Positions 1 through 37,648 of a stretch of DNA of 37,648 nt are shown here, piece by piece (the first letter of the stretch is position 1; the number at the start of each line of letters is the position of its first letter). The notes below the pieces were generated by a model. It did no database searches. It was not told the origin of the DNA and was given only the letters and a program-made list of their open reading frames with translations. A program made the position numbers and the translations under genes. The stretch is taken from NCBI GenBank assembly GCA_021199475.1, contig JAJQHZ010000098.1:1-37648 (forward strand). The letters are read 5' to 3'. This DNA comes from Lachnospiraceae bacterium. GTDB lineage: Bacteria; Bacillota; Clostridia; Lachnospirales; Lachnospiraceae.

Positions 1-62
1 AAGTCAAAATTTCAGTCTTTCTTCATCCCCCACCCCGTGAATAGTAACAAAAAAAATACATA

Positions 63-1070
63 TCACCACGGCACAAGCGAATTCTCGACACCCATATCAC
101 GGAGCATCAGGTCAGACACAGCCTCCTTCGGGTTCTTGCCTTCGAATAACACCTGATTTACCTGCTCAATGATCGGCAGCTCGACCTGGTATTTCTCTGC
201 AAGCGCACGCGCAGACTTCGCAGAGTAAACGCCTTCCACGACCATGTTGACCTCCTTCATGGCCTCTTCCATCGCGTAGCCCTGTCCGAGCAGGATTCCG
301 GCACGGCGGTTGCGGCTGTGCATGCTCGCGCAGGTAACAATCAGGTCGCCGATTCCGGTCAGCCCGCAGAAGGTCTCAAAATGGCCGCCCATCTTTGTGC
401 CAAGCCGGGCAATTTCCACGATTCCGCGCGTGATCAGCGCCGCCTTCGCATTGTCTCCATAGCCCATGCCGTCGGCAATGCCGGCCGCAAGCGCAATAAC
501 ATTTTTCAGCGAGCCGCCCAGTTCAATCCCAACCATATCCGAGCTGATGTAGACCCGGAACACCGGACTCATAAACAGCTTCTGCAGCATCCGGGCCGTC
601 GCTTCATCCCTCGCACCGATCACAATGGTCGTCGGCATGGAGCGGGCCACCTCTTCCGCATGGCTCGGGCCGGAGATGACCGCCGCATTCGCCTGCGGAA
701 TCTCCTCCTCGATGATATCCGTCATCGTCATCAGAGAGCCTTCCTCAATGCCCTTTGCCGCGTTCACGATCACCATACCGTCCGGTACCAGCGGGCGCAT
801 CTTCTTTGCGGTCTCCCGCACCACCGCGGAGGGGCTGACCAGCACCAGAACCTCCTGTCCCGGTATCGCCTCAGCCAGATCAGACGTCACCCGAATCTGC
901 TCCGGGATCGTCACACCAGGCAGCTTTGACGGCAGCTCATGGGTCGTGCGGATCAGCTCTGCGTCCGACTCGAGAAATGACCAGAGGGTCACTTCATTTC
1001 CATTCTCATATAACAGCTTTGACAGGGCAAGTCCCCAGCTTCCCGCGCCGATAATTCCGATTTTCGCCAT
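63..1070 (-). CDS. gpsA: Glycerol-3-phosphate dehydrogenase [NAD(P)+]
   Basis: Cytosolic enzyme that reduces dihydroxyacetone phosphate to sn-glycerol 3-phosphate, the backbone for phospholipids. The 335-residue product has the usual family length. It opens with a Rossmann dinucleotide loop GAGSWG at residues 8-13, has the NAAKGIE segment around K106, and carries the catalytic-lysine motif ELGGSLKN with K189. The C-terminal helical domain includes GLTGIGDLIVTC. The ATG is preceded by a perfect AGGAGG at 1079-1084. It is the last gene of the prs-DUF512-der-plsY-gpsA run and lies 83 bp after plsY, whose product (PlsY) uses glycerol 3-phosphate, so the two form a phospholipid-precursor pair. No hairpin terminator is visible in the 62 bp left before the window edge, only a run of eight T just after the stop on the coding strand. 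Confidence 0.97.
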   Translation of the reverse strand: MAKIGIIGAGSWGLALSKLLYENGNEVTLWSFLESDAELIRTTHELPSKLPGVTIPEQIRVTSDLAEAIPGQEVLVLVSPSAVVRETAKKMRPLVPDGMVIVNAAKGIEEGSLMTMTDIIEEEIPQANAAVISGPSHAEEVARSMPTTIVIGARDEATARMLQKLFMSPVFRVYISSDMVGIELGGSLKNVIALAAGIADGMGYGDNAKAALITRGIVEIARLGTKMGGHFETFCGLTGIGDLIVTCASMHSRNRRAGILLGQGYAMEEAMKEVNMVVEGVYSAKSARALAEKYQVELPIIEQVNQVLFEGKNPKEAVSDLMLRDMGVENSLVPW

Positions 1071-1078
1071 ATTACCTA

Positions 1079-1084
1079 CCTCCT
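1079..1084 (-). promoter_or_regulatory. Ribosome binding site of gpsA
   Basis: A perfect AGGAGG on the minus strand, 8 nt upstream of the gpsA ATG (1068-1070). It fixes the start codon. Confidence 0.85.
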
Positions 1085-1153
1085 GTATCTGCTCAATTCC
1101 TCATTTCGTAAAGCTTCAGGCTCAAACACCATTTACGAAACGTCTGCCATGAA

Positions 1154-1816
1154 TCACTTCTTCTTTGGCTTCTTTTTTGACTTATCTAAAAGTCCTGATT
1201 TTCTCTCTTCTCCCTTTCGCAGCCGGTCAATGTTTCCGCGATGCCTGTAAAAATCAAGTCCGGCAATGATCGCTACTATCACGTAAAGCTCATTCAGATA
1301 CCGCTGTGTCATGCCCAGCCATCCAAGCTGTCCAAATATCACAGACTCCACCAGGAATCCGCCTGCCACGATCAGCGATCCGACCGACACATACCCGGTC
1401 GAAAAAAATCCGATGCAGAATCCGATAATGGCCAGCAGGCAGAGCGCCGGATGCAGCGCAAGCGTCGTACCTCCGGTGGTCGCGATTCCCTTCCCGCCGC
1501 GGAAGCCAAGATAAAACGGGAAACTGTGTCCCAGCACTGCGCCAAAACCGGTATATACACAGAGAAGCGGCCAGATGTCCGCATACGTTTTCCTGAAAAT
1601 CAGCCAGGAAACCAATGCGGCGAACACCGGCTTCAGCCCGTCTCCGATAAATGTGAGCGCACCCCAGCCTTTTCCAAGTGTGCGCATCATATTTGTCGTG
1701 CCCGCGTTTCCGCTGCCATAATCACGAATGTCAATCCCATGTGCGCGTCCGATAATATAGCTGGTCTCAAACAGACCAAACAGATAACCAATCAGAATAC
1801 ATACCACGCGTTCCAT
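1154..1816 (-). CDS. plsY: Acyl-phosphate:glycerol-3-phosphate acyltransferase PlsY
   Basis: Integral membrane enzyme that transfers an acyl chain from acyl phosphate to glycerol 3-phosphate, giving lysophosphatidic acid. The 220 residues include several hydrophobic helices and the family motifs: SGNAGTTN at 35-42, and GHSFPFYLGFRGGKG at 96-110 with the glycine-rich substrate loop. The C-terminus is a short lysine-rich cytosolic tail (KKKPKKK). The start codon directly abuts the der stop codon (TAA at 1817-1819, ATG at 1814-1816), with no spacer, so translation is probably coupled. The pairing with gpsA downstream is logical, since GpsA supplies the acceptor substrate. Confidence 0.96.
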   Translation of the reverse strand: MERVVCILIGYLFGLFETSYIIGRAHGIDIRDYGSGNAGTTNMMRTLGKGWGALTFIGDGLKPVFAALVSWLIFRKTYADIWPLLCVYTGFGAVLGHSFPFYLGFRGGKGIATTGGTTLALHPALCLLAIIGFCIGFFSTGYVSVGSLIVAGGFLVESVIFGQLGWLGMTQRYLNELYVIVAIIAGLDFYRHRGNIDRLRKGEERKSGLLDKSKKKPKKK

Positions 1817-3145
1817 TTAATTTTCTTTATCCTTTCGTTCCCGAATAATGAATTTCAGCGGCGTCCCGCGAAATCCAAATGCTTTTCTTATCTGATTTTC
1901 CAGATATCTCGTATAGGAAAAATGCATCAGATCCTTGTCGTTGACAAAAACCACGAAAGTCGGCGGCTTCACACGCGCCTGCGTGATATAGTAGAGCTTC
2001 AGCCTTCTTCCCTTGTCAGACGGAGGCTGCTGCAGCGCCACCGCTTCCGCCATGATCTCATTGAGCACACCGGTCTTCACACGCATCGACTGATTCTGAA
2101 TCACCATGTCAATCGTGTCAAACAGCTTCGGGAGCCGCTGTCCGGTCTCGGCGGAGATGAAAATGATCTCCGCATAAGGCATATAGGAAAGAACCTGCCG
2201 GATCTTTCTGGTATGCTCATAGATCGTCTTGTCATCCTTCTCGATGGCATCCCATTTATTGACCGCGATCACAATCCCTTTGCCGCGCTCATGGGCGATC
2301 CCGGCGATGTGCGCGTCCTGCTCCGTCACGCCCTCCGTCGCGTCAATCATCATCACCACGACGTCCGCACGCTCTACGGCAGAGACCGTGCGAATAATGC
2401 TGTAGCGCTCGATCTCTTCTTTTATTTTGCTTTTCCGGCGCAGCCCCGCTGTGTCAATGAAAATGTATTCTTTGTCCTTCCATTTGACTGCGGTATCGAC
2501 CGCGTCACGCGTCGTACCCGCAATGTCCGTGACGATCAGGCGGTTTTCTCCAAGCAGCTTATTGATCAGGGAGGATTTACCGACATTCGGCTTTCCCACA
2601 ATGGCAATCCGGGGGCGCTCATCCTCCTCCGTATAGACCTTCTCCGGATCAAAATAAGACGTCACCACATCGAGCATATCGCCAAGCCCCTGCCGGTTTG
2701 CCGCAGAGATCGGCACCGGGTCGCCGATGCCAAGATTGTAAAACTCATAGACATCCGCCTGATATTTCTGAAAGCTGTCTACCTTATTCACAACCAGAAC
2801 AACCGGCTTATGCGAGCGGCGAAGCATATCTGCCACCTTCGCGTCCGAGTCCACCAGCCCCTGCTGGCAGTCAACAATAAAAATAATCACATCCGCTGTA
2901 TCAATCGCAATCTGCGCCTGCTCGCGCATCTGGGAAAGCATGATATCCTTGCTCTCAGGCTCAATGCCACCGGTGTCAATCAGCGTAAAATTCAGGTTCA
3001 GCCACTCGACATCCGCGTAAATGCGGTCCCTCGTCACCCCCGGTGTATCCTTTACAATCGATATATTGGAGCCTGCCAGCGCATTGAACAGGGTCGATTT
3101 CCCCACGTTCGGTCTGCCGACTATCGCCACAATCGGTTTACTCAT
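1817..3145 (-). CDS. der: Ribosome biogenesis GTPase Der (EngA)
   Basis: Essential tandem-GTPase needed for 50S subunit maturation. The 442 residues show two complete G domains. The first has P-loop GRPNVGKS at 10-17, DTGG at 58-61 and NKVD at 120-123. The second has GKPNVGKS at 184-191, DTAG at 231-234 and NKWD at 296-299. A C-terminal KH-like domain follows and ends in a charged tail. Length and order match the family exactly. The ribosome site GTGAGG lies inside a perfect 10-bp hairpin just upstream (3153-3175), so initiation may depend on RNA folding or on coupling with the upstream DUF512 gene. Confidence 0.98.
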
Positions 3146-3152
3146 AATATGT

Positions 3153-3234
3153 CCTCACTCTCTCTGAGAGTGAGGATGCAGGCCGCGCTTCGGCATTGCC
3201 GAACTCAATTGCGCGGCTCTCCTTATCCTCACTC
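3153..3234 (-). promoter_or_regulatory. Hairpin pair that can mask the der ribosome site
   Basis: On the minus-strand RNA, CCTCACTCTC (3166-3175) and GAGAGTGAGG (3153-3162) form a perfect 10-bp stem with a 3-nt loop. The second arm contains the der ribosome site. The same CCTCACTC arm is also complementary to GAGTGAGG at 3227-3234, which contains the stop codon of the upstream DUF512 gene. Between them sits a GC-rich hairpin (3182-3188 with 3211-3217, plus inner 3189-3195 with 3197-3203). Two exclusive folds are therefore possible. The pairings are read directly from the sequence; a regulatory role is inferred. Confidence 0.5.
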
Positions 3235-4692
3235 TTCCACTATTGCTCTCACCAGATCGCCCCCGTCTGATTCTACAATACGAACCGGAATTTGTAAAGC
3301 GCGTTCCAGATCCTCTACTGACACATCATCCAAAAATACCTTCTCCCCGCTGCGCAGCATTGTGCATGGCAAAAGCAGTTCTTCTCCCAGCTTCTGTCCG
3401 GACAGCTGGGTGATCAGATCCGTGCCGGTAATCAGGCCGGACACTGTGATTTCTTCCCCAAAAAACACATTTCTTATCTCATACACCTGACAGCTGACAT
3501 CCGGAAAGACCGCGCAGATATCCCCGCACAGCTTTTCCAGATACGGCCCGGCGAGCCGTCCGGTGGCAATCGAAACCTCACGGCGGCGCGGATTCTCAAC
3601 TCCGATTCCGCTGCCATGATTGTACGTCCACCGCTGCATTTCGTCCAAATCCGGATGACCGTCTTCCGGTACCGGCAATTCCGGCATTACCGAATCGTCT
3701 TCCGCCGTGCATTGTGAATTGGCAGCAGCCTGCATATGTGAGCAGGCTTCCTGCAGTGCTTCCCCCACTTCCTCTATCAGCAGCCGCATCATACCCACGC
3801 CATTTTCCAGCTGGAGATAGCCGTCATACCGTTCTGCCTCCGGAAAATCCCTTCCGGCCAGAATGTACCATTCATCCGACGCATGAATAAAGTGCAGGCC
3901 ATAGTCCTCATAAATCCTGCGCTGCCATGCTTCAATACAGTCAATCACCCGGCAGGCATCGTCCGCTGTAAACGCCTCCAGCGGAAAAAGCCCGTCGCGA
4001 TGCCTGGTCAGCCCCACAGGAACGACCGACACACTTCGCAGCTGCGGCAGATACTTTGTAAGCTCGGAAATCGAATATTCCAGCTCGTCTCCGTCATTGA
4101 TCCCGCGGCAGAGCACGATCTGTCCGTTCATCTCTATCCCCGCGTCCGCCAGCCTCTGAACCCTGGGAAAAATATCGCCCGCAAACCGGTTTCGCAGCAT
4201 CGTACACCGAAGCTCCGGGTTCATCGTATGAAAGGAAATATTGATTGGCTCCAGATGGTAGCGGATGATGCGGTCAATATCATGATCGCTCATATTTGTC
4301 AGCGTCACATAATTTCCCTGAAGGAAGGACAGCCGGGAGTCGTCGTCCTTAAAATAAAGCGTATCCCGCATCCCTTTGGGCATCTGGTCAATAAAACAGA
4401 AAATACAGTGATTCCGGCAGGAGCGGTACTCATCCATCAGCGAGCTCTCAAACGAAATGCCGAGATCTTCCTCAAACTCCTTCTCAATCTCCAGCTCCCA
4501 CTCTTCCCCGTCCGCCTTGCGCACCTGCAGGGTCAGATACTCATCGTTGATCAGATAGTGATAATCAAAAACATCCTCGATCTCCTGATCGTTGACGGAA
4601 AGCATCACATCCCCGGGTTCCAGCTCCAGCTCTTCGGCGATGCTTCCCGGCTCAACCGCCTTAATTACATGCTCCATATTTTTCGTTTTCAT
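3229..4692 (-). CDS. DUF512 / PDZ-like radical SAM protein, function unknown
   Basis: About 487 residues, matching the DUF512 family often found beside der in Clostridia. An N-terminal PDZ-like segment (around 9-65, VEPGSIAEELELEPGD) is followed by CRNHCIFCFIDQ. Its three cysteines (C92, C96, C99, spacing CX3CX2C) are the classic ligands of a radical-SAM [4Fe-4S] cluster. The rest is the DUF512 C-terminal region. The substrate is unknown to me. The open frame extends upstream to a TTG at 4728 with no ribosome site. I chose the ATG at 4692 because the protein then begins like its relatives; its ribosome site (AGGCAG) is also weak, so the start is uncertain. The gene lies between prs and der with no promoter or terminator seen, consistent with one operon. 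Confidence 0.88.
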   Translation of the reverse strand: MKTKNMEHVIKAVEPGSIAEELELEPGDVMLSVNDQEIEDVFDYHYLINDEYLTLQVRKADGEEWELEIEKEFEEDLGISFESSLMDEYRSCRNHCIFCFIDQMPKGMRDTLYFKDDDSRLSFLQGNYVTLTNMSDHDIDRIIRYHLEPINISFHTMNPELRCTMLRNRFAGDIFPRVQRLADAGIEMNGQIVLCRGINDGDELEYSISELTKYLPQLRSVSVVPVGLTRHRDGLFPLEAFTADDACRVIDCIEAWQRRIYEDYGLHFIHASDEWYILAGRDFPEAERYDGYLQLENGVGMMRLLIEEVGEALQEACSHMQAAANSQCTAEDDSVMPELPVPEDGHPDLDEMQRWTYNHGSGIGVENPRRREVSIATGRLAGPYLEKLCGDICAVFPDVSCQVYEIRNVFFGEEITVSGLITGTDLITQLSGQKLGEELLLPCTMLRSGEKVFLDDVSVEDLERALQIPVRIVESDGGDLVRAIVEE

Positions 4693-4803
4693 TCTTTTTT
4701 GCTCTGCCTGATTCACTGCCTTATTCAAACAGCTGACAGCTTCTGAACCGGCATCTCTTTTCTATCTTCTGTCTGATTCCTCGTCATTTCCAGCTCTGCA
4801 CAG

Positions 4804-5982
4804 TCATTCGCTCCGTATCTTAGAGAGCAGCTCATGGATCTTCGCGGTCGGCGTCTCGATATTGCTCAAGGTAGAGTCATGATTCAACGCCTCAATGATC
4901 GTCGCGAGGAATCTCGTCATATCCGCCTCGGCGTACCACGGCTTCGTCAGAAGCGCCGGATCGCGGTAGTGAAGGTTGGTGGTCACTACCTTTGTAATAT
5001 AGCCGGCCTCATAGTATTCATCAAACTTTGCCAGTCCATCTGTAAACAGCCCGAAGGTCGTGCAGACAAACACGCGCTTCGCACCGCGCTCCTTCACCTG
5101 CTTTGCCACATCCAGCATGCTCTCGCCGGAGGAGATCATATCATCCACGACGATCACGTCCTTACCCTCGACGGAGTCTCCCAGAAATTCATGGGCGACA
5201 ATCGGATTCTTTCCATTTACGATGACCGAATAGTCGCGCCGTTTGTAAAACATACCCATGTCCACGCCGAGAATACCGGAAAAATAGACCGCGCGGCTCA
5301 TCGCTCCCTCATCCGGGCTGATGACCATCAGATGGTCATTGTCAATCTGGAAATCCTCCACATTGTCCAGCAGGGCTTTCAGGAACTGGTAGGTCGGCAT
5401 AAACGAATCGAACCCGCTCAGCGGAATCGCATTCTGAACGCGCGGGTCATGCGCGTCAAATGTGATGATATTGGAAACCCCCATATCCACCAGCTCCTGC
5501 AGCGCCAGGGAGCAGTCCAGCGATTCCCGTTTGGAGCGTTTGTGCTGTCTTCCTTCATATAAAAATGGCATCACGACATTGATGCGCTTTGCCTTGCCAT
5601 TCGCGGCGGAGATGATGCGCTTTAAATCCTGAAAATGGTTGTCCGGCGACATATGATTTACATGCCCGCAGACCTTGTAGGTCAGGCTGTAATTGCAGAC
5701 GTCAACCAGAATGTACAGATCCGTGCCCCGGACCGAATCATTGATCTGCCCCTTGCCCTCTCCGGTGCCAAACCGGGGGCAGCTGCAGTCAAGCAGATAA
5801 GTGTCAGCGATATAACCCGGCTGGGAAATCACGCTGCTGTTCGCGTTGCTCAGTCGGCTGTTCTGCCGGGATTCCACCAGCTGCGCGTTTACAGCCGCGC
5901 CGAATTCACGGCATCCCTCCAAAGCGGCAATTTTCAGCGGACCGACGGGAAGAATCTGATCCAGTGTTTCTAATTCAGACAT
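4804..5982 (-). CDS. prs: Ribose-phosphate pyrophosphokinase, long divergent form
   Basis: Predicted to make PRPP from ribose 5-phosphate and ATP, feeding nucleotide, His, Trp and NAD synthesis. The 392 residues are about 75 longer than classical Prs (about 315). The recognisable landmarks are altered: YEGRQHKRSKRESL (142-155) replaces the YARQDRK loop, FDAHDPRVQ (175-183) replaces DLHxxQIQ, ISPDEGAMSRA (221-231) is kept, and the PRPP loop reads VVDDMISSGES (278-288) instead of DDMIDTAGT. From memory, such long forms are common in Lachnospiraceae. The ribosome site GAGAGG (5989-5994) and the promoter at 6096-6124 are clear. It is the first gene of the leftward operon. Confidence 0.9.
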   Translation of the reverse strand: MSELETLDQILPVGPLKIAALEGCREFGAAVNAQLVESRQNSRLSNANSSVISQPGYIADTYLLDCSCPRFGTGEGKGQINDSVRGTDLYILVDVCNYSLTYKVCGHVNHMSPDNHFQDLKRIISAANGKAKRINVVMPFLYEGRQHKRSKRESLDCSLALQELVDMGVSNIITFDAHDPRVQNAIPLSGFDSFMPTYQFLKALLDNVEDFQIDNDHLMVISPDEGAMSRAVYFSGILGVDMGMFYKRRDYSVIVNGKNPIVAHEFLGDSVEGKDVIVVDDMISSGESMLDVAKQVKERGAKRVFVCTTFGLFTDGLAKFDEYYEAGYITKVVTTNLHYRDPALLTKPWYAEADMTRFLATIIEALNHDSTLSNIETPTAKIHELLSKIRSE

Positions 5983-6000
5983 AGGTAGCCTCTCTTTCGT

Positions 6001-6028
6001 GAATGGGGCTCCGACTCAATGCCCATTC
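6001..6028 (-). promoter_or_regulatory. Hairpin in the prs leader next to the ribosome site
   Basis: GAATGGG and CCCATTC form a 7-bp stem with a loop of about 13 nt. It ends 6 nt upstream of the prs ribosome site, within a leader of about 108 nt. It is visible as an inverted repeat; no known riboswitch was recognised, and a regulatory role is only possible. Confidence 0.35.
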
Positions 6029-6095
6029 AAATGTCAAAATATACTCTTGGTGTCCTTTACCCTGTTTGTTTCTATCATTGTCTGATACGCATCAA

Positions 6096-6124
6096 AGTAT
6101 AGCATCTTGCGTTCGGTGCGTCAA
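6096..6124 (-). promoter_or_regulatory. Sigma-A promoter of the prs operon
   Basis: On the minus strand, TTGACG (6119-6124), a 17-bp spacer and TATACT (6096-6101). This is close to consensus. Transcription would start near 6090 and leave a leader of about 108 nt. It is back to back with the mgtE promoter. Confidence 0.82.
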
Positions 6125-6156
6125 TAAAACTTTACCTTTCAATTTCGGAAAAATGC

Positions 6157-6185
6157 TTGCATCTTCCCAACACTTTTGTTAGAAT
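6157..6185 (+). promoter_or_regulatory. Sigma-A promoter of mgtE
   Basis: TTGCAT (6157-6162), a 17-bp spacer and TAGAAT (6180-6185) on the plus strand. The -35 boxes of this and the divergent prs promoter are about 33 bp apart. The start near 6192 implies a leader of about 400 nt in front of mgtE. Confidence 0.7.
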
Positions 6186-6191
6186 AGATAA

Positions 6192-6594
6192 GAAATTTTC
6201 GGATTGCAGTCCGGCAAAGACTTCTCATCTTTTGTCTTCCGGCACTGCGGATGTTCTCTAAACAGGAAAGGCAGGTGAACGGAATGGATAATTGTGACGG
6301 TCGAGGTCGAAGTAGCGGCACAGGATGGCCATTCTTATGTAATCTGCTCTGTTCATTTTGCAGAAATGATTTCTGATTTCTGATCTCTGTTTTCTGTCCG
6401 GCGGCGTTTTTTTCTTTTCCTGCCGCTGTAAAATGACGTTACGGACCTCTTAAGATTCTCATCCTGTTTCCAACCAGATCACAATTATTTATTTTTGAAG
6501 AATTCTCATTCTTCATTTTATTTTGTTGTGTTTTTTAATTCCAGCGGACTGTGCAGGCTTGTTTTCGCGGTCCGGCTGACAGGAGGAATCTGAT
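6192..6594 (+). ncRNA. Long structured mgtE leader, candidate regulatory RNA
   Basis: This gene-free stretch would be transcribed from the promoter at 6157. It shows a long bulged hairpin: GCAGT/ACTGC (6206-6210 with 6244-6248), CCGG/CCGG (6211-6214 with 6239-6242) and AAGAC/GTCTT (6217-6221 with 6234-6238). A nested stem follows: GTCCG/CGGAC (6396-6400 with 6442-6446) around GCGGC/GCCGC. Then a TGAAGAAT/ATTCTTCA hairpin (6496-6515) is followed by a T-rich run that resembles an intrinsic terminator before the mgtE ribosome site. mgtE genes are often controlled by M-box riboswitches, but I do not find the M-box conserved blocks. Regulation by attenuation is an inference. Confidence 0.45.
6496..6536 (+). 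terminator. Possible leader terminator upstream of mgtE
   Basis: An 8-bp, AT-rich stem TGAAGAAT/ATTCTTCA (6496-6515) is followed by a T-rich run broken by a few other bases, to about 6536. The stem is weak, but its place between structured leader and ribosome site (AGGAGG at 6581-6586) fits an attenuator. Confidence 0.4.
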
Positions 6595-7986
6595 ATGGAG
6601 CAGAAATTACAGGATTACAAATCTGAAATCATTGCAATTATTAGAAGCAACATTTCCCCGGTACTTCTGCGAAGCAAGCTTGAGGATTACCACGAGAAAG
6701 ATCTGGCGGAGGCGCTCTCGGATCTTTCCTCCGTGGAGCAGAAAAAGCTGTTCCGCATTCTGGATCAGGATCTGCTTTCGGATATCTTCGAGCACACGGA
6801 TGAGGATGAGACCATCCGATATCTGGATGAGATGGAGGTCAAAAAGGCCGCCGGCATCCTATCGAAGATGGAGACCGACTCCGTGGTTGAAATCTTACGA
6901 GCACTTCCGCGGGAAAAGCGGCTGCTGATCATGGGGCTCATGGATGAAGAAGCCCGGAACGACATTTCCGTCATCTCTGTATTTGATGATGATGAAATCG
7001 GAAGCCGCATGACGACCAATTTTATCTGTTTTCGCGAAAATCTGACCATCAAGCAGGCCATGCACGCCCTGATTGAGCAGGCCGAAAAAAATGACAACAT
7101 CACAACCCTTTTCACCACAGCGGAGGATGGGACCTTTTTCGGAGCCATCGATCTGAAGGATCTGATCATCGCCCGGCAGGACGCCCGCCTGGAGGATTTG
7201 ATTTCCACATCTTATCCTTATGTATATGGCCACACCTCCATCGACGACTGCATCGAAAAGCTGAAGGACTATTCGGAGGATTCCATTCCGGTTCTCAGCG
7301 ACGAAAACCGGCTGCTGGGGGTCATCACTTCCCAGAACATCGTCGAGCTGGTCGATGATGAGATGGGCGAGGACTACGCAAAGTTCGCAGGTCTGGCCGC
7401 CGAGGAGGATTTAAAGGAGCCCTTGCCGGAAAGCATGAAGAAAAGGCTTCCCTGGCTGTGCATCCTTTTAGTTCTCGGAATGCTGGTTTCCTCTGTAGTA
7501 GGCGTCTTCGAGGCCGTCGTGAGCCAGCTGACCATTATCATGTGTTTCCAGTCTCTGATTCTTGACATGGCCGGCAACGTCGGTACGCAGTCTCTGGCTG
7601 TTACCATCCGTGTGCTGATGGATGAGACGCTGACCGGCCACCAGAAACTGGCGCTGGTCTGGAAGGAAATGCGGGTCGGACTGTGCAACGGACTGATTCT
7701 GGGCAGCATTTCCATTCTCTTCGTCGGGCTTTACATCTGGTTCCTGAAGGGGACCGCTCCCGGGTTTGCGTTTGCCGTATCCGGATGCGTTGGCGTTTCG
7801 CTTATGGCAGCCATGATCATCTCAAGCATGGTCGGCACCTGCATCCCCATGTTTTTCGACCACATCCACGTCGACCCCGCGGTGGCCTCCGGCCCGCTGA
7901 TTACAACGGTCAACGACCTTGTCGCCGTCATTACCTACTACGGGCTGAGCTGGCTTCTGCTGATCCGGGTGATGGGACTGGGGTAA
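6595..7986 (+). CDS. mgtE: Magnesium transporter MgtE
   Basis: Homodimeric Mg2+ channel of the cytoplasmic membrane, gated by cytosolic Mg2+. The 463 residues follow the family order: a helical MgtE N domain (about 1-130), two CBS domains (about 137-255), a connecting helix, and five membrane segments from about residue 285. The pore-region signature GNVGTQS is at 327-333. The conserved acidic residue near the ion path is D441 in TTVNDLVAV. A perfect AGGAGG at 6581-6586 sets the ATG. It is the only plus-strand gene in the window and is monocistronic: a promoter and long leader precede it and a bidirectional terminator follows. The leader suggests Mg2+-responsive control, but no M-box was recognised. 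Confidence 0.97.
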   Translation: MEQKLQDYKSEIIAIIRSNISPVLLRSKLEDYHEKDLAEALSDLSSVEQKKLFRILDQDLLSDIFEHTDEDETIRYLDEMEVKKAAGILSKMETDSVVEILRALPREKRLLIMGLMDEEARNDISVISVFDDDEIGSRMTTNFICFRENLTIKQAMHALIEQAEKNDNITTLFTTAEDGTFFGAIDLKDLIIARQDARLEDLISTSYPYVYGHTSIDDCIEKLKDYSEDSIPVLSDENRLLGVITSQNIVELVDDEMGEDYAKFAGLAAEEDLKEPLPESMKKRLPWLCILLVLGMLVSSVVGVFEAVVSQLTIIMCFQSLILDMAGNVGTQSLAVTIRVLMDETLTGHQKLALVWKEMRVGLCNGLILGSISILFVGLYIWFLKGTAPGFAFAVSGCVGVSLMAAMIISSMVGTCIPMFFDHIHVDPAVASGPLITTVNDLVAVITYYGLSWLLLIRVMGLG

Positions 7987-8013
7987 CCATTTCGTCAAAG
8001 AAATTTTTAAGTC

Positions 8014-8053
8014 AAAAAAGCAGCCTTCGGGTATTCTCCTGAGACTGCTTTTT
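8014..8053. terminator. Bidirectional terminator between mgtE and citrate synthase
   Basis: AAAAAGCAG and CTGCTTTTT form a 9-bp outer stem with A and T runs on either side, so it can terminate both the rightward mgtE and the leftward citrate synthase transcript. The latter lies about 85 bp away. Confidence 0.82.
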
Positions 8054-8137
8054 CTTTTTATTACACATATGAATATCCGGGTCCGTTTAAGGTCTTACAT
8101 CTGTCCAAAACATAGTCAAACCCATCATCCATCGAAA

Positions 8138-9463
8138 TTACTCTCTGCGCTCCATCACACTTAAATAAGCCGGACGGATGATCTTATCCGCGCAGATCAG
8201 CTCTTCAATGCGATGTGCGCTCCAGCCGACGATTCTTGCCACTGCAAAGATGGCCGTATACAGCTCCAGCGGAATATCAAGCATGCTGTACACAAAGCCG
8301 CTGTAGAAGTCGACATTCGGGCTGACACCCTTGTAGATATGGCGCTTCTCGGCGATCAGCTTTGGCGCCAGTTCTTCAATCGTCGCATACAGATGCATGT
8401 CCTCGTCGCAGTGCTTCTCCTCGGCCAGCATCTCTACATACTTTTTGAAAATCCGCTCTCTCGGATCCGACAGTGAGTAAATCGCATGTCCCATGCCGTA
8501 AATCAGGCCTTTATGGTCGAAGGCATCCCCGTCAAGAATCCGCGACAAATACGCTTCGATCTCCTCGTCGTCGTGCAGATCCTTCACGTTCGAGCGGATA
8601 TCATCCATCATTTCCATGACCTTGATGTTCGCGCCGCCGTGCTTCGGACCTTTCAGGGAGGACATGGCCGCCGCGATGGTCGAATACGTGTCTGAGCCGG
8701 AGGACGTGACGACACGCGTGGTAAACGTCGAGTTATTGCCGCCGCCATGCTCCATGTGCAGCAAAAGCGCGGTATCAAGCACTTTTGCCTCGACCTCTGT
8801 ATAGTTCTTATCCGGGCGGAGCATCATCAGCAGATTTTCTGCGGTCGAAAGCTCCGGAGACGGGCGGTGAATGTACATGCTCGCATCATTTTCGTAATGA
8901 TTGTAAGCATGATAACCGTAAACAGCCAGTACCGGAAACAGAGCAATCAGCTCGATACACTGACGCAGGCTGTTGTTCACACTTGTATCCTTCGCATTTT
9001 TATCATAGGAAGCAAGCGTGAGAATGCTTCGGGTCATGGTATTCATAATATCAGAGCTAGGCGCCTTCATAATGACATCCCGCGTGAAGTTCGTCGGAAG
9101 CGTCCGGCTGTTGCCGATGATCCCCCGGAACTCCTCCAGCTCTGCTTTGCCCGGAAGCTCACCCATCAGCAGCAAATAGGCGATTTTTTCGAAGCCGAAC
9201 TCGGATGGACCGAGATCCCGGATCAGATTCTGTACATTATAGCCGCGGTACCAGAGCTGTCCGTCGCAGGGAACCTTTTTCCCATCCACCTTTTTGGATG
9301 ACACGATCAGGGAAATATTCGTCAGACCGGTCAGCACACCATTTCCGTTGATATCTCTCAGGCCAAGATTCACACCGTACTCTTTATAAAGCTCCCGCGG
9401 GATACTGTCATTTTTCCGGCAGATTTCCGCACCCTTTCTGGTGTATCCAGTCATATCGATCAT
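8138..9463 (-). CDS. Citrate synthase
   Basis: Condenses acetyl-CoA and oxaloacetate to citrate. The 441 residues carry all the active-site motifs: HMEHGGGNNST with H236 and H239, GPKHGGAN with H275, GMGHAIY with H326, and VDFYSG with D385. H275, H326 and D385 match the catalytic triad. The open frame continues 76 codons upstream to 9691. The ATG at 9463 is chosen because AAGGAGG (9472-9478) sits 8 nt before it and the protein then has family length. It is monocistronic, with its own promoter (9736-9763) and a shared terminator at 8014-8053. No aconitase or isocitrate dehydrogenase is nearby, so it may supply a partial TCA branch for glutamate. The symbol is left blank because gltA is also used for glutamate synthase. 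Confidence 0.96.
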   Translation of the reverse strand: MIDMTGYTRKGAEICRKNDSIPRELYKEYGVNLGLRDINGNGVLTGLTNISLIVSSKKVDGKKVPCDGQLWYRGYNVQNLIRDLGPSEFGFEKIAYLLLMGELPGKAELEEFRGIIGNSRTLPTNFTRDVIMKAPSSDIMNTMTRSILTLASYDKNAKDTSVNNSLRQCIELIALFPVLAVYGYHAYNHYENDASMYIHRPSPELSTAENLLMMLRPDKNYTEVEAKVLDTALLLHMEHGGGNNSTFTTRVVTSSGSDTYSTIAAAMSSLKGPKHGGANIKVMEMMDDIRSNVKDLHDDEEIEAYLSRILDGDAFDHKGLIYGMGHAIYSLSDPRERIFKKYVEMLAEEKHCDEDMHLYATIEELAPKLIAEKRHIYKGVSPNVDFYSGFVYSMLDIPLELYTAIFAVARIVGWSAHRIEELICADKIIRPAYLSVMERRE

Positions 9464-9735
9464 ATGCGATTCCTCCTTCATAAAATTCTGATACGATTTC
9501 CTATACGATAAACAATAGCAGCCGTCTTCGCATGGCTTTCCCTCATCCTTACCGAAAGCCGTCTGCCTGTGGTGTCCCTGATTCATCTTTTTCTGAGTGT
9601 TTTCTGTTTCGAATAAATTCTGGATGAACTGATAACGGGCGTTTCTATTTCCAGATTTGTCTGTTATTTGAATCGTTTCGCTGATTTCCAACGTTCCAAG
9701 TCAAGTGCCGGTCATACGATTTGCCAATCGCACCT
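9464..9735 (-). other. Long leader of the citrate synthase gene
   Basis: About 266 nt separate the predicted transcription start near 9729 from the ATG. The frame is open in phase with the gene back to 9691, which would add 76 residues, but that stretch has low similarity to any citrate synthase N-terminus I know. One hairpin GGCTTTC/GAAAGCC is visible at about 9537-9563. No known riboswitch was recognised. Confidence 0.4.
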
Positions 9736-9763
9736 ATCTTACCACATTCATTTTTTTCGTCAA
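9736..9763 (-). promoter_or_regulatory. Sigma-A promoter of citrate synthase
   Basis: On the minus strand, TTGACG (9758-9763), a 16-bp spacer rich in A and TAAGAT (9736-9741). The surroundings are AT-rich. Confidence 0.7.
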
Positions 9764-9815
9764 GAGTTTTTCGATTTTTTTAATAATTGTCAGATAGTTT
9801 TCACACAAAATACAC

Positions 9816-9837
9816 AAAAAAAGCCCTGATTCAGGGC
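9816..9837 (-). terminator. Intrinsic terminator of the nfnA-nfnB-rlmH unit
   Basis: A near-perfect hairpin GCCCTGAATCAGGGC (9823-9837) is followed on the minus strand by seven T (9816-9822). It lies 85 bp past the rlmH stop and before the citrate synthase promoter. Confidence 0.92.
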
Positions 9838-9864
9838 GAAATAGTATAGGTATGAATCGATTCA

Positions 9865-9936
9865 CTGCTGATGGTAAAGCTATTTATGTTAAGGCTGTTT
9901 TTAAGGCTGCTTATGATAAGACTACTTATGATAAGG
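9865..9936. repeat. Degenerate 15-bp tandem repeat at the rlmH stop codon
   Basis: Five imperfect units lie at 9865-9879, 9880-9894, 9895-9906 (3 bp shorter), 9907-9921 and 9922-9936. The last unit is the end of rlmH itself: on the coding strand CCTTATCATAAGTAG encodes PYHK and the stop. The next reads TCTTATCATAAGCAG. Units decay with distance from the gene, as if the gene end had been duplicated outward. Confidence 0.75.
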
Positions 9937-10401
9937 CTCCCCATGGATAATGCGGAAGCTCCGATAGATCTGCTCCAGTAAAATCACACGCATCAGCTGA
10001 TGCGGAAAGGTCAGCTTCGAAAAGCTCATACACACATCCGCGCGCTCCTGCACCTCTTTCGACAGTCCCAGAGAACCGCCAATCACAAAACAGAGGCTGC
10101 TCTCTCCGCGCACGCCCAGCTGCTCAATCGTTCGCGCCAGAGAAACCGAGTCAGGCATCTTCGCCTCAATGACAAGCGCAATCACATAGTCCGTATCCCG
10201 GATGCAGCGCAGCAGGCGTTTCCCCTCCGTCTCTTTCACGGAAAGCTCTTCTGCCGCTGATGCTCCGTCCGGTGTCTTTTCATCCGCCACCTCCAGGATT
10301 TCCAGCTTGCAGTAACGGCCCAGACGCTTCGAGTACTCTGCGATCGCATCACGAAGGTATTTCTCTTTGATTTTTCCTACAGAAATAATTTTAATTTTCA
10401 T
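9922..10401 (-). CDS. rlmH: 23S rRNA (pseudouridine-1915-N3)-methyltransferase RlmH
   Basis: SPOUT-class methyltransferase that methylates pseudouridine 1915 of 23S rRNA on assembled ribosomes. The product from the ATG at 10401 is 159 residues, exactly the family length. It has the MKIKIISVGKIKEKY start, the glycine-rich SAM knot FVIGGSLGLS, FSKLTFPHQLMR and the conserved C-terminus EQIYRSFRIIHGEPYHK. A GGAGTG ribosome site supports this start over an upstream GTG at 10410. It follows nfnB by about 100 bp with a strong hairpin between. The last four codons and stop belong to a tandem repeat that runs into the 3' region. Confidence 0.96.
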   Translation of the reverse strand: MKIKIISVGKIKEKYLRDAIAEYSKRLGRYCKLEILEVADEKTPDGASAAEELSVKETEGKRLLRCIRDTDYVIALVIEAKMPDSVSLARTIEQLGVRGESSLCFVIGGSLGLSKEVQERADVCMSFSKLTFPHQLMRVILLEQIYRSFRIIHGEPYHK

Positions 10402-10412
10402 GACAGGCACTC

Positions 10413-10478
10413 CGAAAGAAAACAGGCATCAGGAATGTGCAGGAATGCTCTTCTGCAAATGAAACCTGATGCCTGTTT
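10413..10478 (-). terminator. Hairpin terminator between nfnB and rlmH
   Basis: A perfect 14-bp stem (10420-10433 with 10465-10478, CAGGCATCAGG core) holds an inner TGCAG/CTGCA pairing. On the minus strand it is followed by TTTTCTTTC. It looks like an intrinsic terminator or partial attenuator. rlmH may then be expressed by read-through, since no separate promoter was seen. Confidence 0.7.
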
Positions 10479-10503
10479 AAATACATTCGCCGTTAATGAT
10501 TGC

Positions 10504-11895
10504 TTATTTCGCGCTCAGGAACTCGTGAATGCCCTTCGCGGCCGCTTTGCCTGCGCCCATCGCAAGGATCACAGTCGCTGCGCCTGTCACGGCGTCGCCG
10601 CCTGCGAATACCGCATCCTTGGAGGTCTGACCGGTCTCCTCATCCGCGATGATGCATTTTCTACGGTTCACATCCAGCCCGATCGTGGTCGAAGAAATCA
10701 GCGGGTTCGGAGAGGTTCCGAGTGACATAATCACCGTATCCACATCAAGGTCAAACTCAGAGCCCGGGATGGCCACCGGACGTCTTCTGCCGGACGCATC
10801 CGGCTCGCCAAGCTCCATGCGGATGCAGCGCATACCGCAGACTGCATCATTCTCATCCGTCAGAATCTCGGTCGGATTCGTCAGGAGGTCAAAGATGATG
10901 CCTTCCTCCTTCGCATGATGAACCTCCTCCGCACGGGCCGGAAGCTCTGCCTCGGAACGGCGGTATACAATGTGAACCTCCGCGCCCAAGCGCAGGGCGG
11001 TTCTCGCCGCATCCATCGCCACGTTGCCGCCGCCGACAACCGCTACCTTCTTGCCCTTAACGATCGGCGTATCATAGTCCTCGCGGAACGCCTTCATCAG
11101 GTTGTTTCTGGTCAGGTACTCGTTCGCGGAGAACACACCCTTCGCGGTCTCGCCCGGAATACCCATGAACATCGGAAGTCCCGCGCCGGAGCCGATGAAG
11201 ACTGCTTCAAAGCCTTCCTCATCCAGCAGCTCGTCAATCGTCACAGATTTGCCGATAATGACGTTGGTCTCAATCTTTACGCCCAGAGACTTCACATTCT
11301 CAACTTCCTTCGCCACGACATCGAGCTTCGGAAGACGGAACTCCGGAATACCGTAAACAAGCACGCCTCCCGGCTCATGCAGTGCTTCGAAAATCGTCAC
11401 GTCGTAGCCGAGCTTTGCCAGATCGCCCGCGCAGGTCAGTCCGGAAGGACCGGAACCGATGACAGCTACCTTGCGTCCGTTCTTTGTCTCTGGAGCAGGC
11501 GGCTTGACGCCGTTCTCTCTTGCCCAGTCAGCGACAAAGCGCTCCAGCTTGCCGATGGAAACCGAATCTCCCTTGATGCCGCGGATGCACTTGCCCTCGC
11601 ACTGGCTCTCCTGCGGACATACACGGCCGCAGATCGCCGGAAGCGCGCTGGACTGTGAGATCACCTTGTAGGCTTCCTCGATATTGCCTTCCTTTACTTC
11701 CGCGATAAAATCCGGGATATTGATATTGACCGGGCAGCCCTCGATGCACTTCGCATTTTTGCAGTGCAGGCAGCGGGTCGCCTCTTCCATCGCCTCTTCC
11801 TTATTATAGCCAAGACATACTTCCTTGAAGTTTGTCTCTCTCACCTTCGGATCCTGCTCTCTGACCGGAACCTTTGTCAATCCTTTTGCAGCCAT
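10504..11895 (-). CDS. nfnB: NADPH-binding flavin/[4Fe-4S] oxidoreductase, NfnB / GltA-type
   Basis: 463 residues with the architecture of glutamate synthase small subunits and of NfnB. The N-terminus binds two [4Fe-4S] clusters: C42, C45, C50, C54 and C89, C93, C99, C103. A first Rossmann motif GSGPSG (147-152) binds FAD, and a second (VAVVGGGNVAMDAA) binds NADPH. The gene overlaps the upstream nfnA-like gene by one base (TAATG), and no glutamate synthase large subunit is present. The pair therefore best fits NfnAB, which bifurcates electrons between NADPH, ferredoxin and NAD+. Automatic annotation often calls it NADPH-dependent glutamate synthase (gltA), and the sulfide dehydrogenase SudA is also close. 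Biochemical activity is inferred. Confidence 0.88.
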   Translation of the reverse strand: MAAKGLTKVPVREQDPKVRETNFKEVCLGYNKEEAMEEATRCLHCKNAKCIEGCPVNINIPDFIAEVKEGNIEEAYKVISQSSALPAICGRVCPQESQCEGKCIRGIKGDSVSIGKLERFVADWARENGVKPPAPETKNGRKVAVIGSGPSGLTCAGDLAKLGYDVTIFEALHEPGGVLVYGIPEFRLPKLDVVAKEVENVKSLGVKIETNVIIGKSVTIDELLDEEGFEAVFIGSGAGLPMFMGIPGETAKGVFSANEYLTRNNLMKAFREDYDTPIVKGKKVAVVGGGNVAMDAARTALRLGAEVHIVYRRSEAELPARAEEVHHAKEEGIIFDLLTNPTEILTDENDAVCGMRCIRMELGEPDASGRRRPVAIPGSEFDLDVDTVIMSLGTSPNPLISSTTIGLDVNRRKCIIADEETGQTSKDAVFAGGDAVTGAATVILAMGAGKAAAKGIHEFLSAK

Positions 11896-12788
11896 TATTT
11901 GTCACCTCCGCAATTTCCGCATCCGCCATGATGCGTATCTCCCTCACGCAGCTTTAACAGTGCCCGGCCTTCCTCTGTCTTATAGAGGGTCTGACGCTTC
12001 ATAGCCGCGTCAAAGTCCACCAGATGTCCGTCGAACTCCGGTCCGTCTACGCAGGCGAACTTCACCTCATCGCCCACCAGAATACGGCAGGCTCCGCACA
12101 TACCGGTGCCGTCCACCATAATCGGGTTCATGCTGACGATGGTCTTCAGATTGTATTTCTTCGTTGTCAGGCAGCAGAACTTCATCATGATCATCGGGCC
12201 GATGGATACGCAGTGGTCATACGTCTTTCCCTCATGCTCGATCAGATCTTCAATGACCTTGGTCACCATACCGCTTCTGCCATAGGAGCCATCGTCCGTT
12301 GTTATGTAAAGGTTATCACAGACAGACTTAAACTTGTCCTCCATGATCACCAGCTCTTTCGTCTTGGCGCCAATGATCACGTCACAGCCTACCCCGTGCT
12401 CATGCAGCCATTTTGCCTGCGGATATACCGGAGCTGTGCCGACGCCGCCAGCCACAAACAGAATTTTCTTTTTCTTCGTCTCTTCCAGCTCGCTCTCCAG
12501 GCACAGCTCAGACGGCTGCCCCAGCGGACCTACAAAATCACAGAAAGAGTCGCCGGCCTGAAGCGCTGCAAACTTCTCTGTCGAGACACCAATCGGCATA
12601 AAAACAATTGTGATGGTTCCGGCCTCTCTGTCATAATCACAGATCGTCAGCGGAATCCGCTCACCAACCTCATCTGCCTTCGCGATGATGAACTGACCCG
12701 GCAGGCAGCGTCTCGCGACACGCGGCGCGTCCACAACCATCTCATAGATGTTGTTTGCAAGCTTTCCGGCTTTTAAAATTTTGTACAT
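11895..12788 (-). CDS. nfnA: FAD/[2Fe-2S] ferredoxin-NAD(P)+ reductase subunit, NfnA-type
   Basis: 297 residues resembling the electron-transfer subunit PyrK and NfnA. An N-terminal flavin-binding beta barrel contains RIPLTICDYD. A nucleotide-binding segment follows with LFVAGGVGTAPVYPQAKWL, and then a [2Fe-2S] segment GTGMCGACRILVGDEVKFACVDGPEF. The tail GGCGNCGGDK adds two cysteines. The ATG at 12788 has a perfect AGGAGG (12795-12800), so the 48-codon upstream extension of the frame is rejected. It is translationally coupled to nfnB and driven from the promoter at 13024-13052. Its role is to carry NAD+ and the bifurcating-flavin partner side of the complex, by family knowledge. Confidence 0.9.
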   Translation of the reverse strand: MYKILKAGKLANNIYEMVVDAPRVARRCLPGQFIIAKADEVGERIPLTICDYDREAGTITIVFMPIGVSTEKFAALQAGDSFCDFVGPLGQPSELCLESELEETKKKKILFVAGGVGTAPVYPQAKWLHEHGVGCDVIIGAKTKELVIMEDKFKSVCDNLYITTDDGSYGRSGMVTKVIEDLIEHEGKTYDHCVSIGPMIMMKFCCLTTKKYNLKTIVSMNPIMVDGTGMCGACRILVGDEVKFACVDGPEFDGHLVDFDAAMKRQTLYKTEEGRALLKLREGDTHHGGCGNCGGDK

Positions 12789-13023
12789 ACCATACCTCCT
12801 GAGGTTTCCTGTCCGCCGAAAGCATCGGTGTATCTCCGGGCGGACAATATTGATGCGCACGTATGCAGATCGGACGAATCCAATCTTTGCATTACGTAAA
12901 ATGCGGCTGCAGAAGCATAACAAATACAGCATTCAACCCATGCCCCTGTAAAATCCGGTTCCCTGCTGCCCCGCATGAGGCAAAGCAGTGCGGAACCTGC
13001 AGCCGTTTAAACACATTGCCTTA
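12789..13023 (-). other. Leader of the nfnAB operon
   Basis: About 230 nt lie between the predicted start near 13017 and the nfnA ATG. It includes a hairpin with outer GGTTCC/GGAACC arms (12957-12962 with 12992-12997) around a CTGC-rich inner stem. No Rex operator palindrome or known riboswitch was recognised in it. Confidence 0.4.
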
Positions 13024-13052
13024 AGTATAAATCAATCACGTGCATAATTCAA
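13024..13052 (-). promoter_or_regulatory. Sigma-A promoter of the nfnAB operon
   Basis: On the minus strand, TTGAAT (13047-13052), a 17-bp spacer and TATACT (13024-13029). It sits directly behind the ftsK stop codon. Confidence 0.75.
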
Positions 13053-13074
13053 TGGTTTTTTCGGGCAATTTCGA

Positions 13075-16000
13075 CTAGTTATTCTCCAGATAATTCTCAA
13101 ACTGTTCCTTCGACATCAGAATCTTGCGCGGCTTCGTGCCCTCCTCGGGGCCGACGACACCGGCATCGGAGAGCTGATCCATGATTCTGGCCGCCCGGTT
13201 GAAGCCGATCTTGAAGACCCTCTGCAGCATGCCGATCGACGCTTTATCCTTCTCAATGATGAATTGTCCTGCCTGGGTAAATAATTCATCTGTGTCGGAG
13301 CCGCCATTCTGAGCGATTGCCGCGCTTTGCTGCGCTTTCGCAATCTTCTGCTCCATCTCAGGGTCGTAGGAAAAGCCGCCATTGCTGTTTTTCAGAAAAT
13401 CGACGACGTCAGAGACCTCTTCATCTGATACAAATGCGCCCTGTACACGCGCGGGCTTCTGATATCCCTGCGGGTAAAAGAGCATATCGCCCTTGCCAAG
13501 CAGCTTCTCCGCGCCATACATATCAATGATGGTACGGGAGTCCACACCGGACGAAACCGAAAAGGCAATCCTCGATGGCATATTTGCCTTGATCAGACCG
13601 GTGATGACGTTAACGGAAGGGCGCTGTGTCGCAATGATCAAGTGAATCCCGGCCGCCCGCGCCAGCTGAGCCAGGCGGCAGATGGAATCCTCTACCTCCC
13701 CGGGTGCGACCATCATCAGGTCGGCCAACTCGTCCACAATAATCACGATCTGCGGCAGCTTCTGCGGTTTGTTTGGATCATCCACATCCCTCAGAGCCTC
13801 GATTTTCTGGTTATAGCCCTTTAAGTCACGCGCACCGACCTCCGCAAATTTTGCGTAACGGTCGGTCATCTCCGCGACCCCCCAGTTCAGCGCACCGGCC
13901 GCTTTTTTCGGATCCGTCACGACCGGAATAAACAGATGCGGAATCCCATTGTACACACTGAGCTCGACGACCTTCGGGTCAATCATGATCAGCTTCACCT
14001 CCTCCGGCTTCGCCTTATAGAGGATGCTCATGATAATGGTATTAATGCAGACAGACTTACCGGAGCCCGTCGCACCCGCGATCAGCAGATGCGGCATTTT
14101 TGCGATATCGGACACGACAACCTTGCCTCCGAGATCCTTTCCGGTCGCAAATGCCAGCTTTGATTTATGCTTCTGGAATTCTTCCGATTCCAGTAAATCC
14201 CGAAGAGGAACCGTGGTATTTTCCGCATTTGGTACTTCAATGCCGACCGCTGATTTTCCGGGAATCGGCGCTTCGATACGGATATCAGCAGCAGCCAGAT
14301 TCAGTTTAATATCATCAGCGAGCGAAACGATCCGGCTGACCTTGACTCCCTGTTCCGGGAGCAGCTCGTACCGGGTCACGCTCGGGCCACAGCTGACGTT
14401 GGTCACTGTGACATGGACACCAAAGCTGTTCAGCGTCTGCTGCAGCTTCGCTGCCGTCTGACGGATTTCCTGATCCTGTCCCGCATTGTTTTTACTCTTG
14501 CCCTTTTTCAGCAGATCCAACGGCGGAAATACATATTCCGGACGCGGCGGAGTTTCCGCTTCCTTTGCGGCTGCCTCCGCCTCCACAGAAGCGATGCCCG
14601 CTGCGATTTCCTGCTCGGAGGAGCGGGGGTTCCGTTTGATCTTTCCACTCGCCGGACCGGCGGACTGGCCGGAAGCTGCCTCCTGCTCGTCCGCATCCGG
14701 AGCCGTTTCCTCCGTATGCAGTGATTCGGCCCGCTCAGGGCTTCCTCTCTTCCGGGACTGGCCGCCCGAGCTGTGTTCCGGCTGCGTCGATGCACCTGCC
14801 AGACCCCTCACCCGCTCTGCAGAGGACTTCCCACGCTGCCCGGCATCCATCGGTTCCTCTCCATCCAGGTAATCTGCATTTTCCGGATTCTCACCCGCCG
14901 AACGGTTCCTGTCAATGCTCGTCCTGTTTCCCAGACTCTCTTCTGACTTTACAAAAGCATCGAAGACCGCAGAAGTCGTTGTATGAGTACTCTCCGGCTC
15001 AGAAGAATCCGGCGGCTCCACCCCTTCAATGTGCAGTGCGCTCATATCCGGATACGTCTCATCCGCTCTGGATTCCGCAGGAAGCGCCTCATCCAGTTTG
15101 GTAGAATCGGGAACTCGCCTTCCCTTTCCCTCCATATCTGCATCCAGATCAATATAATACGAGCGGTCATCAGCGGAATCCGCATGGTCTTTTTCGAATG
15201 CCGCAGGGTCAAATGCTTTGGGCAGAATCTCATGCACCTCCGCGCCAACCCTCGCATCCGAACCGACAATTTTGGTATTCCTTGTGACTCCGCTTGCATG
15301 CCGGTGCTTCCTGCGCGGCTCGGTCGGGCCGGAAAACATGACGGATACATCCAGCTGACGATTCTCCGGCACAGGAGCCGGATGGCCGGTCCTCAGCCGA
15401 TCCACAGACAACAGCTCCATATCCCCTCCCAGATCCGTGCCGCTCTGCGCAGATGCGGATGCCGACCCTGTCTCCATCTGCGGAATAAACGGTACCTCCT
15501 CGCGCACAACAATCCGGTTCGTTTCCTTTTTCGCCCCGCGCCTGCTTCTTTCTTCCCTCTCATCTCTTTCCTGAGTCTCCGGAACCGGCTCACTCATTTC
15601 CTCAAACAGATCCCATTCCTGCTGCCTTTTTCGTTCCTCCCTGCGCCGGGCGGAGGATTCCTTTGCAGAGCGAACCATCCGGCTGCTCTGCTTTTTTACA
15701 CCCCCGATCAGGGATCTCTGGGTGATCATTACCAGCGCGATCAGCGCAAAGACAATCAGCAGCACACTCATGCCGACCGGTCCGAGTGCAGGCGCCAGAA
15801 AATGACAGATCGTACCTCCGACCACGCCGCCGCCCTGCTTCATCGAGGCGCAGCGCGCGTACAGTCTTCCAATGTCATACGCCTCCGTATAACTGCCTTC
15901 CAACAGGCCCGCAAAACAGCAGATACACAGGTACAGCATCACACACGCGCCAAACTTTTCTCCCGCCAGGCGGCTGCCCCGGTTGGAAATCAAAAATGCG

Positions 16001-16395
16001 GCTGAAAGAAACAGAAGGACCGGAAACACATAGGCTGATATGCCAAAAATTCCAAAGCAAAAATCAGAGATTACCGTGCCGACATAGCCTCCGACTCCAA
16101 AAAAGCTGATAAACATAAATACACAGACGGCCAGAACCAGCCAGAGAAGCGCTTCTCTCGCCAACAGAGGATTGGCAGCGTTTCCGGAGGGAGTGTTCCG
16201 GCCGGACTCATTTGCCTGCGTCGCCGAACGCGCACTGCTGCTTTTCGCCTGCGCTGTCGTCTTTTTCCGCGAAACAGAGGCAGCCGTCTTAGTTGAAGTG
16301 GATCGCCGGCTGCCTGTTGAAGTCTTCTTATTTGTTGTGGCTGCGGTCTTTTTCGTCCCCGCAGCCGATTTTTTCTTAGCTGAGTTTGATGCCAA
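13075..16395 (-). CDS. DNA translocase FtsK/SpoIIIE
   Basis: Septal DNA pump that moves chromosome ends across the division or sporulation septum. The product is about 1106 residues from the TTG at 16395, which has AAAGGGG about 10 nt upstream; a GTG at 16479 lacks a ribosome site. It begins with a Lys/Thr/Ser/Ala-rich tail of about 75 residues, then about four membrane helices (80-230). A low-complexity acidic linker of nearly 390 residues follows, much longer than in Bacillus SpoIIIE (787 residues in all). The ATPase has Walker A GATGSGKS at 774-781 and Walker [14 protein letters not shown]. The C-terminal winged-helix gamma domain ([14 protein letters not shown]) reads KOPS/SRS-like sequences in relatives. 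It lies behind uppP without a visible terminator between. Confidence 0.95.
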
Positions 16396-16515
16396 ACCTG
16401 ATGTTCCCCTTTCTATGACGCCAACCGGATTTGAAACGCGCTCAAAAATGCCCGATGCAGGCACGGCTGCCCGACTCACTGCTTTGCAGGGGTAAGCCCA
16501 ACTACCGACCGGTCA

Positions 16516-17391
16516 TTACAAAAGAAAATGACCCGCAATCGCTAATGCACCGACAATTGCGCAATAAATGGAGAAATAGACAAATTTTTTCTTCCGCACA
16601 ACAACCAGCATTGTTTTAATGCAGATATATCCGACGACTGCGGCACACACCATGCCGGCCGCGTAGATGCCAAACTGGCTCGCGACAAACGGCTCCGCGA
16701 TCACATCCTTAATCTCCAGCACCGCAGCGCCAAGGATCGCCGGTATGGATAAAATAAATGAATACTTTACCGCAAATCTGCGGTCGATCCCGCACAGAAG
16801 GCAGACCGCAATAGTCGTCCCGGAGCGGGAAAGCCCCGGCAGCGTCGCACACCCCTGCGCAGCGCCAATAATCAATGCATCTTTATAGCTCGTATCCTTC
16901 GGAAGCTTGTTCCCCTCGCGCACGGTGTCCGCCATCAAAAGAAGCACAGCCGTGATCAGCAGACAGATCCCCGGGATCAGCAGCGTCTCGCTCGCATCGG
17001 AAATCAGCTCTTCCCCAACGACGCCAATCACACCGGTCGGGATGGTGGAAACCAGAATCAGCACCACGAACTTTCGATAGCTGTTATGAACCACTTTCCT
17101 GTATTTGAGTGAAGTCTTATGTATCTTATTCAAAATGAATGTATAGAGATTCACACAGATATCTCCGAACATAAAAATCGCTTCACAGATCATTTTCCAG
17201 ATATCCTTGTGGTAGACGATGAAAACCGCCACCAGCGTGCCTACGTGAAGCATGATATCAAACAGCATCCCGCCATCCGTCTCTATGTGAAACACATTTT
17301 CCAAAATGGCCAGATGTCCGGAGCTGCTGACCGGAAGGAACTCCGTCAGCCCCTGCACAATTCCAAGAAAAACAGACTGAAGAATAGTCAT
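16516..17391 (-). CDS. uppP: Undecaprenyl-diphosphatase UppP (BacA family)
   Basis: Membrane enzyme that dephosphorylates undecaprenyl diphosphate, recycling the lipid carrier for peptidoglycan and other wall glycans; in relatives it gives bacitracin tolerance. The 291 residues are mostly hydrophobic, with the signature motifs LPVSSSGHLAI near the N-terminus and PGLSRSGTTIA in the middle. The ATG at 17391 is preceded by GGAGG 6 nt away, which rules out the 13-codon extension of the frame. Its own promoter is at 17439-17467. The downstream ftsK follows in the same direction, probably as one transcript. Confidence 0.96.
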   Translation of the reverse strand: MTILQSVFLGIVQGLTEFLPVSSSGHLAILENVFHIETDGGMLFDIMLHVGTLVAVFIVYHKDIWKMICEAIFMFGDICVNLYTFILNKIHKTSLKYRKVVHNSYRKFVVLILVSTIPTGVIGVVGEELISDASETLLIPGICLLITAVLLLMADTVREGNKLPKDTSYKDALIIGAAQGCATLPGLSRSGTTIAVCLLCGIDRRFAVKYSFILSIPAILGAAVLEIKDVIAEPFVASQFGIYAAGMVCAAVVGYICIKTMLVVVRKKKFVYFSIYCAIVGALAIAGHFLL

Positions 17392-17438
17392 AGCCGCCTC
17401 CGCATAAATTTGATCAACCCAAAAACACATTTGGATTG

Positions 17439-17467
17439 ATTATAACAAATTAATCGCGGAGGCACAA
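17439..17467 (-). promoter_or_regulatory. Sigma-A promoter of uppP-ftsK
   Basis: On the minus strand, TTGTGC (17462-17467), a 17-bp spacer and a perfect TATAAT (17439-17444), starting 8 bp past the tepA-like stop codon. Confidence 0.78.
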
Positions 17468-17475
17468 GCTATTTT

Positions 17476-18324
17476 TTAGCAATTGCGCCCGGTATCCGAC
17501 CCGATCAGCCCATACAGCTTTTGAAAGGCTTCCCCGATTCCGCCAACTTCGTTGATCAGTCCTTCCCGGACGGCCTCCTCCCCCACAAGGATTGTGCCAA
17601 GGTCCTTTGTGAGAATGCCGGTATCCAGCATCAGCTCCTCCAGCCGCTCCCGGTTGGCGTGAGAATGCTCACTGATAAATCCGAGGATCCGGTCCTGCAT
17701 CTGTTTAAAATAATCATAGGTCTGTGGGGCTCCGATGACGGTGCCGCTCATGCGTACCGGATGAATCACCATCGTTCCGGTCTTTACGATAAAGGAATAA
17801 TCCGTAGAAACTGCGATCGGTACGCCAATGGAATGACTGCCGCCGAGCACCAGCGATACAGTCGGCTTGCTCAGTGAAGCGATCATTTCAGCAATCGCCA
17901 GTCCCGCCTCTACGTCGCCTCCCACCGTATTCAGCAGAATTAAAAGTCCATCGATATCCGGGCTGTCTTCGATTGCCGCCAGCTTTGGCAGGACATGCTC
18001 ATACTTCGTTGTCTTCGAATTGTTCGGGAGACAGTCATGCCCCTCAATTTCGCCGATCACGGTCAGCAGATGGATCCGCCCGTGCAGCGTCAGTTCTCCG
18101 GTGTCACGAATCGCCTCGCGCTGCTCCTTTTCCTGTTCGGTCTTTTTCCCGGAAGGATTCTCTTCCTGTTCTTTTGTTTCTTCTTTTGTTTCTTCTTTTG
18201 TTTCTTCTTTTGTTTCTTCTTTCTTTGTTTCTTCTTTCTTTGTTCCTTCTTTCTTTGTTTCTGGCCTCTCTGCATCGTTCGCTGACACTCTATTGCAATG
18301 ATTCTGAAACTCCCTGTTCATCAT
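17476..18324 (-). CDS. ClpP-like serine protease, TepA/YmfB type
   Basis: 282 residues from the ATG at 18324, which has AGGAGG (18330-18335) 5 nt before it. The C-terminal two thirds is a ClpP/crotonase-fold domain. Probable catalytic residues are S165 in GGSHSIG and H188 in IHPV, after [11 protein letters not shown]. Bacillus TepA lies just before ylzJ and spoIIIE and is called a translocation-enhancing protein; here ftsK/spoIIIE is two genes downstream, which supports the assignment. Unusual is a Lys/Glu/Thr-rich segment at residues 22-53, encoded by tandem 12- and 15-bp repeats. An in-frame extension to 18423 is also repetitive and lacks a ribosome site. Confidence 0.88.
18165..18262. repeat. 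In-frame 12/15-bp tandem repeats in the tepA-like gene
   Basis: On the plus strand, units of TTTTGTTTCTTC (12 bp) and CTTTCTTTGTTTCTT (15 bp) recur head to tail. They encode EETK and KKEET. Unit lengths are multiples of three, so gain or loss would change tail length without shifting frame. The tract is strongly strand-biased (polypurine on the coding strand). Confidence 0.85.
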
Positions 18325-18537
18325 TGGCTCCTCCTGGATCATCTGGATTATCTGGATTATCTGAATTTTCTGGTTTTTCGGATTTTCTGAAATTCCCTGA
18401 TCCGGATCGATTCCCTTTGACAATCACAGCCCCTTCTCCGGACACGAATTCCGTAACTGTTCCGTACCTTATTACTTTTTTTCGCAAACAGATTCTGCTC
18501 TTTAGAATGCCCGCTTATCGCTAAAATATTCGCAACG
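18325..18537 (-). other. Leader region of the tepA-like gene with short repeats
   Basis: Just before the ribosome site, the coding strand repeats a 9-bp ATAATCCAG-like unit (about 18336-18365), with weaker GAAAATCCG-like copies further up. An open frame at 18290-18487 (65 codons from a TTG) is not supported by a ribosome site. No convincing promoter was found. Confidence 0.45.
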
Positions 18538-18564
18538 AAAAAACCGGAGCAAAAAGCCCCGGTT
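18538..18564 (-). terminator. Intrinsic terminator downstream of the CFI-box gene
   Basis: AACCGGGGC and GCTCCGGTT form a 9-bp stem (one G-U) with a TTTTT loop, followed by a T run on the minus strand. It separates the tepA-like gene from the upstream yebC transcript. The 146 bp between it and the gene hold only a small CGGCAG/CTGCCG hairpin at the stop codon. Confidence 0.88.
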
Positions 18565-18710
18565 GCATTCTCTTTCCAGGAAACGACGTACCTCATTTCT
18601 ATCTTGCAATTTTCAGTTCTGCCAGCAATCCCGGCTGCGTCAAGACTTTTCGGTCTTCGATTCACGCGTCAGGCAGTACAAGAGAGGCAAACTATTTCGC
18701 GGCAGCATCC

Positions 18711-19481
18711 TCACTGCCGAAAATACTTTGCCTGAAGCGTATGTACCATATCAATATAGTGATCCCGGCATTCTTCCTTCTGATCGGTCTCAATCATGGA
18801 AATGCAGGGTGCCAGCCACTCGTCCCAGATATCCTGATAAATCGCATCTGCGTCCGGCTGCTGGTCGATGTGCTTCACAATACTCGGCGCCACGTCGTAA
18901 TATTTCTCAATCAGCTCTTCACCGCCCGGGCTGTCTGCCAGATACGTATCCCGATAATCACGCAGCAGCGTCAGCTCATAGCAGTCATCCGGCTTCCCGA
19001 AGGTGCGGCAGACCGCAGTCGTAATATAACACCATTTTTTATGGAACCCTTTTTCAATGGAGGTAAATTCTGCCGCCTGCAGATTGGTCTTCGGGAAACT
19101 GCGCTTCCAGGATTCAATCAGCTTGTCTGCCAGAGGCCCCGATGATTCGCCATGAAATTCCAGAACCATCGGCAGCACAAAAACCGCCATCGTCAGATTC
19201 AGATCCATCTGAAGCTGATCCTTTTTGTTCTTCCGTTTGCAGCCTTCGAGCTGCTGTACTGCGTAGTCCGTCAGTGCATCCGCCATGTTCGTCAGAAACT
19301 GATCCTTGTCAATCACGGATTTGTATCCGTTCTCTATCGCATCAAAGGTGGGAACGTGCTCCTGATACATCCGCTGAAAAGAATCCGTATACGTCTTTTT
19401 CTGAAAATGCTCCATCACCTTGCCATCGCAGCAGTCCAGCAGCTTCGGCATCCCTTCGATGCCGGTCAGATAGTAATTCAT
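18711..19481 (-). CDS. Conserved protein with a CFI-box-like segment, function unknown
   Basis: 256 residues from the ATG at 19481; an ATG four codons earlier (19493) touches the AAGGGG ribosome site and is less likely. The protein is soluble, helical and rich in charged residues and cysteine. WCYITTAVCRTFGKPDDCYELTLLRDYRD (about 150-178) resembles the CFI-box motif (C-[FY]-I-x-T-A followed by an L-x-x-x-R-D-x helix) found at the C-terminus of many uncharacterised proteins. The first half (MNYYLTGIEGMPKLLDCCDG) matches nothing I can name. It sits 65 bp behind yebC and ahead of a strong terminator, so it probably shares the yebC promoter. Confidence 0.8.
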   Translation of the reverse strand: MNYYLTGIEGMPKLLDCCDGKVMEHFQKKTYTDSFQRMYQEHVPTFDAIENGYKSVIDKDQFLTNMADALTDYAVQQLEGCKRKNKKDQLQMDLNLTMAVFVLPMVLEFHGESSGPLADKLIESWKRSFPKTNLQAAEFTSIEKGFHKKWCYITTAVCRTFGKPDDCYELTLLRDYRDTYLADSPGGEELIEKYYDVAPSIVKHIDQQPDADAIYQDIWDEWLAPCISMIETDQKEECRDHYIDMVHTLQAKYFRQ

Positions 19482-19546
19482 CTTTTGGCTCATCCCCTTT
19501 GGATTATCCTGTACAACGTACGTATCATACGATTCGTCGAACCGGT

Positions 19547-20275
19547 TTATTCTTCCAGATTCGTGTAGACCGCCTGGACGTCATCATCATCGTCCAGCAG
19601 ATCCAGTGTACGGTTCAGCTGTTTCAGATCGTTCTCATCCGTCAATGCCACATAGGTCTGCGGTATCATCGTCACCTCCGCGGAAGCCATCGGAATCCCC
19701 TGATCCTCCAGTGCCTGCCGCACCGCGCTGAACTCGTCCGGATCGGTGAGCACCTCGAAGCTGTCCTCTTCCTCCGAGAAGTCCTCCGCACCCGCGTCCA
19801 GAGCCATCATCATCAGATCATCTGGATCCATCTCACATTCTTCCCGGTCGATAATGATCTGGCCCTTTTTGTCAAACATATAGGAAACGCATCCCTGTGT
19901 GCCAATCGTACCGCTGCCCTTGGTAAAAGCATTGCGGACATTGGAAAAGGTACGATTCTTATTATCGGTCAGTGCCTCGACAATAATCGCGATGCCGCTG
20001 GGGCCATATCCCTCGTAGGTCACATACTCATAATTGACGGATCCCATCTCACCTGCGGCCTTCTTGATCCCGCGGTCAATCGTGTCATTCGGCATATTGT
20101 TCGCCTTTGCCTTCGCAATCACATCGCGCAGGCGGCTGTTGTTCGCCGGATCCGGTCCGCCTTCCTTTACAGCTACCGCAAGCTCGCGGCCGATAATTGT
20201 AAAAATCTTGCCCTTCGCGGCATCATTTTTTTCTTTTTTGTGCTTAATATTTGCAAATTTTGAATGTCCTGACAT
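19547..20275 (-). CDS. YebC/PmpR-family DNA-binding regulator
   Basis: 242 residues with the family-defining start MSGHSKFANIKHKKEKNDAAKGKIF and body motifs PNDTIDRGIKKAAGE, EGYGPSGIAIIVEALTDN and GSVNYEYVTYEGYGP. YebC-like proteins are known as transcription regulators; some members have been linked to translation of difficult peptide motifs. The ATG at 20275 follows AAGGAG about 10 nt away; two extra upstream codons in the open frame are ignored. A near-consensus promoter lies at 20312-20340. The CFI-box gene follows in the same direction. Confidence 0.95.
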   Translation of the reverse strand: MSGHSKFANIKHKKEKNDAAKGKIFTIIGRELAVAVKEGGPDPANNSRLRDVIAKAKANNMPNDTIDRGIKKAAGEMGSVNYEYVTYEGYGPSGIAIIVEALTDNKNRTFSNVRNAFTKGSGTIGTQGCVSYMFDKKGQIIIDREECEMDPDDLMMMALDAGAEDFSEEEDSFEVLTDPDEFSAVRQALEDQGIPMASAEVTMIPQTYVALTDENDLKQLNRTLDLLDDDDDVQAVYTNLEE

Positions 20276-20311
20276 TACCACAGCACTCCTTCTTCTCTGA
20301 TTTCACTCGAT

Positions 20312-20340
20312 AGAATACCATTTTCCCCGTGGTTCGTCAA
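20312..20340 (-). promoter_or_regulatory. Sigma-A promoter of the yebC-like gene
   Basis: On the minus strand, TTGACG (20335-20340), a 17-bp spacer and TATTCT (20312-20317). The leader is about 30 nt. Confidence 0.8.
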
Positions 20341-20385
20341 GATGTGATGTTACAAGTCGCTTCCCAAAAGCGCCCAAAATACAGG

Positions 20386-20405
20386 AAAAAAGCTGCGCAT
20401 CAGCC
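20386..20405 (-). terminator. Probable terminator after mazF
   Basis: A short GGCTG/CAGCT stem is followed on the minus strand by six T (20386-20391), 11 bp past the mazF stop. The stem is only 5 bp, so efficiency is doubtful. Confidence 0.5.
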
Positions 20406-20416
20406 TGGAGGAAGCC

Positions 20417-20761
20417 TTATGTAATCTCCAGGCTCACCTGCAGTGCCTTATCGACACGCTCAAGAAGCTCATAATCCACATGGCAGACGCGGTCTCTCAG
20501 ACGCTTTTTGTCGATCGTACGCAGCTGCTCAAGAAGAATCACGGAATCCTTCACAATCTCATATCGTCCGGCCTCAATCGCCACATGAGTCGGAAGCTTC
20601 GCTTTATTCATTCTTGATGTGATCGCGGCACAAATAACCGTGGGGCTGTGGCGGTTGCCCACATCGTTCTGGATAATCAGCACAGGCCGGATTCCGCCCT
20701 GCTCTGAGCCAATAACCGGCCGCAGATCCGCATAATAAATATCTCCTCTTCGAATATTCAC
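20417..20761 (-). CDS. MazF/PemK-family endoribonuclease (EndoA-like)
   Basis: 114 residues with the MazF/EndoA signature: [30 protein letters not shown], the core [10 protein letters not shown] and [13 protein letters not shown]. Relatives cut single-stranded mRNA at short motifs (UACAU for Bacillus EndoA). The start is a GTG at 20761 with AGGAG (20771-20775) 9 nt away; an overlapping ATG is out of frame and stops at once. In Bacillus the antitoxin gene ndoAI lies between alr and ndoA. Here the 172 bp after alr contain no antitoxin-sized frame with a ribosome site, so either the antitoxin is elsewhere or the gene works alone. A large inverted repeat sits just upstream. Confidence 0.94.
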
Positions 20762-20777
20762 ATGATCACTCTCCTAT

Positions 20778-20837
20778 TATACAAAAGATTTTGGTTACCG
20801 GGTTCTGGTATCAGTATTTCCAAAATTCTTTTGTATA
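20778..20837. repeat. Inverted repeat immediately upstream of mazF
   Basis: Arms at 20778-20794 and 20820-20837 match over 17 bp with one extra base (on the minus strand TATACAAAAGAATTTTGG and its complement), around a 25-nt spacer. The near arm ends 3 bp from the mazF ribosome site. It could be a stem-loop in the alr-mazF mRNA or a protein-binding dyad. Confidence 0.75.
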
Positions 20838-20933
20838 TACAGGTCTGATCTGTGAATTTCTGAAATGATCAGCGCCGGGGATTTCGCATCGTATTGCCGG
20901 CAAAGCAGAATGCATATGAAATTGCAATACAGA

Positions 20934-22148
20934 CTATTCACAATACACGCGCGGAACACGCTTCCCGATGTCACATACGAATTCATATGGAAAACGGCCC
21001 GAACGCGCACCGAGCTCATCCACGGTGATTTCATCATCCCCGTCCCTGCCCATCAGGGTCACCTCATCGAGTACCTGCACCCCCATCCCAGTTACATCTG
21101 CCATAAACTGATCCATGCAGACACGGCCGAGGATGCGCGCCCGTTTTCCATTGATCAGGACACTCCCCTGATTGCTGAGGCTGCGCGGATATCCGTCGCC
21201 GTAGCCGACCGGTATGGTCGCCACCTCCGTCTCCCGTTCTGTCACATACGTACCACCATAGCTGACCGGTGTACCGGCAGGAAGCTTTTTCACGTAAACA
21301 ACATGCGACTTTAATTCCATCACCGGCTGCAGCCGGTTCGCCTCCCGGTCCATCTCTTCCGACGGATAGATGCCATATATGGTAATTCCCGCGCGAACCA
21401 TATCCATGTTCGCCTCCGGAAGCTCCAGAATACCGGCGCTGTTGGAGCAATGGCGCAAAAATCCGCGCACCCCCTTTGCCTCCAGCTGGTCGCAAAACGC
21501 GGCAAAACGGTTCATCTGGTTCACGGCTGCGCTTTTATCGGTTTCATCCGCCCGCGCAAAATGAGTAAATACGCCTTCCAGCTTCAGTGTTTCTGTCTTC
21601 GCGATTGACAGCGCCGCATCCAGGCCTTCCTGTGTGTCAGCCACACCAATGCGTGACATACCGGTATCAACCGCAAGATGTACCGGGAAACGCCTGTGTT
21701 CCTCTGCCGAACGCCCGGAACGCGTCCCATCCGATGCATAAGAAGCCGCGCCCTCTTCTGTGCCAGTCCCAGGATACTGCCCGGAAATGGTTCCGGCCGC
21801 TTTCGCAAATTCCCGCGCCATTTCGACCGTAAACACCGTCGGGCGCACACCATGTTCCGCCATCCAGGCATAATCCTCCGCAAAGGTATAGCCCAGGACA
21901 AGAATCGGCTTGGAAAGTCCCGCCTCCCGCAGCTGCCTTGCCTCGGAAACCGCCGCCACCGCATAGCCCCAGATGTAGTCATACGGCTCCAGCATCTGTG
22001 CGATCGGGACCGCCCCATGTCCGTATCCATCCGTCTTAATGACGGCCACCATTTTCACACCCTCCCGTAGGTTCCCCTTCATCACCTGAAAATTATGTCT
22101 GACTGCGTCCATATGAATGTACGCGGTCACCCGATTATGCTTGCTCAT
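20934..22148 (-). CDS. alr: Alanine racemase
   Basis: PLP enzyme that makes D-alanine for peptidoglycan and teichoic acid. The 404 residues show the PLP-lysine motif AVIKTDGYGHGA with K38, the HFARAD and CSNSAG motifs, the catalytic-tyrosine region PVSYGGTYV, and VCMDQFMADVTG near the C-terminal domain. It is slightly longer than usual because of a hydrophilic insertion of about 35 residues (GTGTEEGAASYASDGTRSGRSAEEH) before HLAVDTGMSRIG. A GGGAG ribosome site precedes the ATG. The nnr-alr-mazF order matches the alr neighbourhood of many Firmicutes. Confidence 0.97.
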   Translation of the reverse strand: MSKHNRVTAYIHMDAVRHNFQVMKGNLREGVKMVAVIKTDGYGHGAVPIAQMLEPYDYIWGYAVAAVSEARQLREAGLSKPILVLGYTFAEDYAWMAEHGVRPTVFTVEMAREFAKAAGTISGQYPGTGTEEGAASYASDGTRSGRSAEEHRRFPVHLAVDTGMSRIGVADTQEGLDAALSIAKTETLKLEGVFTHFARADETDKSAAVNQMNRFAAFCDQLEAKGVRGFLRHCSNSAGILELPEANMDMVRAGITIYGIYPSEEMDREANRLQPVMELKSHVVYVKKLPAGTPVSYGGTYVTERETEVATIPVGYGDGYPRSLSNQGSVLINGKRARILGRVCMDQFMADVTGMGVQVLDEVTLMGRDGDDEITVDELGARSGRFPYEFVCDIGKRVPRVYCE

Positions 22149-22268
22149 TGGTCTCTCCCTCTTACCTCTTTCTCCGTGATCCTATTCTGCCCGGACCTGC
22201 CTGGCGGACGGTATCGCGATTCTATATATATCCTGCTTCCCGTTTTCACTGATTTCACAATCAAAAGA

Positions 22269-23978
22269 CTATGCAATGCCGTCATTTTTTTCATGCGCCA
22301 TCTTCATCACAGCTCCGATTTGGTTCGCAATGTCCATTGCCATCATCCCGCATGCACCAAACTTCTCACATGCGAGATCTCCGGCATGGCCATGCAGATA
22401 CACGCCAAGCTTCGCCGCGTCAAAGCAGGACATTCCCTGTGCGAGCAGTCCGCAGATCACTCCGGTCAGTACATCCCCGCTCCCGGCAGTCGCCATCCCG
22501 TCATTCCCCGAAGTGTTCAGATAACTCTCAGCGCCATCTGTGACCACGGTCCTCGCATCCTTCAGCACGCAAACGACCTGCTCCTCCTTCGCGAACGTCT
22601 TTGCGGTGTCCAGCAGATTCGCCGTGATCCTGGATGCATCCTCCCTCACAAGACGTGCCATCTCACCGATATGCGGGGTCACAATCCGTTTCCCGCGCAA
22701 GCTGTCCGGCACATCCCGGAAAATATGCGTATATTCCTTTTCTTTTTCCGCTTTCTGGTCTGGCGGCAGATGCCGGACATCCTTTAATTTCATTGCCGCA
22801 CAAAGAGCCTGATCCCGGTTCCTGGAAAGCAGATTCAGCGCGTCCGCATCCAGAACCACCGGTTTCTGTTCCTGCTCCAGAACACTACGAAGCAAAGGCC
22901 AGGCTTCCCCGGATGTTCCCAGACCGGGACCAATCCCAATGACATCCGCCCAGGCAATTGCATTCTCCAGACGCGCCAGTCCATCCTCCTTCCCCCGGCC
23001 CGGCTCCCAGGCTGTGACCATTGCCTCCGGCAGACACGTCTGAATGATCGTCCGGTTGCATTCGGGCGTGAACACGCGCACCATCCCGCATCCGCTGCGG
23101 AATGCACTTCTGGCGGCCAGGACCGCCGCGCCACACATTCCCTCGCTGCCGGCAATCAGCAGAACCCTGCCATACGTGCCCTTATGAGAATGCTTCCGGC
23201 GCACCGGAACACGGGTAAGGTCTGCATCTGAATATGTATAAACAGGCGTCTTTGCAATCGGAATCCCGATTTCCCGCCGGATGAGCCGCCCACAGTATTC
23301 TGCACCCGGATAAAGAAGCTGCCCGATCTTGCGGCCGGCCATGGTAACTGTCAGATCCGCACGCACTGCAGTCCCGTACACGCAGCCATCATCGGAGCCG
23401 ATTCCGGAAGGAATGTCCACGGAAACCACATTCGCGCACTGCTCATTGATCCAGTCAATGATTTCCGCGTACCGCCCCTCCACCTTGCGGGAAAGTCCGA
23501 TGCCGAAAATAGCATCTACTATAGTAGTATATTCACCATCCATAAAATTGGTGCATGGTTTTATTCCACAATTTTCACAGATTTTCTTCTGGCACGCGGT
23601 CTCCTCCGTCATGGAAGTCTCTTTTCCGACAAATGCCAACGTAATCCTGTACCCCTGGCTCGCTTCCGGACTGCTTATATGCCGCCCTGCTTTCGTCCGC
23701 ATCCCGCCATCCAGGGCACAGCAGTTCTCCCCGATTCGGTACGCGCCCTCTTCGGCGAAACGCTCCGCGAGAATCCGGGCCACCGCAAATCCGTCGCCGC
23801 CATTATTTCCGGAACCACATACAATGAGCACGCGCGACAGATCCAGCCTGGCGGCTTTCATCTCATCCACCACTGCTAACGCAGCCCGCTCCATCAGCAC
23901 CATGGACGGAACTCCCAGTGTATGAATCGTATATGCGTCACAATCCTTCATCTGCTTTGCGCTTAAGAGATACTCCAT
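22269..23978 (-). CDS. nnr: Bifunctional NAD(P)HX epimerase / ADP-dependent dehydratase
   Basis: Repairs hydrated NAD(P)H. The 569-residue fusion has an N-terminal YjeF_N epimerase (GSGNNGGDGFAVA at 55-63, VDIPSGIGSD) and a C-terminal ribokinase-like dehydratase (GTYGRVLLIAGSEGMCGAAVLAARSA, IGPGLG, VLDADALN, TSGNDGMATAGSGDVLTG). It is longer than the usual 490-510 residues. Two hydrophilic insertions explain this: a cysteine-containing stretch around 75-135 in the epimerase half and DVRHLPPDQKAEKEKEYTH before the HIGEMARL block. GAGGTGA precedes the ATG. It lies between rex and alr in one direction, fitting a redox-maintenance context. Confidence 0.96.
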   Translation of the reverse strand: MEYLLSAKQMKDCDAYTIHTLGVPSMVLMERAALAVVDEMKAARLDLSRVLIVCGSGNNGGDGFAVARILAERFAEEGAYRIGENCCALDGGMRTKAGRHISSPEASQGYRITLAFVGKETSMTEETACQKKICENCGIKPCTNFMDGEYTTIVDAIFGIGLSRKVEGRYAEIIDWINEQCANVVSVDIPSGIGSDDGCVYGTAVRADLTVTMAGRKIGQLLYPGAEYCGRLIRREIGIPIAKTPVYTYSDADLTRVPVRRKHSHKGTYGRVLLIAGSEGMCGAAVLAARSAFRSGCGMVRVFTPECNRTIIQTCLPEAMVTAWEPGRGKEDGLARLENAIAWADVIGIGPGLGTSGEAWPLLRSVLEQEQKPVVLDADALNLLSRNRDQALCAAMKLKDVRHLPPDQKAEKEKEYTHIFRDVPDSLRGKRIVTPHIGEMARLVREDASRITANLLDTAKTFAKEEQVVCVLKDARTVVTDGAESYLNTSGNDGMATAGSGDVLTGVICGLLAQGMSCFDAAKLGVYLHGHAGDLACEKFGACGMMAMDIANQIGAVMKMAHEKNDGIA

Positions 23979-24072
23979 GCCTGTTCACCTCATCGAAACG
24001 TCATCTGCTGTCAAATCATCCGATTCGCGCCCCGCTCCGGCACCATCCGGACATATTGTTTGCGGCAGCTCC

Positions 24073-24714
24073 TTATTCCTTCCCCTTCCTGTGATTCAGG
24101 TCATAGGAAAGCTGCATCAGGCTCTCGGACAGATGAACATTTTCCACAACCACGTCGTCCGGTACCTGCAGATCGGTGTGAGCAAAATTCCAGATGGCTT
24201 TCACACCATTCTCCACCAGAACCGGCACCACCATCTCCGCACCGGTTTTCGGGAGAGTGAGCGCCGCAATCTGGAGCTCGTTCTCCTTCAGAAACCCGGG
24301 CATCTCGCTCGTCATGCGAATGGGGATCCCGCGAACCAGCATCCCCTCCAGCTCCGGATTGTTATCGAAAATACCCTTGATGGAAAACCCGCGCTTTTCA
24401 AATTTGACATAATTGGCAATCGCCTGCCCCAGATGCCCGCCTCCCACGATTATCATCGCGTAGGTCTTGTCCAGGCCGAGAATCTTTCCGATTTCATGAT
24501 ACAGATATTTGACGTTATATCCATAGCCCTGCTGCCCAAATCCGCCAAAATTATTCAGATCCTGCCGAATCTGGGAGGCAGTCACATTCATCAGATCACT
24601 GAGCTCATTCGAGGATATCCGCTCTACCTTTGCGTTCATCAAATCGCCAAGATACCGGTAATAACGCGGCAGCCTCTTTACCACCGCTTTCGAAATTTCA
24701 TGTTCAGACCCCAT
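24073..24714 (-). CDS. rex: Redox-sensing transcriptional repressor Rex
   Basis: NADH/NAD+-sensing repressor of fermentation and respiration genes. The product is 213 residues from the ATG at 24714 (AGAGGG upstream). An N-terminal winged helix has AKVERISSNELSDLMNVTASQIRQDLNNFGGFGQQGYGYNV. The Rossmann domain carries GGGHLGQAIANY (GGGHLG 91-96) and the swapped C-terminal helix ends in SYDLNHRKGKE. The 71-codon upstream extension of the frame overlaps the ABC-F gene and is rejected. No obvious Rex operator palindrome was found in its own upstream region or elsewhere in the window. Confidence 0.97.
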   Translation of the reverse strand: MGSEHEISKAVVKRLPRYYRYLGDLMNAKVERISSNELSDLMNVTASQIRQDLNNFGGFGQQGYGYNVKYLYHEIGKILGLDKTYAMIIVGGGHLGQAIANYVKFEKRGFSIKGIFDNNPELEGMLVRGIPIRMTSEMPGFLKENELQIAALTLPKTGAEMVVPVLVENGVKAIWNFAHTDLQVPDDVVVENVHLSESLMQLSYDLNHRKGKE

Positions 24715-24745
24715 TGTCCCTCTTCTTTCTTCTACAGATGTCTGT

Positions 24746-26746
24746 TCAGGAAACGGCATCCTCCTGCTGTTCAGACAACTCTTCCCACCGGGAATACAGC
24801 TGTTCCAGCTCTTCCGCCACAGACGCCTTCTCAATCGACAGCTCCGTGCATTTTTCCACATCCGAAAATACCGCTTCATCCAGAAGCAGTCCGTCAATTG
24901 CGCGGTCCCGCTCTTCCAGCCAGGCAATGCGCTCCTCGGTCTTTTTCAGCTCACTCATCAGCCGCTTTTTCCGCGCCTGTTCCTCCTTGCGCCTGGCCCG
25001 GTCCTCCTTCGATGAGGATACGGTCACCGTGCTCTGGGGCGCAGGTGTATTCCCGTAAATCCGGGTCAGCTCTTCCACCTTTTCCAGATAGTAATCATAA
25101 TTTCCGATATAATTGATCAGGTTTCCGTTTTTCAGCTCCAGAATCCGCGTGGCCGTCTGGTTGATAAAATAACGGTCATGAGACACATAGAGAACCGTGC
25201 CGGAATAATTGCGCAGCGCCTCCTCGAGAATCTCCTTCGAGGTAATATCGAGATGGTTCGTCGGCTCATCCAGAATCAGGAAATTCGCCCGCGAGAGCAT
25301 CAGCCGCGCCAGCGCGAGACGGCCGCGCTCCCCGCCGCTCAGCTCACAGATCCGTTTAAACACATCATCCCCGGTAAACAGAAACGATGCAAGCACGCCC
25401 CGGATTTCGGTCTCTGTCATGTCCGGGTAGACATCCGAAATCTCATCAAACAGCGTTTTTTCCATATGCAGCTGCTGATGCTCCTGATCATAATAGCCGA
25501 TTTGAACACGGCTGCCAGTCGTCACTTCACCGGCATCTGCCGCTTCCAGCTCGTTGATAATCTTTAAAATCGTCGTCTTGCCGGTCCCGTTGTCCCCAAT
25601 AATAGCGACCCGCTCGCCTCTTCGTATATCAAAATCGAGATTGGAGAACAGAGGATTGCCCGGCCAGGATTTCGAGAGGTGCCGCACCTGCAGGACATCA
25701 TTTCCGCTGGCAATCTGAGGGGAAAAGCGCAGATGCATATCCGCATTGACCTCGAATGGCCGCTCCAGCACCTCAATTTTTCCAAGCATTTTTTCCCGGC
25801 TCTCAGCCCTCTTTATGGATTTTTCGCGGTTAAAGGATTTCAGCTTCGTAATGACCTCTTCTTGGTGTTTGATCTCCTGCTGCTGATTCAGATACGCTTT
25901 CCACTGAATCTCCCGAAGCTGCGCCTTTTTCTGCGCATAGTCGCTGTAGTTCCCGGAAAAGCTCATCACATGCCGGTTGTCAAGCTCAATAATTTTCGTG
26001 ACAACGCGATTCAGGAAATAGCGGTCATGCGCAACAATCAGCACCGCCTTGTCATAATTCAGCAGATAATTTTCCAGCCAGGCGATGGAATTCAGATCCA
26101 GGTGGTTCGTCGGCTCATCCAGAAGCAGAATGTCCGGCTCTGTCAAAAGCAGCCGGCCAAGCGCCACACGCGTTTTCTGCCCGCCTGAGAGTGTGCAGAC
26201 GGGCTTATCGAATTCCTCCTGGGCAAAGCCGAGCCCCTTCAGTACGCCGGTGACCTCGCTTTTGACCGCATAGCCATTGCGGTTTTCAAATTCCGTCAGG
26301 ACCCGATTATATCGGTCCATAAGTGCCTCATATTCCCCTTCCCCTGACGGCTTCGGTTCCCCAGAACCGGATCCGTCATGCCGACCGCGCAGCTGATCTT
26401 GCTCCTTCTTCGCCGCCAGCAGCTTCATCTGCTCCTCCATCTGGCGCAGGCTCTGCTCCATCTGCAGCAAATCCTTCTTCACATCAAGAAGCTCGGAATA
26501 AATCGATGCCTCACTGTTAACATCCTGATGCTGTCTGAGGTACCCGATGGTTTTCCCCTTCGCAATGGAAATCACGCCGCTATCCGGCTCCAGTTCTCCC
26601 GTGATCATCCGCAGAATGGTGGTTTTACCGGCACCGTTAATGCCGACAATCGCGGCTTTTTCCCGCTCTTCCAGATGAAACGATGCCTCAGAGACAATCA
26701 CATCTGTGCCAAATGCTTTCGTTATATTCTGACAGGAAAGTATCAT
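24746..26746 (-). CDS. ABC-F family ATPase
   Basis: Soluble twin-ATPase protein without membrane domains. ABC-F proteins act on ribosomes, either as translation factors or as antibiotic-protection proteins. The 666 residues contain Walker A GINGAGKT at 35-42, a first signature LSGGQKTRVALGRLLL with DEPTNHLD, an interdomain linker, a second Walker A GDNGTGKT, and LSGGERGRLALARLML with DEPTNHLD. A basic C-terminal coiled coil follows (about 570-666), as in Uup/YdiF types. A hydrophilic insertion (GRHDGSGSGEPKPSGEGEY) lies in the first domain. The ATG at 26746 has GAGG 5 nt upstream and falls 7 bp after the SH3 gene stop, so the two are co-transcribed. Confidence 0.95.
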   Translation of the reverse strand: MILSCQNITKAFGTDVIVSEASFHLEEREKAAIVGINGAGKTTILRMITGELEPDSGVISIAKGKTIGYLRQHQDVNSEASIYSELLDVKKDLLQMEQSLRQMEEQMKLLAAKKEQDQLRGRHDGSGSGEPKPSGEGEYEALMDRYNRVLTEFENRNGYAVKSEVTGVLKGLGFAQEEFDKPVCTLSGGQKTRVALGRLLLTEPDILLLDEPTNHLDLNSIAWLENYLLNYDKAVLIVAHDRYFLNRVVTKIIELDNRHVMSFSGNYSDYAQKKAQLREIQWKAYLNQQQEIKHQEEVITKLKSFNREKSIKRAESREKMLGKIEVLERPFEVNADMHLRFSPQIASGNDVLQVRHLSKSWPGNPLFSNLDFDIRRGERVAIIGDNGTGKTTILKIINELEAADAGEVTTGSRVQIGYYDQEHQQLHMEKTLFDEISDVYPDMTETEIRGVLASFLFTGDDVFKRICELSGGERGRLALARLMLSRANFLILDEPTNHLDITSKEILEEALRNYSGTVLYVSHDRYFINQTATRILELKNGNLINYIGNYDYYLEKVEELTRIYGNTPAPQSTVTVSSSKEDRARRKEEQARKKRLMSELKKTEERIAWLEERDRAIDGLLLDEAVFSDVEKCTELSIEKASVAEELEQLYSRWEELSEQQEDAVS

Positions 26747-26753
26747 CACATCC

Positions 26754-27485
26754 TCACTCCACGAACTGCGCACCGACATATCCGATGACGCCGTCAATCT
26801 TCACCTTCGTCCAGCCGCCCGGTGTCTCGAGAACCTCTACCACAGTGCCGGCTGAATAAACGCCAATCGTGGTATCATTGCCGTTTTCGTCCTCATAGCC
26901 CGCCTCACTGCGGAAATTGCAGTCGGCATTCAGCGTCGAATACACACCGGTCGATTCCACCGAAGCCGAAGTCTCCTCCGCCGCTTCTGACGCAGATGTA
27001 TCCGTCGATGTGTCTTCCGCCGTAACGTCCTCAATCACGATGATGCTTCCATCCACGGCCTGTGTCTGAGAATCCTGGCTGTCCGCCTCCGCCGCAGCAG
27101 CCTGTCCATCCGACAACGACTCATCGGAATCCTCCGTCTCCGCCTCTCCGGAGCTGCTCTGCACGATCTCCCCGGCAGCCGTCTGGACATCTGTTTCGGA
27201 TTCCTGCTCCGTTTGCGCCTCTTCGGTCTCCGCTTCCGTCTGTGCCTCCGTATCGGTTTCGGCTTCTGACTCTGTTTCCGTATCAGTCTCCGTCTCTGTT
27301 TCCGTCATCAACTCTGTGATGGCTTCCGTATCGTCTACAATCACCAGATTTTCATCCGCAATCTCTCTTTGTGAGCTTCGGTAGACATTGACTAAAATCA
27401 CTGCAAGCAAAATCAGCAGTGCGATCGCCAGCCCCAGAAAAAAGAATCGCAAAAAATTAGACGCCCTGTCATTTCGTTTCTTCAT
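26754..27485 (-). CDS. Membrane-anchored protein with acidic repeat linker and SH3b domain
   Basis: 243 residues. One membrane helix (about 11-33) after a short basic N-terminus suggests an N-in, C-out signal anchor. A Thr/Glu/Ser/Asp-rich linker of about 140 residues (TETETETDTETESEAETD and more) follows. The C-terminal SH3b domain (about 183-243) has NADCNFRSEAGYEDENG, GVYSAGTVVEVLE, GWTKVKIDGVIGYVGAQFVE. SH3b domains bind cell-wall peptides in relatives, so the protein probably spans the wall through its linker. GGAGGGG lies 6 nt before the ATG. It heads the run toward the ABC-F gene; the functional link between them is unknown. Confidence 0.85.
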   Translation of the reverse strand: MKKRNDRASNFLRFFFLGLAIALLILLAVILVNVYRSSQREIADENLVIVDDTEAITELMTETETETDTETESEAETDTEAQTEAETEEAQTEQESETDVQTAAGEIVQSSSGEAETEDSDESLSDGQAAAAEADSQDSQTQAVDGSIIVIEDVTAEDTSTDTSASEAAEETSASVESTGVYSTLNADCNFRSEAGYEDENGNDTTIGVYSAGTVVEVLETPGGWTKVKIDGVIGYVGAQFVE

Positions 27486-27566
27486 AATTTACCCCTCCGA
27501 TTCCCCTTATGAACCATGCAAAAAGGTTTCCGGCTCCCAAACCGGTCATCTTTTTTGTCCGCAGAT

Positions 27567-27584
27567 AAACGGTTCGCACCGTTT
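27567..27584. repeat. Dyad AAACGGT-TCGC-ACCGTTT
   Basis: A perfect 7-bp inverted repeat with a 4-nt loop in the 129-bp gap between the small membrane protein gene and the SH3 gene. It could be an operator or a weak hairpin for the upstream transcript; it is not followed by a T run. No good promoter for the SH3 gene was found nearby. Confidence 0.5.
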
Positions 27585-27614
27585 CTGACAAACACAATCA
27601 CCAATTCCGGACGA

Positions 27615-27968
27615 TTACCAGAATTTGTCGATTGCCTTCTTGGATTCGCGGCCGTACCAGATGCACAACACAAGAAAGACCACCATCGAACCCATTGAGA
27701 TATAAATATTGTAAAAGCCTAAAAAGTCCTGCACCAGGCTGATGCAGCCGCAGACGGCCGCCGCGATGCCGAACAATAGCAGCTTTGTGCCAACTGCCTG
27801 AATATAGCCTTCCACGTCCTTGCACTTTTCAACCGCGAGATCCTTCGGAAGCATCATATTCTGCCGCAGCTTCCGGGTCCTCACCATATACAGATACTGG
27901 GCAATCACATAAATCCCGCATCCAGCCACAAAAACATCAATCAAAATATAAAAGGAATTGTCCGTCAT
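27615..27968 (-). CDS. Small integral membrane protein, function unknown
   Basis: 117 residues with three hydrophobic segments: about 5-28 (FYILIDVFVAGCGIYVIAQYL), 60-80 (TKLLLFGIAAAVCGCISLVQ) and 84-104 (FYNIYISMGSMVVFLVLCIWY). Between the first two is a charged loop with RTRKLRQNMMLPKD. It ends in a basic tail. I do not recognise a family with a known role. Its ATG overlaps the thrC stop (ATGA), so it is translationally coupled to thrC. Confidence 0.82.
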   Translation of the reverse strand: MTDNSFYILIDVFVAGCGIYVIAQYLYMVRTRKLRQNMMLPKDLAVEKCKDVEGYIQAVGTKLLLFGIAAAVCGCISLVQDFLGFYNIYISMGSMVVFLVLCIWYGRESKKAIDKFW

Positions 27969-29470
27969 TTCTCCGTTCCCCCTTCCGAAATGAGGAATCG
28001 TCTGACTGCGGCTTTCATCTCGTCTTTTTCAATCACCGTGTCGTGCAGCACCGGAGCCGTGCGGATTTCCTCAATCGCGCGCGGAATCTGCGTACCCGCG
28101 ATCCGGTGCAGATCCTCAATCAGGGCAAAATCATCCTTCTCATCCGCCGCCCCGTCAATCGCCGCCATCACGCTGCGCGCAAACTTGTACGGGCTCGCAG
28201 TGGACGCAATCACTGCCGGTACGTCCCCGCACGCCTGTGCGTAAGAGGTATGATACACGCTCGAGGCCACGGCCGTGTGCGTATCGAGGACATAGCCACA
28301 TTCGGAATATACACGCCGGATCTCTGCAAAGGTCTGCTCCTCCGTCGCGTATCCGCCAGAAAAATCGCGCATTGCGTCACGCATTTCATCCTTCACCTGA
28401 TAGTGCCCCGTCTCCGTCAGCTCGCGCATCAGCCCGGCATTTTTTTCCGCATCCTTCCCTGCCGCGTGATAGATCAGACGCTCCAGATTGCTGGAAATCA
28501 GGATATCCATGGACGGGGAAGACGTCAGGACAAACTCCCGGTTCCTATCATACGTACCCGTGCGGAAAAAGTCATACAGGACCTTATTCTCATTCGAAGC
28601 GCAGATCAGCTTCCCAATCGGAAGCCCCATCTGCTTCGCGTAAAACGCTGCAAGAATATTGCCAAAGTTCCCGGTCGGCACAACCACATTCATCGGCTCT
28701 CCGGCTGCGATCACCTTTTTATCGAGCAGGCGTCCATACGCATACACATAATACACAATCTGCGGCACCAGTCGGCCAATGTTGATCGAGTTCGCCGAGG
28801 AAAAGCAAAAGCCCTTTTCAGCAAGTTCCAAAGCCAGCTCCCGGTCGGAAAACAGCTTCTTGACACCGGTCTGCGCGTCATCAAAATTCCCGTGAATTCC
28901 GATCACACAGGTGTTCGCTCCCTTCTGTGTCACCATCTGCTTCTCCTGCACCGGACTGACGCCATTCTTCGGGTAAAAAACGATAATCCTTGTCCCCGGC
29001 ACATCCGCAAACCCGGCAAGCGCCGCTTTCCCTGTATCCCCGGAGGTCGCAGTCAGAATCACGATCTCATGCTGCTCCTGATTCTTTCTGGCCGCCGTCG
29101 TCATCAGATGCGGAAGGATCGACAGCGCCATATCCTTAAACGCGATCGTCGCGCCGTGGAACAGCTCCAGATAATAGGCCCCTCCGGCCTCGTGAAGCGG
29201 AGCAATCTCTCTGGTATCAAACTTTTCATCATAGGCCCTGCTGATACAGTCCTTCAGCTCCTCCTCCGTGTAATCCGTCAAAAACTGCTTCATCACAGCG
29301 TACGCCGTCTCCTGATAGGACATTCCGGCAAGCTCCTCCAGAGAAGCCTCCAGCTGCGGAATCGTCTCCGGCACGAACAGTCCGCCGTCATCCGCCAGAC
29401 CTTTCAGAATCGCCTGGGAAGCCGTCACGCGAAGGGTAGCATTTCTTGTACTGTTATACATTAAATTCAT
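27965..29470 (-). CDS. thrC: Threonine synthase
   Basis: PLP enzyme converting O-phosphohomoserine to threonine. About 501 residues from the ATG at 29470, of the long bacterial type. It opens with MYNSTRNATLRVTASQAILKGLADDGGLFVPE. The PLP lysine is K112 in HGATIAFKDMALSILPHLM, followed by TATSGDTGKAALAGF and the phosphate-binding VPTGNFGNILAAF. The frame extends 31 codons upstream into promoter sequence and is trimmed; the ribosome site AAAGGAT is modest. A second ATG three codons inside is also possible. The promoter is at 29523-29551. No other threonine-pathway gene is nearby. Confidence 0.96.
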   Translation of the reverse strand: MNLMYNSTRNATLRVTASQAILKGLADDGGLFVPETIPQLEASLEELAGMSYQETAYAVMKQFLTDYTEEELKDCISRAYDEKFDTREIAPLHEAGGAYYLELFHGATIAFKDMALSILPHLMTTAARKNQEQHEIVILTATSGDTGKAALAGFADVPGTRIIVFYPKNGVSPVQEKQMVTQKGANTCVIGIHGNFDDAQTGVKKLFSDRELALELAEKGFCFSSANSINIGRLVPQIVYYVYAYGRLLDKKVIAAGEPMNVVVPTGNFGNILAAFYAKQMGLPIGKLICASNENKVLYDFFRTGTYDRNREFVLTSSPSMDILISSNLERLIYHAAGKDAEKNAGLMRELTETGHYQVKDEMRDAMRDFSGGYATEEQTFAEIRRVYSECGYVLDTHTAVASSVYHTSYAQACGDVPAVIASTASPYKFARSVMAAIDGAADEKDDFALIEDLHRIAGTQIPRAIEEIRTAPVLHDTVIEKDEMKAAVRRFLISEGGTEK

Positions 29471-29522
29471 CTCTAGGTCATCCTTTTTCTGATTAATTAA
29501 TTTATGACATTTCGTCCCCTGT

Positions 29523-29551
29523 ATCATATCACACGAAAAAAGCGGTTGCAA
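29523..29551 (-). promoter_or_regulatory. Sigma-A promoter of thrC
   Basis: On the minus strand, TTGCAA (29546-29551), a 17-bp spacer and TATGAT (29523-29528). The spacer and -35 overlap the terminator hairpin of the upstream SleB-like gene. Confidence 0.75.
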
Positions 29552-29575
29552 TAACAAATGCATCCGCTTTTTCTG
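29535..29575 (-). terminator. Intrinsic terminator of the SleB-like gene
   Basis: AAAAAGCGG and CCGCTTTTT form a 9-bp stem with a T run on the minus strand, right after the gene's stop codon at 29583. The far arm lies inside the thrC promoter. Confidence 0.82.
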
Positions 29576-29582
29576 TGCTTTT

Positions 29583-30386
29583 TTAGCTTACATAATCCTG
29601 AAAGGTGTAGTAGTCATGCCCTTCGTATTCGAACAGCCACACCAGACTGGAATCAAACCAGTACAGGTTCGAGAGATCTGCCGAATCACGTGCCACAAAG
29701 AACAGCGCGCCCTGCGAATAGTCCTCGCCGGAAAGCACCCGCTCCACCGCCTCTATGGTCTCATCCGTCACACTGCAGGAGTATATTCTGCCATCCGTGG
29801 TCGGCTGGAACTGGGAATCCTGCCATACGACATCATAAATCGTATCGGGGAAGTGGGAATCCTTCGTCCGGTTCAGCACAACGCCCGCCACCATCATCTT
29901 GCTTACAATATCCGAACCGGTCGCCTCAGCCTCGACAATCCGCAGTAACGTGTAGTAATCGGTCTCAGACATCTGATTGTTCTCCACCGTCTGTACAGCG
30001 AGATAGCCAAGCCTTCTGGCTGTCGACGTGGACTGCGAAAATGATGATTTCCGAATCGCTCTCCTGTCTACACCGCTGGCCCCCGCCAGCACCTCGTCTT
30101 CTGAATCCGCCACGCTCACCACTCTGGTCTCGTCCGAGTAGCGTTCCATGTCTGCCACACCATTTACCACGCCCATCAGTCCGGCCTGCACTTCATGGGT
30201 TTTCCCATCCTCCGCAGACGAACTTACCGCGTACACCACGCCGGTATCCCCGACATGAACCTCTGAAATCATCCATGTAATACAGCCGGTCAGGAAAATA
30301 CCAAGCAGCAGCAGCACCGCTGCTCTCAGGCACTGCCAGAATTTCATAAGGCGAATCAAAGACCTTTTTCCGTTTACTAACAGCAT
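29583..30386 (-). CDS. SleB-like cell wall hydrolase (Hydrolase_2), membrane anchored
   Basis: 267 residues from the ATG at 30386, chosen because GGAG (30394-30397) is 7 nt upstream; 30 more in-frame codons reach a GTG without a ribosome site. A membrane helix (about 20-42) anchors the protein outside. The C-terminal half is the Hydrolase_2 fold of SleB/CwlJ: LLRIVEAEATGSD with probable catalytic E152, then VAGVVLNRTKDSHFPDTIYDVVWQDSQFQPTTDGRI. The N-terminal peptidoglycan-binding domain of true SleB is absent, replaced by a stretch of about 90 unrecognised residues. In Bacillus, SleB degrades spore cortex, but here the promoter is a perfect vegetative type, so a growth-phase wall role is possible. 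Confidence 0.9.
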   Translation of the reverse strand: MLLVNGKRSLIRLMKFWQCLRAAVLLLLGIFLTGCITWMISEVHVGDTGVVYAVSSSAEDGKTHEVQAGLMGVVNGVADMERYSDETRVVSVADSEDEVLAGASGVDRRAIRKSSFSQSTSTARRLGYLAVQTVENNQMSETDYYTLLRIVEAEATGSDIVSKMMVAGVVLNRTKDSHFPDTIYDVVWQDSQFQPTTDGRIYSCSVTDETIEAVERVLSGEDYSQGALFFVARDSADLSNLYWFDSSLVWLFEYEGHDYYTFQDYVS

Positions 30387-30414
30387 ATAAACTCTCCTGT
30401 GCATCTGACTTCGC

Positions 30415-30440
30415 TCGATCCGTCTCCCCATCGGGATCGA
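30415..30440 (-). promoter_or_regulatory. Hairpin in the SleB-like gene leader
   Basis: TCGATCC and GGATCGA form a 7-bp stem around a 12-nt loop, within the leader of about 90 nt. It is visible as an inverted repeat only; no known regulatory RNA was recognised. Confidence 0.35.
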
Positions 30441-30484
30441 TATGTGCCCCTTATTGTTTATACCCGCCGCGTTCACGTACTTGT

Positions 30485-30513
30485 ATTATAAAGGTCTGTA
30501 CTCCATATGTCAA
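30485..30513 (-). promoter_or_regulatory. Perfect sigma-A promoter of the SleB-like gene
   Basis: On the minus strand, TTGACA (30508-30513), a 17-bp spacer and TATAAT (30485-30490). Both hexamers match consensus exactly. Confidence 0.9.
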
Positions 30514-30544
30514 CACTTTTTTCATAAATTTGTAATATTTTCGT

Positions 30545-30573
30545 TTGACAAGTAACTTCTCTTTTTGTATTAT
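30545..30573 (+). promoter_or_regulatory. Orphan rightward sigma-A promoter
   Basis: TTGACA (30545-30550), a 17-bp spacer and TATTAT (30568-30573) on the plus strand. It is divergent from the promoter at 30485. No plus-strand gene follows; it would transcribe the AT-rich gap and, if not stopped, run antisense into eno. Confidence 0.6.
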
Positions 30574-30578
30574 TTCGA

Positions 30579-30827
30579 GTTTTTTCCTTCGTTTTTTGCT
30601 CTATTATGGAATGTTTTGCCGTATTTTCAGAGTTTTGCCACTTACTTTCGCTTCTGTCTGCTCCGGTTCAATTCTCTAAATTTGCTTAATTTTCGCGTTT
30701 TTTTGTTCTTTTTGGCAAATTTAAGTTTCTTCTTTAACGCGTGTAATATTTGTGTAATATTTTGTAATATATTGTCGTATTTTCGCAGATACGGTACCTT
30801 ACGCAGATGGAAGGCACAAAATCATGT
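30579..30827 (+). other. AT-rich gene-free stretch between eno and the SleB-like gene
   Basis: About 250 bp, very AT-rich and pyrimidine-biased on the plus strand, quite unlike the flanking genes. It contains repeated GTAATATT-like units near 30741-30775, with another at about 30532. A 26-codon frame (MECFAVF...) has no ribosome site. No gene is supported; it may be a small RNA from the promoter at 30545. Confidence 0.4.
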
Positions 30828-30856
30828 AAAAAGGACCCGGAAGCCCCAGGTCCTTT
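30828..30856 (-). terminator. Intrinsic terminator of eno
   Basis: AAAGGACC and GGTCCTTT form an 8-bp stem with an 11-nt loop, followed on the minus strand by a T run. It is 20 bp past the enolase stop. Confidence 0.9.
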
Positions 30857-30876
30857 CATCATTTTATATCGATTCC

Positions 30877-32199
<1,323 letters not shown>

Positions 32200-32206
32200 T
32201 CAGACA

Positions 32207-32223
32207 GGTGAGCTTAGCTCACC
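32207..32223. promoter_or_regulatory. Palindrome in the eno leader
   Basis: GGTGAGCT, one base, AGCTCACC: a perfect 8-bp dyad about 17-33 nt downstream of the predicted eno transcription start. It could be a repressor operator or an mRNA-stabilising 5' hairpin. Confidence 0.6.
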
Positions 32224-32246
32224 CGGTCAGGTTTTACATCATCGGT

Positions 32247-32275
32247 ATTGTAACAAACCAGTTTTCCACTGTCAA
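32247..32275 (-). promoter_or_regulatory. Sigma-A promoter of eno
   Basis: On the minus strand, TTGACA (32270-32275), a 17-bp spacer and TACAAT (32247-32252). Confidence 0.85.
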
Positions 32276-32312
32276 GGCAGATTATGGAAAAAGACATCGA
32301 AAACCGCTAAAA

Positions 32313-32798
32313 TCAGCGCTCATACCGCAGGAAATGATACTCCAGATCGAAATACGTCTGCTCCTCACTGTCCGCCTTAATGTGCCAGCCCTCCAGTTTA
32401 TCCAGATCCGGGAAAAAGGCGTCCGCCTCAAATGCCTGATGGATTTTCGTGATATGCGCCGTCCTGCAGTACGGAAGAAACTGCCGGTAGATGCTCTCTC
32501 CTCCGATAATAAATACATCCTCATCCCGATAAGCTTTCAGCTGCTCCAGCGCCTCTTCAAGCGAATGAGCCACCGCTGCGCTGCGGATTTTCGCATGCGG
32601 ATTCGAGGTGAGCACCAGATTTGTGCGCCCGGCCAGAGGAATGCCGCCCGGAAGGCCCGCCAGCGTTTTCCGTCCCATCACAACCACCTTTCCCATGGTC
32701 ATCTCATGAAAAAGCTTCATGTCCTTCGGAATGCTCACCAGAAGCTTCCCATCCCTGCCAATCCCCCAGTTTTCGTCTACCGCTGCTATCAGGTTCAT
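32313..32798 (-). CDS. folA: Dihydrofolate reductase
   Basis: Reduces dihydrofolate to tetrahydrofolate with NADPH. The 161 residues match chromosomal DHFRs: MNLIAAVDENWGIGRDGKLL, the acidic substrate residue D26 in IPKDMKLFHEMTMGK, VVMGRKTLAGLPGGIPLAGRTNLVLT, and EDVFIIGGESIYRQFLPYC. AGAGGG lies upstream of the ATG. No thymidylate synthase neighbour is present. A candidate promoter is at 32900-32927, and eno downstream has its own promoter. Confidence 0.97.
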   Translation of the reverse strand: MNLIAAVDENWGIGRDGKLLVSIPKDMKLFHEMTMGKVVVMGRKTLAGLPGGIPLAGRTNLVLTSNPHAKIRSAAVAHSLEEALEQLKAYRDEDVFIIGGESIYRQFLPYCRTAHITKIHQAFEADAFFPDLDKLEGWHIKADSEEQTYFDLEYHFLRYER

Positions 32799-32899
32799 TT
32801 ATTTTCCCTCTCTTCACACCAGAAGCCCTCAGATCGATGTCACTTCTATGTTCTGAACAGGCTGCATACAGGATTACACGCAAGATACCGGCAGTCCAT

Positions 32900-32927
32900 A
32901 TTGTAATTCCTTGCGCATGATACGCAA
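32900..32927 (-). promoter_or_regulatory. Candidate promoter of folA
   Basis: On the minus strand, TTGCGT (32922-32927), a 16-bp spacer and TACAAT (32900-32905). The -35 is imperfect. Confidence 0.5.
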
Positions 32928-32946
32928 ACCCTTACGATACCTTCCA

Positions 32947-34083
32947 CTAATACAACAGCTTCGTCAGTGATGTGTCCTCCGCAAATCCGGAAGCATTATA
33001 CAAAAACAGCAGATCCGTATACTCATTCCCGTCAATCAGCGCGCTCAGCTCCTGATTGTAATAACGGATGTCCAGCACATCGATTTCATCAAACTCTGAA
33101 ATCAAAAACGGTACAAAGCAGTGTGCGTAGGAATCCTTAATCACCAGAATTTTCCGCCCCGTTCCGGCCTCTGTCCGGATCTGCGTAAGTGCGTTGTTGC
33201 CGCCAAAGAAGATGTCATACTTGCTTTTTGTCTCCAGCGCAGAATAATCATAGACACTCTCGAGAAGTTCTCCGTTTCCGTCCTTTTCCACCGTATACGA
33301 AGGCTCATCGGTGTTTCGGAACAGTTCAATCGAATCCGTCACCGTATGTATGCCCAGCTTCGACTGGATGGTTCCTTCAAAGGAATCCGTCACGGTCTCG
33401 ATCTCATACTGCTCCAGAGTCGGTGCTGCAAACCCCTGCGCGTTTGCCCAGGCCTGATAGACGTAAAACGCGCCCAGTGTCTTCCAGTGATGGTCCGTGC
33501 GGTAGTAAATCTCCTCCCCGCAGTGTTCCCAAAGAACAGAACCGGCATCAAACCATACATCCGCAAGCGCAGCTTCGATCTGCGCCAGATATTCCTCCTC
33601 ATCGTAAGGGCTCGCGAAAGCCGGCAGCTTTTCCCGCAAAACATCCACCGCGTTCGGTATAATCATCACGGTCATATGATCCGCGCCGAACTGCTCCGCG
33701 TACTTCTCCGTAAACTGCGCCAGAAGCTGAATATTCGTCTGCGCCTGCGCATCGGTAAACGTACCCGTATGCGCCTCGATCAGATAATCATCCTCCGCAA
33801 AATAAATGTCATTGCTCTGTGTCCGCCCGGCTGCCCGCTCCACCGTCGTTTTCAGAGCAATCCAGTCGTCCCGCAGCACAAACTGGTCGGTCAGATACTC
33901 CTCATAATCGGATTCAAAGCTTCCGTCCAGAATCGCCTGCAGCCGCAGTGCCGGCATCTGAGCGAGGGTACGGTTTTCCGTCTCCGAGTATTCCGAATCC
34001 GGGCTGATTGCAGTCACAATTCCGAATCCAAAAATCAAAATACAAAACAGAATAATGCTTCCCCAGGATTGTGCCTTATTCAT
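32947..34083 (-). CDS. DHHW-family exported protein, probable partner of the MBOAT acyltransferase
   Basis: 378 residues from the ATG at 34083 (AAAGGAAG 5 nt upstream); 33 extra upstream codons are rejected. One membrane helix at about 8-27 anchors it outside. The name-giving motif is RTDHHW with D197, H198, H199 and W200. KDSYAH near residue 310 resembles the serine block of AlgX/AlgJ and other SGNH-like fold proteins. AlgJ/AlgX-type proteins work with an MBOAT protein to O-acetylate exported polysaccharide. Here the MBOAT gene lies directly upstream (144 bp), supporting that role. The glycan is unknown. Confidence 0.9.
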   Translation of the reverse strand: MNKAQSWGSIILFCILIFGFGIVTAISPDSEYSETENRTLAQMPALRLQAILDGSFESDYEEYLTDQFVLRDDWIALKTTVERAAGRTQSNDIYFAEDDYLIEAHTGTFTDAQAQTNIQLLAQFTEKYAEQFGADHMTVMIIPNAVDVLREKLPAFASPYDEEEYLAQIEAALADVWFDAGSVLWEHCGEEIYYRTDHHWKTLGAFYVYQAWANAQGFAAPTLEQYEIETVTDSFEGTIQSKLGIHTVTDSIELFRNTDEPSYTVEKDGNGELLESVYDYSALETKSKYDIFFGGNNALTQIRTEAGTGRKILVIKDSYAHCFVPFLISEFDEIDVLDIRYYNQELSALIDGNEYTDLLFLYNASGFAEDTSLTKLLY

Positions 34084-34227
34084 GCAATCTTCCTTTCCCG
34101 CTTCCATCCATGCCGGATGTTCCCGGCAGACGGCATCGCCATTTCGAGTGATTCTGCCTTCCCGTTTTGCTTCGCGGGCCAATGCCGCAGGCTTTCAGGC
34201 AGGCCCGCTTCCTCAGACCGGTTTCTC

Positions 34228-35649
34228 TCAAAACCGGAAATACAGAAACGGATTGTACGACGCATCCACCAGCCACGCCACGGACAGCAAAAAGAGCAGG
34301 ACATAAAACAGGCTTCTCGCCGCCAGCATCACCGCATTTCTGTCCGCAAAACGCGCGCAGAACGCGTCTCCCAGCTTTTTCGGAAGTCTGGTGCTTCCCA
34401 GTATCAGAAAAACCAGCAGAACCAGATTGTTCAAAAGCAGATAGATCGTCTCCGTGTTCAAAAGACCAGCGCCATAGCCGCCGAACAGCGCCCCAAAAAA
34501 CGCAAGGCTCTGCGAGAGGTCGCCAAACATAAACAGGTTCCACCCAAGCATCACCAGCACCATGCAGTAAAAATGCTGCAGCACCCCCGGCAGCTTCTCC
34601 AGATAGCGTCCCAGAATATATTTTTCAATCACCAGCAGCACGCCGTAGTAGACACCCCAGGCCACAAAGTTCCAGCTCGCACCGTGCCAGATGCCGGTCA
34701 GCAGCCAGACAATCATCAGATTGCGGATATGGCGGGCCGGCGTGACGCGGTTGCCGCCAAGCGGAATGTACACATACTCGCGAAACCAGGTGCTAAGGGA
34801 AATATGCCATCTGCGCCAGAATTCCGTAATGCTTTTTGACACATAGGGGTAGTTAAAATTCTCCAGAAAGCGGAATCCAAACATATGCCCGAGGCCGATC
34901 GCCATATCCGAGTACGCAGAAAAATCAAAATAGATCTGCAGGGTATAGGCGGCCAGGCCAAGCCAGGCCGTTATCACAGGTACCTCCGAGACGGTCATCG
35001 CGCTGATGGTATCCCACAGCGCTCCCGCATTGTTTGCAAGCAGCACCTTTTTCCCCAGACCGATCAGAAAGCGCTGGATTCCCTGCGCAAATTCCTCCGG
35101 CGTCTCCCGTCTTTGGCGCAGCTGCGCGTCTATGGTCTTGTACTGCACAATCGGGCCAGCGATCAGCTGAGGAAACATGGAAACATATGCCCCATAGGAA
35201 ATCAGATTTTTCTGCACCTGCGCTTCGCCCCGGTATACATCAATCGTGTAGGACATCGTCTGAAAGGTATAAAAAGAAATGCCGATCGGCAGCGCCAGAT
35301 TCAACAGCTGCAGCCGGGCATTTGTCAGTGTATTTACCGTTCCGATGGCAAAATCCGCATATTTAAAAAATCCAAGCAGGGCCAGGCTGATGGTAACCGA
35401 ACCGGCCATGACCCTTCGCGCCGCCTTCTCTCTTCCGGCGCGTTTCATCGCATCCACCGCTCTCCCGCCGGAATAGGAAATCAAAATGGAAGCCAGCATC
35501 AGAAGAATATAGACCGGCTCCCCCCACGCGTAAAACAGCAGACTGAACAGAAGCAGCACAAGATTGCGCCATCCGCGCGGAACCAGGTAATAGAAAAGGA
35601 GCACAGCCGGCAAAAAGCGAAATAAAAACAGCAGACTGCTGAAAACCAT
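34228..35649 (-). CDS. MBOAT-family membrane-bound O-acyltransferase (AlgI/DltB-like)
   Basis: 473 residues, about ten or more membrane segments. The ATG at 35649 has GGAGAG 5 nt upstream, so 23 further in-frame codons are excluded. MBOAT landmarks are RRWHISLSTWFREYVYIPLGGNR (H282) and the catalytic-histidine motif LTGIWHGASWNF (H322), plus FDFSAYSDMAIGLGHMFGF. AlgI-type MBOATs pass acyl groups across the membrane to an exported glycan or wall polymer. It is followed by the DHHW gene and preceded by DUF4358 and SGNH genes, a set I recall as recurrent in Lachnospiraceae. A 207-bp MITE separates it from the upstream gene. Confidence 0.94.
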   Translation of the reverse strand: MVFSSLLFLFRFLPAVLLFYYLVPRGWRNLVLLLFSLLFYAWGEPVYILLMLASILISYSGGRAVDAMKRAGREKAARRVMAGSVTISLALLGFFKYADFAIGTVNTLTNARLQLLNLALPIGISFYTFQTMSYTIDVYRGEAQVQKNLISYGAYVSMFPQLIAGPIVQYKTIDAQLRQRRETPEEFAQGIQRFLIGLGKKVLLANNAGALWDTISAMTVSEVPVITAWLGLAAYTLQIYFDFSAYSDMAIGLGHMFGFRFLENFNYPYVSKSITEFWRRWHISLSTWFREYVYIPLGGNRVTPARHIRNLMIVWLLTGIWHGASWNFVAWGVYYGVLLVIEKYILGRYLEKLPGVLQHFYCMVLVMLGWNLFMFGDLSQSLAFFGALFGGYGAGLLNTETIYLLLNNLVLLVFLILGSTRLPKKLGDAFCARFADRNAVMLAARSLFYVLLFLLSVAWLVDASYNPFLYFRF

Positions 35650-35746
35650 AACTTCTCTCCATTCACGGAAATAACGTAACGCGGTAAGAGTAACGCTTTC
35701 CCTCACTCCTACCCGCACGCTTCGTGATTTTACAGAAAGTACACTC
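35650..35746 (-). other. Upstream region of the MBOAT gene
   Basis: About 97 bp between the MITE and the MBOAT ATG. It contains a repeated GCGTTAC (minus strand, about 35672-35687). I see no convincing promoter, so the MBOAT gene probably depends on read-through across the MITE or on a weak promoter inside it. Confidence 0.35.
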
Positions 35747-35959
35747 TAAGGAACTGTCGCGAAATAACTTACCCATCTTGCACCGCCTAACGCGCGAATC
35801 GCAGACCATAAAATCCTCGACGCTCTACGCTCCGCTTCGGTCGGCGCTAAACGAACGTCCACTGGACGTTCAGCGCCCCGCTGCGCCTACGTTTTTATGG
35901 TCTGTGCTTCACACGTTATCCGGCACAATCTGGGCATGTTATTTTGCGACAGTTCCTAA
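35747..35959. mobile_element. MITE-like 207-bp inverted-repeat element with TAA target duplications
   Basis: The element spans 35750-35956. Its ends are GGAACTGTCGCGAAATAAC and its inverted copy with one mismatch. TAA flanks it directly on both sides (35747-35749 and 35957-35959). The imperfect inverted repeat continues inward for about 67 bp per arm, including a perfect CAGACCATAAAA/TTTTATGGTCTG pair. The centre holds ACGTCCA-CT-GGACGT. No transposase frame fits inside, so it must be mobilised in trans. It lies 3 bp past the DUF4358 stop codon. The IS family that owns these ends was not identified. Confidence 0.85.
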
Positions 35960-35962
35960 CGA

Positions 35963-36430
35963 TCAGAACCCGTAGGATTCCAGAATCTCCTCTGCTCCAT
36001 CCGTATCATCGCAGACACAGAGCACCGTGTAATTCCCCGCGCTCTTAATGATCGCGGTATCCAGCCGGGCCGCTTCGCTCTGATTGTAGGAAGCATAGAG
36101 CGTTGTCTGATTGTCCACGCGTGTCTGCATCATCGACTCCACATTGCTGACATCCTCCGAATCCGCGCTCTCAATCACTGCAATCTCACAAGCCGTCGCA
36201 CCGGAGCTCGCATAAGCGACCGCCGAAGCGACATCCTCCTCATCCAGATAATAAATCGAAGGAATCAAAGATGAGGCCGTCTCACTCAGGTCATCCGATG
36301 TGACTGTCTCCAGCAGCGCCTCCGCCAGTTCAGAGACATCAATGGATACCGCCTCTTCCTTTTTTGAACCGCAGGCCGTCATGGAAAGCATCAGTACCGC
36401 CGCGCAAAAAAATGCCGTTAACTTTTTCAT
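35963..36430 (-). CDS. DUF4358-type lipoprotein
   Basis: 155 residues. A signal peptide ends in the lipobox LSMTACGS, so C20 would be lipidated and the protein held on the outer face of the membrane. The mature part is small, acidic and rich in Ser, Ala and Asp, with SSLIPSIYYLDEEDVASAVAYASSGATACEIAVIES and MMQTRVDNQTTLYASY, as in DUF4358. Function is unknown; members often sit beside SGNH and MBOAT genes in Clostridia, suggesting a part in surface glycan acylation. GGAG lies about 12 nt upstream of the ATG, a long spacing. A MITE begins just past the stop. Confidence 0.88.
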   Translation of the reverse strand: MKKLTAFFCAAVLMLSMTACGSKKEEAVSIDVSELAEALLETVTSDDLSETASSLIPSIYYLDEEDVASAVAYASSGATACEIAVIESADSEDVSNVESMMQTRVDNQTTLYASYNQSEAARLDTAIIKSAGNYTVLCVCDDTDGAEEILESYGF

Positions 36431-36487
36431 ACTATCATTTTTCTCCTTTATCCGTTATTCTCATTTGAAATGAAAAGCTTCTCCCTC

Positions 36488-37498
36488 TCACCCGGTCTCT
36501 GTCTCCGTCTCATGTTCCGTGTCCGTATCCTCTGCATTTACGTAGTGCGTTTTGAGATAATCCAGCATCTTTTTGCAATACTCCGCGGCAAGATGCACAC
36601 CATCCTCCGATGCTCCGGAAATAAGAGAACCATAGCCATCGGAAAGCTCTTCATTCAGATCCAGATAGTAATACCCCTGTTCCTCGCATACCTCGAGCAA
36701 AACCTCGTTGAGCTGGTCTACATTCTCATTATTAATATAATCCCCGGTCGTGACCTTGTCCTCTTCCACATAAATACAGCTGCATATGTAGAGCACCGCG
36801 TCCGGCTGAATTTCCAGAAATCGTCCGGTCACAGACACAAACCCGGTCTTAAAATCATCCCAGCTGTACTCCCCGAGGTCATTCGCCCCGAGCATGATAT
36901 AAATCTTCCCATAGGTGCCGCCGGAAAGTGCAGCCGCGACCGTCATGGTATCCGTCCCGTCCGAGATAATCTTCTCGCTGGTCATCGAGTCCAGAGACAT
37001 TCCGACGCTTGTAAAAAAGGTCCCCTCCGTGATGCCGGATGTATTCCGGAAGCCTTCCATTCGGGAATCGCCAATAAATACCGCGTCCGAAAAATAAGCG
37101 TCATCCACCGCTTCCTCCTGCTCCCTGACAATCGCCGTGCTGTCCGGATTCGACACCGTATCATGGGGCTCCTTTACTTCCTCCACCTCGCCGGTCAGTC
37201 CCGCATCTGACAGCCCGGCCAGATAGGCTCCGTAGCTGTTCCATGCCGTCCCGGTTCCGGATGCTGCTCCCGACTCCGTCTCCTCTTCGGTCTCCTGATC
37301 CATCGGATCCGTCCCGTCCTCGCCGGCCTTCTCCTCATTCTCTGAAGAAACCACCCGTCCGGACGAATCAAATGTAAACATTGTATAGATCAACCGCCCC
37401 TCAAATATAAAAATAACGAGAAGGACCATCAATAATAATTTAATAACAAACGCAAATTCTGACCGATGCCGTTTGCGTCTGCTCTGTTTTTGTGCCAT
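36488..37498 (-). CDS. Membrane-anchored SGNH/GDSL hydrolase or acyltransferase
   Basis: 336 residues. A basic N-terminus and one membrane helix (about 16-37) place the rest outside. A Glu/Thr-rich linker (about 50-85) precedes the catalytic domain. Block I is FIGDSRMEGF with S145, block III is GAND with N206, and block V is DGVH with D299 and H302. All SGNH catalytic positions are present. In this setting it may transfer or remove acyl groups on a surface polysaccharide. The tail TDTEHETETETG repeats the acidic style of the linker. GGGGAG precedes the ATG. It is the first gene of the SGNH-DUF4358-MBOAT-DHHW run. Confidence 0.92.
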   Translation of the reverse strand: MAQKQSRRKRHRSEFAFVIKLLLMVLLVIFIFEGRLIYTMFTFDSSGRVVSSENEEKAGEDGTDPMDQETEEETESGAASGTGTAWNSYGAYLAGLSDAGLTGEVEEVKEPHDTVSNPDSTAIVREQEEAVDDAYFSDAVFIGDSRMEGFRNTSGITEGTFFTSVGMSLDSMTSEKIISDGTDTMTVAAALSGGTYGKIYIMLGANDLGEYSWDDFKTGFVSVTGRFLEIQPDAVLYICSCIYVEEDKVTTGDYINNENVDQLNEVLLEVCEEQGYYYLDLNEELSDGYGSLISGASEDGVHLAAEYCKKMLDYLKTHYVNAEDTDTEHETETETG

Positions 37499-37533
37499 AC
37501 CCGCTCCCCTTTTACCGCCTATCGCAATTTATC

Positions 37534-37562
37534 ATTCTATTCTCATTCGGGGACAAAGTCAA
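37534..37562 (-). promoter_or_regulatory. Sigma-A promoter of the surface-acylation operon
   Basis: On the minus strand, TTGACT (37557-37562), a 17-bp spacer and TAGAAT (37534-37539), about 36 bp before the SGNH gene. Nothing further was recognised in the last 86 bp of the window. Confidence 0.78.
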
Positions 37563-37648
37563 GTAATAAGGGGAAAGATGGCGAAAAAAAACATTTTGCT
37601 GAAGTGAAAAAGTAAATTCCACTCTGAAGGGATGCAAGTTGAATTTAG

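Follow-up and report, generated by a model that had tools for sequence, protein, structure and literature searches.

In an excerpt of PMC10969869, MITEs are described as elements of less than 500 bp that lack a transposase, have terminal inverted repeats (TIRs) between direct repeats, are dispersed in many copies and give a stably folded transcript. The same excerpt reports double-strand RNA processing for Correia elements and, like that of PMC3733652, describes Rickettsia palindromic elements (RPEs) as palindromic repeats that lie in frame in genes of conserved function. REP and REPIN sequences with RAYT are short, covarying palindromes of high copy number in the excerpts of PMC3116915 and PMC3733652, the former of which also names the small dispersed repeats of Nostoc.

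Here we analyzed a 207-bp element in the genome of a Lachnospiraceae bacterium. The window is the whole 37,648-nt stretch (contig JAJQHZ010000098.1 of GCA_021199475.1) and lies in contig C40 of its 3.8-Mb genome. The element has all of the MITE features listed in the PMC10969869 excerpt. It differs from MITEs in that no related IS with shared ends was found among the ends read in its own genome and in relative G017, in holding a second mobile palindrome, and in that many of its copies have a single arm whose inner end is fixed. Likened by description to the RPEs of those excerpts, this palindrome (hereafter the core) behaves like them, though it is shorter: it is palindromic, folds as a hairpin and occurs in frame in conserved genes. 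However, it is 54 nt long (net 51 bp), compared with about 150 bp for RPEs and a given length range of about 100-150 bp, and it is found in Lachnospiraceae, where it also occupies the loops of other hairpins and MITEs. Relative to the REP and REPIN sequences of the excerpts, the core lacks an association with RAYT and a conserved GTAG or CGTC tag, does not form REPIN pairs and occurs inside genes. No report of the core palindrome in Clostridia or Lachnospiraceae was found in the open-access literature, which leaves most subscription journals outside. The Nostoc repeats are likewise very small and are said to lie inside other repeats and structured RNAs, but they are 20-odd nt long and cyanobacterial.

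A MITE between the DUF4358 and MBOAT genes

The element lies among minus-strand genes for a GDSL/SGNH hydrolase, a DUF4358 protein, an MBOAT protein and a DHHW/AlgX-like protein. Pfam matches of both neighbors bear out its placement between DUF4358 and MBOAT in an earlier note on this DNA. The features are as follows.

34228-35649, minus strand: MBOAT O-acyltransferase gene, lying downstream of the element as transcribed (Pfam PF03062, 108.5 bits)
35660-35746: about 87 bp of extra DNA on the MBOAT side of the MITE, single copy in its own genome and missing from the gap of relative G017
35747-35749: left target-site duplication TAA (sequence)
35750-35768, plus strand: left terminal inverted repeat GGAACTGTCGCGAAATAAC (sequence)
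35750-35823, plus strand: left MITE arm, 74 nt, of which one-armed copies also occur (copy searches)
35824-35877, plus strand: nested 54-nt palindromic element, net +51 bp, standing for the AGC of the empty MITE centre (copy searches, covariation, empty/filled comparison)
35843-35877, plus strand: hairpin of the nested element, GGCGCT-AAAC bulge-GAACGTCCA-C-TGGACGTTC-AGCGCC (covariation; DNA fold -16 kcal/mol, z -4.9)
35878-35956, plus strand: right MITE arm (copy searches)
35938-35956, minus strand: right terminal inverted repeat, one mismatch relative to the left (sequence)
35957-35959: right target-site duplication TAA (sequence)
35963-36430, minus strand: DUF4358 lipoprotein-like gene, upstream of the element (Pfam PF14270, 78.9 bits)

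The inverted-repeat element at 35750-35956 is 207 bp long with 19-bp ends, GGAACTGTCGCGAAATAAC and, read as the reverse complement, GGAACTGTCGCAAAATAAC, which differ at a single position. It is flanked by CTCTAA on the left and TAACGA on the right. The inverted ends with one mismatch and the TAA duplications were as first described, and the reported start 3 bp past the DUF4358 stop also held, the duplication lying 3 bp after the stop codon at 35963-35965. The arms had been given as about 80 percent identical over roughly 67 bp; the length stood and the identity was slightly lower, at 77.6% over 67 bp and 77% over 74-75 bp. Folded as operon-strand RNA, 35747-35959 formed the anticipated long hairpin, at -121 kcal/mol, and 200 dinucleotide shuffles had a mean of -66.5 (z -12.7) with 0 of 200 as good. 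In agreement with the view that the element holds no transposase, none was found among ORFs of at least 80 aa that overlap the 207 bp, the sole one of which (35724-35975, 83 aa) runs opposite to the operon strand and looks spurious.

The element was not confined to this site. The 207-bp query was matched in 38 of 47 genomes of the genus, all drafts. Among the matches listed, the 18-bp MITE end (at most 3 mismatches) occurred 33 times in its own genome compared with 3 for the reversed pattern, and 130 times compared with 4 in G017, the nearest sampled relative. The 156-bp form of the MITE has the TIR GGAACTGTCGCRAAATAAC and a 3-bp TWA duplication. Pairing of ends across all fetched loci yielded 16 pairs at 15 loci, with L090 contributing two. 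An exact TAA or TTA duplication was present at 13 of these 15 full-length loci, and the two without one, L004 and L005, are both in its own genome. Copies measured 156 bp without the middle and 207 bp with it, and two variants measured 160 and 167 bp.

Partial and composite copies were also present. Among 62 classified MITE ends, 26 belonged to one-armed copies (L036, L222, L226, L227, L230, L234, L235, L244, L246, L247 and others); in 10 of the 26, the inner end AGCCCG, which is the MITE centre, was followed by unrelated DNA. At L043, L044 and L221 the end GCAG was followed by a TTA that equals one at the copy's outer end. The MITE arm at L231 contained a third, nested hairpin element (ctagtagaccgtatcgtaa...), and the same sequence lay beside a core in L006. 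Shortened or bulge-less relatives of the core occupied another MITE-arm position at L225, L237 and L245, and two of these appear to have an AT duplication.

We then compared the locus itself in relatives. Thirty MBOAT loci of the genus were read, its own included; 16 of the 29 relatives had no intact DUF4358 gene directly upstream in the stretch. In all 13 same-genus relatives that did (L192-L204), the MITE was absent from the DUF4358-MBOAT gap, which measured, in order, 14, 15, 35, 226, 15, 98, 15, 35, 29, 19, 19, 21 and 19 bp, compared with 313 bp here, and the core was found nowhere in their fetched stretches. L192 and L204 each contain one end-like sequence (at most 4 mismatches), which must lie outside the gap because their gaps are only 14 and 19 bp. 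Locus L111 has a gap equal to that of L202 and is probably from the same genome. The gap of G017 is also without the element. The stretch from MBOAT to the MITE, 97 bp, gave only a self-match in its own genome. The earlier note had called for a copy count and a comparison of this locus, and held that its proposal would fall if there were no other copies and the sequence were always present here. Neither was the case: further copies with the same ends were found dispersed in its own genome and in the genus, and all 13 relatives having that gene order lacked the element in the gap. With a target-site duplication, TIRs, short length without a transposase, dispersed copies and an empty site, the element at 35750-35956 is a MITE.

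An effect of the element on the MBOAT operon, predicted as uncoupling, attenuation or mRNA stabilization, is plausible. The paired RNA in the window probably separates translation of MBOAT from that of DUF4358 and, as with Correia elements, would give double-strand RNA processing a place to act. Between 35550 and 36100, no promoter-like site was seen. Of two terminator-like sites there, one lies inside the start of MBOAT and the other in the element, on the strand opposite the operon; neither of the two is on the operon strand inside the element.

A separately dispersed palindrome at the MITE centre

Matches to the 207-bp query in its own genome fall into three parts, covering query positions 1-74, about 72-129 and 128-207. 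The MITE centre is a separately dispersed palindrome of a different family from the MITE. The claim of a 207-bp MITE was therefore right as to the MITE, with its ends, duplications, copies and absence in relatives, but not as to a single element: a 51-bp palindrome is nested in a 156-bp MITE.

The core has the layout TCTMCGCTCCGCTTC-GGTC-GGCGCT-AAAC-GNNCNTCCA-C-TGGANGNNC-AGCGCC. Its own genome has 21 copies among the matches listed, with 0 for the reversed-pattern control. Of the 47 genus genomes, 23 have the core (control 0 in each), and a family-wide sample of 299 genomes has it in 10, corresponding to 10 of 298 genera, its own included. The set with flanks comprises 100 distinct copies, taken from its own genome and from some of the others (some 60 fetched regions, together with the search loci). 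In 28 distinct cores, the three stem pairs not fixed by the search pattern were Watson-Crick in 84 of 84 cells, compared with a mean of 46.9 and a maximum of 63 in 5000 shuffles. GGTC, the AAAC bulge and the TCCACTGGA tip were near-invariant, a conservation that is partly by construction because the search pattern constrained them (at most 3 mismatches). The fourth base of TCTNC varied, with C in 51, A in 33, T in 15 and G in 1 of the 100 cores.

In the 5 loci searched, L001 included, no Rfam family matched over the element at gathering score. A GA-cis RNA (RF02987, 55.2 bits) lies at L335:79-161, beside a core that sits in a strong hairpin. Tandem or nested core copies were present at L069 and L265. 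At L277 and L286, the sequence beside the core resembles what we take to be a tmRNA 3' end; ARAGORN called no tRNA or tmRNA gene at either locus, and we do not claim a core next to tmRNA.

Host sites of the core in hairpin loops and protein genes

In 21 non-redundant clusters, the true left and right flanks of the core formed longer stems (p = 0.0034) of lower energy (p = 0.00025) than swapped flanks, as judged by 20,000 permutations. Strong flanking stems were found at L335, L064, L307, L065, L071 and L061. In several of the 21 clusters (for example L059, L066, L277, L283, L311 and L312) a flanking stem was missing, indicating that loops are not the only core sites. The loop preference could also partly reflect which hosts tolerate the core.

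When the fetched loci were searched for these flanks with no core between them, empty/filled pairs with a net difference of 51 bp emerged in six host contexts, by our own grouping. At the MITE centre the empty counterpart was a clean 3 nt, AGC. In the other contexts it was TTC (atgagaagaaaaccgc/tcataatc), TTC or CTC (gcaagcg/cttccgataag), GTC (the synthetase site described below), TAA/TCC (gaagcgccccctc/gctcggcgg) and CTG (gaagttcg/ccgcaagcg). Some pairs in non-coding hosts differed by a net 52-53 rather than 51. No clear target duplication was established for the palindrome. Its preference for loops and the small size of the loop it replaces lead us to infer that the core inserts into looped single strands of DNA or RNA.

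Many of the long ORFs that hold the core are antisense or spurious; ten real-looking loci were kept and nine were sent to Pfam. Eight of the nine proteins matched a family: valyl-tRNA synthetase (L264), macro domain (L275), acyl-ACP thioesterase (L263), GalT (L279), helicase (L077), class-III aminotransferase (L320), M32 peptidase (L327) and, just above the cut-off, DUF5717 (L326). L279 is weaker evidence because GalT was matched only downstream of the insert. The protein of L059, common to L298 and relaxase-like by eye, had no Pfam match. In the macro-domain protein, a 44-residue insert (query residues 172-215) falls between chain residues 171 and 173 of 8rsl, and the alignment of the synthetase with 1gax is interrupted between its query residues 483 and 519.

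The synthetase gene was found in three states among 30 loci: 26 empty, 3 with one insert and 1 with nested inserts. The empty loci, its own genome included, have a segment of 46 residues; those of G009, G020 and G016 have 70 residues, with another palindromic insert; and that of G017 has 87 residues, with the core nested in the outer insert and exactly 17 codons added. The core site in the like-looking outer insert of the macro-domain protein differs from that in the synthetase, which argues for separate core insertions. The outer insert itself (GGAAGCGCCCCCTC...CGGCGGCAG...) lies in frame in genes, adds 24 residues in the synthetase (L371, L372 and L373), is also present at L223, L055 and L330, and carries the core at two or more positions.

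Origin of the nested arrangement

We put at roughly 80% the probability that the 156-bp MITE inserted between DUF4358 and MBOAT after the split from the nearest sampled relative, its centre already holding the net 51-bp palindrome. The MITE centre would first have received the palindrome, which occupies hairpin loops, and the MITE would then have carried it along into the DUF4358-MBOAT gap. TIRs together with a duplication of fixed length imply a DDE transposase acting in trans, and the MITE may have moved in this way. Against this reading, neither an autonomous partner for the MITE nor an enzyme for the palindrome was found. The search for a full-length IS with the same ends, proposed in the earlier note, returned copies but not the IS among the 33 ends in its own genome and 100 of the 130 G017 ends listed. 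A 3.2-kb end pair in G017:C12 had no recognizable transposase among the ORFs read by eye. Exact searches of viral contigs gave 0 matches for the core pattern and 0 for the MITE-end pattern, plasmid and phage records gave no blastn match at 1e-5, and 80 named loci held no core (at most 3 mismatches) and no MITE end (at most 2).

More tentatively, and at a little less than even odds, we propose that in the core Clostridia have a mobile palindrome that stands alone and is codon-compatible, a hairpin of net 51 nt (17 codons). It would enter loops in folded DNA or RNA: those of MITEs, of hairpins between genes, of other palindromic elements and, by way of these, genes for essential enzymes. Neither a DDE nor a Y1 enzyme would move it, and selection would act on its length, its open frames and a bulge and tip that proteins can read. 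The palindrome may insert into looped or single-stranded nucleic acid, and its net 17 codons with open frames may let it survive inside genes.

It is unlikely that the core is instead an immobile functional RNA or protein-binding module, held at hairpin tips by selection. Such a module could account for a near-invariant tip and bulge on a covarying stem, but not readily for in-frame presence in unrelated genes with empty orthologues; the tandem or nested copies point to spread as such, and the sole Rfam match, GA-cis in L335, adjoins the core. We consider it just as improbable that a Y1 (RAYT/IS200-like) transposase, reading the bulged hairpin, moves the core as a repeat of the REP type. A bulged, covarying hairpin with a fixed 5' motif does resemble the recognition targets of Y1 enzymes, and its own genome has a 212-aa Y1-like ORF. 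However, of the 23 core-bearing genus genomes 14 have a PF01797 match, as do 11 of the 24 others (Fisher p = 0.39), G010 (100% complete) has 7 cores and no PF01797 match, no core was present in the 2.5 kb examined around the Y1-like ORF, and the GTAG/CGTC tags given in the excerpt of PMC3733652 are not conserved at the core end. With no co-occurrence, Y1/RAYT was rejected as the mover. The ORF (L080, G000:C122:673-999) is single, RAYT-like and just upstream of a comM-looking ORF. That the 207 bp form one MITE family with an ordinary internal sequence, of which short copies are internal deletions, is highly improbable: the centre has one orientation in all 207-bp copies seen, and copy L051 in C37 keeps only the first bases of the centre, a deletion-like footprint, but the 54 nt are found outside the MITE in many hosts and genomes and empty copies show a clean 3-nt AGC at the same centre.

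In-frame palindromic elements are best known from Rickettsia and raise two questions, how they move and why proteins tolerate them. With dozens of species genomes from one gut Lachnospiraceae genus and a 51-bp element, both become testable in free-living bacteria, and the dated-looking empty, single and nested states of one essential gene, together with many empty and filled host loops, help to make them so. Insertions of this kind can be mistaken for protein domains or for long MITEs, and a second class of mobile hairpin can travel inside MITEs.
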